Shown piece by piece: positions 1-64,000 of a stretch of DNA of 64,000 nucleotides. The stretch comes from Fragilaria crotonensis. Its lineage: Eukaryota; Bacillariophyta; Fragilariophyceae; Fragilariales; Fragilariaceae. The notes beneath the pieces were generated by a model that was given only the letters and a program-made list of their open reading frames with translations, did no database searches and was not told where the DNA came from. The position numbers and the translations under genes were made by a program. The stretch spans positions 25,798-89,797 of the forward strand of contig JAKSYS010000203.1 in assembly GCA_022925895.1 (NCBI GenBank). The letters run 5' to 3'. How positions within the stretch are numbered: position 1 is the first letter of the stretch; each line of letters starts with the position of its first letter.

Positions 1-262
1 ACAGACGGGCCATGATGAACATGGCATATCGATGTATTCACTTTGTGGCTATCAAACGAGGACCTACGTCCAAGGGAAGGAAGGAGAGCAACGGCGATCA
101 ATCGTCATAGCATCATTTTCAAGCTAGAGGGAACGATAGATGTTTCGGAGTAATGGAACAATTGTCATGTATGTTACTCCAACTGTAATTTTCGGGTTGT
201 AAACGTTGTTTTTCATACTGCAGCAAGGGCGTCCTAGCTAACCCTAAAGGCCGTCCCTACTT
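1..262. other. intergenic, no gene seen
   Basis: Lies downstream of the MinD-like gene. No ORF with protein-like composition, RNA gene or repeat was recognised in it. Confidence 0.5.
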
Positions 263-1365
263 TTACCCAAAGATGCGTCTGAAGAATGACACAGGCTCTG
301 GAGTAGTGAAGCGAAGTTCCTTTTCCTCGCCCAGGTATCGATCAACCGTATCTCGAAAGGCGCCGGCAACTGGCTTGTCCTCGCTCAACAGAATAACTGG
401 GCTGCCGACGTTGGTACACGAAAGCACTTCTCTAGATTCTATCGAGGAGGTTCATCAGAAAGGTATGGAGAGGCGATGAATTACGAAATCGACATCGTTT
501 CCTCATATGTGTAGACCACACTAAACAACAAAAAGGACAAAACAAACGTACCTGGTATTACCCCGACAACCGGCAATCCCAATAATTCTTCTATATCAGC
601 TATCGACAACGCTTCTTCTGCTGCCGCGCGCGCTGGATCATAGCGATTGATGAGAAGCGACTGCTGTACAGGAAGACACTCGAGCTGTCCTAATTCCGCA
701 CGTCTCGACTTGCTGGCAATAAATCCGACCATTTTGTCTGCATCTCGACAAGAACTTAATTCTGGATTAACCACCAACACAGCATCATCGCAAAAGTACA
801 TGCTGTGTCTGGCACCACTCTCGATCCCCGCAGGACTGTCTAAAACAACATAATCAAAAGTGCTGCAGAGTTGAGCCAAAATCATTTCGACTCCTTCCAC
901 AGTGAGTGAATCCTTATCCCTCGTTTGACTTGCCGCCAACAAACTAAGATTTGGTTCTCGTTTGTCCTTGAGGAGTGCCTGGTGCAATTGACACTCTCCC
1001 AGCAAGACGTTGACAAAATCGAAGATAACACGCCGCTCACATCCCAAATGAATATCCAAATTCCGAAGGCCAATATCAAAATCGACCACACAAGTCTTGT
1101 GGCCCTTTTGGGCCAATCCCATGGAGAAGGATGCGGCGGCTGTCGTCTTCCCAACTCCTCCCTTTCCAGACGTCACGCAAACAATGCGACCTCGCTTCTG
1201 TTGTTCCGATGCCGGATTTTGGTCGCTGCGACGAGGATCAACGACCGAAGGATGGGACAAAACAAACGGATGCGACGAGGAGGACCGTTGGAGGGCGCGT
1301 CGACATGCTACCGAACACCAAGTAGACGAGGGGAGGCGGCGAGTGGGAAGCAAGGATATCATCAT
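263..1365 (-). CDS. minD: MinD-type septum-site ATPase, two exons
   Basis: ParA/MinD-family ATPase that in bacteria and organelles positions the division site together with MinC and MinE. Exon 1 is 552-1365 and exon 2 is 263-438, separated by a 113-bp GT-AG intron (439-551) whose removal gives 329 residues. Visible are the deviant Walker A motif KGGVGKTT near residue 70, a switch region VVDFDIGLRNLD, the Walker B-like DYVVLDSPAG, and a C-terminal tail with SEDKPVAGAF and a final FFRRIFG that resembles the MinD membrane-targeting amphipathic helix. The first ~55 residues are an extension rich in Arg, Ser and Thr and poor in acidic residues (MMISLLPTRRLPSS). It looks like a mitochondrial presequence and has no clear signal peptide or ASAFAP motif of the kind needed for a secondary plastid. 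Family assignment is secure; the organelle is inference. Confidence 0.9.
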
Positions 1366-2828
1366 TCAAGGGCAATCACAATGTGTACATACATTCAGTT
1401 TGATTACATCTCACCGAGACTTCATGTGTATAGATTACAGATATTATGCATTACAAGCATGATGCATGGTATGGTACTATTCATATACTCCGTAGTACGT
1501 TTTGACGTATACTTGTAGTAGTACCTGATACGCATACAGTACATGCATACTACCAGTAGATCTGCTCGTCGGTCTCGAGTACTAATGGGATCTACGCTAG
1601 TAGATTAGAGAGCTACTGTAGTAGCTAGCGGTGTCGCTGTATGTATACGGGGTGGGTTTCTAACATGGAGCCCGTACAGCGTACATTCTCCCTTAACCAT
1701 ACGCAGTGGTACCAGTAATACTCTACTAGAGTTCCTGTACAACTGTACCAAAGTTTTTTTCGTACTACTCCAGTAGAATACTAGCATGTACGAAGACCTC
1801 GGAGTTGCGACAAGCGAAACAGGGCACGGCATGCTGGGAAGTCTCTTCCGTTTTTTTTAGTATGAGCAGATTGAGCATACGGAAAAGTGCAAAGTACCTG
1901 TAGCTTTATCGTTAGTCTCCGTACCAGGTATCCTAGCCATACCAACACGCTTGTAAATCTGGATGACATGTCATGACAATGACCTCACCCTGTCATACGG
2001 AAGATACGACACACGACACACATGTATGTAACATGTACAGCACATCACATACATCCTACGATAAATATGATACTCCGAGTATATGTCATGTGACCCTGGG
2101 CTCCATGGTCGGGGAGTGCACATGTTTTTATTTTACTGGAGTACAACTACTTGTACTTGTACTCCGAGTACCTACTACATGTACTACCGGTGTAGGGTGT
2201 TGTAGTAACATCTACAGTACCGCACACAACACACATGACATACTTGGAGCATGGTGCAAACACGGAGTACAGTACCAGTATCATCGTACGAGTACTTGTT
2301 TCTATTCTACCACAGTGAATGTGAGTGGATGAGGATGTTATGTCACCTCGCCAAAGATTTTTCTATTTCCAGCTCGAGAGGTAAATTTTTCGTAGTTGAG
2401 CATGCGCAAAAACTCTATTCCCGGAAACTTCGAGAGCATGTCTCGGTGTCCAGGTGCATTGGCGTGTTGTTCGCGCAGATTTTCACTGTGGCTCCGAGCG
2501 CGTAAATAAAACAGTGGTCCCACAAATAGCACCTTGCAATTGCACACGTTCCTTCGGCCCTCGTCCATGCTTGTGTACAGGCCGGTGCTTCCAGACTGTT
2601 ACAATCCGATCAAGGGAAGCACAAGTTCGAAACTACCACCCTGTTCCATCACTTCTTGTGATTCTGTGTTGAATCCAGATTCACTTTTCGTATTGGAACG
2701 TATACTCCGCGCTGCACTGTTGTAGTTTCCCACTGTTAATTCCATTGGGAATCTTAAGAAAATCCATCGGAAATCCGAAGATACCCGCACAAAATTGCAA
2801 GTGAGCGTGTGAAAGGAGCGGCGACCCT
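1366..2828. other. divergent promoter region with GTAC-rich DNA
   Basis: Separates the divergently transcribed MinD and kinase genes. From about 1480 to 2330 the sequence is saturated with GTAC and with blocks such as CGGAGTAC and GAGTAC. ORFs here are short and without recognisable protein features. No gene supported. Confidence 0.5.
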
Positions 2829-4161
2829 TTGGTTATAGAAACTACTCGAGTTGATCCCACAACCATGCAACACGCAGCTGGCACCCACCACGCATCCCTA
2901 ACATTCGACCAAGTCGCCTCGCACGGCGAAGCCTGTCGCCCACTCGACTTCCCTCCCCCCGTCGTCGCCCGCGGCGTCCGCGTCAACGCGCTTGTGGTGC
3001 ATCCCGCGTCAGGCAGCCGTCAAGTATGCTCCGGCGTTGTTCACCGTGAGGATCTGCAGGGATCTGCCTATTGGCCGCAGCGTCGATTGCAGGATGCTAT
3101 TTATGGAAGTGTCTGGGCGTGTCTGGTACTGCAACGCCATTCGGGCCCAGCAGCAGACGATGCTGCACGGGCGGCGGGAGTCGAGCCAGGAGCGGCAGAT
3201 GCGCCGATTGTGTGGGAAATTACGCCAAAACATGTGGCGATCAAAATGGTGGAGTGGGGACGAGTGCATCAAATGAGAGGACGACTGTTGGAAGACCCAG
3301 TTAAGGAAGTTGCGGCGTTGCAACTATTGGGGGAAATGGGGAGCAGTCCTCATGTTTTGAGCAGTACTGAAGTGCTGCAGGATGGAGACTTTCTGTATTC
3401 TGTCATGCCCTATTGTTCCGGAGGAGACTTGTTCGGTGTTGTGGTTCAGCATGCGGAAGAAAGCGGCGGCGATGGAGGTATGAGTGAGCCTGTCGCTCGA
3501 TATTGGTTTCGACAAATTTTGTTGGTACGTTCCTCTTCATACGTCACGCGGTAAAGGGATTGATTGTCTGATTTGCTCTAAAACCTTACCCACTATCTTT
3601 TAGGGTCTGATGCATCTACAATCCCTGGGTGTTTGTCATCGCGACTTATCGCTGGAAAACATACTCGTTGACGATGTCAAGTGTTTGATCATCGATATGG
3701 GCATGTGTTTGCGAGTCCCCTACGATACTGGTACCCCCGACAGCGAAATTGTTGATGTCACCCAAGGTTCCCGTCGACGACTACTGAAACCACAAGGAGT
3801 TTGTGGCAAACACAACTACATGTCTCCAGAGATCTATAACAATACGGAAAATTTTGATGGATTTGCGATCGATTTATGGGCGGCAGGAGTTACTCTGTAC
3901 ATCATGCTGACTGGCTTCCCTCCTTACGATCAAGCTTCGATGACAGATGCAAGGTTTGCTCTAATTGTCGGTGGACGGCTGGTGGAACAGTTGATAAGTT
4001 GGGACATTCATCTGTCTCCGGAAGCAGGTGATTTACTTCAACGGATGCTTCGCCTCCATCCACGAGATCGATTGACATTGGCCGAAACAATGGCGCATCC
4101 CTGGATTACTGATGGTCCGGTGGAAGGGCCAGCTCCCAGCGAAGCCAACGTTATCTATTAA
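2829..4161 (+). CDS. CAMK-like Ser/Thr protein kinase, two exons
   Basis: Protein kinase of about 417 residues. Exon 1 is 2829-3524 and exon 2 is 3604-4161, with a 79-bp intron (GTACGT...TTTTAG) joining FRQILL to GLMHLQS in frame. Seen in order: a weak glycine loop (YGSVW), the ATP-anchoring lysine in HVAIKMVEW, the alphaC glutamate in DPVKEVAAL, hinge VMPYCSGGDLF, catalytic loop HRDLSLEN, a DMG in place of DFG (IIDMGMC), YMSPE in place of APE, DLWAAGVTLYIMLTGFPPY and the closing HPW. The layout resembles CAMK/SNF1-type kinases. The ~100-residue N-terminus is low in identifiable features. An alternative start is the Met at 2865. Substrate unknown. Confidence 0.82.
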
Positions 4162-5829
4162 CGAGGCAGAGCTGGACGAGAACACCAATGGATCCACATT
4201 CCACACGCAGCTGACGTTGCTGGGGAAGCGTCGCCCTTGGAGAACAAACCCACACGGAAATCCATGCTCGCAAGCAAGAGTTTGGCACGTGGGTCTTATT
4301 TTATCTACTCTACTCTAGAGTGTAAGGTTAATGTTTTACAGCAACACTCGCCTATGTTGGAATGGACCAATTATAGTTGCATCGCAGGTTGAAAAATGCT
4401 AAAACACAAGGGATAGAGCGAGATATAAAAACAACAACTATGTTTGCTCCAGGTCGCCACTCTGGAGTCACTTAATCGACACGTGTTGGCATCAGATTGC
4501 CATAAACTTGGACGAAATCGAGGCATCAGACGTTTGTCCAAAAACCACCATCAACAGGAGTCGAATCAGAGTATTGGAGGCAACGCGAAAACAAGGCATC
4601 TCCTGATTTCTTTTCAATCGCGCCGTACACTCTACGATGACATCAGCATCCTTGTCTTGGTGTTGCTCAGACTCACGTAGACCTGATAACAACATATGAG
4701 ACTACCCTCGTTCGCCACGCTACGGTAGACTTTGCTTGAGTTGAGAGAAAATAAAAGGTGTTTGCGTCAGATAAGGACCCAGTTCGAGATGGAATAATAA
4801 AACACGTGTGGGCTGTGATCGACGATTATTGTTCTTCCCAACCGGTAACAAGAGAGACCGCTCCTTCTCGCGAAAGAGCATACCGTCCCTCATGAACGCA
4901 TCCCTTTCGGGATGCGTTGATACGACCAAGATGGGTTCATGGTTGCTTGTTGTGATCAACGATTGCCACGTACCTATTTCATGAATGATTGACCATACCT
5001 AACCTTCAAGAATGCTACGCTCGGGGAGTAGTTGTTGTGTCGTTTGCGAAACAGCGAGAGTGAGAATAATGCGAGGCAATGACCGACGGGTTTGCTGCCG
5101 GAAAAACCCTACTGACGCCAAACCGCACGGATTCATAGGAGATTGTAGATTCAGATCCATCGCAGGAACATTGGATGGAATTGAAATCCCTATAAAGGCG
5201 AAAGCGGAAGGGAAGCCTTGCACCAACGAATCGGTGCCTGACGGCGTCACGTTTCATGACATGTGGGAGGTAGAGGCAACACCATTCCTTCAACTCCTGT
5301 CTATTGACATGGTACAGGTCACAGCGATTTGAGATGTGAGGCTTCACTCAGAGGCTTCATACATTCCTGTGATAAATGTGCGGACAAACTCAATTGGCGT
5401 GTATGATATATGCATTGGGTAGAGAACGTAGAACGGGACGGACGAATAACATATCTTCGGATGGTGCACAGACGCTGCTCCTGCCATTCACCCCGTCTCG
5501 GTGTTGGGGTTGTGATTAGTACTCGTACAGTAGAAAATAGAAAATATAGTACTACCTCTGGTATAAGCAGTTTTTGACAGTACTCCGTATGATATTCATA
5601 CACAGTACGACAACATTTCGTCCTATGTCTACAGTCGACAGTTTTCAGCATACCAGGTAATACAGTGCTCGACTAACTAAGATACACCGTACGCCTCCCT
5701 CTACCGGTAGTAGGAGTACAAACATAGTAGTACACCATACACTACTTGTAGTACCCTTCTTTACGACACCCACTGAGAGGTTTTGCTCACATCATTTTTC
5801 TATCCGGTCTCCACGTCCCCAACATTGAC
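4162..5829. other. intergenic, no gene supported
   Basis: 1.7 kb between the kinase and the sulfotransferase. ORFs of 60-110 codons occur on both strands (for example 5012-5332 on plus) but none has a recognisable domain or a credible splice partner. 5515-5760 is GTAC-rich. Confidence 0.4.
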
Positions 5830-7188
5830 ATGCCGTCGACTGTCATCGGTCCAATTCGAATGCGATCATCCCTTCAGGAGTTGTGGAAGAAACACCCTAA
5901 TGAGAATGGGTTTGACAAGATGAGGGCTGAGAAGGAACACCGGTTGTCAACAGCGGTCGTATCGATCAATCGATCTGTAGTGAAGTCAATCCTGAAACGT
6001 TGGCAACTTCCTGTCATTTTTGTCCTGTTGATCCTGCACTTATCCACCCTGGTGCGACGCCCAATAGAGATTTCTAATGCATCCTGTTCCTGTGACAACG
6101 AACGCAACCTACCGCTCAGATCGGACTCAACATCGCATCCAGCCAGATCTATCGTCTACAATGGCCCTCAAACAACCTGGACTCCTTGGGCACATGACTT
6201 TCCGTGTTTCCCAGACGAGCCTGACTGGCAATCCGTTACCGTGCAGCGAAGTCCTTCTGGAAGAGGACTTTTGTTTGTCCGTGAAATGAAGACGGCGTCG
6301 TCTACATTGTCGGGTGTTCTTTTGCGCCTTGCCCATCGACGGGGACTTGTCGTCAACAATAGCACTAGTAGCGGTGTTGAGACGATTCCCTGCCGACTCC
6401 GCATCTCTCATTCGAGCGCCCGCGAGATGGAATACTACAAACGAGATGTTGAAAAATCCTTCCTTCTTTCATTGTTGCGCGATCCAACAAAACGCGCCAT
6501 TAGCCACTATTTTCACTTCATTGTTTCCCAACAGAAACACGACCCTACAGATGAGAATTTTAAAGGCTATTTCTTACGAGAAAACAGCCCGTGGTCCAGT
6601 TACTACATCAAAGATTTAGCGATGAGAACCGAAGATTTGCCTGACGAGGATACTGACTCAAAGGACGATCTTAGCGTAAACCAGATCTTGAGCCAGTACA
6701 ACTTCATCGCCATTACTGAGCGGATGGAGGAGTCACTCATCGTGTTGAAACTGTTGCTTGGTTTGGAAATGGAGGATATTCTCTTCATGCCTGCGAAAAA
6801 GCATGGATCCTTCACGACAGGAGTGCCTCCTGAACGTCCATGCGTGTACATTGTTCCCCCTTTCCTGACACCCGGGATGCAGGAATTTTTCCAGTCGCAG
6901 TATTGGAAGAATTATACTCGCATCGATCAACGACTGTACGATGCTGCAGTGCAATCGCTGGACAATACGATTGAAGCCCTGGGGCGGCAGAAGGTACAAG
7001 AAGAGCTACTGGTATTCCGCCAAGCGCTTCAATACGCTCATCAGCGATGCGAGGAGCGCACTGTTTACAAATGTAATTCGAAAGGTGATTTCGTGGATAG
7101 CAATAGTACATGCTACATGTGGGATGTTGGATGTGGCTATGAATGCTTGAATGAAATCTCGATTACAAAGGATGTTCTGATGAAGTGA
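5830..7188 (+). CDS. type II membrane carbohydrate sulfotransferase
   Basis: Single-exon protein of 452 residues with the layout of a Golgi sulfotransferase of the Sulfotransfer_2 type, which transfers sulfate from PAPS to glycans. After a ~57-residue cytosolic tail there is one membrane anchor (PVIFVLLILHLSTLV, about 61-76). The luminal part carries a 5'-phosphosulfate-binding-like segment VREMKTASSTLSGVLL near residue 150, and a 3'-phosphate-binding-like segment LLRDPTKRAISHYFHF near 215-230. The C-terminus is rich in Cys (CEERTVYKCNSK...CYMWDVGCGYECL), suggesting disulfides. In diatoms such enzymes would plausibly act on sulfated cell-wall or mucilage polysaccharides; that role is inferred. 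Glycan specificity cannot be told from sequence. Confidence 0.82.
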   Translation: MPSTVIGPIRMRSSLQELWKKHPNENGFDKMRAEKEHRLSTAVVSINRSVVKSILKRWQLPVIFVLLILHLSTLVRRPIEISNASCSCDNERNLPLRSDSTSHPARSIVYNGPQTTWTPWAHDFPCFPDEPDWQSVTVQRSPSGRGLLFVREMKTASSTLSGVLLRLAHRRGLVVNNSTSSGVETIPCRLRISHSSAREMEYYKRDVEKSFLLSLLRDPTKRAISHYFHFIVSQQKHDPTDENFKGYFLRENSPWSSYYIKDLAMRTEDLPDEDTDSKDDLSVNQILSQYNFIAITERMEESLIVLKLLLGLEMEDILFMPAKKHGSFTTGVPPERPCVYIVPPFLTPGMQEFFQSQYWKNYTRIDQRLYDAAVQSLDNTIEALGRQKVQEELLVFRQALQYAHQRCEERTVYKCNSKGDFVDSNSTCYMWDVGCGYECLNEISITKDVLMK

Positions 7189-7407
7189 ATCATATTCATG
7201 CAGGGCTACAGATCATTCGCGTGAATATCATGTCGTCTGTTATTTGGCTCAAACCTTGCAATACAGCATGCGTTGCTGTCTGGTTGTGTGTATGCAATAT
7301 CCAAGGGAGAAGGCCGCCCATCTGTTCATAAGTTGCACTCAAGGAAGTTGCAATCAAAGCGTTTCTGATCATCTGTGATCTGTGAGGTGCGCTGATGCGG
7401 ATGCCTT

Positions 7408-7848
7408 TTATGTCAACTCTATGCTTGGGTGGACGGAACAAACATTCTGCACAATGGACGGCGGTGACCAGTGTGATCCCTCTTTCCATCGTGTGTCAAT
7501 TTGGGTAATCCCACGGAATTGGGCTTGATGAGGAGAATGAGTCATCTTGCTTTGCAACTGAGGCATCAAATTAAGGAAGCCAGCGATGTGCTCAGCAACG
7601 TTTCGCCAGGAAGCATTGAGACACATCGTCCACTTGCACTTTTTAATAGGCAGCGAATTCCTCGTACCCTTCAGCGCTTTCGAATCCTCTTTCCAACGCA
7701 TCGTTCTGGAAAAGTTGGCGGCTAAGCCCGGGCCCAGTGCATCAGTATACGGCGTCGTATGCGGATTGCCACTCAGCGCCTTCATGGTTGGCAAGTCTTC
7801 TTCCCTGCATCCTCTACAACAAGCATAGACGGTTGATAGTAGTCTCAT
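7408..7848 (-). CDS. possible hypothetical protein or exon
   Basis: 146-codon ORF with a favourable GCACC-ATG start context and a protein-like stretch (LAANFSRTMRWKEDSKALKG) but no recognised domain. The last third may be intron or 3' UTR, because a possible donor GTACGAGG occurs near codon 59. Weak support only. The surrounding 7189-8117 holds no better candidate. Confidence 0.2.
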   Translation of the reverse strand: MRLLSTVYACCRGCREEDLPTMKALSGNPHTTPYTDALGPGLAANFSRTMRWKEDSKALKGTRNSLPIKKCKWTMCLNASWRNVAEHIAGFLNLMPQLQSKMTHSPHQAQFRGITQIDTRWKEGSHWSPPSIVQNVCSVHPSIELT

Positions 7849-8117
7849 GGTGCATGTTGTGTGCTCGTTACGGTGCTGGTGATCGCACTTGTCTGATTGT
7901 GCTAGTGTCTTGACACGATCTCAAGCATCGTGACAATAACTTTGCTATCCTTCCGTCTCTCAACAGCGAACCCATTCTAGCTTTTTTACAATTTCTGGAG
8001 AAATTTTCGATGCGCTCGATCTCTGACGTTGATAGTGTAGCATTCGCCCTTGATTCATGCGTTTCCACTTCTTCATGTGGAAAGCAAGCGATAGTCTCCT
8101 TCCTTTCCTGCATTCAG

Positions 8118-8739
8118 CTACGCGCTTGAGTACAGTGCCTTTTCAATCTCCTTCATGGACTTTAGTCTCTTGGCATACTCGTCAACTTCGTTCCACAGTG
8201 CACTGGCGTCCAGTGGCGGTGTCATTTCGATCAGATCGAGTCTTTCCACGATCAATCTGATATCTCTGTCCAAGAAACCTGTAATCTATACTGGCGTCTT
8301 AGCAAATTAGTCTGCCATCAGAGCTGTCAACGATACATGATTCCCGTTCGTCGCATTTACCTTCGAACTTCTTGGGGATGATGGCGGATGACCTCCCGCT
8401 GGTGTGGTATGGCGTCTTCTTCTTGAGTTTCGAGCTACTTATCCTTGGCTCGCAACTCCATCAGAATGAGAACCATGTTATAAAAGATGATGTTGAATTC
8501 ACAAATGCAGAGCGTACCTTCTCCGTGTCAACAGACAATGGATCCAAACTATACTGGAAGGTTTAAAGAAATTCTAAACCAGATAAAAATTAATGAGCTT
8601 TGTACATTTCGTTGTAATCGCCAAACAAAGGAGTTTCAAGACCATTGGCGGACACTCGCTCATCATTTGTCACGAACGGATCTTTCGTCTCCGAGGCATG
8701 ACGGTAATCCATCTGTCTGCGTTTTCGCTTTGTCGGCAT
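8118..8739 (-). CDS. small spliced protein of unknown function, four exons
   Basis: Reconstructed from splice signals, because no single ORF is long enough. Exons 8606-8739, 8518-8548, 8361-8448 and 8118-8278 join in frame to 137 residues through introns of 57, 69 and 82 bp, each GT-AG. The N-terminus is basic (MPTKRKRRQMDYRHASE), like a nuclear localisation signal. The middle is hydrophilic (SSKLKKKTPYHTSGRSS). The last exon is clearly protein-like and amphipathic: FLDRDIRLIVERLDLIEM followed by LWNEVDEYAKRLKSMKEIEK, probably two helices. I do not recognise the family. The last exon is the best supported; the acceptor chosen for exon 3 (GCGAG) is atypical and could be wrong. Confidence 0.5.
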
Positions 8740-8879
8740 CGCTTGGTGCCGGCACCATTATTAAACAGCTTCATGCTAGTGAAGCCCAAGTAAATTTGTA
8801 GTACCCACTATTCGGGTTAATCAGATTCCTTGTCGGCGCAATCACTCTAGACAGCGACCGAAGCTGTGCAAGGTAAACC

Positions 8880-9293
8880 TCATTTCAGAGCAGCGTTCAT
8901 GGTTTGAAACACAGGCTCCACGCACTGTTCATAGACCGATTGCGCCAATTCTACCTTGACCAGGTGGATTCCAGGAACCATGGCCTGCGCTAAAACTCGC
9001 TTTGTAGTTATAATCTTTCCACCCGTTGATCCAGAATAGAGCGCCGAATCCACCGTTCGTTCTTCGACGACTTGACTGAGGATCAAGTTCTTTCTGTGCC
9101 ATGCGGAGCAATATAGGATGAGTGAATTACGCTGCAGCACGGACTAAGGGGTCTTGTTACAGGCAGTCTGAACTTACAATCGATCGATACAAATAAGGGT
9201 TCCTGTCGCTGTCCTCCCATCTGCCAACGTACACTTGAGTGTCTGTCCCAAAAGGTTGCGAAGCGCCTGCTGATGAGGATTCGTTGTCCCCAT
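8880..9293 (-). CDS. NAA38: LSM-fold NatC auxiliary subunit NAA38/LSMD1-like, two exons
   Basis: Exon 1 (9178-9293) and exon 2 (8880-9093) splice through an 84-bp intron (GTAAGT...GCACAG) to a 109-residue protein. It has the Sm/LSM two-block pattern: Sm1 in LLGQTLKCTLADGRTATGTL followed by ICIDRLKNLILSQ, and Sm2-like VLAQAMVPGIHLVKVEL. The Sm2 wording (AMVPGIHLV) matches NAA38/LSMD1 rather than the RGxx of spliceosomal LSM proteins. NAA38 assists the NAA30/NAA35 complex that acetylates N-termini of nascent proteins at the ribosome. The splice is needed to unite the two Sm blocks, which supports the model. A different LSMD1-type function cannot be excluded. Confidence 0.78.
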
Positions 9294-9628
9294 TTTCTTT
9301 CGTATGCGATGTCAAAATGCTGAGTGTTCTCTAAAAATGATTTCTGATAATCTTTTGTACGGTAATACGACTACAGGTAGCCGGTACCAGGTATGATAGT
9401 ACTCAGACTCAGACTCACACTGCACCGTGCACCGCTCCTTTCCGAGCATCGTACTTGTACTACGGTAGAGTACAATGTACGCATACAATGTGTACCTTGT
9501 ACTTGTACTGAATGTACAATACTACGGCTCTTTTAGTTCAACGAGTACTGGTACTTGTACTGAAGAACTGGAGTACAACCATAGCTGCAACCTCCAACCT
9601 CCAACGAAAACCGGAAGATGCGTCCTGA

Positions 9629-10376
9629 GGCCCGTTCTTATCGAAAAATTCTTCATCCAAAATCTCGATCTTCATCCGACACGTCATTGACACATCAGCA
9701 AATGTCGCAGTTTTGCGAACCCGGAAATAATTTTCGATGAAGAAATGAAGGACCCATAACCTTCATCCTGCAGGGGTCCCGAGGATGAAGGTTATGGGTC
9801 AAAATTGCACCTTCATCCTCTTCATCTCCTTCATCTCTTGACAGCAACATACACGTGTAATTTTAATAAGCTCTTTTAGCGACAGTAAAATTGGTCGCCA
9901 GTATTTATCGCACTATCGACGTCTGGATGTACGGTACTCGAACCTGCTATGCGTACCATTGCAGCGATGAAACGACTAACACAACGATGGCGCGCAAGTG
10001 CACAGGTGCCACACCGTTGTGACACCGATTCTTCTATCGGGTAAGGAATTGCAATTTCCTTACCCGTACCCGTACCCGTGGTCAGAATGCTCTACCCGTA
10101 CCAGCACCCTGTGATCCGCGGGTACGGGTACGGGTACGGGTACGCGGGTAAACCACGGGTTGGGTACGAACCCGTGCATGGCTCTTCGTCTGCCTTGTGA
10201 AATGAAGTGTGCGCATGCGCGCAGAATTTTGATGAACAACCAAGATGAAGGGATGAAGGGCAGAAAAATCGATAAGAACAAAAATATCTTCATCGAGTTT
10301 GGTGGACTTGCTACGTCAGCAAGATGAAGATGAAGATGCAGATTTTGGGTGAAGAATTTTTCGATAAGAACCGGCC
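9629..10376. mobile_element. non-autonomous DNA transposon (MITE), 748 bp, TSD TGA
   Basis: Terminal inverted repeats of about 37 bp with few mismatches: left 9629-9666 begins GGCCCGTTCTTATCG, right 10339-10376 reads as GGCCGGTTCTTATCG on the other strand. Weaker similarity with CTTCATC repeats continues further in. TGA flanks both ends (9626-9628, 10377-10379), a 3-bp duplication. The interior holds a short palindrome around 9751-9800 and two opposed (CCCGTA)n tracts at 10058-10080 and 10117-10150. No transposase ORF. The 3-bp TSD and GG start fit the PIF/Harbinger group, although TGA is not its usual TWA. Confidence 0.72.
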
Positions 10377-10768
10377 TGACGCGCGATGTGTCGCGCAACC
10401 TATGGGATGCACAAATGCGCCACAAATTTGTGCAAAACGTCAGTTTCTGGATCTTTCTACGGAGGGTACTCTCCGAAATCGATTGGACAAGACTCGGAGA
10501 CTCCCCGAACGTACTGTACTCTGGCCTCTGGCTCGCCATCTCCCAGTCTATCGCAAAACTCTTTAGGTACCGTCTGTGCCGTTCATTTTCAATCTATTTT
10601 AATCATCCTTCAAGTACTTGTTGTACAGTTGAGCACATTCACACACATATACTCAAGCAAACACACACAGTCAACACAAGAGCGAGAGCGAGAGACAGAA
10701 CAGAAGAGACCATTTGATCTCACCTTGTTTGTGGAAAGTTTAGTCGAGTTAGGTTTCAAACCTTCGTC

Positions 10769-11553
10769 ATGAGTGACATTCGGTGGGCCGATTCGTCCGA
10801 CGACGAAGATGACTTTGTCGATGATCATCCACAGACCGTGATCAACGAACCGTCAATAGCATCGATCTCACAGGTATGGCTTCGTCTGACTTCCCCATTT
10901 GCTTTCGCTTGGTAGACCCAGCGTATGTCGTATCGATTCTAACTCTGTTTTTGATTCAGATGAAGGAACCAATTCCTCAGGGAGAAGCGGTACAGGTCCC
11001 CAAGGGTCGTTTTCACATGGGCGACGACGAAGAACACGCTGATGATGAAGGCGAAGCTGCCGCGGACGACGACGAGGAAGAGCGACAACGTCGGTTAGCG
11101 GAGGCAAGAAAGAGGGCTGAGGAAAAGGAATTGAAAAAACAGAACAGCAAGAAACAGAATCTCAACGAGCAGCTGGATGATCTGGACGATATTCTAAATG
11201 AATTTGGTCTTGTTCCTAATAGTTCTGAGAAAGATGAACAGCTTGAGGACGAGGAAAATGACAATGGCGGACAGGCATCTGCCGGAGGAGCCAACAAGAG
11301 GCGAGGAAGGAAAAAGAAGAAGGGGAAGGCTCCTGGTGCTGAAGAGGAGAGTCTTGTCACGGATGTTGCTGTTGCCGCTCCAGCTGCCGCCGAAGTGGAT
11401 GTTGCTGCTGTCATGAGAGCCAAGACCAAGAAAAAGGAGAAGTCTCCCGCTGAGATTGCGGCAGCAACTGCTGCAAAGGAAGCCAATTTGAAGAAGGAGG
11501 CAGAAGCCAAGAAGAAGAAAAAGAAAAACAAAGAACCTTTCGTTATGAGATAA
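10769..11553 (+). CDS. highly charged Asp/Glu- and Lys-rich protein, two exons
   Basis: Exon 1 (10769-10873) encodes MSDIRWADSSDDEDDFVDD and continues; an 86-bp intron (GTATGG...TTCAG) leads to exon 2 (10960-11553), total 232 residues. The protein is acidic at the N-terminus (DDEEERQRRLAEARKRAEE), has a short hydrophobic motif LDDLDDILNEFGL, then Lys- and Ala-rich stretches and ends KKKKKNKEPFVMR. This composition suggests a coiled-coil or disordered RNA- or ribosome-associated protein. The acidic start and charged coil recall eIF3j, but I see no diagnostic motif and leave it unnamed. 9294-9628 and 10377-10768 upstream hold no gene. Confidence 0.8.
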
Positions 11554-12602
11554 GGCAGCGACGTGGATCTTTGGACTTGCGTATGCCGATGCTAACAAAA
11601 TGCTGGTGTGCGCCTTGACGTCCCACACATTGCAACCGATGCGAGTTCTATAGCGTAAAAGTAGTAGAACTATAGGAATCATCGTCCTCCATTGAAGGCT
11701 TGAGGCTCCTGGGATCATAGTGGAACACAACGCGAACACAATGTCTACGTACAAGGTACGAGTACTGCGTATTGCACTGTGTACGTCACCAAGAATCATA
11801 CATACAACCCATACATGATACTGTGGCAAACTACATGTAGTGACTGTGACAGTGGCAAGACGTTTCGGTTGAGGGTTGGGTTTACAGTTTACAGTTTGTC
11901 CAAGCTCCCGTCTGTCTTTCATCCATACAAATTCAGAACTACAGTATTGGTTATATATTATATACTACTAGTTATCCTACTATATTATAAATTAATTGTG
12001 TGCGTGTGTGCGTGCGTGCGTCCGTCTGTTACGGAGTATGACCACTCTGGGGTACTGGATCAAATGAATACTGTCTCATACTCGGAGTATGATATATGTC
12101 ATACATGCATACTGGAGTACTCCGTAAGCGATGTCGGTAAGATTTGCATATACGTAGTTGCGTCAGTGCGTGCGTCTGTTACGGAGTATGACCACTCTGG
12201 GGTACTGCACTACTTGCGTATAGTACTGAACTGTACAAACAGTACACACAACCGTGCACAACCCATACCGTACACGTATTCCAAAAGTCCGACCAATTGG
12301 GAGGTACCCACTAGTATACTATATATTGATTATTGATAGGTACAGTACAAATGTGCTACAGTACATGCAACTCGTGTCCAATGAACTAGACCAGTACAAG
12401 TACCAGGTACTTGTACCGGTGTAGGTTGACAAGGAAGTCCCACGCGCCATCAATCTCCACATCTCCACCATCGCAGGCAGGGAATGGGTGTGTGCTGGGG
12501 TGCGCTGGGGACTGGTTGATTTGCAGCTGTCAATTGTTCGCCATTAAGCAAGGGTATCATTCGCACCACGTTGATATCAGAAAGCAAAAAGCGCTGCTCG
12601 CA
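11554..12602. other. intergenic with one copy of a 324-bp repeat
   Basis: Contains the repeat described at 11973-12296 and GTAC-rich flanks. No coding sequence supported before the aspartokinase start at 12603, although the reading frame of that gene is open back to 12411. Confidence 0.5.
11973..12296 (+). repeat. 324-bp interspersed repeat, copy 1
   Basis: Practically the same sequence as 41194-41517 in inverted orientation, starting TATCCTACTATATTATAA and ending AAAAGTCCGACCAA. Inside the unit the block GTCTGTTACGGAGTATGACC followed by ACTCTGGGGTACTG occurs twice. A third, partial copy is at 41089-41192. Confidence 0.9.
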
Positions 12603-15440
12603 ATGGATCTGGATTTTACAGAATCGAACAATGTTGGCTTTGATGGGAAGCAATGGGAAGTTCACAAGTTTGGAGGAACATCTGTGCAAAATGCGCAGTG
12701 TTATCTGAGTGCCGCTGCCATCGTGGAAGAACAAATCGGCATTACCAATAAGAATCCAATGCCCACAAGCACCTTAAACTTGGCGATAGTCGTGTCGGCC
12801 ATGGGTGGCAAACCCAAGACGACTGATCTGCTCCTCTCCACGGTCGAAGCGGCTGCGGTTCGCGATTCTGACCAAGTAGATGCCGCGATCGCGACGATTA
12901 CCGCCAAGCACGTGACATGCCTGGAACAACTTTTTTCGGACGAGACGACTCAGGCTCGCCTAAAGCAGCTCATTCTTAAGGATCTGGAGGACATTCGAGA
13001 CATTCTCAAGACTGTGGCACTTATGAAGTGGCAAGCATCTCGCATTTCGGAGTTGGTGTCCGGCTATGGCGAGGTTTGGAGTGCTCAGATCTTGGCTGCC
13101 CTTCTGCAACTTCGATCGGATGAGCGTGGTACAGAAGGCCAACCCTACTTCGCTTACCTCGATGCCAGACGAGTTATAACTATTGACGAGGAAGCGATCA
13201 AAGACGGAGCAGTTTGTTGGGATATCAGTGCAGCGAAGCTAAAGGAAGTATATGAGACCGAGACGTTTCCAGCAGGGAGAACTTTGAATTTTGTTATTAC
13301 AGGCTATGTTGCCTCCAACACCCATGGAGTTGCAACCACACTTCAACGCGATGGATCTGATTACAGTGCTTCAATTATGGGAAAGCTTTTGCAATCTCGT
13401 AATGTTACAATCTGGACCGATGTTGACGGCGTCCTCTCAGCCGACCCTCGCCGTGTGCCCAACGCTTTTGTAATTCCAGAAGTTTCCTATAATGAAGCCA
13501 TGGAATTGGCGTACTTCGGCGCTAAAGTCATTCACCCCAAAACAATGCAACCAGCCATCACAGCGAACCCGCCGATCCCCATCTACATTCGTAACACCTT
13601 CAACCCGTCTTTTCGAGGAACTCGTATCTACACATCCAGCACGACACACACCGACCGCGATCGCAGTGTATGCGGATTTAGTAGCATTGAGAACATGGCA
13701 TTGATCAATGTGGAAGGTTCAGGTCTGGTGGGCGTGCCAGGTGTTGCCAAAAGACTCTTTGGCACACTTGAGACTGTTGGAGTGAACGTTGTGCTTATTT
13801 CGCAAGCCTCCTCTGAGCATAGCATCACCTTCGCAACTGTCGAAAGTCAAGTACTCGTAGCCAAGGAAGCCATTGAAGAGGAATTTCACAAGGAGTTGAA
13901 GCAAGGCAGAATCTCACAAATTGAAGTGCAGGCGCCGTGCGCTATCATTGCAGCGGTTGGAGATGGCATGAAATTAGTCGCCGGAGTGTCCGGTCGTTTC
14001 TTTTCTGCCCTCGGAGACGCAAAGATCAACATCCTCGCCATTTCGCAGGGCTGTTCGGAACGAAACATTAGTGCCGTCGTCTTCACTCGAGAATCCACTC
14101 GTGCGCTCCGTGCTGTCCATGCTGCGTTTCGCCTTTCTCACACGACGGTTCGTGTCGGTGTTATCGGCATGGACGACGTGGGAGATTCTCTCTTGAAGCT
14201 TTTGCAGACACAGCGCGCCAAGTTGCGAGAGAAGTTCGAGGTCGACTTGCAGGTTTGTGCTGTCCTTGCAGATGGGTTCAGCTCAGATTTGGTGTGCTTG
14301 AAGCAAGACGAAGCTGGGTGCGCTGATTCCATCACCTCAGCAGCTTACACCTTGGTGACTGGTGAATTAGCAACGGGATCCAAGGTTGCTTTTCACAATG
14401 ATGCAGAATTCGCAAAGCGGGTGTCGGGAGGAATAAGTGCCGTCAAGGACGTTTTGATTCTGGAAGACTGCGCTCACCATGTCATTTTCGACTGCACGGG
14501 TGACAAGGAAGTCGCTTCAAAGCATGCTGAATGGTTGACGGCAGGTGTTAATGTTGCGACAGCGAACAACTGGGGCCTCGCCGGTCCGAAAGAACAGCGC
14601 GATGCCATCACTGCAGCTGAAACAGCCAACGGTAAGCTCTCCGCCAAGTATTTGCGGGAAGTCACAGTTGGAGGAGCCCTTCCAGTCATAAACACCGTGA
14701 GGAGTCTTCTGAACTCAGGCGATAGGATTCGCAGAATCGACGGAATCATCTCGGTGTCCATGTCATACATTCTGTTCCGCATCTCTCCACCACCCCAAGC
14801 CGACCGAAACAGTCAATTCGATGAACACATCAGCAACGGGGCCTTCACGGAAGAATCAGCTTATAACTCGGGCGAGGCATGCTCCTTTTCTCAAGCAATT
14901 AAAGAAGCTGTGGCCTTAGGCCTCATGGAAGACGATCCTGCGAAGGATCTTAATAACGAATACAGCGCCAGGTGCTTGATGATTTTGGCCAAAGAGCTTG
15001 GACTTGATCACAACACTTCCACCGAAGCCATTCAAGCTGCTTGTGAAAAGTTGGTCGAAGGGCCCGTCGACTATACCAACATTTCAGAGGAAGTGGACAA
15101 ATTGGTACAGGAGAAGGTTAATGCAGCGCACGAAAAGGGCTGCGTGCTACGTCAGATTGCAAGCGTGGACGTCGCTCAAGAGCTGATCGAAATCAAATTG
15201 ATGGAAGCTCCCAACAATCACATTTTCGCAGTCACTCCACCTAGCTGCGAGTGCGTGCGCTTCTTTACACAGAGGCATCTACGATATCCTTTGATCATCC
15301 AAGGACCGTCCGCTGGGGCAGATTCCACTGCTAGTGCTCTGCTCGCTGAGTTCTTGAGTCACATGCGCAGCAAGGTGGGTGTGCGCACAGGAGCCCTCTC
15401 CAGGCCCAACTCTGTCAGCCAACTTAAGACTCTAATCTAA
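12603..15440 (+). CDS. thrA: bifunctional aspartokinase / homoserine dehydrogenase
   Basis: Fused enzyme of the aspartate pathway: the N-terminal half phosphorylates aspartate (step 1), the C-terminal half reduces aspartate semialdehyde to homoserine, leading to threonine, isoleucine and methionine. About 945 residues from the Met at 12603. Visible are the aspartokinase motif VHKFGGTSV near residue 20, the substrate region TTLQRDGSDYSASIMG, DVDGVLSADPRRVP, and two ACT-like segments (NVEGSGLVGVPGVAKRLF and AAVGDGMKLVAGVSGRFF) that usually bind threonine. The NAD(P)-binding start of the dehydrogenase is VRVGVIGMDDVGDSLLKLL, followed by TANNWGLAGPKEQ and LREVTVGGALPVI. No intron. The frame is open upstream to 12411, so a longer N-terminus is possible, but that part has intergenic-like composition. 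The 3' end overlaps the opposite-strand gene by 9 bp. Confidence 0.93.
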   Translation: MDLDFTESNNVGFDGKQWEVHKFGGTSVQNAQCYLSAAAIVEEQIGITNKNPMPTSTLNLAIVVSAMGGKPKTTDLLLSTVEAAAVRDSDQVDAAIATITAKHVTCLEQLFSDETTQARLKQLILKDLEDIRDILKTVALMKWQASRISELVSGYGEVWSAQILAALLQLRSDERGTEGQPYFAYLDARRVITIDEEAIKDGAVCWDISAAKLKEVYETETFPAGRTLNFVITGYVASNTHGVATTLQRDGSDYSASIMGKLLQSRNVTIWTDVDGVLSADPRRVPNAFVIPEVSYNEAMELAYFGAKVIHPKTMQPAITANPPIPIYIRNTFNPSFRGTRIYTSSTTHTDRDRSVCGFSSIENMALINVEGSGLVGVPGVAKRLFGTLETVGVNVVLISQASSEHSITFATVESQVLVAKEAIEEEFHKELKQGRISQIEVQAPCAIIAAVGDGMKLVAGVSGRFFSALGDAKINILAISQGCSERNISAVVFTRESTRALRAVHAAFRLSHTTVRVGVIGMDDVGDSLLKLLQTQRAKLREKFEVDLQVCAVLADGFSSDLVCLKQDEAGCADSITSAAYTLVTGELATGSKVAFHNDAEFAKRVSGGISAVKDVLILEDCAHHVIFDCTGDKEVASKHAEWLTAGVNVATANNWGLAGPKEQRDAITAAETANGKLSAKYLREVTVGGALPVINTVRSLLNSGDRIRRIDGIISVSMSYILFRISPPPQADRNSQFDEHISNGAFTEESAYNSGEACSFSQAIKEAVALGLMEDDPAKDLNNEYSARCLMILAKELGLDHNTSTEAIQAACEKLVEGPVDYTNISEEVDKLVQEKVNAAHEKGCVLRQIASVDVAQELIEIKLMEAPNNHIFAVTPPSCECVRFFTQRHLRYPLIIQGPSAGADSTASALLAEFLSHMRSKVGVRTGALSRPNSVSQLKTLI

Positions 15441-16241
15441 TAAGTCTGCGGTGGACTCGCCGCCTTTCTTCAACAATTCCATTCGTACCAGAAGTAGTAC
15501 TTCGGCAATTTGCATACTTTTCAATTCTTCTGTCCATTCAGTGTGTCGACACAGTGCTATGAATGAGATCGGGTCAAAGCCGCCTTGTTCAATCCATAAA
15601 GTCCTCGTTTTGCCTTCACCTGCAATTATTTCATGCTGCCTCTCCTTCTTGGCGACTAACAGGTGTTCCAGAGTGGGTGCAAGCTCGCGACAGAGATGAC
15701 AAAGCGCTTTGTGAACGGGATGCTCACCCAGACTATTGAAACGTTTTGGCCCACCCGCAACCCAATACTTGGCATTTTCCCACCCCACGTGCCCACCTTC
15801 ACCCTCCGCATCGCCTTCCAGTCGATGAAGTAAGGAATGAACCAAGTCGTCCTCATCTGAAAATGGATGTTCTTGGGTCCAATTCGTTTGTCCCCGATGT
15901 GTCGCAGCATATTCGGCCGCGTCCAAATTCGTCCAGTCAACACCCAGGAGAACTTCGTGAGCTGCATCGAACCTTTTTTGCAACAAGAGCTGCAGGGCAG
16001 TGAATGTCTTGGTACCCTTGAAGCGAGACGGCAATTTGCGCAGCGCAGAGCGTCCCGAGAAAATGGAATACTCCAGAGGACATGGTGCACTCGAGGAGAA
16101 TAGCTCCACAGCCTGCGGTGACAGTCCTTCAATAGTAGCATGCACAGACAACGGAAGCAAAGATTCCATTGCAACGACGGAGAAGGCATGCGGCGTTTGG
16201 ATGTGTAGACATAGGAAGATACAAATGAGGAGGACGATCAT
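15432..16241 (-). CDS. secreted or plastid-targeted protein of unknown function
   Basis: 269 residues, single exon. Residues 1-20 are a signal peptide (MIVLLICIFLCLHIQ) ending in HAFS; the Phe right after the cleavage region resembles the AF junction of diatom plastid precursors. The mature part has compact conserved-looking blocks: FSDEDDLVHSLLHRLEGD, GWENAKYWVAGGPKRF, HPVHKALCHLC and GFDPISFIALCRHTEW. The two His-containing blocks suggest a globular enzyme or cofactor protein, but I do not recognise the family. Convergent with the aspartokinase gene, sharing 9 bp including both stop codons. Confidence 0.78.
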   Translation of the reverse strand: MIVLLICIFLCLHIQTPHAFSVVAMESLLPLSVHATIEGLSPQAVELFSSSAPCPLEYSIFSGRSALRKLPSRFKGTKTFTALQLLLQKRFDAAHEVLLGVDWTNLDAAEYAATHRGQTNWTQEHPFSDEDDLVHSLLHRLEGDAEGEGGHVGWENAKYWVAGGPKRFNSLGEHPVHKALCHLCRELAPTLEHLLVAKKERQHEIIAGEGKTRTLWIEQGGFDPISFIALCRHTEWTEELKSMQIAEVLLLVRMELLKKGGESTADLLD

Positions 16242-16389
16242 TGATCACTTCTTCTTGTGCACAGGCAACGTCTTATATGTAGCTAACAGCTGGATGTCTA
16301 ACCTATCCACTCGGAGTATCTTGAGTATCACGCTGAATACCTTCATTCATTATGTATGCATGATATATCGGAAGGCTGCGAACATCTTA

Positions 16390-16993
16390 GGCTCAATCTT
16401 AGCGTGGACACAGTGTTTTTTTTTTCGACACAAACGAAATAGTTTCTCCGAAAAAAATGATTTGTGTCTGTGTTTTTTGCCTTAGCGTGGACACAACCAG
16501 GACACAAACACAGTAAATTGGAGTTTGTGTCGGCGTTCGACACACGAGATTTGATGAAAAATACAATTGTGTCCCTGTTTTCGCGGACACAAACTCAAAT
16601 CTCGTGTGTCGAGCATTCGACACAAACTGAATTTTTAACCAATAGCATTAAGTCGTTCTAGTCAGAGAATTTAAATTCGAATAATATTTTCCTACGGTAT
16701 TCGAGTACTTCAGAGGAAACGACACAAAATGATTTTCTTAACCAATGGCATGAAGTCGTTCTAGTCAGAGATTTTCAGATTTGAATTATTTTCATCCTAC
16801 AGTACTTATGTACTCCAGTACTTGGGTAGACGATACAGATTCCGCTGTGTCGATGACAACACACTTTCAAATCTTTGGCCCGAAAATTCGCTAAGGCAAG
16901 CGACACGACCATCGAACCGTGTTCTGACATCAACAAATATTTTTTTAGTTTGTGTTCTCTTTCAACACACTGTGTCCTCGCTAAGATTGAGCC
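16390..16993. mobile_element. PIF/Harbinger-like MITE, 604 bp, TSD TTA
   Basis: Terminal inverted repeats of about 30 bp: left begins GGCTCAATCTTAGCGTGGAC, right (read on minus) GGCTCAATCTTAGCGAGGAC. TTA flanks both ends (16387-16389 and 16994-16996), the classical Harbinger target. The interior has nested inverted copies of GACACAAAC-type words and of GTCGTTCTAGTCAGAGA, so the RNA could fold into a long hairpin. No transposase. Confidence 0.85.
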
Positions 16994-16996
16994 TTA

Positions 16997-17578
16997 GTTG
17001 CGATGTCAGGATTCTGCGCGCACTATTACGCTCATCACTCAGCGTTGGTTGCTTGATACCGTACGGTTATACGTGTAACTGTTATTGCACTGCTGGGACG
17101 AATCAATTCCTACCGTAGAGCTGTACTCGAGGAATCCAAATGTCCGTACCATACTCCGGTACAGCTGAACTAGTGTATTACCACTAATACTACTGCATTT
17201 AAAAACGCAGTACTGGAGTACATGTACCTTGTACTTGTGCTATGGTACTACCTTAGCACTCCGACTATACGAATTGCTGGTTAGGAACATGTACGTGCGT
17301 ACAGCACTGGAGTACGGAGTACCTGCTACTGGATACTGGACTTACACAGTACTGGAGTACCAGATACGAGTATAGACTCGGGCGTAGTGGGGCTTTACAT
17401 CACAGCGTCATATATATTTTACTCGTACTGGTGTACCAGATCCCTAATTGACGCATGCGATCACCATCTTCGACGGTTCGCCTCCATGCTCACAGGAGTG
17501 TCATGTCAAATGTCAATTGCAAATATCATTAAGTGCACCCGATCGTGTCCTTACGGCCATTAGTTCTAGTTCATTAGT
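16997..17578. other. GTAC-rich intergenic
   Basis: Between the MITE and the TTD14-like gene. Dense TACTGGAGTAC-type blocks from 17110 to 17400. No gene seen. Confidence 0.5.
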
Positions 17579-18878
17579 ATGGAGGACTCATCCGAAGCCT
17601 TTCGCAACCTCGAAAAGTCGTCTACCGTTCCTTTCTATCGCGTTGTCTTGACGGGCGGACCGTGTGGTGGAAAAACAACTGCGTTGGCCCGTCTGTCGTC
17701 CTATCTTCGCGAACGCGGATTCGAAGTGACCATGGCTCCTGAGGCCTTTACTCTTCTTTACTCGAACGGCTTGCAATTGGAATACTTTGCGACAGAGGGT
17801 ATGGATTTGGTCATTCAAGCTGCTGTGCTGGACCTACAAGAAGCTATGGAGGATGGGATGGAAACGATATTGAAGGCCAGAGGGAAGCCAGCAGTTGTGC
17901 TGTGCGATCGAGGTGCGATGGATGGGGTTGCGTACATGGGGGCTGAGCGTTTTCACAAACTGTTGAAAAGTCGCAACAGGGAGGTAGCCGATGTCCGTGA
18001 AGGGCGATACAATGCTGTATTTCACATGGTTACGGCAGCTGATGGTGCCGAGCAGTTCTATACGCTCGAGAACAATGATGCGCGTAGCGAAACAGCTGAA
18101 GAAGCGATTGCAATGGACCAGAAAACTCAGCAAGCTTGGATAGGCCACCCTCGACTGTTGGTGTTGGATAATAGCACTGATTTTGAGGGGAAGATGCAGC
18201 GTTTGATTGAATCCATGGCCAAACTTGTAGGGTTACCAACCAATCTCAGTCGATCGTCAGCCAAATTCATACTTCGAGGGCCGCCTGACTTGTCGAAGTT
18301 TACGGTGGAATACCACATGTTTGAAGTGGAAAAGGTTTATCTTGTCAATCCAGAGCTGTCATCAATGTCGGATGTCTACGAGGATCAATACACTTTTATT
18401 CGGAAGCGCACGAATATCGGGAGGGATGGCCAACGAATCGGTGGACCTGTGTATGGTATAACTACAGTACAAAAGACGTATGACGGACAAATCGTTGAAA
18501 AGAAGCGCATCATGAACGGTCGGGAATATGCATCCTGTTTAAAGCAAAGGGATTTGTCAAGACATGTAGTCCGGCAGCAACGAATCTCATTTCTATACCT
18601 ACATCAATCGTTTAACATCCATGTAAGTTTGCAGGATTGGGACTAGATACTTTTTCCGTGATGGCGCGCCTCCTTGTTCTAACATTGTTTGTTCTCAGGT
18701 CTACGAGGAACCAATCAAAGATTTGTGGATTCTGCATGCTCAGGTGGAGACGGCGAACGAGGGAGAGCTGCAGGTAGACTTACCGCCATTTCTTGAGGTG
18801 ATGCGCCGAATCAAGAATACCAAGGAAGATGATTGCAAGTATGGTGCATTTGCGATTTCGTTGATTCATAAATCATAA
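17579..18878 (+). CDS. TTD14-like P-loop NTPase with CYTH-like C-terminal region, two exons
   Basis: Exon 1 17579-18622, 76-bp intron (GTAAGT...TCTCAG), exon 2 18699-18878, total 407 residues. N-terminal P-loop domain of the NadR/AAA_28 type: Walker A LTGGPCGGKTT near residue 24-34, PEAFTLLYSNG, Walker B-like VVLCDRGAMDGVAYM, and LLVLDNSTDFEGK. The C-terminal half (from about 225) starts FTVEYHMFEVEKVYL and includes RKRTNIGRDGQRIGGPVYG, matching the charged beta-strand pattern of CYTH-like domains. Exon 2 continues this domain (VYEEPIKDLWILHAQVE). The combination matches the TRPL translocation defect protein 14 family, which binds GTP and phosphoinositides or phosphatidic acid; the cellular role in algae is unknown. 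Confidence 0.83.
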
Positions 18879-19601
18879 AATATAGAATTCCATCTTTATG
18901 TTCGATGAAGGATGCTCCACCATGAACACTTGACGTTTCGTCATAACAAAACCTGATGCTGCGCCAACGAATCGAGACAGAAGGGACCAGCTACGAGTAG
19001 TTATTCATGGCATTCCTAGACTTCTCACACGTCACATCTGAACAGAGATGACGAGTTTTAGCGTGTGCATCTATATAAGGCATACCGCGAACACTACCGT
19101 ACTATTGCGAGCACTCCAGCTACAATATGTCATAAGTCGTAAGAGTGAATCGTGCATTCCAGCTTCAAAACCCAAACCCACGAACATCAGCCCTTACCGG
19201 TGAAGGACACTGGTACTATGTAGGAGTAGTGCCACGCACCGTGTTCGCCAGCATATACATATTATGTATACTGTATACAGCAGGACAGCTATACATATAT
19301 GAATACACATGACAAAGGTATCATACCAGGTATACACACAAGACGTATGACGTATGATGTACAATCTACATAATAATAGGATGTATACATCCACACATTC
19401 CTCTACTGGAAGGATACTAAATTCCGTTCTGTACGAGACAGATGCCATCCGTATGTTGGTGGTGGTCTCAACAAAGTTGTGTCCTGAAGATGGGTTGCGA
19501 CTTGCGACGTCAACGATAGCCATCGCAGTCCCAGCAGCTCGTTTTAATCATCGCAGAATTCTGGCGTGAGAGAAGCATAAAACTCATTCGAGTTAAGAAG
19601 A
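18879..19601. other. intergenic, no gene seen
   Basis: AT/GTAC-rich spacer upstream of the lipid-transfer-like gene, with many TATGTATAC words at 19240-19390. No ORF or RNA recognised. Confidence 0.5.
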
Positions 19602-22600
19602 ATGAAAGGCCCTCAAGGAATACTCGCAGAAGCTATTGCGGTCGCGTTGGCTGACTTTTTCGTCATCGACCAGGAGGCGATGGAAACAAACTTGCTTGAC
19701 AATGCTGGAATTGTGCTTCACAACACGAAACTCAAACCTCAAGAAGTGCACCTTTCTCCTAGCATGAGCGCGCGAATTGAAGGCGTTGTCCAAAGCGTGG
19801 CATTTCAATGGCACTGGGGTCAAGACTCTGAGGAGAAGGGAGGCAGCCATTGGGTCAAAGATGTCAAATTGACCATTGCTGGGCTTAATTTTACTGTAGA
19901 ACTCTCGGATAGTACCACTTCGCCCGATCTGGAAGCGTCGACTGAAAATAACCCAAAACCAGAGCCGCTTCAGGAAGAAGTTGAAGCGACGGGATTCATG
20001 GCGTACGTGCAAGACCAAGTTCAGCGAATAATCGATACATTGGAATTGACTGTCACCGATTTGGAAATAAAAATACAGCTTCCCTCTGAAGAAGCACTTC
20101 TGATTGGTGGGACTGGCTTTAATCTTAAGTCGCTTGGAGTGATTCAGGGCGAACCCTTGAGGCAAGAACTTGAATTTGCCACACTATACTCAAGTGTTGT
20201 GCAAGTCGACGGTTCAACTTTCCCTCTTTTGGAACCTGTATCATACAGGGCACACTGCATTCGTTTGTTCGGAAAGCGCTTTTTGAGTGGGATTGAAAGG
20301 GGATTGAAGGTCGTAGGCGAATCCACCGATGAGGGCATCATTATCAACGTAGGTGCGGAACAGATCCAATTTCTCAATGAACTGGTAGGTTTGTTGCTAT
20401 CAATAAATCCTCCGGAAAATGAAGGAAGCTCAAAAGCTGGCAACGCTATGGTTGCCTCGAAAGTGGAATCAAAAGAAATTGTTGGTAGTGGCGAGCAGAG
20501 CTCACTCTTTGAGCTTCCCCTGTCAGCGATATCACTAGTGTTTCCAAACGACACCAAGCTTTCACTCTCAGGCCTGGTTGCCAAATATCAGATGGATGGC
20601 AGTATCATGAAAATTGAAGGTCACGAGGGAATCTTAGTAAGTGACTTTCCCGTCCTCAAGCTTGGTGCAACGTCATTGTGGTGTCTCGACATGGTCGCCT
20701 CTGAGTTCAACTTATGGAATCCAGATCACGACGAGAATGGCCACGATACAACGGTTGCTTTTTTTCACGTGCGAAACGATGAACTCCAATCAGTCAAAAA
20801 CGGGCTCGACGAAGTGTTGTCAATTTTCAATTCTCTGGAAGATGGTGCTGTTTTAGCCCTTGCAAACGACGACAAAGAGCCACTACCAGAACCACCAGGA
20901 GCCCCACAATGGATCCTTCAGCTTCAAGGTCGAATTGGACTTTTGTGGGAAGGCGATGGCGACGCTATTGACGCCGAATTCTTTGTTCGGGACGTTGTTG
21001 CCGTTTCGGAGCCCGCGTCAGTGTTGATTACATCTGTCGACCAGCTCTATATTCCTGGAATACTCAAATTGAGCAAGCCGATTGAAAACACGCGGATTAT
21101 CTTTGACGGCGCAGTCTTTGATATTCAGATCGGAGACATCGTCGCGACCCTTGAAGAAGCTGTATATGCACCACCGGTTGAAAAGCAGCCTTCGATCAAC
21201 GAATCGGAAAGCTTCGGAACTTGCGACTCGTCCGTATCAATGGCAGACTCATCGCACACATCGACTGCCCCTCCAAGCCCTTTTGTCATGCCATTTGGTG
21301 TTGTGGCATCACTCCACACAATAACTCTCTACAAACTCGACGGCCAAACAACGCACCTTTCGGTGATTGACACACGTCTGGCGCTTGGCCCACACCGGTC
21401 GCTATCACAACTGAGAGATCAAGACTTCGGAGGAATCCGACTTGCCTTGAAAATGGAAAGAATCGTCCTTGACCTGATCCTTGTTGAAAAGCCATGCATT
21501 TCCGCTGTCGTGTACCTCGAGGATTTAGATACCATCCCCACTTCTCCTTGCAAGCAAAAAGTGTCGCGGTTTCTGCTGGCTACACGGCTCTCGACTGGAA
21601 GCGATTGAGAGACTTTCGTGGTCCAAACACCAAGAAGAGAAAGCAAAAAGTCAAAAAACAGGCGCGCAACGAACCAAACAAGGCTATTAAGCTGCCATTC
21701 GCGCACGTCAAGCCCTTGAAGGTCAGCGTCGTGGTATCTAGCGATCTCGTCGGAGTCAAGGATTCCACTCTGCACTTCAACGCCTTCCAAGGAAAACGCA
21801 ACACCACTTCTGACGACCTCATTGGTTTCTACGCTTCTCGACTGATATCAAGGGTTCCCAATATCATCGTCAATGCCGAACTCTTTGGAACTGGTGTGGC
21901 TGATACTGTTGCCGGGTCCTATGGTGGTGCTACCGGTGCAGTTGCAATGAGTCACCTTGGGGTTGCAGCTGGTCCGCTGGGAGGAATTCTCGGGATTGCA
22001 GCCTTCGATGGAGTGCGAAACACAATCAAGGCAGGAAAGGAGAGTCGCGGAGCTGATGCTAATGACAAGTTTCAGTTGCTCGACCTCGCTCGAGGGCTGA
22101 AGTATGCAGCTGTCAGAGCAACGCGTGGTGGAGCGGCGAAACGTGGTAAAACCGACGACCAAAGAGGAGATCCTATTGACTGGGCTGTTGGAGCAACGAC
22201 CGACGTTGCGAAATACACATCGAAAAACAAGGCAAGGCTGGGGTCTGCAGGGGCTGGAACTGTCGGATTTATGTATGGCATGATGTTTGGCGGACCCATC
22301 GGGGCAGTCGTCGGAGCAGTCACGGCAACTGTAGTAGCAGGCAAGGCCATAGACAAGGTGGATACCCTCGCGAGGCGTTCCAGGCAATTAAAGCAACAGA
22401 GGAGAAAAGAAAAATTAGCAATTGAGGCGCTTGAAGTCAATGTTGCCGTTCCCCAGGCTGACGTCGACCTAGCTGCCCAAGGAGTGGAGTATACTCTCAC
22501 CGACCTACAGGACAGGGTGACGGCAGAGACAGAGGCAGCGAATTCGTTTGAGGTCAATCTTAGAGACAATCCGATTCCCGTTAGAGGCGTGTTATTGAAG

Positions 22601-22957
22601 CAACGAGAATTTTGTTTCTGGGATTGGCGAGCTCACTATTTCGTGCTTGACGAAGGTGAGCTCCAGTATTATCCGATATCCCTCACGCCACCACCGGATG
22701 CGATTCCAGAGGAAAGTGCCACGGAACATGAGGGAATATTATACATCGACACCAAAGAACCTCGGAAAGTGTTAAATGTCTCCGGACTTTCCGTCGAAGT
22801 TGACGACGGTCTGAGCAAACCAAACGAGCAATTGTTTGTGTTCACTGTTTCCTATACGGGAAGACGCGACGTACTGTGGGTTCTCGCAGCCGCTTCGCAG
22901 GAAACTAGAAATCGCTGGGTGACGCAGATCCAGCTGCATGTTGAAAACGAACTATAG
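19602..22957 (+). CDS. VPS13/bridge-like lipid transfer-type protein with C-terminal PH domain
   Basis: About 1,100 residues in two reading frames. Frame 1 (from 19602) starts with a chorein-like pattern: hydrophobic helix ILAEAIAVALADFFVID, then NAGIVLHNTKLKP and VKDVKLTIAGLNFTVEL, followed by repeated beta-strand segments, as in VPS13-like tubes that move lipids at membrane contacts. Frame 2 (to 22957) has a glycine-zipper segment (GTVGFMYGMMFGGPIGAVVG), a charged coil, and a PH domain from VRGVLLKQREFCFWDWRAHY to the C-terminus ending in a Trp-containing helix. The frames can be joined by a 50-bp GT-AG intron (21512-21561) or by assuming one base missing in the A5 run at 21556-21560. The family call rests on pattern rather than clear identity. 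Confidence 0.68.
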
Positions 22958-23003
22958 TTTTAAGTAGTAAAGAGATTTCTTGACTTCGGAATAGAGGCGG
23001 CAA

Positions 23004-23827
23004 CTATTTCTTCACGTCCTTTTCTACAAACTCCACGTCAATCACCTCATTCTTCTTGAAATGATTCTTTCCTAGTCCAGAGCTTTTTGATGAAGACGCA
23101 AAGACGTTGCTATTCCTGAGTCCGTCAGCTGACTTATACAAGGGAATGTCCAAAACGCGTCCACCAACGTTGAGGTAGAGGCTTTCAATGACATCATCTG
23201 AAGCCACCATTGTCGCAACGCCAAGCTGGCGCGTACCTTGAACATGAAACGAAGCCTGGACTTGCGATGAACTTTTCCCGTTGATGCTCACGCTGGAAGA
23301 CGATTGCGAAAACGGTGGTTGCATTACGAGCGGTTCTCCTAGAGCCGACGTGGCTTCAGGATCCGATAGAATGTAGTCATGCGCAGTCTCAAGCAGGTCC
23401 TGGGTCTGCTGCTGCTGCTCCTGTATGACTGACGCAAGACCTGAAAAATAGGAGCCACAAGAGAGCCAAGCATGCGAACTGCCAAGGGTGCATCCTTGAG
23501 CACGGCGGTGATGCTGCTCTCGACGTCTTTCTTCAGTTCCTTGCGGGTAATTTCAGCCTTTCGTTCTTCTTCTGTTTGTGTCCAGCTTTTCGGTAGAATT
23601 GATTTGACTACCTTCTTAAGACCACCGAAGAAGCCTTCGTCACCTCGAGTCGACGAAAAGAGACGAGTCTGGGGTTGGAATGAAACTGGTTTGGCTTGTA
23701 CCAGCGGTTGGAGGGGTGAAAACGCGTAACCATTTGGCAGAGTTGAGCCCAAGGCTGCTGCAGCAGTCAGGAGCATAAGTTTCTTTGGACGGTGAGATAT
23801 CATCGTCAATGATCGTGCTCTTATCAT
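23004..23827 (-). CDS. plastid-targeted protein of unknown function, frameshifted
   Basis: N-terminus is a bipartite plastid leader: signal peptide (KKLMLLTAAAALGSTLP) followed by GYAFSPLQ, with the AF cleavage motif at residues 35-36, then a Ser/Thr-rich transit-like region. The mature part has basic helices (GGLKKVVKSILPKSW, EERKAEITRKELKKDVESS), and a later half with LYLNVGGRVLDIPLY. The reading frame breaks near 23446. Adding one T to the T5 run (23444-23448, minus sense) makes LVAPIF continue directly into SGLASVIQEQQQQTQDLLE. A short intron ending at TTTTCAG would not restore the frame. Family unknown. Converges on the lipid-transfer gene with a 46-bp gap. Confidence 0.7.
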
Positions 23828-24352
23828 TTGTGTGGGTTCTCAACACTTTGTGTGCTCCACAACCTCTTCGTTCATATCACAGTGCAGAAATCTGGAGGGC
23901 TCCGGAGTTCGCATCTTCTCTTGTTGATGAATTGACACAACGAGACAACTGACGCCAACATCATGTGACTGCGACAATCCGAAGTACTGTACGGTAAGTA
24001 CGAGTACCTGGTTCGTGCGCACGGTAGACGGTACCAGTACTCCAGTACTGGGCAAAAAACAAAACCCTCCAGTGTCCAGTGTATATGTAGGACTTGACGT
24101 TTTTCTTACCCGTAGCGGTATGTTTGTATGCAGGTATTCTGCATATTCGGTTACTCCTTCTACTACGAGTACTAGACCTAGTAGCAAGTGGCAACGGTAG
24201 CCAAACGGCCGAACAAGCCACGCCTGAGCACGAGCAGTATATAATTGTGTGTAACAACTGATGCCAGTATCGGAGGTTGATCATTGTATGAAATCTTAAA
24301 AGTTATATTTATATATCAAACTTTCCGCCTGCCAAATAACAACCCATAATAT
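23828..24352. other. intergenic, GTAC-rich
   Basis: Promoter side of the plastid-protein gene; GTAC-rich 23985-24060. Towards 24330 it contains the leader segment AACAACC (24338-24344) that can pair with the trailer of the permuted tRNA. Confidence 0.5.
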
Positions 24353-24434
24353 TCGAATGGTCACGTGTTCGACTCACGTTTGGTGCTAAGATAGCTTGCA
24401 CTAATAGCTCAGTGGTAGAGCGTTCGATTGCAGA
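24353..24434 (+). tRNA. circularly permuted tRNA-Cys (GCA)
   Basis: The 3' half lies upstream of the 5' half. 3' half 24353-24387: anticodon-stem strand TCGAA, variable TGGTC, T arm ACGTG/TTCGACT/CACGT, acceptor TTGGTGC, discriminator T. A 10-nt linker (24388-24397) follows, then the 5' half 24398-24434: acceptor GCACTAA, TA, D arm GCTC/AGTGGTA/GAGC, G26, TTCGA and loop TTGCAGA with anticodon GCA. All four stems form; acceptor has one G-T pair. U73 is the tRNA-Cys discriminator. The promoter boxes are also permuted: B box GTTCGACTC (24367-24375) before A box TAGCTCAGTGG (24405-24415), with a Pol III T5 terminator at 24444-24448. Leader AACAACC (24338-24344) pairs 6 of 7 with trailer GGATGTT (24435-24441), as expected for the splicing helix. 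Confidence 0.8.
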
Positions 24435-25536
24435 GGATGTTTCTTTTTCGCTTTTGCAGTTTGCATGTGTGAAATTGGCCGTGAGATAGTTTGCACTAAT
24501 AGCTCAGTGGTAGAGCGTTCGATTCAAGACGGTGTCTCTTCTTCTCCACTTTCACAGGTGTGAAGTTGGTGGTATAGGGTTCGATTGTAGAGGATATTTC
24601 TTTTTCACTCTTAAGAGCATTCGAGTGCAGAGGATGTTTCTTTTTCACTTTTGCAGGTGTGAAGTTGGCGGTGAGGTAGCCTGCACTAAGAGCATGTCTT
24701 ATCATGGGGTACAAAAATTCCATGGATGTACCTGGGGGTAGATCGATGTACCCTTCCAAAAACTTCACAAAATATGCAATTCTTATCGTGTGGTCTTGTA
24801 CACGATTTATTTTCCATATCCATACATTAATATATCCTATGTCGCTATGTCTTGTCTTGCGTGTACATATTGTAATCTACATACTGAATATTTTATATGC
24901 GTGTAATGACAATTCGAGTGATCCTTGTTGTTGTTGACGAAAGCCACGAAGGCAATGACGTCTGGAATGACGACACGGACTCGATGGCTGAGTTCGTGGC
25001 GAGCGTAGAAATGCTGGGAAGGCCTCTTCCTTGTGCGGGAGTTCGGGGCAAGTGTCGAAACAATGCAATGGCAGCATCTTGGCAAGTTGTTGGTGGAGTT
25101 GTTGCTGTTGGAGGCGCTGCCATGAGCCATTGTTGAGCAATTCTCACATGTTTTATCGTGTATGACAACACAAGGAACAGGTACGGAAATGTGGTGAAAC
25201 GTGACAAAAGGTCACTGCACATCACCACTGGAGTCTTGCAACAGTAGTGTACCTAGGTAGATGAGGGGGGGTCAGATTTTCAAAATCTGACCCAGGTACG
25301 TCAGGGGGGTACATCATCTGACCCCCCCCAATTCGATGTACCCCCCTTCATAAGAATTGCTTTTTTCGACGAAAATCGAAAATTCGGCGGGATGTACCCG
25401 ATGATAAGACATGCTCTAATAGCTTAGTGGTAGAGCGTTCGATTGCAGAGGGTGCTTATTCTCCACTTTTACAGGTGTGAAGTTGGTGGTGAGTTAGCTT
25501 GCACTTAAAGCTCAGTGTAGAGCGTTCGATTGCAGT
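24435..25536 (+). repeat. degenerate tandem array of tRNA-Cys 5'-half units
   Basis: Downstream of the permuted tRNA the segment acceptor + D arm + anticodon strand (GCACTAATAGCTCAGTGGTA) is repeated in units of roughly 95 bp: 24493-24525 (loop changed to TTCAAGA), fragments around 24583 and 24625, one unit split by a MITE (24683-24689 plus 25420-25452), and 25501-25535. Between them are near-identical linkers with TTTCTTTTTC and GCAGGTGTGAAGTTGG. Later copies lack a complete T arm, so they do not form a tRNA alone. Confidence 0.75.
24690..25416. mobile_element. PIF/Harbinger-like MITE, 727 bp, TSD TAA, inserted in the tRNA-derived array
   Basis: Terminal inverted repeats: left GAGCATGTCTTATCATGGGG, right (minus) GAGCATGTCTTATCATCGGG. 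TAA at 24687-24689 and 25417-25419. Removing the element and one TAA restores GCAC-TAA-TAGCTTAGTGG, matching the uninterrupted array units GCAC-TAA-TAGCTCAGTGG. Inside are palindromic GTCAGATTTT/AAAATCTGAC blocks at 25270-25330. No transposase. Same family as the element at 30516-31188. Confidence 0.9.
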
Positions 25537-25956
25537 CAGTGTTGATTTTAGATTTTTGCAGGTGTGCAGTTTTCCAAAATGTAGCAATTCACAGCGAACA
25601 AGGGGCGATCATCGCGATGCTTATGAGCATAATTTTGGAGTTCTTTACCATGAGTTCGACGTTCTCTGAACATAATTGTATGCAAGGTGTTCAGGTGTCA
25701 GATCCTCCAAATGCGGACTCGAATACGTACAACACTATCAACTACCAAACCCCCAACACAAACTGATGTCAACACATTCACCTAGGGATTACAAAATACA
25801 AAACTTGCTTCGAATTCGTCCTTTTGGGGAGGTGTCAGACTAGCGCGGGCTAGCTTTACGTAAGCTGCATCCGTTGTCCTTATCCCTGTTTCCCTTCAGC
25901 TAGGTAAGGTTGTAGGAGCCTCCGCAGGCATAGATTCCAACGGCGCCGCCACGCCA
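25537..25956. other. intergenic, nothing recognised
   Basis: Spacer 3' of the histidine phosphatase-like gene. No gene, repeat or RNA seen. Confidence 0.4.
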
Positions 25957-26936
25957 CTATTTACCGAAAGAAAGAGGATTGAAGTTCTCAAACTCAACTA
26001 GTGCGGTCACTTTCCATACACCGCTTGGCTGCATACCACCATGTTTAGTCGCCAGAGAGGTCGACTTATGGTAGACGAACTGCAATAAGCGCATGCGCAT
26101 TAGGCACAGTGAAAGCAATCGGACGAGACAAGTGATGACGTACGTACATTCAGCTCCCAAACTTCGTCATACATATTCGATGGATAAGCTGTGGGGCAGC
26201 CATTCGCATTGGTGCAACCCATCACGTTGGCCAAGGTCGCGATATCAGAGTGTTTCCATGATGCCACCGCCATTTTCCCACACAGCTCGCCATTATCCAT
26301 GAGCTGGAACATTTTTGCAGCCAGGTCTGCAGTGTGATGAGTGTCATACGAAGCATCAATGTTGAGGTGAAACTCGGTTGCCATTGGCGTCAAGGTTTCA
26401 ATTTCTCGGAAGTTGTGTGTCGCGGGGTTGTTGCGTCCTGTTGGGTTTTCAGCAAAGAGAAACGACGGAACTGGCCATCTTGCTTTAGGACCGAAGAGAG
26501 ATACCAGGAAATCAGATCGCTCGAAGCCGACGGAGGAGCAATGTTCCCGAATGTTTTCTTTCTCGCAATGTCGCATCAGCAACACTGTTGCATTGCAGCC
26601 GTTGAGGACATTGCTCGATGTGTCGTGGAGAGCAGGTTGTATTACGACGGAGTTATTAGGTGCATGAGGTTCTTTCCCTTTTCGTGTCTTTATCCGTAAG
26701 GATCCAATTGAAAGTAGGGCGAAAATGCCGAGAAGGATGGCAGCGATGATAAGATACCATGGACGGCAACCAAGTCCGTTTGAACGACTAGGATTACCTT
26801 CGGCGATCGTTGATAGCAACAAGCGAGATTTTTCAGTAGAGCGTCGATCGCTCGACATCGCTTCGCCAGGCAGAACAGGACAGTTAATTGGGAAAGAAAT
26901 GCTTTGGCCAAAAGTTGCGGTTTGAGTGCGCTTCAC
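25957..26936 (-). CDS. membrane-anchored histidine phosphatase-like protein, two exons
   Basis: Exon 1 26148-26936, 68-bp intron (GTACGTACG...TTGCAG), exon 2 25957-26079, total 303 residues. A cytosolic N-terminus with many Ser is followed by one membrane helix (PWYLIIAAILLGIFALLSIG, about 59-78). The catalytic signature of the phosphoglycerate mutase/histidine phosphatase superfamily is RHCEKE in VLLMRHCEKEN, and the second catalytic His is likely in SWKHSDI. Also FERSDFLVSLFG and a Cys-containing GCTNANGCPTAY. Exon 2 (FVYHKSTSLATKHGG...) supplies the last beta-strand region VWKVTALVEFENF. Substrate unknown. A 28-bp element with a CRE lies about 60 bp upstream. Confidence 0.8.
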
Positions 26937-26994
26937 ATAAAACGAACTACAAGTACATGTACAAGTCTACCGGTAGTTTGGGTTGACAGGTTTC

Positions 26995-27022
26995 CGATTA
27001 GAATGCAAGGAAATGACGTCAA
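26995..27022 (+). promoter_or_regulatory. 28-bp promoter element with CRE core TGACGTCA
   Basis: The identical 28-bp sequence, starting CGATTAGAATGCAAGG and ending in ATGACGTCAA, occurs here, at 48573-48600 and inverted at 48699-48726. TGACGTCA (27014-27021) is the classical bZIP/CREB palindrome. It lies about 60-85 bp upstream of the histidine phosphatase-like start, so a cis-regulatory role is plausible. Confidence 0.5.
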
Positions 27023-27693
27023 GCCGTATGTCGTATGTACTATGTACCAATCAGCATCCGAATCGGATCCGTATGCATGTGTATTGTGTCTTGAGTATTG
27101 CGTATGCAGAATGCAGAATGCACTGGATGCATTCGTTTCGACTTCATCCATGGCTGGTAATCGAGTACTCCAGTATTCTGTAATACGAAGTACTCCAGTA
27201 CGAAGTAGTAGCAGTACTGTATGCATCGACCCTGACAGACAAATATGTATTGCGCATTACGTATTATTTTAGACTACAACACCAGTTCCAGTGTATGCGT
27301 CACACCCAGTTCCCAGTGTCCAGTACTTGGTACCTGGGGTATCGAGGAGTATTACAACAATGCGGACTCGGAATACGATGCGTCTCATAAACAAACCGTG
27401 AGGCCGTGAGAGACATAACGTTTGTTCCTACGGTAGTGACCATTAACTTCCACCTATGACAGGGTGGCAGTCACAAAACTGGTGATAATCTATCGGTAGA
27501 GTCAATCAACTTCTCAAATGTTGTGAATGAAACCACCATTACAATGACTTGGGGATAATAACAGTCTGTCCTAATCTAGCTAGATAGTTCCTTTGTACTG
27601 AAGTGCGACGAGTTGTTCTATACGTTCTCTCAAATTTACACCGACAGACTCGATTCGCCTTTCGCATCTCCATGAAATCTGAGTCTTCCCGTC
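27023..27693. other. intergenic, GTAC-rich then plain
   Basis: 27150-27330 GTAC-rich; 27400-27690 without recognisable features. No gene supported. Confidence 0.4.
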
Positions 27694-29599
27694 TTAGTGC
27701 GCTTTGAATTGAGCTTCTGTTACCCCAGCGCCCATGGCAGCTGTAGAGGAGACGCCACCGCTAGCTACATTGACCATGTTGTCAACAAGTTCAGCGCCTG
27801 ACCACCTCTGATGCGTCAAAAGCTCAACTTGCTGATCGCGTTCTCGACGCTGGATCGATTGGACATAGGCCAACATGCCTCGATCTCCGAAAGATCTTGC
27901 GAGTTCAGTTACGATAAGACCATTTGAATGAAATCCGGCAAGTGTGATAAACTGCCATGTATAGCCAAGACGACCTAGGTCGTCGTTAAAGGACGCCAAC
28001 TCATTGTCCGACATACCTGACGCATCCCAATTGAAGCTTGGGCTGAGATTGTAGGCCAGCATCTGATGGGGGAACATAGCCTATAATTGACAGAAGGTTA
28101 GAAGCTGCACGAAAAAAACAGACAACGATTGACAGAGACGTAGCACCTACCATAACACCTTCAGAGAACTTTCTGGCATCCGGAATGCCTGGAACGGCGG
28201 TCTCCATCCAAATGAGATCGGAGTATGGCGCATAGGCTCTGGCTCTTTGGATGCAGTATTCAATACCAGGCTTGATTTGGTAGTATCCCTCACGTACACG
28301 GCAAAGTTCCCAATCAAAGTAAACGGAATTTCTCTCACCAAAGATGGAATCGGCGACACGTCGGGCTTTGGCATTGCTGAGAGTATCGGGGTCAGTAGCC
28401 ATCCACTGATTGATCATGCGACGCTTGTCGTAGCTGCTGACACTTAGACTTTCGATCTTGGCAATAACTGCCTCGCCAAAGGTCATGAGCTTGGCTCTGA
28501 TTGCCCAGTTCTGTGTCACGCTATCAACATTACGCCCACCGGCACTGTCAGTGGCATCTTGGAGGGCTTCAACTCCTGGAACCGTGACTCCCAAGATGAA
28601 TGGATGATCCCGTCCGTCGATGTTGGAATCCAACAGTGTAGCAGCCTCTGCATCAGTTCGAGCTACAATTATTGTTCCAGTACCAAGAATATCACAGGCA
28701 AGGCGAGCAGCGACCAACCTATCAACATGTTCCTGCGTCGACACTAATACCTTGCCTGATGACTTGTTTGAGAAAATGAAGACTCCGAGATGCGGCAGGC
28801 GAGTGAGCACACGTACGTACCTCCCATATGCCCGCACTTCTTAGTTCCTGGCTTCTGATCTTCAAAGTGGATTCCAGCAGCGCCTGCCTCAACAAAGAGC
28901 TTCACAAGCTTCATGACAGCGCTCAATCCACCGTGCCCGGTGTCGCCATCTGCCACCACTGGAGTCAAATAGTCCACTTTGGGACCAGGATCAACACCAG
29001 CCAACAAAGCCTTGGTGCGCTCGTTGTGTTGACGACGATCGTGGTGCAGCTGAGCCCGCACCAACTGGTCAACCTTGTTTGGTACAGTGTTCATTGGATA
29101 GTCCGCAAAATCTGGCCCAGGTTCATTCGTGGTGGAGGCGGTCGATGAGCATTGCCAACCAGATACATAGATCGACGACAAATGAGGAGCCATCTGTACA
29201 ACCTGAACAGTGTCGAGCGCACCGAAGGTATGGCTGTAGCCCCCGACTCTCTGCAAGTTTCGAAGGAGGTTGTACAACTTATCGGCGGCCTGGGAGGCGT
29301 ACAAGGTCTTGGGAGAACGGAACAGCCCCCCACGCGCTTCTGGGGAAGGACGAAGGCAGGCGACATCCTTGGCTGGAAGAGAGAGAACGAGTTAGCGCAA
29401 ACCGGGAACAGACGAGAACTGTTCGCGTTTTATGCAACGCACCTGTAAATGGGCGTTTGGTGTGTCCCCATCGATGGGTGTTTGACCACCACTGTTCAAT
29501 ATCAGCGGTCTCCTGAATCATACGATCGTACTCCTCTTGGGTAGAGATGTCAGTCTTTGGAGGAAGACTGCGGAGGCCACGACTGATCTTGGCTCTCAT
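27694..29599 (-). CDS. ICL: isocitrate lyase, four exons
   Basis: Cleaves isocitrate to glyoxylate and succinate in the glyoxylate shunt. Exons 29443-29599, 28821-29372, 28151-28755 and 27694-28080; introns of 70, 65 and 70 bp, all GT-AG and all restoring the frame, total 566 residues. Diagnostic are [39 protein letters not shown], the active-site [17 protein letters not shown] with catalytic Cys (spliced across intron 2), and the C-terminal [16 protein letters not shown] and [11 protein letters not shown]. The N-terminus ([14 protein letters not shown]) is basic; it may be a mitochondrial presequence. The C-terminus FKAH is not a PTS1 signal. Localisation is inference. Confidence 0.96.
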
Positions 29600-31661
29600 G
29601 TTGATTTCTTTGGTGGTGACCCTGTGAGAATCACAGATCGCAGACGAGTGAAATTGTGGAGGTGGGGCGAAAAAGACATTTTTCCGTGAGTGTCAGTGAC
29701 GCTGCGCAAATACGACCAGGCGTCAAGATATTTGTCATCGACGCTGCGCGGGATTGGGAACACCGGATCCGATGCCCACTGTCGAAATTTGTGACTGTAC
29801 GACAACCAAAACAGTAATCTGAGAATCTGAGTATCAGCCTGTCGTATGATAAGTCGAAACCAACCGTCCTCAACGAGAGGGCTTACTTTGGGCATCTATT
29901 CAATGTAGACATGGTTGGCTTGGAAAAAGAGATAGCTTGGCTTATTGTCAATATTGACGTCGCTCTGGATCAACATCATGGTCCGAAGTCAAAATGTGAA
30001 CCTGTGTAGGTCGTGCCCAATACCTGCGATCGGACAGACAAGAGGTCGATTTTTGGGACACCTGGTGGGGTGCCAAGGGTTGACACTCTCTGACTTGAAA
30101 GATACCTTTTGAGAAGGAAATAGCTATGATTTCATAGGAGCACCTGCAATACATACGTACTGGTGTACAACGCTATTAGTATACTACTGCATGCGTTTTT
30201 CACATTATAGATAGGGGTATGCAGTATGCATGTCATAGAGTAGTACAATTGTACTTGTACTTTACACAATACTCAATACTTGCACCTGGTACTGTAGTAC
30301 CTGGTACAGTACACTCCGATACGCTGGATGAAAAGAAGGGACAAGGGACTGATAAAGTACTCACTGCTCACTACTACTACTACTAGAGTAGAGAGTAGTG
30401 AGGAGTAAAATGGACTCACATCTCGGATAACACATCATCAGCATCACGAGATTTCGGCTTTGTGTTGCACGTCCAGGACGGTATTGGTACGAGTACTCGT
30501 ATTGTAGTCCTATTAGAGCATCTCTTATGGAGGGGATAACTCAATCGTGTTTCACATAAAATTAAAAGCAATTCTTATGGGGGTACAAGAGTTTTGGGGT
30601 CAAATAATAGACTTTTTTATACCCAGGGTCAAATCTCCGAGATTTGACCCTGGGTATAAATATTTGACCCTGGGGTCAGTACTGTATCATTTACTTGATG
30701 GTAAAAATCAGTTTCTACGTGAATTTTAACACCATTGTTATACTAGATTGCTTGTCATCACCATTTCATTCCGTGTGAAACCAGTGACCAGGGTTCATGA
30801 CACCAAGAAGAGACCAGCACCGTCGACAGTTGTCGTAAAACGAGCTCTCCACGAGGGCAACACGACGAAGGCAACGACGATCTCGAATCCGTGCTGCTGG
30901 CAGTGTTGTTGGAGCAACAACGAGGCAAGCAAACATGCATGTGAGAACATCAATGTGTCGGTCAATCCACTTCAAGTAGATGCTGTGTAAAACTTGAAGG
31001 AAGTATTCTACCGTTAGAGTAGATGGTAGTACAGTATATGCTTAAAAGCGACAGTACCATACCCCAACGGTACCCGTACCACGGCTTTAACCATAAGAAT
31101 TGCGTTTTTTTACTTTTCGACAAAGGTCTAAATTTTACACCCGGGGTACATAATTTTGCTTTTACACCCCCCACCATAAGAGATGCTCTTATAGGAGCTC
31201 GAAAAATCGGAGTACGAGGTTGCCACGATGTGCAAGGGTGGTGGCAGTCAGCCCACCGTGCGCAGGACGAGTACCACGAGATGCTTGTTCGCTTGATGGA
31301 AGAACGCTGACATGCAAACATCTGAAATGAGATCACACCTGCCAGACAGAGTCATGGGGATAAACTCTCTTGCTTGCAACTCGCAACCGCTACCGTGCCT
31401 CTACTCCAGTAGCAGATTTCCCCCCCAAGTGCGTTGTCGCCTCAGGATGAAATCGAGACCATGTGAAAGGCAGGGCTTGCAGGAAAGAGAGAAATCGATC
31501 TCGATAGCAGCATCGTGTGCATCGCATCGATAGCTGTACTGTGGTCAACGATCTTGTTCCTAGTCCTACCTACTGCTGCGTCGTCGCTGCTGATCGGAGC
31601 CCAATACTACTAGGAATTAAAGTCGCCTGCTGACGGTGGCTGCCAGCTGTGGATCCGACGT
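29600..31661. other. intergenic with one MITE
   Basis: Promoter region of isocitrate lyase, GTAC-rich 30150-30500, the MITE at 30516-31188, then unremarkable DNA to 31661. No supported gene; the 99-codon minus ORF at 29596-29895 has no conserved features. Confidence 0.4.
30516..31188. mobile_element. PIF/Harbinger-like MITE, 673 bp, TSD TTA
   Basis: Ends: left GAGCATCTCTTATGGAGGGG, right (minus) GAGCATCTCTTATGGTGGGG. TTA at 30513-30515 and 31189-31191. Interior palindromes include GGGTCAAATCTCCGAGATTTGACCC around 30633-30657. Related in its ends and GTAC/GGGG composition to the element at 24690-25416. No coding capacity. Confidence 0.88.
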
Positions 31662-32282
31662 TTATTCGGTCTTTTCCTTGTTGGTAGCTCTGATTCCTCC
31701 GAGAATGGCTTTCAGCGCAACGATTGCGACAAGTAGGACAGTCAATGCCCTTCGGAGGGTTGTAACAGATTTTCGTTCCGTGAAAACGACATCGGGTTCA
31801 CCGAACACGTCATCCACAACTTTGGTGAACCACCGAGGTAAAACAAAGCCTTTGGTTTCGCGTGGGATTACAGGAGCGGGAGGAATGTCGTATGCAACGT
31901 CGCTCAGAAACCCACTACGGAGATACTCCACAATGTCCTCAGTCACAAAGCTCCTATTCGGGTCGACCTTGTAATACTTGTCTCCAACGATGTACACAAA
32001 CATGGGAGTGGTCGTAATTCCAAAGCGCTGCACCAGCCCCTTATTTGGATAATAGTCGATTCGTCCAATCCAGATATCTTCCTCACCATTACCCAACGCA
32101 GTGTCAATGGCTAGCAACGTATCAATCATACCGATGGAATCATGACAGCCAATACGCCAGAACTGAATGAAATGCTTGCCCGTCACGGTCATCTTCTCAA
32201 AGGTTCTATCATTGTATGCTTCAATGTCTGCAAGAGCCCCGATGAGACAAGAAAGAAGTGCTACAAGTCGCAAGGTCCACAT
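31662..32282 (-). CDS. ER thioredoxin-fold membrane protein without CxxC
   Basis: 206 residues from the Met at 32282, chosen because it starts a clear signal peptide (MWTLRLVALLSCLIGALA); the frame is open further upstream but without protein character. A thioredoxin-like fold is suggested by FIQFWRIGCHDSIGMID, IWIGRIDYYPNKGLVQRFGI and the cis-Pro-like TTTPMFVYIVGDKYY. Only one Cys is present at the usual active-site position, so a thiol oxidoreductase function is doubtful. A C-terminal membrane helix (ALTVLLVAIVALKAILGG) makes it TMX-like, type I. A similar gene lies at 36892-37548 on the same strand. Confidence 0.75.
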   Translation of the reverse strand: MWTLRLVALLSCLIGALADIEAYNDRTFEKMTVTGKHFIQFWRIGCHDSIGMIDTLLAIDTALGNGEEDIWIGRIDYYPNKGLVQRFGITTTPMFVYIVGDKYYKVDPNRSFVTEDIVEYLRSGFLSDVAYDIPPAPVIPRETKGFVLPRWFTKVVDDVFGEPDVVFTERKSVTTLRRALTVLLVAIVALKAILGGIRATNKEKTE

Positions 32283-33067
32283 GTTGTGATTGGATCGATT
32301 GAGAATTCCACGAAGTAGACTCAAAATTGTGCTCAAAAGCACGGCTGAGATTCTCGAGGTTCGTTTCTGGCCGTGTGCGCCACACGAATAGAAATACCAG
32401 CATGTACTCGGAGTGCTGGCATGATACACATGATACTCCATCTATCATACAGACTCGAGTATCATACATGAATGTGCAGTGCGCGTACTTAGAAATACGA
32501 ACGGCCGGCGTACTACCGGTAGCTATCATAGTACGTGAACCAGGTAGTACTTGTACCATGTACAAGTAAAGCATACTTGGTACCAATACTACGATGAACG
32601 TACGATACGAGATACGGAATACTCAGTGTACTAGGTACCGAGTACTACTACAGTTTACAAGTACTTGTACTTCACCATTGTATTAATAGATACTGGAGTA
32701 TGAGTATGTCATAGCAAGAGTGAGAGGGAGTGGCAATCGTTTGATATGTACCAGATATCATACCAGTATTACCGGTAGTATGGTACTACCGTATTACCTC
32801 GGAAATGCGACCGAGGTAGTACTTCTCTTATAGGATTCCACGAAATTCCGGATCTTGCACTACTGGTACTATGCACCATAGTTGGGGTACTTGAAGACGT
32901 TTTCGGTAGATTTATGTGGACCATACTCAGTCCAAACAATAGTACCAGCAGTTTGGGAACTGCGACTTTCGTTGCACTTGCAGTAAATTTACATGTGGTA
33001 CATATGGAACGAATGCGACAAGTTTCGTAAGGTACCCTTTGGCTCATTTGTAATACTTGTCGATAGA
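32283..33067. other. GTAC-rich intergenic
   Basis: Dense GTAC and TACTTGTAC words from 32390 to 32800; no gene recognised before the Crypton remnant. Confidence 0.5.
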
Positions 33068-35074
33068 ATGGTTGACACCAAAACTCTGACAAAGTACAAA
33101 TGTATTCTTGCTTCGTTCATGTCTTTTCTCCACAATCGTCCTGTTGGAGGTGAGTATCATCGGGATCATGTTCATGCAATGGAGGTGTTAGCTGCTATAA
33201 CTCCGAATGATGTGCTGCGGTATATGAATTTGAAGACTTTTGGGACAACAGAACCTGCAGGAGATGCGAATCCCATTTCAGCACGAGCAAACTCCTTGGC
33301 AATGGACAAGAAAGCAATCTCGTATTTCATGCCTAATCGCGACATGTGGAGTGTGACAAGAACTGAAGGTAACCCTACCCGTAGTGCGCTCGTAAATGGT
33401 CTGATCAAGCGTGTCAAGAAGAAAGAGGCAAGGAAACAAGGGGTGGATTCGCAGACTCGACGGCCCATGCTTGGTCAGGAATTTGTTGTAATGCATGACC
33501 TTTTGAATCGTAATGTTTTGTCTGCAGGCCAGAGGGTGAAGGTGCACATGATGTATTCTGGAAAGGTATGGTATATCGGCGATGGTGAACTTCCAATTCC
33601 ATTTGATAGCTCGAGTTGATGACTCAACTCAACTTGTACTGGAGCATATTCGAGTCCACGATGCGTTTCCAAATGCATTGAAAACCAGATTGAACTGGTC
33701 CAAAAATGTGGACGATGAACGAGATGCACCATGGCAGATTGTGTTGGGGTCCCTGAATCCTGTATATTGTGTTTTGTGCTCACTCGCATTGTGGCTTGAA
33801 TTAAATTTGAAGTTGAATCCGACAGCAATGAATTCTCCATATGTTTTTTGCATCAGCGATGACGTACGTGTTCCAGATGGAGGACTGAAGACAAAGGCAA
33901 TGATACAATCTTTATTTACACGTATGTTCAGACGCCAGGAATTCAAGGGGGAGGAGAATGGTGACGGTGAATTGTCTATGCTGAAGTCACAGCATTCGAA
34001 AGTATGCTGCGACATTTGCCCGACGATGTGGGGTCACTAAAGACGAGAAAGATATCAGAGGTAGATGGAAAGGAACAGGTAGAGTATCCGATGTCTATGA
34101 TGATGTTGAGCTTCCATTTCCCGATGCGAAGGTTGCTGAGAAGTTGTGTGGTGGCGGTCCTTGCTTTTATGTGCCTGACCAGACACTTGACGCGACTATG
34201 ATGAACACATTCGTTCTGAGTCGAGTCGTTCCAAATATCAGGAAGCGACTCCCAGAATCGGCGTGTCTTGTACTTGGTAAGGCGTTGTTGTGGTTGATTT
34301 GCTCTCCGCTTGCTGATGAGTACGTTCCGGGTGATTTCAAACGTGACGTTCTTTCGGAATGGGAACATGTTCGCGGGGCAGATGTTGATCCTGAAATGAA
34401 TCCAATCAAGAAGATGGCGGTGACGGTGTCAGGCGATCACGGAGCAGTCTTCATTGATATGGTTGGGGCAATTGATGTGGATGGAGTAGCTGGACAGCCT
34501 GCGCTTGGGACGAATGTGACAATGCGAAATCAATTGTTGGGTATGCAGTCGGGTTTGTTGTCCCTACGACAAGACAATGTGGAGTTAAAGACAGCGGTCA
34601 ATCGAATTCAATTGAATCTGGAGCGGTGTTTTGGCATTTTGAATGGAAATGTGAGGCGAATTGCATTGCAACCTGCGAGGCGACGGACTGCTGGTGGGGA
34701 GAGAGGCGAGGGCGAAGCAGGAGCGGAGGAGGTGCCTGAAAGAGCTGCTGCGAACGACCTCGCAATGATGGCGACGCTGATGCCGACGCCCAGAAGTCTT
34801 CACGACCTCTGGCAAGAGTATCATCATGGAGTCGGTGGGAGGAAAGCAGCTAGACTGTTCTCCTACACTGAGCGAGGTCGCTCAAAGCATCGGTACAGCC
34901 GCGCAAGGTTGTGTGGGACTTGGTATCAAGATTGATTCGCATGGGGATACTGCAGAGACCGCCATAGACAAGATTTATGCTGTCTATGGTGGTCAGACTT
35001 CAGTGACCAACATCATTAATGGGCTGAAGAGGGATAAGAAGGATGGGACTCTGAATCCCAACTTTAGAATTTAG
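33068..35074 (+). pseudogene. Crypton-type tyrosine recombinase, frameshifted
   Basis: Conserved protein blocks run through several frames: MVDTKTLTKYKCILASFMSF at 33068; ISYFMPNRDMWSVTR; NFQFHLIARVDDSTQLVLE with the first catalytic Arg; DAPWQIVLGSLNPVYCVL; HSIRKYA (HxxR) near 33993; RGRWKG and the probable Tyr nucleophile in VSDVYDDVELP near 34095; GGPCFYVPDQTLDATMMN; then RSLHDLWQEYHHGVGGRKAA and a GCR1_C-like DNA-binding tail ending NPNFRI. This architecture is that of Crypton DNA transposons, which use a tyrosine recombinase. Frame changes near 33565, 33990, 34905 and 34960 make it non-functional as read. No terminal repeats expected or seen. Confidence 0.78.
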
Positions 35075-35459
35075 CTCGCCGTAGTATGTTTTCTACTGTA
35101 CTAGTACGATACGAAGCTTTTTCTTACCATTTATACGTACTGTCGTACGCCGGAATCCTCCATTTTAGCACGGCGACAGCACGGAGTTTTTTCTACTTGG
35201 TGAATATACGAAGCCCTACATGGTTGCTTTATTTGTTTCATGAATTTTAGGTACATCCGTAGTACTCGTAGTACCATTCGCAAACAGGGATTCGCCAGCT
35301 TCGAACGATTGACAGGCACAGACAACGTTACTGGTTATTCCATCCTCACCGCATTCACTCCCGCATCTCCCATCCCAACTCGTCTGAACACTTTTGTTGC
35401 GAAGGAGGTCAAGTTGTCTTAGTTGTCTGTATCTTGAGTAATTTCAAGTTGTTGCAAAG

Positions 35460-36275
35460 ATGGCAGGGAGCCAGACGTGCGCTGGTTACATGTATACCGA
35501 CGACAACGGCACCATCACATACAGCGCAAACGAGCCTCCTAAAGCGGTTCCTTGTGCGAACCAAACTCTAAACGGCTGGGGACCTCCTCAGCATCAGACG
35601 CTGTCTTGTTGTGATGAAGGCGCGCGGTTTGCCTCTCAAGTTGGATTTGTAGGCGGGTTCAGCAATATGCCTTATTTTCTCCCCGGAAAGGGAGAGCTTG
35701 ATTCAGACTTTGCTGGTGATGACAGGTACAACGTGCAATGCGCTCCTTTCATCGACAACTTGAAGGCGACTGTTTGTGATCCCAATCAGGGCTATTACGT
35801 GCGAAAGGACCCCGCCACCAACCAAACTGTGCTTCGAATATGCCAAAAGTCATGTGACCTGGTCTTTCAACAGTGCCAATATCTCCTTCCGAATGTCAAC
35901 GCAACTGCCCGTATCGTCAATGGAACACAACTTTGTCGCGCAGCCTGGGGGACTATTTTTTTCCAAGGAGCTGCCTGTCGTTTTTCGGATTATAATCTTA
36001 GCCGCGGATTTCTTTGCGTTGCTCAAGTTCACATTCAAGTTGTGGAAAATGATTGCTTGAGCATCATAACGCCGTCAAGAGACGACATTGAAAGCTACAA
36101 ATATAATGGGTATCCAATCGACGCGTGTGTTCTACCTGAGAATATCACCGATACGCAGCTGGGTGTTGTAATCGGAGTCAGTGCCTTGGCGGGGATAGCG
36201 ATGGTCATTGCTCTCTTTTTGTATTGCTGGATAAGGCGACGTCGCAAAGAAGAAGAGTTTGCTGACAATATATGA
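35460..36275 (+). CDS. Cys-rich single-pass membrane protein, folate-receptor-like
   Basis: 271 residues. A Cys-rich ectodomain (about 1-230) with spacing reminiscent of the folate-receptor/riboflavin-binding fold: LSCCDEGARFASQVGF, VQCAPFIDNLKATVCDPNQG, RICQKSCDLVFQQCQYL, TQLCRAAWGTIFFQGAACRF. Several N-glycosylation sites (NQT, NAT, NGT, NIT). One membrane helix LGVVIGVSALAGIAMVIALFLYCW at about 235-258 and a short basic tail RRRRKEEE. No signal peptide is visible at this start; there is an in-frame stop 21 bp upstream, so a small upstream exon carrying the signal peptide may have been missed. Ligand unknown. Confidence 0.72.
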   Translation: MAGSQTCAGYMYTDDNGTITYSANEPPKAVPCANQTLNGWGPPQHQTLSCCDEGARFASQVGFVGGFSNMPYFLPGKGELDSDFAGDDRYNVQCAPFIDNLKATVCDPNQGYYVRKDPATNQTVLRICQKSCDLVFQQCQYLLPNVNATARIVNGTQLCRAAWGTIFFQGAACRFSDYNLSRGFLCVAQVHIQVVENDCLSIITPSRDDIESYKYNGYPIDACVLPENITDTQLGVVIGVSALAGIAMVIALFLYCWIRRRRKEEEFADNI

Positions 36276-36891
36276 CAGAACGATGCCTGCATACCCACAC
36301 CCCCGTACCTGGTACCAGATACACTAGTACCCATGAATAAATCGCTCGATGTATCACATCAATACATGCTCACATGACGACGATCATAATCGATTCAGAA
36401 CTGATTTAGAGGAAAGTGCCTATAATACTCAACACCCAGCGAGCCTACACCAAAACAATGCATCTCTTGCTACAGCCCCTTCGTTTCATCGATACTTGGC
36501 GTAGACCGTTAGGGTACCGGATGTAGTTATGAGTAATTACAACAATGTTGCATCACCTCGAGTCGATTCAAATGTATTTAGACACGGGTGGGCACAACGA
36601 AAATCTAAATCTAATCCATGCATCAGGTCTCTTCAAAGACACTACACGTACACCTTCGGCGCCGCAAAAATGCGACATGAGCGTTGATCCTTTCCGTCCC
36701 GCAAGTCGATCTCAACATCTCTGGGGTTGATGACGATCACGAGATTGCAACTTGTGCACGCACCCCCAAGAAAATAATCAATTTCCTGCTGCCACGACAC
36801 TGTCCACTCGAATCTAAAACGCTAACTCGGGTGGGTACCACCGCGACGGGGAACTTACAAATTATTGTCGATACGACATCGTCAAGTGATG
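36276..36891. other. intergenic, no gene seen
   Basis: Spacer between convergent genes. No conserved ORF, RNA or repeat recognised. Confidence 0.4.
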
Positions 36892-37548
36892 CTAGTCTAC
36901 CTTTTCAAGTTTGGTAGAGGTCGCTTTTTTCCCGGGAAAGACAATTCTCAAAAGCACTACGAAAAGGGCACCTACGACTCCTCCGATCAACATCAATGCG
37001 ACGGCCGCATTCTTTCGATATTTCGCAATGTGATCCATATCCTCCAGTACGACCGATACGAATCGAGATGAGTTCCTCCATACTTTTTGAACAAATTCCA
37101 TCCAACCATCCCAAAACGTCGGTGGTGGGGGTACGACCGACCCCACTATACTCTGGTACCGCGTTTCTACAAAGGACAGCATGGCTTGAACCGCGCCATC
37201 GCCGGATATTGGGCCTCGGTAGGTGCACATGCGGTTCTTGACAAAGTAGAGGTGGGTGGGATAAAAGCGAATCCCCAAGCGTTGCGAGAGCTTGCGATTT
37301 TCTAGAACGTTCACAATGCCAACGTGAATTCCGTCCGAAACGATGGATGCAAGGTCCTGAAGCACCGGGTCGCGAGAGATTTTAGATGTGGTGAACATAA
37401 CAAACCATTTACCATTGGTTTGGCCAGAAGATGCTCTCGTCAGACGCTCAAAGTTGGACTCGTCAAGCTGTATTACTGCGGACGACAAAACCAGGGGCGA
37501 GGAACAGAGGAGAAGAATTACAAGACGGGTTACCATGGTTATTGTCAT
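36892..37548 (-). CDS. ER thioredoxin-fold membrane protein without CxxC, second copy
   Basis: 218 residues from the Met at 37548, which begins the signal peptide (MVTRLVILLLCSSPLVLSS). The thioredoxin-like part includes SNFERLTRASSG, KWFVMFTTSKISRDPVLQDL, VGIVNVLENRKLSQRLGI and the cis-Pro-like FYPTHLYFVKN. The active-site cysteines are both absent. Conserved linker VVPPPPTFWDGWMEFVQKVW then a C-terminal membrane helix (AAVALMLIGGVVGALFVVLL) and basic tail. Same overall plan as 31662-32282, so probably distant paralogues. Confidence 0.75.
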   Translation of the reverse strand: MTITMVTRLVILLLCSSPLVLSSAVIQLDESNFERLTRASSGQTNGKWFVMFTTSKISRDPVLQDLASIVSDGIHVGIVNVLENRKLSQRLGIRFYPTHLYFVKNRMCTYRGPISGDGAVQAMLSFVETRYQSIVGSVVPPPPTFWDGWMEFVQKVWRNSSRFVSVVLEDMDHIAKYRKNAAVALMLIGGVVGALFVVLLRIVFPGKKATSTKLEKVD

Positions 37549-38087
37549 CGCACTGCTCCCGCGTCCCTTAGCAAGCCTCTTGTTGTCACGACGACTTGTG
37601 TGTGATACGGTCTCACGGTATAGGATGCGCAATGGCCGGATCGATTTTTTTCGTGGACGACCCTGTGGAAGGGCCCCCAGCCATTGCCTCTAGTGGTATA
37701 CGGGAGTACTGTCGTCTACTAACTACTGGTACGGTGCGGGGCTCAAGATTTGTAGGCAGTACAGTACTCCAGTACTTGTACCGGTATTCTTCTTCTTCTT
37801 CATTTGCAAGCATGGATCTCTGTGATCGGGGCATAAACGGTGTCTTTTCTGTAGGTACAATATTCAGTACCTTGTACAAGTACTCGTACCTCGTCGAAAT
37901 TGTGAGACGCGGCAGGGCAGGCTGCACGTTGTGAATTGACGTTACCTGTCAACTGACTTTGTGCTTTCGTATGCTCTTGAACAAAGGAAATGGGTCCGCA
38001 ATCTTCACTATTTCTTACATTCCCATCACAAACTGTGCCATGTCAGTCGTCGATTCTGTATAGCGACTTCTTTATCTGCTCTATAGT
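37549..38087. other. divergent promoter region
   Basis: Between the thioredoxin-like and radical-SAM-like genes, transcribed divergently. GTAC-rich 37690-37900. No gene seen. Confidence 0.4.
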
Positions 38088-38804
38088 ATGATAATCAAAG
38101 CCCCCTTCTATACCTATGCCCTAGGTCGAACGCTCTACATTCCCATCACATGTCGTAGCAACTCGCGAACTTTGCCCGAGACGCGTGGCCCCGGATTCAC
38201 TCTGTCATCGCACACGGTGGCCGCCCTTTGTCGATTTCGCGATCTTGAATGCCAAAATCAAAGGTGGTCGTATTGGTGTAACTGGCTTGACACGCAAGAC
38301 ATAAACCAACATCTACCGGAAGCGTTGGTGAAGGTTGTTGCTATTGACTACAATCCGTCAATAGAAATCATCCTCAAGGATGAGATTCAAGGCCAAATGG
38401 AACGATCGGAGTGGACAGAGCTTAGATTGGGCGGCGAGGGCGAACCGACATTGAATCTGTCAGCTGTGGAATATTTATCCCGAGAGTTTAGTGACAAGAT
38501 TACCATGACAGTGATGACTAATGGCTTGACAGATTGTGCCTCCTCCCTAAAAGAATGGGGAATCTCGGGGGTGAGTGTGGCGTTTCCCACAAGCGATCCA
38601 AATCAATACCTTACACTTATGGATCCGCTGGTCGATAATGGGCATGAGCGAGTTTGTTCCTTCGTTCTCAGTGCTTTGGCCTGTGATTTGCAAGTGGAAC
38701 TTACTGCCATCGATCGGCCTGATGTCAATCAGGTCAAGACTCAAGAGTTGGCAAGGCGCTTGGGTGTTGAGACCGAGATACGATGGAGACCTTACTTCCC
38801 GTGA
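38088..38804 (+). CDS. radical-SAM-like protein (TatD-linked type) lacking the FeS cysteines
   Basis: 238 residues. The start YALGRTLYIPITCRSNSRTL corresponds to the entry strand of TatD-linked radical SAM proteins, where CxxxCxxC normally binds the 4Fe-4S cluster. Here only one Cys remains and the others read Ser and Thr/Leu. Downstream the radical-SAM pattern is preserved: ELRLGGEGEPTLNLSAVEYL, KITMTVMTNGL, GVSVAFPTSDPNQYLTLM and VELTAIDRPDVNQVKTQELA. Probably a non-catalytic relative or an enzyme with another mechanism. The start is the first Met in frame and puts the entry strand at residue ~10. Confidence 0.7.
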   Translation: MIIKAPFYTYALGRTLYIPITCRSNSRTLPETRGPGFTLSSHTVAALCRFRDLECQNQRWSYWCNWLDTQDINQHLPEALVKVVAIDYNPSIEIILKDEIQGQMERSEWTELRLGGEGEPTLNLSAVEYLSREFSDKITMTVMTNGLTDCASSLKEWGISGVSVAFPTSDPNQYLTLMDPLVDNGHERVCSFVLSALACDLQVELTAIDRPDVNQVKTQELARRLGVETEIRWRPYFP

Positions 38805-39077
38805 ATGGCGATGGTTCGATCCATATGAAAGGAGAGATTTGGTCAGTGATTGCTCATGATCCAACGGTTCATGCAAAAAGTCATGACCTGAGGACTGAGG
38901 CGGCCGCTCAAGCGAATATTTGAAGGCAGTTTATGCCATTGGCAATTCGTTTTCGTGACATTTCTAGTCTGATATGCTGTACATTGTACCATAGGAGTGG
39001 TGCATGTCAAAGCGCAAGGCGAACTTCAACTAAATGCCTAGCAATATTTCTTTGGTCAAGAGATGTAAACCATACGT

Positions 39078-40674
39078 CTAAACTACTTCACGGTCTTTTG
39101 GCTTGATCTCCGGGGCCTCAGGTCCCATAATGGTCTGCATGATCTTTCCTGTCACGATGTATGGGTCAGCATTGGATGACGGTCTGCGGTCCTCAAAGTA
39201 TCCCTTGCCCTCAGCCTCGGTATCACGTCCAATACGAATGGAGGCGCCGCGATTTGCAACACCGTACGAGAAAGTATCCATAGAAGCTGTTTCGTGCTTT
39301 CCGGTCAAACGCAGTTCGTTGCCCTCTCCGTAAACAGCAATGTGTTCAGCGTGCTTGGCCCCAAGCTTGTAGATGGCCTTCTTAATAACCTCGAGACCAC
39401 CCTCTTCGCGCATGGCCTTGGTGGAAACGTTAGTGTGCATGCCAGCACCATTCCAATCTCCCTGAACAATGGGCTTAGGATGAAGAGTGCAGTAGACCTG
39501 GAAATCCTCGCACACGCGCTGGAGGATATACCTTGACATCATGAGCTGATCCGCTGCGTCGATTCCAACACAAGGTCCGACTTGGTATTCCTGTTGTCCA
39601 GGCATGACTTCTCCGTTAACACCTGAGATCTCGATACCCGCGTACAGACAGGCTTGGTATAGGGAGTCAGTGATGGCACGTCCAAAGTTATTCTCTGGAC
39701 CAACGGAGCAGTAGTATGGTCCTTGAGGGCGACTTGGCATACCGCCCTCTGGCCAGCCAAGAGGAGTTTTTGTGTCCATGTTGAACAGAGTGAACTCTTG
39801 CTCACATCCGAACCAGATCTGTTCGTCGTCGTGACCTTGGAAGGCCTTCACAGCTAGCAGTATTACATGAAAAAAAAGAGAAAAGGTGAGATTCGCCTTG
39901 TGATCCAGGACATTTTTCGACAACAGGAAACTTTCGCGAATTTTGTCGTTAGTTCCAATCGTGTATCGCTTGCTGCACGCCGAAACAAAAGTGGACTGTT
40001 GTCTGACAGTAAAACTCCAGAACAGTAAAACCACTCCGAAGTCCTTGGCATACGTGAAGATGGACTGCCGGGGACGATGCACCGAAGATCGAGGATGAGA
40101 TGTGATTTGGTAGGGGAATCGACTTACCAACAGCACGGTTGTTCGTTGGGAGTGGCTCGCCAGCAGGAGTGTACGTATCGCACATGACGAGGATATTGTT
40201 CAAACCATCGGAACGAGGGCGGAAAGGATCCTTGAAGATGCGCTGTGGCCTGATGAAGTGACAATGGTATGAGGAATCAATAAATGTCAGCAGACGGCAT
40301 GGAGAACCTGCAACTTACTTGAGGATTACTTCAGAGTCGTCACCAGGGGCTTGGCCGGTGGATGATCCGTCGAAGTTCCACTTAGGAAGGGAATCAACAT
40401 CCTTTCCCTTGGAAGCAGGAAGGGTGCGGGTCTTGGATCTAGTGTTACCGTCCGCATCAACCCAGACATACTCTGCTAGGATCTTGTCATCAGGAAAGCC
40501 AAGGCTTTGGTATTTTGCAATAACTGCTGGGTCAAGCGACGATTGACCAGTTTTTGGCGTTAGGATTCCAGCCATTTCGATGGCGGTGGCTCGGCGGGAA
40601 AAGGTGGCAGCAGGGGCAAAAGAGGAGACGCCGCCGATAGCGGCAAGCACCAGTACTGCTGTTGAGAATTTCAT
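39078..40674 (-). CDS. GLN2: glutamine synthetase type II, plastid-targeted, three exons
   Basis: Condenses glutamate and ammonium to glutamine using ATP. Exons 40319-40674, 40128-40249 and 39078-39853; introns 69 bp and 274 bp, GT-AG, joined length 417 residues. N-terminal signal peptide with SSFAP at residues 17-21, the diatom plastid cleavage motif, so the enzyme acts in the plastid. Diagnostic GSII sequence: [59 protein letters not shown], the ATP-binding [19 protein letters not shown] and [20 protein letters not shown]. Intron 2 is about four times longer than other introns here. TGACGTCA occurs about 230 bp upstream. Confidence 0.96.
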
Positions 40675-41088
40675 GTTGGCAGTTGTTTGTGAGAAGGTGA
40701 GTCAAATGCGAAATGCCAGATTTTTGGAAATGTGGGATCAGGCTGGTTCGCGATCTTTTGCATTCTCGGGTATTAAAGGTGATAAGGGCGGAATATCACG
40801 TTTTCGTCTCTTTGCACATCAAGGAAGTCGAGTTTTCAGTACATTATTCACGCATTTTTGTAGCACAGTGAGAAGTGTACTCTGTGGCTACAATTGATTG
40901 ACGTCAGTCGATCTGCGATCACTATATGCATATACTAGTGGGTACTTGTACTGTACCTCACATTTGATCGGAGTGTCTACTACAGGAAACTGGACGTACA
41001 GTACCCCCAACCTGGTCGTACTCCGTACCACTACTTTTACTGTTACTGTTTACTTTCAGTACTCAACCCTGGCGAAGTGAAAAAATTC

Positions 41089-41192
41089 AGACAGTATTCA
41101 TTTGATCCAGTACCCCAGAGTGGTCATACTCCGTAACAGACGGACGCACGCACGCACACACGCACACAATTAATTTATAATATAGTAGGATA
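41089..41192 (-). repeat. partial unit of the 324-bp repeat
   Basis: First ~104 bp of the unit (from TATCCTACTATA to GAATACTGTCT in minus sense) directly adjoining the full unit at 41194, so this locus holds 1.3 tandem copies. Confidence 0.85.
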
Positions 41193-41193
41193 G

Positions 41194-41517
41194 TTGGTCG
41201 GACTTTTGGAATACGTGTACGGTATGGGTTGTGCACGGTTGTGTGTACTGTTTGTACAGTTCAGTACTATACGCAAGTAGTGCAGTACCCCAGAGTGGTC
41301 ATACTCCGTAACAGACGCACGCACTGACGCAACTACGTATATGCAAATCTTACCGACATCGCTTACGGAGTACTCCAGTATGCATGTATGACATATATCA
41401 TACTCCGAGTATGAGACAGTATTCATTTGATCCAGTACCCCAGAGTGGTCATACTCCGTAACAGACGGACGCACGCACGCACACACGCACACAATTAATT
41501 TATAATATAGTAGGATA
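41194..41517 (-). repeat. 324-bp interspersed repeat, copy 2
   Basis: Same length and practically the same sequence as 11973-12296, in the opposite orientation and 29 kb away. The flanks are unrelated. Confidence 0.9.
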
Positions 41518-42317
41518 TGCATAAAACCAAATGGTTCCTTGCCCTGATGAGGGAACAAGCTGACGTCATCGGCATCGGTCGATCCGTATAGCCCGTATTC
41601 ATACTACAGTACATGTATGATACGGGGCTGCTGTACAGTACCTGGTACCAGGTACAGTATGCATATGCATACACACGGAGAATTCATTTGAAGCATCATC
41701 GTACAAGTACAAGTACATGTAGTCGTACATACTGCATAGCTGCGCATAATAGGACAAATAAAGAAGGTGTAAAACGAAATACTGGAAGCTACGCAGCGGT
41801 CGGAGTATCGGTAGATTCTGTGTTGTCCTAAACGCTACCAGGTACCAGCTACCAGGTATTGGAGTTCTGGTACTGGTACATGAACATACTAGCAAACCAC
41901 GTCGCACAGCAGTAATAGCAGTACTAACCACTATGTAATGCACCACCCTTTTACTGACTATGACATACTTACCTTCCGGTATGCAAACTTCTACAACTAG
42001 TACACTAGTAGGAGTACTATCTACTGTACTGAGTTGTAATGACAATGACTACTGACTTCTTGCAGTACTGGTACTAAAGAAGACTGGTACTTGTATGTCA
42101 TATTCGTACCCAGTACAAGAGAGGGAGGAGTTTGGAGCGAGCTTCGATTTGTCAACGGAGAGTGCCTACACGTCGTGTGCTGGCAGCTGGCTTGAGGCAT
42201 GTTCATGTTGGGCGCGTACTTGAGTATTTGAGTCACAAGTCGCAACTCAGTTCGGACCAGCCGATCGACAGCGGGTGATTCAAACTGTAATAAAGTCGCG
42301 CTTGGTTCAGTTCCGCC

Positions 42318-42860
42318 ATGATCAAGGGTATCCTCATAGTCAACAACCAGGGCAAGCCGCGACTTGTCAAATTTTACCAGTCTGTCACATCTGAGGAGAA
42401 GCAACAATCTGTCATTCGACGAGTCTTTCAACAAGTTGCGCAACGACCCGATAGTTTCTGCAATTACTTGGAGGGTTCGATACCCGAGTGGGGTGAAAAC
42501 ATCAAGCTCATCTACCGACATTACGCAACCTTATACTTTGTATTTGCTGTTGACTCTCAAGAATCTGATTTGGGAATATTAGACTTGATTCAAGTCTTCG
42601 TTGAGGCGCTCGACAAGTGCTTTGAGAATGTTTGTGAATTGGATCTGATTTTTCACTCGGATCGGGTACATTACATCCTGGACGAAGTGGTCATGGGTGG
42701 GATGGTGCTGGAAACCAATATCAACCAGATTCTACAAGCAATAAAGGATCAAGGCAAGATGCACACGGATTCCTTGACAAAAGTGGACGCGGGCGACTCT
42801 GCCAGTGCAATTCGAGAACGATTAGGTGGTGACGTCTCAAAGTGGACGTATAACTGGTAG
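42318..42860 (+). CDS. AP3S: AP-3 complex subunit sigma
   Basis: 180 residues, single exon. Small chain of the AP-3 clathrin adaptor, which sorts cargo from endosome or Golgi to lysosome/vacuole-related organelles. Starts MIKGILIVNNQGKPRLVKFY, with the longin-like pattern continuing in KLIYRHYATLYFVFAVD, LGILDLIQVFVEALDKCFEN and VHYILDEVVMGGMVLETN. The GSIPEWGENIKLIYRHYA segment is typical of sigma-3 rather than sigma-1 or -2. A C-terminal extension of about 30 polar residues follows the core. Converges on the BI-1 gene with a 52-bp gap. Confidence 0.94.
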   Translation: MIKGILIVNNQGKPRLVKFYQSVTSEEKQQSVIRRVFQQVAQRPDSFCNYLEGSIPEWGENIKLIYRHYATLYFVFAVDSQESDLGILDLIQVFVEALDKCFENVCELDLIFHSDRVHYILDEVVMGGMVLETNINQILQAIKDQGKMHTDSLTKVDAGDSASAIRERLGGDVSKWTYNW

Positions 42861-42912
42861 CTGCTACAGTAAACAAGCTTAGTTGCTGGAACGCATTCAG
42901 GATTGTGTTTCA

Positions 42913-43948
42913 TTACTTTCTTTGATCTTCTCCAATCAGTCGCAAGATATAGATGAACATGTTGATAATGTCATTGTACAGTGACATGGCGCCGAATACG
43001 TAATCCTTCTCGTTCATTTGGTACTTGCTGTACTTGCCCGCCACAATGAGTTTGGTGTGGTAGGCTAGGTAGAACGAGAATAGTACTGCACCGGCGAACG
43101 ACATCCACGCGTCTCGCATCGGCAAAAACCCGGCCGGAATGATCCCGTACTGCTCTAATAGATTGATCAAGATGAACATGAGGAATATCATTCCTGCCGA
43201 TGAAAGGCCTGCACCCCATTGAGAAAGATCATACTTGGAGTTCTTGTTCAAAATGGTATACGCCGACACGGTAGTGGCTGCAACAGCCGTCGCTCCCATG
43301 GCCGCGAGCACAGCTGAAAACTGGTAAAAGCTGGAAATGAAACCCACTGCGACCGATTCACCCAGTGTGAAAAGCGCAAGTAACTGCCATTTCATGGGAG
43401 CCTCCCGACGGGCTCGGACAGAACCGCAAACCAAAAACCAGGCGATTGATGATATGCCTAAAGAAAGAAGAGGAACAAAAGATCCAGCTTGTCTCATCCA
43501 AGCACCAACCTGAGGGTTCATTCCAAAGAACAGTACTGATAAGGCTGTGACAAGTAATTGACCGGATAATATCGCATAGACTCGAGCTATAGCATAGAAC
43601 GGGGGCAAATGAGTCGGATACATTTCATCAACGAGCTCGTATGACAACGCGTCATGGCGGCTTACCAATGAATGTGTTGCGATCCTCTCTAGTCAAGAAG
43701 GCGTTGATCATGTTCTTTGTTTCCTGGTTCTCGTCGTCATCCTTGGTGAGATCCTCTACGATTGGATAAAGCCGTTGGTGTTGTTGCCGTTGCGACTGGC
43801 TTCCAGGTTTGCGAACCCCCATGGGACCAAACAACCGAGGCCCTCCGCCACGTTGACCTAACTGAGGGGATTCGGCATGGCATGACTGCAGGGATAGGAC
43901 CACAGTGAACAACAGCGCTATGCAAGGAATGCGAAGGATGAAATTCAT
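42913..43948 (-). CDS. BAX inhibitor-1 / TMBIM family membrane protein, two exons
   Basis: Exon 1 43666-43948, 79-bp intron (GTAAGC...GCTATAG), exon 2 42913-43586, total 318 residues. Signal peptide (ILRIPCIALLFTVVLSLQSC) then a ~70-residue polar region, then the transmembrane core beginning FIARVYAILSGQLLVTALSV, the LFG/BI-1 entry motif. About seven membrane helices, including LLALFTLGESVAVGFISSFY, AVLAAMGATAVAATTVSAYT and the final DIINMFIYILRLIGED, which carries the conserved charged C-terminus. BI-1 proteins form pH-sensitive Ca2+ leaks in ER or other membranes. Location here is inferred as secretory pathway. Confidence 0.9.
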
Positions 43949-44610
43949 AGTACTGTCTTGTTACAAAAGGAAGTATTCAGCAGAGTTGATGGTCGATTGT
44001 TGAATGTTTACGCTGACCCTCGCTGATGCATCTGTGTGAAAGTCAAAACGTATATGGTAGGGAGTTGTATACTTGGATTGTCTTTTATGAAAAATGAATA
44101 GAGAGATGTCGAAAGCAAAAAAGAAAGAAAAAAGCTCGGATCTCTCGGATGATTGACACCTATCGGTTTGCTCGGGAACCTAGCCAATCCCTATTCAGAC
44201 AGGATGAATCAATTGAGTTGGAGGCGTTTGGCGGAAGTAGGAAGGGCGATGGCTAAATTTATCGAGTTTCTGGTCCAAGTTATACAAGTACTATGTAGTA
44301 GAGCTAGTAGTACTCCGGTTATCTCGAGAAATGATTGCGCCAGAATTCCGACGGTTAGACACAAGAAAATGACGATGACATCACTCAATTTCATAGGAAC
44401 AAGCCGTGACACCAGCGCTACAAGCGCTACCGTGAGCTGGATTTGTTCACAGAATTTTTTTTGCCGCATCACTTCACTCTTGACATCGCATTTCGCTTTC
44501 GGCGTCTGAAATTTTCACCACATTTCGACACTTTCGAAACATCTCATCTCATATCGCAGGTTTGAATTGCTACAACGGCGCTAGGGCATCGCAGCGAAAA
44601 AGAACACTCG
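43949..44610. other. intergenic, no gene supported
   Basis: Contains a hydrophobic 87-codon minus-strand ORF (44209-44472) with no recognisable family, left unannotated. Confidence 0.35.
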
Positions 44611-45550
44611 TTGAAAATGCCACTCTCACCAGTCCCCCCCTCTCTCCGCGACATTTGCCGACGACTTTCAAGCGACGACGATGATCTCACATCCTTGGAT
44701 CTTGCCGGTTGCAACATTGGAAATGCCGGGGCCGTTGCCTTGGGCAGATCACTTGAACACAATACGAATCTCGAGTCCCTCTCATTGAGTTACAATCTCA
44801 TCTCACCAGTTGGTGCGGTGCCTCTCTTGTCACAAGGTGCGACAAGAGTCCGCAAGCTCGATCTTCGGTACAACTCCATCGGAGATGACGGAGCTGACGC
44901 TATTGCACGAGTTTTACCAAAGAATCCAAATTTGCAGAACTTGACGCTTCGCAACAACTATATTGGACCCGTGGGAGCGGCCACTATAGCTGAGGCATTG
45001 GAGACGAATGAGACGGTCGAACATCTGGATTTGAGCACAAATGCCATTGGGAAAGCTGGTGCGGCGGCAATTTCCAAGATGCTGCAGAAGAACAAAACTC
45101 TGCGGTGCCTTTGCTTGTGGTCCAATCGCTTCGATGCCGACGAATTCAACAGATTGCGTTGGGACTGAGGTACAATACCACCTTGAGGTACTCAATCTCG
45201 GAGGAAATGAGATTGGCGATGTCGGGGCCAAAGCGCTCGCTGATGTGCTTCGCTACAATACCACCCTGCGAAGTTTGCACATGGCAAACGCTCAAATTGG
45301 TCGGAATGGAGCGTTGGCACTGGCGCGTGTACTCACCACGAACACCAAGCTACGGATCGTCGACATTCTTCACAACCCAATCGGTTTAGAAGGAGCGGCG
45401 GCATTTCGCAGCGTCCTGAAGTTCAACCGAACGATCCAAGAGTTGAGACTCGATTATCAGTTTACTGCGGTGGAGCATTTTGCTTCAAGGGCGTTAATGC
45501 TGAGATTACAATATACCTCAAACTCAATAAGAACGGAAGGGCACAAATGA
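44611..45550 (+). CDS. leucine-rich-repeat (RNI/NLRC3-like) protein, two apparent frameshifts
   Basis: About 313 residues of ribonuclease-inhibitor-like LRRs, each ~28 residues: LTSLDLAGCNIGNAGAVALG, LESLSLSYNLISPVGAVPLL, VRKLDLRYNSIGDDGADAIA, LQNLTLRNNYIGPVGAATIA, VEHLDLSTNAIGKAGAAAIS, then after the breaks LEVLNLGGNEIGDVGAKALA, LRSLHMANAQIGRNGALALA. Frames change near 45145 and near 45185. Between them the third frame reads QIALGLRYNTTL, exactly what the repeat pattern predicts, so two single bases appear to be missing. Likely a cytosolic scaffold or sensor; partner unknown. Confidence 0.75.
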
Positions 45551-45889
45551 CAAACGTTAGATTGCCTTGGGGTTCATGGCCCAATATTTTGGCGAAAGTC
45601 AACGTTGAAACGGATATGATGTACTTGACGCTGCAGGAAAAGCCAGATCTGATACAACGAGAATGACTTGAATGACATGATGCAGAGAGTGCTCACATGA
45701 TGAGGGATGGGCGCCCGCAGCGATACCCACAAATATTCCAATTGATAGCTTAGAATTATCCTTCGCCCCACGCGTTACTCATCTTTCAATCGACAGCTAA
45801 AAATTATCCTTCGCCGAACGCGCTATTCATACACATTCCAATTGTCACCTTGGAATTCTTCGTTATAGTTGCTTTTCATTCGTTCGAAC
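45551..45889. other. convergent gene spacer
   Basis: Imperfect direct repeat around 45735-45850 (ATTCCAATTG... and TTATCCTTCGCC twice). No gene seen. Confidence 0.35.
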
Positions 45890-46690
45890 TCAAGATAACG
45901 AAGCACTTCGCTTCTTTTTTGTCTTCGTTTCTTTGCTTTCTTTGCCTTCTTTGCTTCCTTTCTTGGACTTCTTCTTTTTCTTCTTCCCTTTGGGACTTTT
46001 TGAAGCATCTATTTCTTTTACAGCTTCCATTACATTTCCCCCTTCAGAATGCCGTATCGCATCGTAGTTCCATGAGGGTTCGAAATCGTTGCCAAAGGTG
46101 GCAGCATCGTTCGTCCCAGCATGAACAGACTGTGATTCATCGTTTGCTAGTTTTCTTCTATCGCCAAACTGGTCGAATGGATCTTCATTACGTGACACAT
46201 CAGATGGACGTGCTCTTCGTTGAGTCACGTGCAGAGCTGCAGGAGCTGATTGTATCGAGTTGTCCGATGATCGTTCCAGCGCACGAGGACGCTTCTGCGT
46301 TTTGTTCATAGCTGCCGCCTTCTCTCCAAGATGATCAGAATTTTTAACCAATTCATCCCAGATTGCCTTTCGTTGAGCTTCCGCTGCCATGTGTTCCTTC
46401 GTCAGCTGTGCAGCCTTGACCGACGGTCGTCGCTGAAAACTGAAGGCTCGTTTGCACTTGCGCCCGGCGGATTCAATGACCTCCTCCAATTTCGTGGATG
46501 TGCTTAAATTGGTAACCGTGGTACGACGTTGATTCTTTAACCTGAGAATGGATCGAACCGCCCTACTGATTTCGCTTCTGGGGACATTCCAAACGTTCTC
46601 CAACAGATCCTCACGTTCTTCGCGTGTCAAAACCAATTCCATTTGACTCCTTCGAGAAGGTCGAGCTTGTTCGAACGCATCGACAGACAT
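45890..46690 (-). CDS. Lys-rich protein of unknown function
   Basis: 266 residues, single exon. N-terminal region looks folded and helical (TREEREDLLENVWNVPRSEI and SRAVRSILRLKNQRRTTVTN); the middle is polar and likely disordered; the C-terminus is a poly-Lys/Ser-Lys tail (SPKGKKKKKKSKKGSKEG...) ending SASLS, suggesting binding to nucleic acid or the nucleolus. No family recognised. Codon-level character of the N-terminal part supports a real gene. Confidence 0.7.
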   Translation of the reverse strand: MSVDAFEQARPSRRSQMELVLTREEREDLLENVWNVPRSEISRAVRSILRLKNQRRTTVTNLSTSTKLEEVIESAGRKCKRAFSFQRRPSVKAAQLTKEHMAAEAQRKAIWDELVKNSDHLGEKAAAMNKTQKRPRALERSSDNSIQSAPAALHVTQRRARPSDVSRNEDPFDQFGDRRKLANDESQSVHAGTNDAATFGNDFEPSWNYDAIRHSEGGNVMEAVKEIDASKSPKGKKKKKKSKKGSKEGKESKETKTKKKRSASLS

Positions 46691-47514
46691 GCGGCGCGGT
46701 GGGAATGATAGATCCAGTTAATACTAATGTTTTATGTAAAGAGAGGATGCGATTGAGAAGACTCACAGTCATTCGAAAGTTTCATGTCGAAACATGTAGT
46801 ATCAACTCACCTTAAGGGGGTCCTGAGCTCACGCTTGGATTGTCTCCAACTGTTACTTCATATTGACGAACGTTCACGTCTCTCAAACAATACTCTTCGG
46901 CGCTCTATTTGATGCGCCCCAGCTTGACCGGAGAGAGTCGCGGTGTGTTTTCACAGTTAAAGTGGATTTCAGAGGATGACGAAAGCCGGCCTGTAGAGAC
47001 TGAGGCCCCTCCGTCGGTGGCTCTTCGATCATTACATTGCCAGGTACAGAGTTTGTTGGTAATGACTGCGACTGCCAACCTAGTTCGTTTGCCATGATGA
47101 GGTTTACAATGCTAAACCCTCCTGGCAAACTTTAGAGCATCTCTCTTATGGCCTTTATCTTATCTCTTGATAATCGTATGTAGCTGGTGTATTGGACACA
47201 TGTGTTTTTGAGTTGGGGGGACATAGGAGGGACACATAGGGACATCGCATCCTACGTCAGACATTCCACACAAACTAATAAAGTATGAATACTCAGTACT
47301 TGTACTCCGTACAGTACAACGTCTATGACGTACGTGTCCTACTGTCCTACTACAGTACATGAGAGACGAGAGATGAGACTCTAGAGCTACTTGTACCTGG
47401 TACCTGGTACATCGTACCTGTACTAGCTATGCATAGTAGAGAGTAGGTCAACAAACATTCTGCACTCCGAGTGACGTGCTCGAGCAGAATTGCGATGACA
47501 TGGGGTCTCACAAA
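46691..47514. other. intergenic
   Basis: Includes a solo MITE-like terminus at 47135-47151 and GTAC-rich DNA at 47280-47450. An 81-codon minus ORF at 46883-47128 has no identifiable features. Confidence 0.35.
47135..47151 (+). repeat. solo terminus of the GAGCAT MITE family
   Basis: TTA followed by GAGCATCTCTCTTATGG, almost the same as the ends of the MITE at 30516. No matching inverted end was found nearby, so this is probably a truncated copy. Confidence 0.45.
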
Positions 47515-48347
47515 TTACAACATTTGCTTGACAAGATAATCAATCTCTTGACCACGATCGCCATACACTCGCCCTTCCTTGTCATTCAATTTTTGAGTCT
47601 GAAACCTTGTCTTCGGAACAGCAAGACGGAACGGCCACAGAAAGTTGGCCGCTGTGTCAAAGGCTTCACCAGCCTCGTACAATTCGTGCACCAAATCTTC
47701 GACGCAAATGATTCCGGACGTTTCACCTAATGCAGTTTCGATGATAGTATTGTCTGACAATGGAATTCTCTCCTTGTTAACACGACCATGTCCTCTCCTG
47801 TTAATGAGATCCGAAACCATCTCCTTGGAAGGTGTGCCATACATAACCCACGGCTCGACAAGGTGTAAGAGCTTGCGATTTTTCTCGTCGTACTTCAAAA
47901 CACGCCCTCATATTTATCATGGAGCTTTAGTTTCCACAACACAGTCTTGACTCTTTTCGAAATGCCCGTACTGTCCCGAATTCGCACCACAAAAACCATA
48001 TTAGCTCCGACAGAGTTGTTTTGATACTGGATTTCAGTCTCGTCCCCGTTTGGTTCCTCCACACGCTTAGTGTCCACTAACTTCTTATTCGAGGCTCGCT
48101 TTTGCATTCCCTTCTTGAGAACACGATTGAATCGAATCTCGTGATTCTTTCGCGATGTGGCCTGGGCAAGGAAACGTTCTGGTTTTTTAACATAGAATTT
48201 GCCCGATTTTGAGAATTTCTTGTTGTTGTTGACCACTTGTGCTTCTCGGCGGGCCTTGATGTCATCCAAGTCATGGCGCCTCTTCAACAGCGTCTCGGGA
48301 ACGAGCTGAAGATCCTTGTTCTTGTCCGTGTCCTTGTTCGCTGCCAT
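47515..48347 (-). CDS. RPL7: 60S ribosomal protein L7 (uL30), one apparent base missing
   Basis: Ribosomal protein of the large subunit. Start at 48347 (MAANKDTDKNKDLQLVPETL). Diagnostic segments: LLKRRHDLDDIKARREAQV, FVVRIRDSTGISKRVKTVLW, then in a second frame RKLLHLVEPWVMYGTPSKEM, LINRRGHGRVNKERIPLSDN, ICVEDLVHELYEAGEAF and the C-terminal NDKEGRVYGDRGQEIDYL. The frames meet at a T4 run (47897-47900, minus sense); one more T gives YEGVF-L-KYDEKN, the expected L7 sequence. No intron can explain the shift. In an essential gene this is more likely an assembly error than a real lesion. About 276 residues if corrected. Confidence 0.9.
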
Positions 48348-48572
48348 GGTGGTAACTTGCAGTGCAGATTGCAAATTGTCGTACAGCTTGATGTTTGATG
48401 CACGATGAACGATGAGGGTCTGAATGATCCCTGCCTGCCGGCACTGGAAATGGGACGTTCTTTTGGTTGGCTCTGCACAATGTTTCAGGTTCTTCTGGAG
48501 TGAACAGGTGTTGAGCCGAAAATGGGTGTACGATGCAGTACTACTACCAGTAGACTACTCCAGTTCGGGATC

Positions 48573-48726
48573 CGATTAGAATGCAAGGAAATGACGTCAA
48601 CGCGTACCAATCAGCATGCTCTCCCTATGGTACTGTCTTACTGGAGTACTGTATGACTGTAGGTACTACATGAAAGGTTTAGTACTGTGACGTCACACTT
48701 GACGTCATTTCCTTGCATTCTAATCG
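48573..48726. promoter_or_regulatory. inverted pair of 28-bp CRE-containing elements upstream of RPL7
   Basis: 48573-48600 and the inverted 48699-48726 are perfect copies of the 28-bp element also found at 26995-27022. Each includes TGACGTCA (48592-48599 and 48700-48707); a further TGACGTCA is at 48688-48695. They sit about 230-380 bp upstream of the RPL7 start. They could be bZIP sites or the ends of a small hairpin element. Confidence 0.5.
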
Positions 48727-49689
48727 AAACCTGTATGGCATATAACATACACGAAGACTCGAAGTACTCCAGTACAAAATTCCAGTACCTGGTTTACTCA
48801 CCCTACGACGCACTACGAACGAGGCAATACCGGTATGCATACATACAATACGAGAAGTGCGGTTACGGACACTTTTCGAATATAGCAATTGTTTTTATTT
48901 GTATATTCGTACTATGGTATTCACAATCCAGACTCCAGACACCCTCGAGCAGTTTCCGTTGTTTTATCAATAGCGACCACAGTAAAACTCGAACAGCAGA
49001 ACTTGTTCTACAATTTTTGATCTTTGTCTCAGTCAGTAGTGCTCTTTGACATTCCTCTTCCACAATTCTGGTGGTGTCACGGCCGGAGTAAGAACATCAT
49101 TCATCATTTGTTCATAATTCCTGTGCTGACTGCACTGACTCATACTCCCATTATGGGTGGAGGACAAAACTATGAATAATGATGCAACAGATTCCAAACT
49201 ATGAATGATGGCTGATGCAACAGATTCCTTCCTTGTCAGAAGCAACACAGCATTGCCTACTACTGCTCTTTGCTGGTGGCTGGCACTGCAGACAAGAACG
49301 ACAAGGTGCAAATCACCCTCAACACTGCGCCTACAATGCATAGTAGTACTCATGATCTCATGATGAGCGAGCTGCTCCAAGAAGTCCTAGACTTCTTACC
49401 AGCAACAAGACAAACAAGCAGCAACAACAAAATGCAGCAAGTATGCTAGAGCAATAAACTGGTGGTCTATCTCCCTTGCTTGCTTCCAATATCATGGAGA
49501 TTAAGCTGCTTGCAAGCACCTCATGATGGTGTGACAGCTTGCTGACATTTTTGAATACTGCACAATATCCTGTACATAGCATACAAACTAGACCAGTCAC
49601 TCCTCAGCAAGGAAGCGTTTTCTGCAAGGAAGAAGGACAGCTTTTGGATTTGTTGGGCTCAACAAAACTTCTGACTTAATCGAGGCAGG
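48727..49689. other. intergenic / transposon flank
   Basis: Low-information DNA between RPL7 and the Harbinger remnant, with repeated CAACAGATTCC and ACTATGAAT words near 49165-49230. No gene recognised. Confidence 0.35.
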
Positions 49690-51040
49690 AGCTTGTTGTA
49701 CAACAACAGCATTGCCCCCTTGAAGCAAGGTAATTCTCTGCAGAATGACAATTTCCAATGCAGGATTGATGAATCACTGTGTGTAGCACTGAAAGCAAAA
49801 GTAGCTTGTCATGATACTAGCTTCGCTCTCGCAGATGAGTTAGCTGCACAACGAGCGAAGCCCACCATTCGTGCACAATGACAATCTTTTGATGACCTCG
49901 TCGAAAGAGTGCTTTCTGTTATCCATTTCTTGGAGAAGAATATTGCAGATGACCACCAGGCCTTTTTTGATCGGCTTTGCGAGTGCATAATCTCCAAAGT
50001 TGGGGAGGCTGCTGTATCTCAGTCGCGAGAATGGCTTGATTCCTGTTTGCATGACTATGAAGAAACGTCAACGACGAAAAACTCAAAAGAGGATGAGGAC
50101 ACAATGCGCAACCAATGCATTGAGAGGCTTTTTATGTGGGGAACTTTAAGTTGCAGTGATGCTTCGTTTCATGGCCGGCACTAGTAGTTACCTCGATCTT
50201 CTCCTCATTTTTGGAATCTGTACTTCTTGTTCCATCTACAAGGTACTCCCACAAAGCGAATGGCTGGATAGTGGCAACGTCTGAATTTCCTTTGTTGAAG
50301 GGGACAATTGCAAAAGATGAAGCAGCTCTGTAAACTGTTGCTGACGACTTTTCTTCAGCAAGCGGTGGAACCTTTACAAGCTGCATTGGTGGGGCTTTTG
50401 ATGGCATTGCTGTCAAAACCAACAATTTGCTACTATCCTGGGGATTGCTTAGTATGCCACAAGGGCTTGTATGCTCTCAATTTTCGGGTAATCTGTGACA
50501 AGTGTCCTAGGTGAGTGACTTGGATGAGTACCAGGCACAAGACTTCAACACAGCACTCCACTGCTTTTATTGAAACACAATTGTACAAAGGTTCTAGCAG
50601 CAAATTCGAATTGGCTCGAGGACAAAGGTTACTTCTTTGTTGGCAATTCTGCAAATCCATTGATGGGTCATTTATTGGTTCCATATTATGATGCAATGGC
50701 TGGGTCTCCTGTGGACGCATTCAATTTTTGGCTTTGAAACAGCCGAATTCAGATTGAATGTTCATTTGGTGAATTGTCATGCAATGGTTAATCCTGTGGA
50801 GGAAGTTACTTTTTGACATTGATGACATTGGTAGAATGATCACTGCAGCAACTCTCCTTCAGAACCTTTTGGTTGCTGAAAGGGAATCCGATGTCAGCAT
50901 CAATGCTGAAGGTGCTAATTATTTTCTAAACTTCTCGTTGATGGCGGAACAAGATGAATGTGCTGCAGTGTTCACAGCTGTATTCCCACCAGCAGTGGTA
51001 AGGGTGCTTGTGCTGTATCCATTTGTTTTGTGAATGCAGC
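49690..51040 (+). pseudogene. PIF/Harbinger-type DDE transposase, decayed
   Basis: Protein blocks typical of stramenopile Harbinger transposases are spread over three frames with stops: an N-terminal helical region (DQHxAFFDRLCECI-like, at 49950), GGAFDGIAVKT near 50390, GLYALNFRVICDKC near 50466, LMGHLLVPYYDAMAGSPVDA near 50665-50720, FNFWL, IQIECSFGEL, and WLILWRKLLFDIDDIGRM followed by ITAATLLQNLLVAERESD near 50785-50895. These are the DDE-domain landmarks of the HARBI1 group. Several frameshifts and stops make it inactive. No clear terminal repeats were found. Confidence 0.7.
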
Positions 51041-52089
51041 ATGGGTATGTTTTGTGTCCTTGTTGTGAGAAGGAGCTGAAAATCTTTATTCTGTTAGTTG
51101 GCAGAAGAGAACAAGCCATCAGGTGCACATGTTATGCGATCCTGCGTGTCAACTTTTGAGGACTTTCCATTCATCATCAAAACTCAGCCGCAACAAGGGC
51201 GTGCAAAGGGTGCGGTTGCAACTGATTTTTGTGGATCATGCTGCAATGGAAAGAACAGGCCTAGCTAAGGGGTACCAGGTAATAGTAGTAGATAGATTGA
51301 TTTCTACTCGTCCTTGTATATTAAGTGAAGTGGACCTCTGCGTTTGATGCTAGTAGTGTGATGACAACTGTTCAGGATCATCATCACTGTGATTGTCAAC
51401 AAGAAGAACAATACTCTTCAGCCTTGTTGCTTATTGTCTCCACTCCTTCTTTGTTTAGGAATCTTAATCCCCTTGGGGGCTTTGTTTAATAATTCCAGAG
51501 CCAAATGGGAGAAAGAAATTCCCAATGGCATTGAACTACACTACTAGCTACTGGTAGTAGAATGCCGGCTTCTAATAGATGTGGTTCTGTAACTGTTGCA
51601 ATTTCTGTTACTAGTGTACAAGATCCAAGTACCGGTAGTTGTACTACAGTTCTACAGTACTACTAGCTGGTGCTGTATAATCATACGTCTAATACATCTA
51701 AAATATTTATACATGAAACAAGGACCTTGACGGTCACGAAGAAAAGAAATTTAGCTGTTTTCTGTTTTCGCTCTGATTTGAAGCCGTTGCGTTAAATCCT
51801 GGGCCTTTGTGAACCAGAGGTGATTTAGTTCGCAACGTCATCTCTTGGCAGCCTTCCTGAAAAAATGTCAATCTGATTCACGTGATTCAACTGTTGTTTC
51901 AATTTTCTGCTAAGTATCATACCGGTACCTACAGTTGTACGGGAGTACTACTACAGTAGTGTAAAGTGTGAAGAGTTCACCGAAATCCCTGTTAGTGTAG
52001 TACTCCAGTACAATTGTACTTCTACGAGAGTACTCGGAGCTCGGAGTACTAGTAGTGTATGTCATACAAGTATGTACTGTATGCACTAC
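51041..52089. other. intergenic, GTAC-rich toward the retrotransposon
   Basis: Decayed transposon tail, then GTAC-rich DNA 51540-51680 and 51920-52080 that borders the 3' LTR. No gene seen. Confidence 0.4.
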
Positions 52090-52094
52090 CTATG

Positions 52095-52998
52095 TGATAG
52101 ATTCTGCGTGCGAGCGCGGAGTGGAGGCCAGACCATGGTTAAATCGGGCGCACGCCAGACCGGGGTCGCAGGCAGGTGGTGACGTCACGGTGACGGTATC
52201 GGTCGCTACAGTACGAACGTTGGCCGGTGCTACGGTTTCAGGACTACTGGATGCTACGCTAGCGGCAGAGGAAGCGGGAGTGCTAGTAGCAAACGCGACA
52301 GTATACGCGTGGGAGTCTACTGGACGGGTATACTGAGCTACGGTATGACTAGGCGTAACTACAGTACATGTAGACGTAGACACAGTGCTAGTAGGCGAAG
52401 CAACTGTGCTAGTATCTGTAGGTACGATGCAAGTAGATGGTGCTACGTTGCGCGTAGGTGACACTACAGTATGTGGACGTGGGTGGAGTCCTACGGTGAC
52501 GTCGGTAGCCAAGTGGGTACTAGTACACTGGCTATCGCTACAGGGGGACTGAACCGTGACGACGGCGGGTAAAAAGTCGTCATGGTCAGTTACGCTGCTA
52601 CGAAAATTGTACATTGTTAAAATCGGGGGCCGGCTAAATATATTTACAGTGGTAGACAAATTTGTGAGAAAATCGTTGATCACAAGTGAGTGATCAACTT
52701 CGTTTGATGAGTGTTTCTGAGGAACACTCAGGAACACAAATGAAACGGTGCACGTCTGAAGAGTGCACGTCTGAAAAGGTGTACGTCTGAAGAGGTCGTA
52801 CGAGGCCGAGCGTTGGGCGAGAAAATGGTCGTTTATGCAACGAACGACATGAATTTGATCGTTGCAATTTTGGAGTGGGATATGATTCCCGTACGACAGT
52901 AACGATACGACGTATACTGTTTACTAGCCTAATGTGAAGTGTCGTACTGAATAATGTAGATAGTAAAAATACGTAGGAGCGGTACTAAAAGTCTGTCA
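52095..52998 (-). repeat. 3' LTR, 904 bp
   Basis: TG...CA ends, direct repeat of 63101-63995. Contains TGACGTCA at 52180-52187 and a degenerate minisatellite of GCTACGGT-like words at about 20-30 bp spacing (52205-52500). Confidence 0.95.
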
Positions 52999-53006
52999 CC
53001 CCTCTT
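52999..53006 (-). other. polypurine tract
   Basis: AAGAGGGG in minus sense, immediately upstream of the 3' LTR; the primer for plus-strand DNA synthesis. Confidence 0.75.
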
Positions 53007-53009
53007 GAA

Positions 53010-53627
53010 TCAGATCTCCGTAGAAATTGGTGATGGAGAAAGTAGGTGATCAGGGAGTTTGCAAAAGATTTTGTCAAGGTGAGGATCAATCTTGGAGGAT
53101 GTCTGAGTTTTGGTTAGGATGTCAGCAAGTTGAGAGTCACAAGGGATCCAATAGAGTTGATGAGTACCATCTTGTTGGCCTTGGCGGACAAAGTGAAAGC
53201 GTCTTTCAATGTGGCGAGTTTTGCGAGTTAGTTTGCCATTCTTGGCAATTTGAACAGTTGCTTCATTGTCAATCATAAGGACAGATGGGATTGTAGGTAA
53301 GCGTTGGGATGATTCGCGCCATTGTTTAGTGCCAAGGTATGTCATATCATATAAAAGCATTCTGATGTGGGCAGTAGCCATAGTTGCAGAACAGGCTGCC
53401 ATGTATTCAGCTTCAGAGGTTGACATTGCAATTGGGGTAGGCATTGTTGAGTTGGCTTCAATGAGGGCACCATTGTGAAAGATCATGTATCCAACAGTTG
53501 ATCTGCCAGTGTCAGGGCAATCTTGCCAGCTGGCATCAGAGAAGACAGTCAGGTCAGAGTATGGAATGCTGTGTTGGGCACAGATACTATAGATTGGGTT
53601 AGAGGTGCCATCAGGATAGAATTTCAA
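53010..53627 (-). CDS. copia RNase H domain
   Basis: Ty1/copia RNase H, 205 codons to the stop near the PPT. Visible: VFSDASWQDCPDTGRSTVGY (first catalytic Asp), SEAEYMAACSA (Glu), LMIDNEATVQIAKN (Asp), TRHIERRFHFVRQ and LADILTKTQ at the C-terminus. The upstream link to RT is broken by a frame change near 53630-53815. Confidence 0.88.
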   Translation of the reverse strand: MKFYPDGTSNPIYSICAQHSIPYSDLTVFSDASWQDCPDTGRSTVGYMIFHNGALIEANSTMPTPIAMSTSEAEYMAACSATMATAHIRMLLYDMTYLGTKQWRESSQRLPTIPSVLMIDNEATVQIAKNGKLTRKTRHIERRFHFVRQGQQDGTHQLYWIPCDSQLADILTKTQTSSKIDPHLDKIFCKLPDHLLSPSPISTEI

Positions 53628-53814
53628 AGCATAGCTGGGTCGGCGTCTGAGATAGCCAAATAACCAGATAAGGGCGCGGAAGTCAAGTTCACCGGGGCAG
53701 ATGCAGGCTTTGCAAGTTTGCAGACTGCAAAAGGATATCGGCGTGTGTTATATGCTAGATAAAGTAGGGTGCATACGGCTGAGCGAAACGGGAGGCGGGA
53801 ATGTCTTTTCTCAA

Positions 53815-54680
53815 TTATAGACTTGTCATGATCGGTGACAGGACGGTTATCTTTGGTGAAGACGTAATCGGGTGGGAAGGGAGTTTCGCGTTCAGGGAAT
53901 TCGAATCTGGGTCATAACGTTGGAGAGCGTTTAAGACATAACGGTGTTGGTCTAGAGTGTAAGTGGAATCTTTGTGGCGGTGGATGCGCATTTGCAGGAA
54001 CCATTGTGCAGGACCAAGGAATTTCACGTCAAAGCGGTTGCGGACGGAATCTTCGAAAGATTTCTCGATGGAATCGTTGCTTCCAACATAAAGCATGTCA
54101 TCGACGAAGAATAGGAGGCGAAGCCATTGGTTATGTTTATCATAGTAAACAAAATAGGATGGTTCTGCTTGGGATTGAATGAATCCTTGAGAGTATAGCC
54201 ATTCAGAGAATTCAATGTTCCAATATTTGCCTGAGTAGACAAGACCATAGATTCCTTTGTCAAGAAGAAGTGGGACTCCAAAGTATTTGGCATATTCTGG
54301 GAAGTGGTAAGCAAGGTAAAGTGGCAGGATCACAAAGTGACGTCCAATAACTTTGGCTTGAAGATAGGCTCCAATGAAGTCAGCACCTTTAAGGATGCGG
54401 CGGAAAGCACAGGTTTTGGATATGAGGAGCTTGACCCCTCTTGAAGATGCACAGGGTGACCATGTGTCTTCAAAAGGTTGAGGATCTCAATTGGGATAGT
54501 GTTAGACTTATTAACTTTCTTGGTGTTCTCTTCTCTTTGTTTAAGTAGTTGCTGGTACTTTGCTTTTGTTTTCTTGATTCTTCTTTTCCATGTCGCCGCG
54601 GGCAACAAGGCGGGCTTTGAGTTTGTCAAGTTTGCCAGATGCTGTTTGCTTTGCTTTGAGCACAAGTTTAACTGGGATAA
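53815..54680 (-). pseudogene. copia reverse transcriptase domain, frameshifted
   Basis: Palm and fingers of RT over at least two frames. From 54333 downward: LPLYLAYHFPEYAKYFG, LLLDKGIYGLVYSGKYWN, catalytic FVDDMLYVGS (YVDD variant) and WFLQMRIHRHKDSTYTLDQH. The upstream part (54330-54680) has KLDKLKARLVARGDMEKK in one frame, then in another GADFIGAYLQAK with the first catalytic Asp. Frame changes near 54340 and 54560. Confidence 0.8.
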
Positions 54681-54689
54681 TCAATTCAT

Positions 54690-55695
54690 CTACATGGGTT
54701 TCTGGCCAAGGATGAAGGTACCATGATCAATGAGGTTCTTGATTTCCATTTTGATTGCATGAAGCCAGGCAGAGCGGATGTCATCATCAAGTTTGAGGAC
54801 AGCTTGAAAGGATTGGGGTTCTGGCAAGTATTTATCAACAGGATCATCATTTTCTGTGGATGAGTCAGCAGAGGCATCAAGGGCAAGCATAGCAGTGTGG
54901 ATAGGGTCAATGGATGGTGGTGATTCAGCACATTCTTGGAAGTAAAGTGTCATCTCTTTCTGAAGGGGTGTGTGTCTCTTCTGGTGATGAGTGAGGTTGA
55001 GCAATTGAGGTGCAGGTGGTGTTGGACCAGGTTGTAGATCATCATCATCAGTGTCATCATCATTGTCAATAGTCTCAGTAGGAGGGGGGTGCTTATCATT
55101 GTTAGTGGGTTCTTCAATGAAGGAAGAGGGATTGATTCCAAGGTTGGCAACAGATCCAGTTTGGTGAATGATGGTGGGTTCAGAATTCTCAACATTTTCA
55201 AGTCCATTAGGGTCCATGTGGGAGCGGATGGGAATGGCTCCAGCAAAGGGTTTGGAGTCAAAAGCAAGGGCAGAGCTGAAATCTTCATCAAAATAAGCGT
55301 CACGGGTTGTGATAATTCGTTGAGGATGGTCTGGGGAATAGACAAGCCAGCCAGCAGAGTTTTCAGGGAATCCAATAAAGTTCCACGGGATGCGTTGGAG
55401 CTGTTGTTTATAAGTGATTAACTTGTTTCGAAAGGTCGGTTCGTAACGTTTGAAATAGACTGGGCATCCAATACGCGGAAGTTGATGAGGCTGGGTTTTC
55501 GCCATAACTATAGTGGAAGGGAGTTGTAGGATTTCCATCTTGATCAGTAACATTCTTTGCAGGGCAAGCATTGACAATTTGGACTGCATAGGCATGAGCA
55601 TGGTGAAAGAAGGCACCTCCAAGTCTGGCAGTGTTGAGCAGAGTGTTTGCAATGTTGTGGACTTCTCTCCATTTGGCTTCACAAATTCCATTCAT
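54690..55695 (-). pseudogene. copia integrase C-terminal part and linker, frameshifted
   Basis: The frame to 55408 has the integrase core end: EMNGICEAKWREVHNIANTL, LGGAFFHHAHAYAVQIVNAC, PFHYSYGENP. After a frame change near 55480 follows LPRIGCPVYFKRYEPTFRNK, GWLVYSPDHPQRIITTRDAY and a long acidic linker. The same frame ends in AWLHAIKMEIKNLIDHGTF, the start of the RT region. Confidence 0.8.
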
Positions 55696-55902
55696 TTCTT
55701 GATGTTCAGGGGCTGCAGCTTCAACTTTGATTCCAAGATTGGTGCAAGTTGAGATGAATTTGGCGAAGTAAATGCTGTTCCAGCATCAGTGCGGATAAAG
55801 CGGACAGATTGGGTGCGTCCAAGAAGTTCTGATTGTGTGAGCCAAGATTGCAGTGCAGTGAGAATGGATAAGTGCTTTCAGTGGGTAGTCCAATCCAACC
55901 AG

Positions 55903-57351
55903 TTAGTTTGCCAGGGTTGTCACAATGAAAAGGTAAGCAGAATAGTTAGTGCTAGTTGTCAGGCCAAAGCGGAATGGGTTTCTTAGAAGGTCAAGGTGAA
56001 GTTGATGGAATGGTTCTGAACCTTGGCGGAGTGGGACTTTGCTTCTGGCGCGTTTTTGGCTGATTGAAATTCTGATTGGCCAAGTTTGAGTGTCAGTGGC
56101 TGGTGACAAAATGTGATCATTCCAAACATGGTGAAGGGATCCAGTCATAAGATTGCGGAAATTACGATGTGCAAGGCGACGGGATGTGATCTCAAGTGGC
56201 AAGGTTGCAGTGGGTTGGTCTGGGTTTGGATTGGTTGAAGTGTCCAAGTGTTGCTCAAAAGTGATGGCAGGTGAGTTTGAAGTGTCATCAGAAGTTGTGT
56301 TGGGTTGGGAAGTCATGGAGAAAGCTTGTTCAGAGGGTAGCTCTTGAAGGATGGTTGGCCATGTGTATGTTGAGTTGTTGGGAAAACGGATTGTGGTTGC
56401 TCTGTTCTGGATGATGACTGTGAAGTTTTGGGTGGCAGAAATGGCAGTCAGGGAAAGCAGACGGTGGCTAAGACCTTCAATGTAGTAAACATCAGCAAGA
56501 CCAAGGATAGCTTTCTGTCCTTCTGTGGTTGTAAAGAAACAGTCAGTTGTGCCTTTGAAAGTGGATATCTTGGTGGTTCCATCAGCAAGGGAAACAGGTA
56601 CATGGCAGGGTTCAACATCATGGAGATCACTGAAGACAGGAGTGTAGTGACTTGTGGCACCACTGTCAGGGAGCCAATTATCAAGATCTGGTGGTCCAAA
56701 GCGCTGATATGCAGACATGGGATCATCTGGAAAGTATTCAATTGCATCAGTGCTGGGAGGTGAGTGTGACATGGAGGGTACAAAATCATTGTCAGTCAAA
56801 GATGGGTTGATTTCCATTTGAGGCAAGTTGGTATCAGGCCAGATTGTTGGTGGTCCATTGTTAAAAACAGGGTTGTTGTTTGATGAGGCAAGGAAGGCTT
56901 GATGGTAATGAGTTGTTTCAGCAGGAGGTGAAGATGAATCAGTGACAAAATAAGCTCTGTGATTTCTGGGAGCAGTGTTCTCATTATTGGTTGGTGATCT
57001 TGGGTTTCCTCCATTTCTGTTATTGGTGTTCTGAGGTCTGTTGGTTGCAGTTGGGCATTGTCTTGCATAGTGACCAGTTCTTCCACAATTGTTGCAAACA
57101 ATGTTGGTAGCATTATTGGGTGAAGGATTTTGCCGAAATGGGGTGGAATTGCTCTGCGGTCGACGTTGGTTATTGGAATTTGATGAGGTTGGTCGCAAGG
57201 GCGGTCGGTTGCCATGATTCGATCTAGGTGGCGGAGCGTTGCGACGATTGTTTTGGTGATTGTTCGGACGGTTTGAATGCTGATTTTGGTTGCTCTGGGG
57301 TCTGATTGGTGGCCGATTGCTGCTGCTGTTTTGTTGGGTATAAGGTCGCAA
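55903..57351 (-). CDS. zinc knuckle, aspartic protease and integrase start
   Basis: 482 codons. Gln/Asn/Arg-rich start, then a CCHC zinc knuckle CNNCGRTGHYARQC, the aspartic protease site WLPDSGATSHYTPVFSD, the GAG-pre-integrase motif RRLAHRNFRNLMTG, and the integrase start HLDLLRNPF containing the first catalytic Asp. Ends at a stop within integrase; the following part lies in another frame (55730-55900). Confidence 0.87.
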   Translation of the reverse strand: MRPYTQQNSSSNRPPIRPQSNQNQHSNRPNNHQNNRRNAPPPRSNHGNRPPLRPTSSNSNNQRRPQSNSTPFRQNPSPNNATNIVCNNCGRTGHYARQCPTATNRPQNTNNRNGGNPRSPTNNENTAPRNHRAYFVTDSSSPPAETTHYHQAFLASSNNNPVFNNGPPTIWPDTNLPQMEINPSLTDNDFVPSMSHSPPSTDAIEYFPDDPMSAYQRFGPPDLDNWLPDSGATSHYTPVFSDLHDVEPCHVPVSLADGTTKISTFKGTTDCFFTTTEGQKAILGLADVYYIEGLSHRLLSLTAISATQNFTVIIQNRATTIRFPNNSTYTWPTILQELPSEQAFSMTSQPNTTSDDTSNSPAITFEQHLDTSTNPNPDQPTATLPLEITSRRLAHRNFRNLMTGSLHHVWNDHILSPATDTQTWPIRISISQKRARSKVPLRQGSEPFHQLHLDLLRNPFRFGLTTSTNYSAYLFIVTTLAN

Positions 57352-57484
57352 AATTGAGCTGAGAGCTTGATGTTGTCGCGGGTGAATTGTTTCTGGAAAG
57401 TCGGACGATGGGTAGGACGATGGAATTGTTGACGGGCAGCATTGGCATGTTGGTTATAATTGCGTTGATTTTGTGATGGCAAAG

Positions 57485-58966
57485 TTAGGCCACGGATTCG
57501 TCAATATTCAAAAGATGGCTTTCAAGTTCGGACGGGCAATTCTTCATCGTTAAGTTCGGCTCTGCGGAGGTCGGCATCAAAACGTTGGTAAGAGGCAGCA
57601 TAAAAATGGTGATTACTTCCACCGCGAATGGCTCTTTAATAAGATCTGCGTCAGTATTGGGAATGCCGGCGTGGTAGCAATCGCGCGTCAAAACTCGGAT
57701 GCGATTCAAATAGGAGGTTGCAACTTCATTGTGGCCTTGTTTGATTGAATAAAAGGCTTCTCTTGTGCGTTCAACATGATCTGGAGTAAGCGGGGCACAA
57801 TGTCGGCGGAGAGTAAAGATTGCAGTTCTGGCATCTGGTGGGCCATCAATAATGTGTTTCTGGCAAGGGTCACAAACATGTGTAAAGATTAGGTTGTAAA
57901 TTGCAGTGCCAATGAAGGGATGGGAGTAGGAAATCTGTTTGGGCCAAAGATCAAAGACTTGGCGTGTCCAGGGAGAGATGTTACAAACGATGCGGAGGTT
58001 ATCCATGAAGGCATTGAATTGTCGGCGTCGGGCGACAAGATCGGTTGGATAAGAAAGTTTGCGGAGATTGGCATTTTTGGCATATTTCAAAAGGGTTTTA
58101 GTTAAATCTTCAATGGGTGGATAAGTGAAGTCAGTTCTGGTTGAAGAAGTTAGTGCATCTGGGGATTGCAAAGGGATCTGAGGAGGGTCATCCTGTTGGT
58201 CTTCATTGTCTTCATCATCAGTAAAGAATGTTTCATGAATTGGAGGATAGGCAAAAGTTGGATGTTTTGCAGGTTTGTCCTTTGCTGCAGGTTTGGAGGG
58301 GTTGTCTGTCTTTGGTGAAGAGGATGTTTCAATTTGGGTGTCTGGTTGCACAGATTTTGGTGACAGAATTTGTGTTACAGTTCGTGAAAGGCGTTTCAAA
58401 GGGTTTTCGGCAGGTGTGTCAATTTCTTGAGCTTGGACGTCAGAAGATGGCTGATTTGCATCAATATTTGGCGTTTCGTGTCGGGAAATGTCAGTTTCGG
58501 AAGAATTGTCAGAAGTATCTGGATCTGCAGTTTCTGGTTCAATTTCAGGGGGATTTTCTTCTTGAAGAGACGATCTACGGGTGCGGACAACCATAAGGGC
58601 TGTGTGTTCACAAAAAGATGATTCTTGTTTGTCCAATTGAAATCTTACTACATTACAATTACTGCTGTCCATTCTTGTAGCATTTACACCAATGTGTCTG
58701 TACAGGCAAGAAGGATCAGGTAAGTTGCAAGTAGTAACCTGGTTGTTAAAGAGACTAGTGTTCACACCAGACTCACCAGGGGGGTTGCTCAAGATATTGG
58801 GTTCAGAGTCTTTGATGAAGGGATATTCAGGATGATTGTGTTGTTGCCAATAGTATGAAAATGGATTGTGAGTGATTTGAGACAATGGGTTGTTGAGGGC
58901 ATTCTCAAGGTGTGGGAGAGCCCAGGATCCATAAACATCGGTGGATCCACGTTTTGTAGTAATCAC
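57485..58966 (-). CDS. gag-like capsid region
   Basis: 493 codons open; the first codons read from GTG, so the true start is probably an internal Met (for example MVVRTRRSSLQEE). Acidic, Pro/Thr-rich N-terminal half, then a gag-type helical domain: RRRQFNAFMDNLRIVCNIS, PFIGTAIYNLIFTHVCDPC, ERTREAFYSIKQGHNEVATS and YLNRIRVLTRDCYHAG, as in copia gag. It overlaps the end of the 706-residue ORF by 4 bp in another frame. A stop separates it from the zinc-knuckle ORF. Confidence 0.78.
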   Translation of the reverse strand: MITTKRGSTDVYGSWALPHLENALNNPLSQITHNPFSYYWQQHNHPEYPFIKDSEPNILSNPPGESGVNTSLFNNQVTTCNLPDPSCLYRHIGVNATRMDSSNCNVVRFQLDKQESSFCEHTALMVVRTRRSSLQEENPPEIEPETADPDTSDNSSETDISRHETPNIDANQPSSDVQAQEIDTPAENPLKRLSRTVTQILSPKSVQPDTQIETSSSPKTDNPSKPAAKDKPAKHPTFAYPPIHETFFTDDEDNEDQQDDPPQIPLQSPDALTSSTRTDFTYPPIEDLTKTLLKYAKNANLRKLSYPTDLVARRRQFNAFMDNLRIVCNISPWTRQVFDLWPKQISYSHPFIGTAIYNLIFTHVCDPCQKHIIDGPPDARTAIFTLRRHCAPLTPDHVERTREAFYSIKQGHNEVATSYLNRIRVLTRDCYHAGIPNTDADLIKEPFAVEVITIFMLPLTNVLMPTSAEPNLTMKNCPSELESHLLNIDESVA

Positions 58967-61083
58967 TTGGATGAGGCGAGTTGCAGAGACAAGGGAATGG
59001 TTTTGGGATCATCAATGACATGATAAACAGGGTTTGGTTGGCGCCAAAGTTGGCTAGGATTGTTGGGGCAAGTCCAGGGATTGGCAGCATAACAGGTGTT
59101 CATTGGAATGCAAGCTTGGTCATTGAAAAGCTGTTGGACTGTTGTTGTTGTGTAAGGTTTGATGGTCCCATTGTGTTGGTGAAAGATGATTGGTTTGTTC
59201 TCCTTGTTGTAGATAATAGGGAAAATATGAGCACTGGGCAATGGGATAGGAAGCTCAGTTGGGGAGCCTGAAGTGTAAGAAGGAGTTGGTTGATGCTCTT
59301 GGATGTTGCCTTGGTAGATAAGGACTTTGGTTGGCAAGGGTGTTTGAGGTAGGACACATTGAGGGTCAGTGACATTGATGTTGGGAACAACTCTGAACAT
59401 GGTGTATTCATGATCTGGCAGGAAATCAATGGAATGGTTGATGGTATCTGTCTTGATGGGGTCAAAGTTGGACTTAAGGGTTGCATAATCACAGTTTCCA
59501 ATTGGGATGGTGAAGTTCTGAAGATCATTGGAAGTGAGCGGACGGCAGATGACAAAATTGACGGCAATAGCAGTGGCTTTTGAATCCATGATTGATAACT
59601 GTTCAGGTGTGGGTAATGTGGCCATTGGGAAGGCTGAGCAATTGTGATTCATGAGTAGATCAACAGGAGGAAGGGAACCAATGCAGATGTTTGAGGGTTG
59701 CAAATGTAAGTCATCTCCAGTTGTGAGTTTGGCAGTCAAAGTTGCATGTTGGCGAAGTGTTGCTGAGATTAAGACACGGGCAACATGGGAAGCAGATGGA
59801 GATATTCCAGTTGTAGGTTCTCCAAAACCGTTGACAAGCGGTGAATGAGTGAATGCAATGAGGGATGCAGAGTCCAAATGTGTAGGAGTTTGAATATGGC
59901 GAGTCCTGGTGCTGTCCAAAGTGATATCATAGGGACTGGGAGACAGTTGCTGATCTTGGAAGAATTTGATAACGAATCGCGGGACATCTCTGAAGTTACT
60001 TCGGTTCGGGAAAAGTCGTAGAGCGGTCGCAAACGTTGGGATATTGCGAATGATATCAGCAAGTTCAGGAGGTTGGTGAGGGCATGAAGATGTTTGTCCC
60101 TGAATATAAAGGTGGATGAGGTACATCATTTTGAAGGCATAAAGGATGGATAGGGAGCATTCATGTCCAAAGGATCCAGGTTCATAGTCACTCAAAAGGG
60201 ATACAAATAATGATGGGGTGCCATTGGTGAGTTGAGATCTGTGCTCAGAAGAAAGATTGTCCATGACCAAATTGGTTGTTCTGTTGAAAGTGTGTTGGAT
60301 GCATTGAATGAATTCCTCTTGATTGGGGTCTTTGTCAGATCCAGCAATTAAAATGGGATAAAGGTTGCACATCAGGTGGCGAAGATGTTCGGTCGTCAAG
60401 TCGCGAATGCATTGTTTGGTGACTGGATTTGACTGAATATAACGTAGGCAGAAGCTTGCAGCTGTGATACTTGAATCAACACATGTTGGAAGGTTGCACA
60501 TGGTGATTGGCCCATTGATGTCATCTTGAAGAGTTGCATCAGCATAGAAAAGAAGTGAGGCATGTGGATTGGTTCTGGAATCCAAATCAGAATGGTGTTG
60601 CAAGAAGGGGACATGATGGATTGGGTCCAAGACATTGTCTTCAGGGCAAGGGATGTGCAGTTTGTCAAGGCGATATGGAAGCTCCAAAGTTTCATCATCA
60701 TCAGATAGGTCAAGAAATGCTGTGATTCCAGTTGATGTGGAAAGGCAATCAAAGGTACTGTCATGGCTGCTGCTCAAATTGGAAAACAAGGGACTGAAAA
60801 GTTCTGAATTGAGACTGATTGCTGGAGATGGTGGTGCATCAAGATTCCTAGGTCCAGAGGTGTTGAAGGTTTTCAAATAATTGTCTCCAGATGGTTGTGT
60901 TCTGTTTCTGCTTGAGGGGGTTGAAGGGGTCTCAGTTTCATCATCATCAATTGAAATGGTGAATGGGATTGCAGCATTGATAGGTGGCTTGACATAAAAG
61001 GGTTGGCAACATTGATGGAGTTGCAAATTGCTTGGACTTGGTTGGGGTTGAGGCCTTGCTGGTCTTGGAATATTTTTCGTCAT
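58963..61083 (-). CDS. 706-residue orphan ORF upstream of gag
   Basis: Long intact ORF inside the retrotransposon but outside the standard copia layout. MTKNIPRPARPQPQPSPSN starts a Pro/Ser-rich disordered region (~130 residues) with acidic patches (ISIDDDETETPS), followed by a folded-looking part with FGHECSLSILYAFKMMYLIH, ALRLFPNRSNFRDVPRFVIK and FVICRPLTSNDLQNFTIPIG, and many His and Cys. No motif of env, helicase, transposase or integrase is visible. Function unknown. Intactness over 2.1 kb, in an element with broken pol frames, suggests a maintained protein. Confidence 0.72.
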   Translation of the reverse strand: MTKNIPRPARPQPQPSPSNLQLHQCCQPFYVKPPINAAIPFTISIDDDETETPSTPSSRNRTQPSGDNYLKTFNTSGPRNLDAPPSPAISLNSELFSPLFSNLSSSHDSTFDCLSTSTGITAFLDLSDDDETLELPYRLDKLHIPCPEDNVLDPIHHVPFLQHHSDLDSRTNPHASLLFYADATLQDDINGPITMCNLPTCVDSSITAASFCLRYIQSNPVTKQCIRDLTTEHLRHLMCNLYPILIAGSDKDPNQEEFIQCIQHTFNRTTNLVMDNLSSEHRSQLTNGTPSLFVSLLSDYEPGSFGHECSLSILYAFKMMYLIHLYIQGQTSSCPHQPPELADIIRNIPTFATALRLFPNRSNFRDVPRFVIKFFQDQQLSPSPYDITLDSTRTRHIQTPTHLDSASLIAFTHSPLVNGFGEPTTGISPSASHVARVLISATLRQHATLTAKLTTGDDLHLQPSNICIGSLPPVDLLMNHNCSAFPMATLPTPEQLSIMDSKATAIAVNFVICRPLTSNDLQNFTIPIGNCDYATLKSNFDPIKTDTINHSIDFLPDHEYTMFRVVPNINVTDPQCVLPQTPLPTKVLIYQGNIQEHQPTPSYTSGSPTELPIPLPSAHIFPIIYNKENKPIIFHQHNGTIKPYTTTTVQQLFNDQACIPMNTCYAANPWTCPNNPSQLWRQPNPVYHVIDDPKTIPLSLQLASSK

Positions 61084-61842
61084 TTTACATTTTTGGTAGC
61101 TTTTCTGGTTGTCATCCTGTCCATGAGAGTTAGGGAATCCAAAGTTTTAACTGTGAAGGAATCTGGGATAAATGAGCTGGTGTCTGTGCTGTCATCATTG
61201 TCTGAGGAATCTGGGACTGAGTAGGAGAGTTTTGAATCATTGGGAGTGCATCAAGTTGTTTTGAGATTCCTTTGTCGCCGTTGCTTTGTTCTTCAACTTC
61301 AACGTCAGCGGGAACTTTTGTGCTTTGGTGGGCAGTGTCTGATCGCGAACGGAAAGGCATAATTGTTTGGGACACGGGCAGTAGATGGAGAAGACACTTG
61401 AAGCATTAACTACGTCACTATCGTCGTCGTCATCGTCATCCATATCGTCATCGCGATAAATGTTGGTCGTGGAGCGCGCTGGAATGTCGTCAGACGCGTC
61501 AGTCATTTCGTCATCGTCCACGGGATCGCCGTTGTAATTAGGAACACGAGCATGGCCGTTAGGTTGGTCACGAATTGGACGTTGGTAATTAGGAGAGGGA
61601 CGTCAGAAGGCGGGGTTGGCGCGCGGACGGATAGGCGTGGGTAGGATTTCAAAACCGGTCGGACGCAAGATGACGTTTGCGTTATGGGGAAAAATATGGA
61701 CGGACGGGCTGCCAAATGTCGCAGCTGCAGTACTGAAAGAGATCTGTACGATCGTCGTAGAAAGGTCATTGGCAGTTCGGCGAGGGGTCCAATGTGTCCC
61801 AAGTCCAGGACTCTTGGGAGCTGATGGTGCGAATCACCACGA
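61084..61842 (-). other. frame-broken continuation of the first retrotransposon ORF
   Basis: Several open segments in alternating frames (for example 61237-61521 with DDDEMTDASDDIPARST and a poly-Asp run, and 61130-61375) look like one acidic protein interrupted by indels. The segment links the PIP-box ORF to the 706-residue ORF. Confidence 0.45.
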
Positions 61843-63006
61843 TCATGGTCGTGGTCGGAAATTGGGAAATGGGGTTCGCCATGGGGTCGTTTGAGCGGCG
61901 ATATCTCCGGATTGGTCGCTCCGATTTTCGTAAGTGGGAGCTCTTTTTGCAGGTCTTGGAGCGCCGGAGGAGTTTCTGACTTTACTTTTTGTCGTGTGAA
62001 GGTCCGAACGCCCAACGAAATTGATTTGTTGACTTCCACATTCACGAACATATTGGCGGGTTTTATAACGAATCTCTGGTTGTTTTTGCGTCTGAAAACG
62101 CATCCTTTTCAGGGAAGCATCAGGGGAAGAGGCAGGGACGTCTGAGTCATCGAATTGTCGCTTCCTGGTGGATTTTGGGCGGGTGGGGGCTGGAATCTTG
62201 CGGTCGTCGTCACTGCGAACGCTGTAGTCGTCATCTTGGTCGTCGTCGTCGACGTCGCTTTCGTCGAATAAGTCTGTCTGGGGTTGGTAGCTGCGAATAG
62301 GGGAAGGATGGTGAGTGCCCTGCATGTCTGGTGTGTACTCCTCTTTGATTCTCATGACTTTATGAGTGTTTGAGCGCTCTGCAGTCGCGCTATCGATGGC
62401 CTCGGCGTTGCTAGCCGCTTCATCGTTGTCGTCGTCGTCGGTTTCGGTGGCCCTGGTAGAATAATTGCGCCCAATAGGAGTAGTAAGGATGCCCTGGATG
62501 TATGGATGAGTCTTTTGGTTGTAGTTGGTGGCGCGGGAAGACTTGTTGTTGCGCTCGGAGTTGGCGTGTTCGATGGCCTCGGCGATGACGGCCGCTTCAT
62601 CGGTGTCGGATTCGTAGGTAGTGTTTGCAGCAGGTTTAGGAAGCTTCTTCTTTTTCATTGTAGTTTGTTGATTGCCCAGTTTGGCTCTCTTAGAGCGAGT
62701 TAGATAGAGGGTGGGATGGGTGGGCGTAGCGGCAGGAATGTTGACATCTGCGCTCATGACGACTGGAGGCTCCGTTTCGGAGGCAAGAAAGGGGGACGAG
62801 TCCTTCTTCTTCGACTTCTTGTCGGCTTTCGTAAGGTTGAAGCGAATGGTGGGCATGGTGGTTGGGGCTGAAATGCTGCTGAAAGGGCTGGGGCTGCTGT
62901 TAACTAAGTTCTTAAATATTTGTGTGCACTTTGAATCTGGGGGAGCTCTGTTGAAAAATTCTGTTATTTTCAGTTGCTTCAGATCTGACAGTTTAGATGG
63001 AAGCAT
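61843..63006 (-). CDS. first retrotransposon ORF with N-terminal PIP-box
   Basis: 387 codons, starting 94 bp inside the 5' LTR. The N-terminus MLPSKLSDLKQLKITEFFNR contains QLKITEFF (residues 11-18), an exact match to the PCNA-interacting-peptide consensus Qxx(I/L/M)xx(F/Y)(F/Y). Basic clusters KADKKSKKK and KRAKLGN follow (nuclear-localisation-like), then an internal duplication: YESDTDEAAVIAEAIEHA (131-148) and ETDDDDNDEAASNAEAIDSA (188-207). The rest is Arg/Ser-rich and disordered. No gag or enzyme domain. Probably a nucleic-acid-associated accessory protein. Confidence 0.72.
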   Translation of the reverse strand: MLPSKLSDLKQLKITEFFNRAPPDSKCTQIFKNLVNSSPSPFSSISAPTTMPTIRFNLTKADKKSKKKDSSPFLASETEPPVVMSADVNIPAATPTHPTLYLTRSKRAKLGNQQTTMKKKKLPKPAANTTYESDTDEAAVIAEAIEHANSERNNKSSRATNYNQKTHPYIQGILTTPIGRNYSTRATETDDDDNDEAASNAEAIDSATAERSNTHKVMRIKEEYTPDMQGTHHPSPIRSYQPQTDLFDESDVDDDDQDDDYSVRSDDDRKIPAPTRPKSTRKRQFDDSDVPASSPDASLKRMRFQTQKQPEIRYKTRQYVRECGSQQINFVGRSDLHTTKSKVRNSSGAPRPAKRAPTYENRSDQSGDIAAQTTPWRTPFPNFRPRP

Positions 63007-63080
63007 AACTGAATTCCTGAGCCTAACTAACCTGAAGGTATCAGAGTTAAAAGGGCAGAGGACGCCTGCCTAAGTCGGTT

Positions 63081-63100
63081 GATTCTAGGCGAGTGAACCA
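63081..63100 (-). other. primer binding site
   Basis: Begins TGG directly at the inner end of the 5' LTR (minus sense). The plus strand over these 20 bp ends CGAGTGAACCA and reads like a tRNA 3' end: T-loop end GATT, T-stem strand CTAGG, acceptor strand CGAGTGA, discriminator A and CCA. The tRNA is not identified; its 5' acceptor would be TCACTCG. Confidence 0.7.
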
Positions 63101-63995
63101 TGATAGATTCTGCGTGCGAGCGCGAGTGGAGGCCAGACCATGGTTAAATCGGGCGCACGCCAGACCGGGGTCGCAGGCAGGTGGTGACGTCACGGTGACG
63201 GTATCGGTCGCTACAGTACGAACGTTGGCCGGTGCTACGGTTTCAGGACTACTGGATGCTACGCTAGCGGCAGAGGAAGCGGGAGTGCTAGTAGCAAACG
63301 CGACGGTATACGCGTGGGAGTCTACTGGACGGGTATACTGAGCTACGGTATGACTAGGCGTAACTACAGTACATGTAGACGTAGACACAGTGCTAGTAGG
63401 CGAAGCAACTGTGCTAGTATCTGTAGGTACGATGCAAGTAGATGGTGCTACGTTGCGCGTAGGTGACACTACAGTATGTGGACGGGTGGAGTCCTACGGT
63501 GACGTCGGTAGCCAAGTGGGTACTAGTACACTGGCTATCGCTACAGGGGTGAACCGTGACGACGGCGGGTAAAAAGTCGTCATGGTCAGTTACGCTGCTA
63601 CGAAAATTGTACATTGTTAAAATCGGGGGCCGGCTAAATATATTTACAGTGGTAGACAAATTTGAGAGAAAATCGTTGATCACAAGTGAGTGATCAACTT
63701 CGTTTGATGAGTGTTTCTGAGGAACACTCAGGAACACAAATGAAACGGTGCACGTCTGAAGAGTGCACGTCTGAAAAGGTGTACGTCTGAAGAGGTCGTA
63801 CGAGGCCGAGCGTTGGGCGAGAAAATGATCGTTTATGCAATGAACGACATGAATTTGATCGTTGCAATTTTGAGTGGGATATGATTCCCGTACGACAGTA
63901 ACGATACGACGTATACTGTTTACTAGCCTAATGTGAAGTGTCGTACTGAATATGTAGACAGTAAAAATACGTAGGAGCGGTACTAAAGTCTGTCA
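63101..63995 (-). repeat. 5' LTR, 895 bp
   Basis: Direct repeat of the 3' LTR. Contains TGACGTCA at 63185-63192. Relative to the other LTR it lacks 9 bases in six places and has five substitutions. Confidence 0.95.
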
Positions 63996-64000
63996 CTATG

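Follow-up and report, generated by a model that had tools for sequence, protein, structure and literature searches.

Organisation of the tRNA-Cys(GCA) locus

The window, by which we mean the whole 64,000-nucleotide stretch of DNA analysed here, covers positions 25798-89797 of a Fragilaria crotonensis contig (C118); genome searches were made in an assembly of 62,107,879 bases in 881 contigs. The glutamine synthetase encoded in the window shares 99% identity with its F. crotonensis counterpart across 74% of the query, and for a protein on contig C726 the identity to F. crotonensis MHU86_24455 is 100% across 92% of the query. Read on the forward strand, nucleotides 24352-24433 of the window carry tRNA positions 38-73, a 10-nt linker and then positions 1-37. 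The features of this locus and of the sequence downstream of it are the following, in window coordinates:

24303-24316 (+): A/T-rich, TATA-like element TTATATTTATATAT, seen by eye, some 36-49 nt ahead of the 3′ half
24338-24344 (+): leader strand AACAACC, able to pair with the trailer at 6 of 7 positions
24349 (+): A at intron-like position -3, which can pair with U32 (24428), with 24350-24352 as a 3-nt bulge (evaluation of sequence and structure)
24352-24387 (+): tRNA-Cys 3′ half, positions 38-73, with the anticodon stem 3′ strand, variable loop, T arm/B box, acceptor 3′ strand and U73 (sequence, covariance model, ARAGORN)
24388-24397 (+): intervening sequence AAGATAGCTT, 10 nt, linking the tRNA 3′ end to the 5′ end (sequence; function suggested by PMC3978253)
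24398-24433 (+): tRNA-Cys 5′ half, positions 1-37, with the acceptor 5′ strand, D arm/A box and the anticodon GCA at 24430-24432 (sequence, covariance model, ARAGORN)
24435-24441 (+): trailer GGATGTT, able to pair with the leader strand at 6 of 7 positions
24444-24448 (+): T5 run, a putative RNA polymerase III-type terminator (sequence)
24484-24569 (+): extra unit 2, a 5′ half copy (24493-24529) in which the anticodon region reads TTCAAGA in place of TTGCAGA, without a 3′ half (sequence comparison, as for the units below)
24569-24612 (+): extra unit 3, a truncated 5′ half copy and trailer
24614-24679 (+): extra unit 4, a truncated 5′ half copy, trailer and spacer
24683-25500 (+): extra unit 5, a 5′ half copy whose acceptor stem is split by a transposable element
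24690-25416: transposable element in extra unit 5, 727 bp, with terminal inverted repeats GAGCATGTCTTATCAT and target duplication TAA
25492-25561 (+): extra unit 6, a 5′ half copy altered by substitutions and by a single D-loop deletion

In its unjoined genomic order the window sequence yielded 0 genes with ARAGORN and 0 Rfam matches at gathering score. When the halves are joined, ARAGORN reports tRNA-Cys(gca), in which the acceptor, D, anticodon and T stems are all complete (7/7, 4/4, 5/5 and 5/5 pairs) and nucleotide 73 is T, and all 12 of the pairs formed between the two halves are intact. The joined molecule also has U8, G18G19, U33, U54U55C56 and R15:Y48 (ARAGORN and reading of the sequence), consensus positions that are listed for permuted tRNAs in PMC3978253. 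An earlier sequence-only reading had described the genomic order as no tRNA and the joined halves as a cloverleaf with GCA anticodon and U73, and ARAGORN agrees on both points; that reading had also placed the B box before the A box and a T5 terminator downstream, and we find the B box in the upstream 3′ half, the A box in the downstream 5′ half and the T5 run at 24444-24448. A/T-rich stretches comparable to the element upstream of the 3′ half were seen by eye upstream of several ordinary nuclear tRNAs too. Folding energy is ordinary for the 82-nt locus (z -1.33; 21 of 200 shuffles equally good).

We built a covariance model (R1) from seven ordinary nuclear tRNAs (Phe, Arg, Asn, Lys, Ala, Thr and Trp), permuted in silico and given random linkers; the tRNA-Cys locus itself was absent from the training set. 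R1 gave this locus a score of 71.8 bits (E 3.2e-22 for the 64-kb window), and the three other matches in the window were two extra 5′ halves, at 23.4 and 19.4 bits, and noise at 7 bits.

An array of 5′ halves downstream

Downstream of the tRNA-Cys sequence lie five more copies, whole or partial, of a unit composed of linker, 5′ half and trailer, none of which has a 3′ half. Because each of them is damaged, we read these five 5′ halves as probable decayed duplicates. In the copy at 24493-24529 the place of the anticodon is taken by CAA, so that a tRNA made from this copy and the 3′ half would combine the body of tRNA-Cys with an anticodon for Leu; this is probably decay as well. The transposable element in unit 5 accounts for 28 further matches on 15 other contigs, which fall inside the element or at its edges and include one stretch, on contig C372, at 97% identity. 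With gaps left out, aligned bases are identical at 139 of 151 positions inside the 5′ half and at 164 of 203 outside it (Fisher p 0.0034, from copies that are not independent), which hints at past constraint or conversion.

The greater likeness of the 5′ half copies than of their surroundings, together with the presence of several 5′ halves for one 3′ half, could also be expected of a split tRNA, in which the 3′ half and one or more 5′ halves would be separate transcripts joined in trans. Against this, the intact halves lie just 10 nt apart with no T run between them in the sequence, and the extra 5′ halves are truncated, changed at the anticodon, cut by the transposon or without a D-loop base. 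We therefore regard a split tRNA as very improbable.

At the far end of the window, an LTR retrotransposon-like element occupies 52095-63996 on the minus strand, where a pair of direct repeats, each about 900 bp long and 98.5% identical to the other, flanks open reading frames, one of them with zinc knuckle and Pol_BBD domains. Strong GC skew coincides with this element.

Specificity of the model and a second permuted gene

The control set for R1 comprised 78 of 90 loci, the remaining 12 overlapping the two permuted loci described here. Across these 78 loci and the permuted genes, scores above 50 bits were obtained only at tRNA-Cys, at a tRNA-Ile (57.9 bits) and at two ordinary tRNA-Trp genes in tandem (60 bits), tRNA-Trp being a member of the training set; a plastid tRNA-Ile/tRNA-Ala pair scored 43.1 bits and all other control loci 34.6 bits or less. 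Since the tRNA-Trp pair scores 60 bits, R1 is unable to separate a permuted gene from neighbouring tandem tRNAs, and a high R1 score is by itself no proof of permutation. What separates the two is that the outer halves are missing. The 3′ half occurs a single time in the window and is not preceded there by any 5′ half, which rules out tandem ordinary tRNA genes at this locus. A genome search with the joined tRNA-Cys gave five matches, all at this locus (the two halves and three of the extra 5′ halves); a tRNA-derived dispersed repeat is thereby ruled out.

The tRNA-Ile matched by R1 is a second permuted gene, tRNA-Ile(UAU), on another contig (C726:13849-13928; 1516-1595 in the extracted region L077 and 4950-5029 in L082; E 3.7e-18). 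Its linker is 7 nt long, the acceptor stem forms 6 of 7 pairs, the exception being a T:T, the anticodon stem contains G:U pairs, and nucleotide 73 is A. The gene is followed by the T5 run CTTCTTTTTG. Upstream of it stands TTTAAATACCATAAAA, which by eye is nearly the same as the element TTTAAATATCATAAAA before an ordinary tRNA-Arg gene. The joined tRNA-Ile(UAU) query matched the genome twice, at its own halves, and no ordinary copy was found. The sequence-only reading had taken the first locus for a circularly permuted tRNA-Cys(GCA) gene; this remains the best reading, and the presence of a second permuted gene in the same genome strengthens it.

Two genes follow the permuted tRNA-Ile at a distance of about 1 kb: the first encodes a poly(A) polymerase head domain of the CCA-adding-enzyme kind (PF01743; L082 6048-8312, plus strand), the second a SpoU-type RNA methylase (PF00588; L082 8328-9266, minus strand). 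The position of two RNA-modifying enzymes beside this tRNA is possibly chance.

It was a genome search with the YrlA family (RF02553) that led to the permuted tRNA-Ile. Of 1468 candidates 46 were scored, with E values of up to 10 allowed, and four matches were reported: the tRNA-Cys locus first, C726:13834-13941 second (26.3 bits), and, third and fourth, the tRNA-Ile/tRNA-Ala pair in its two plastid copies. Because weak YrlA matches also occur in 13 of 14 control genomes, the search serves as a pointer and not as proof. It nevertheless raises the question of whether the tRNA-Cys locus encodes a non-coding RNA of the Y RNA-like (YrlA) type, which binds a Ro60-type protein and carries a tRNA-like domain in permuted order. 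The match covers 24333-24450 at 33.2 bits, but this is far under the gathering score of 69; the TROVE/Ro60 domain (PF05731) has 0 matches in the genome, the control search having found it in 1 of 14 genomes; and the GCA anticodon loop, U33 and U73 are all intact, which a Y RNA would presumably not need. A Y RNA is accordingly scarcely credible as an account of this locus.

Splice junction, leader and trailer

Both possible junctions, 37/38 and 38/39, give a cloverleaf, and ARAGORN calls tRNA-Cys(gca) either way. A38 is usual in tRNAs, and the U38 left by the 37/38 junction here counts against it. A pair between nucleotide 32 and intron position -3 is expected at eukaryotic tRNA splice sites. 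With a cut at 37/38, nucleotide 32 can pair with the third-last base of the leader, as U:A in tRNA-Cys and as C:G in tRNA-Ile, and in both genes the last two leader bases and nucleotide 38 would make up a 3-nt bulge. A junction motif resembling a bulge-helix-bulge, with the 3-nt bulge and the 32:-3 pair, is possible in both genes, with a central helix of 3 pairs only; bulge-helix-bulge motifs and their relaxed forms are described in PMC3978253. This geometry favours 37/38 (U38) over the 38/39 junction (A38) adopted earlier. Halves had been proposed at 24353-24387 and 24398-24434, and while the sequence is as described there, the splice geometry prefers 24352-24387 and 24398-24433.

A helix between leader and trailer had also been claimed as a requirement for splicing. 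The 6 of 7 pairing of the two strands is present, but it does not exceed chance: over four choices of length, the duplex energy compared with shuffles gave p 0.34-0.54 for tRNA-Cys and 0.04-0.35 for tRNA-Ile. As the tRNA-Cys duplex is no better than shuffles, the helix is no evidence by itself. Domains of the tRNA-splicing endonuclease are present in the genome, with two PF01974 matches above cut-off.

Search for an ordinary tRNA-Cys gene

An ordinary tRNA-Cys(GCA) gene elsewhere in the genome had been named as the observation that would speak against a permuted gene; we looked for one by several routes and found none in this assembly, which is 81% complete by BUSCO according to PMC9476933. 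The joined tRNA-Cys query found no ordinary copy in the assembly. The pattern GTAGAGC-N7-TGCANA had nine genome matches, two of them at this locus and the other seven without a tRNA by ARAGORN, and a looser pattern of D arm and anticodon had five, two here and three again without a tRNA. A human tRNA-Cys query gave four genome matches, all tRNA-Trp. A pattern running from the anticodon to the T arm, with up to two mismatches, gave 31 genome matches; the seven that keep TGCA are without a tRNA by ARAGORN, and the 24 without TGCA include known tRNA-Phe, tRNA-Trp and organelle tRNAs. No second haplotype of the tRNA-Cys locus was found in the genome search.

A tRNA family search of the genome scored 63 of 2258 candidates and is therefore not a full tRNA inventory. 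Two contigs, C880 and C881, carry organelle-type tRNA sets. Among the candidates scored, the mitochondrion-like region C880:69508-75687 has six equal-scoring tRNA matches at a spacing of 1.0-1.4 kb, two of them identical tRNA-Lys(TTT) genes, and matches close to one end of C880 recur close to the other, about 81.6 kb away, like an unclosed circle. The published draft of F. crotonensis SAG 28.96 comprises 879 nuclear contigs and 61.85 Mb, with tRNAs predicted using tRNAscan-SE (PMC9476933).

Given its level of completeness, an ordinary tRNA-Cys gene could be missing from the assembly, and it is here that a relic has to be considered: the locus would be the dead remnant of two ordinary tRNA-Cys genes in tandem, stripped of their outer halves, with the functional tRNA-Cys gene lying in an assembly gap. 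Tandem ordinary tRNA-Trp pairs do exist in this genome and score as highly with R1 as noted above, duplication and decay of the locus are evident from the five damaged 5′ halves, and the unassembled fraction leaves room for such a gene. A dead locus is harder to reconcile with 12 of 12 intact pairs between the halves, and yet damage to all five extra 5′ halves, or with the continued presence of the T5 run and the A/T-rich element. Moreover, tRNA-Ile(UAU) has the same architecture on a different contig, likewise with no ordinary copy found. We consider a relic unlikely.

Interpretation and proposed processing

Taken together, we interpret the locus as a nuclear, circularly permuted tRNA-Cys(GCA) gene of F. 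crotonensis, of type II with the junction at 37/38, and probably the sole cytosolic tRNA-Cys gene; on the sequence evidence we put the probability of this reading at roughly 0.9. RNA polymerase III would start downstream of the TATA-like element and stop at the T5 run, giving a precursor composed of leader, 3′ half, 10 nt, 5′ half and trailer, a single precursor being assumed by analogy with algae (PMC3978253). The halves could fold into the tRNA body, with the 10-nt loop closing the acceptor stem and the anticodon stem opening outward. The tRNA-splicing endonuclease would then cut after 37 and before 38, with loss of leader and trailer, and a ligase would join 37 to 38 to produce a circle, from which RNase P and tRNase Z would excise the 10-nt loop before the addition of CCA. 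Circle-based processing of permuted tRNAs has been measured in algae, as described in PMC3978253.

A broader proposal has three parts. The permuted genes would be the sole nuclear source of tRNA-Cys(GCA) and tRNA-Ile(UAU), so that all Cys codons and AUA rely on RNA circles; permuted tRNAs would be regular in diatom (stramenopile) genomes and missed by standard scans; and the 5′ half array, of a kind also known at the tRNA-Cys of Ostreococcus lucimarinus, would point to a recurrent route, or to a transfer from a green alga, that permutes just this tRNA. We judge the chances of this proposal as a whole to be about even.

Two permuted tRNAs in a diatom would extend the kind to stramenopiles. If the reading is correct, it suggests that standard scans may miss essential tRNAs in diatom genomes, and it predicts circular tRNA precursors in a widespread and culturable diatom. 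The decayed array of 5′ halves resembles the intermediate predicted by a duplication-and-loss model and offers another test of the origin of permutation.

Comparison with known permuted tRNA genes

By 2014, 34 permuted tRNA genes had been tabulated, from one red alga, four prasinophytes, one chlorarachniophyte nucleomorph and one archaeon (PMC3978253), which agrees with the earlier statement that such genes are established in Cyanidioschyzon and prasinophytes; Auxenochlorella is a later addition to the hosts (PMC12633428). The sequence-only reading had suggested that the gene may be new if the host is a diatom. The host is a diatom, and the literature searched, in the portions accessible, contained no report of permuted tRNA genes in a diatom or other stramenopile and nothing on diatom tRNA genes; this literature leaves out subscription papers and most preprints, and novelty is therefore unproved. 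The kind of gene is known and it is the diatom host lineage that seems to be new. When a second species was sought, the pattern of the tRNA 5′ half had 0 matches in viral_contigs and likewise 0 in genome_contigs, and no relatives of the neighbouring proteins were confirmed.

The bacterial YrlA RNA (RF02553) is alike in having a tRNA-like domain in permuted order and a closed acceptor-like hairpin (from reading of the alignment; the likeness to tRNA is given in PMC8394870). It differs in tethering a Ro60-type protein, none of which was found here, and the score of the locus is less than half the threshold set for the family.

Cyanidioschyzon merolae (Soma et al. 2007, related in PMC3978253) shares type II genes with a T stretch downstream. 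According to the same source, a TATA-like element lies upstream of most of its permuted genes, where here an A/T-rich element was seen by eye, and its type II intervening sequences are 7-31 nt long, compared with 10 nt in tRNA-Cys and 7 nt in tRNA-Ile. Four junction positions and no permuted Cys are tabulated for C. merolae in PMC3978253, whereas both genes described here fit 37/38.

The 10-nt linker of the diatom tRNA-Cys, with both halves on one strand and the 3′ half first, falls within the 1-74 nt range of intervening sequences in the permuted-tRNA table (PMC3978253). The closest counterparts are the permuted Cys(GCA) genes of O. lucimarinus, O. tauri and Micromonas pusilla (Maruyama et al. 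2010, cited from PMC3978253), which are alike in isoacceptor, 37/38 junction and short intervening sequence. Compared by tabulated description, the gene reported here differs from these three prasinophyte genes in its diatom host and in its intervening sequence of 10 nt, as against 12, 26 and 38 nt (PMC3978253 Table 1). The permuted tRNA-Cys of O. lucimarinus has an additional 5′ half downstream (PMC3978253), and that of F. crotonensis has five.
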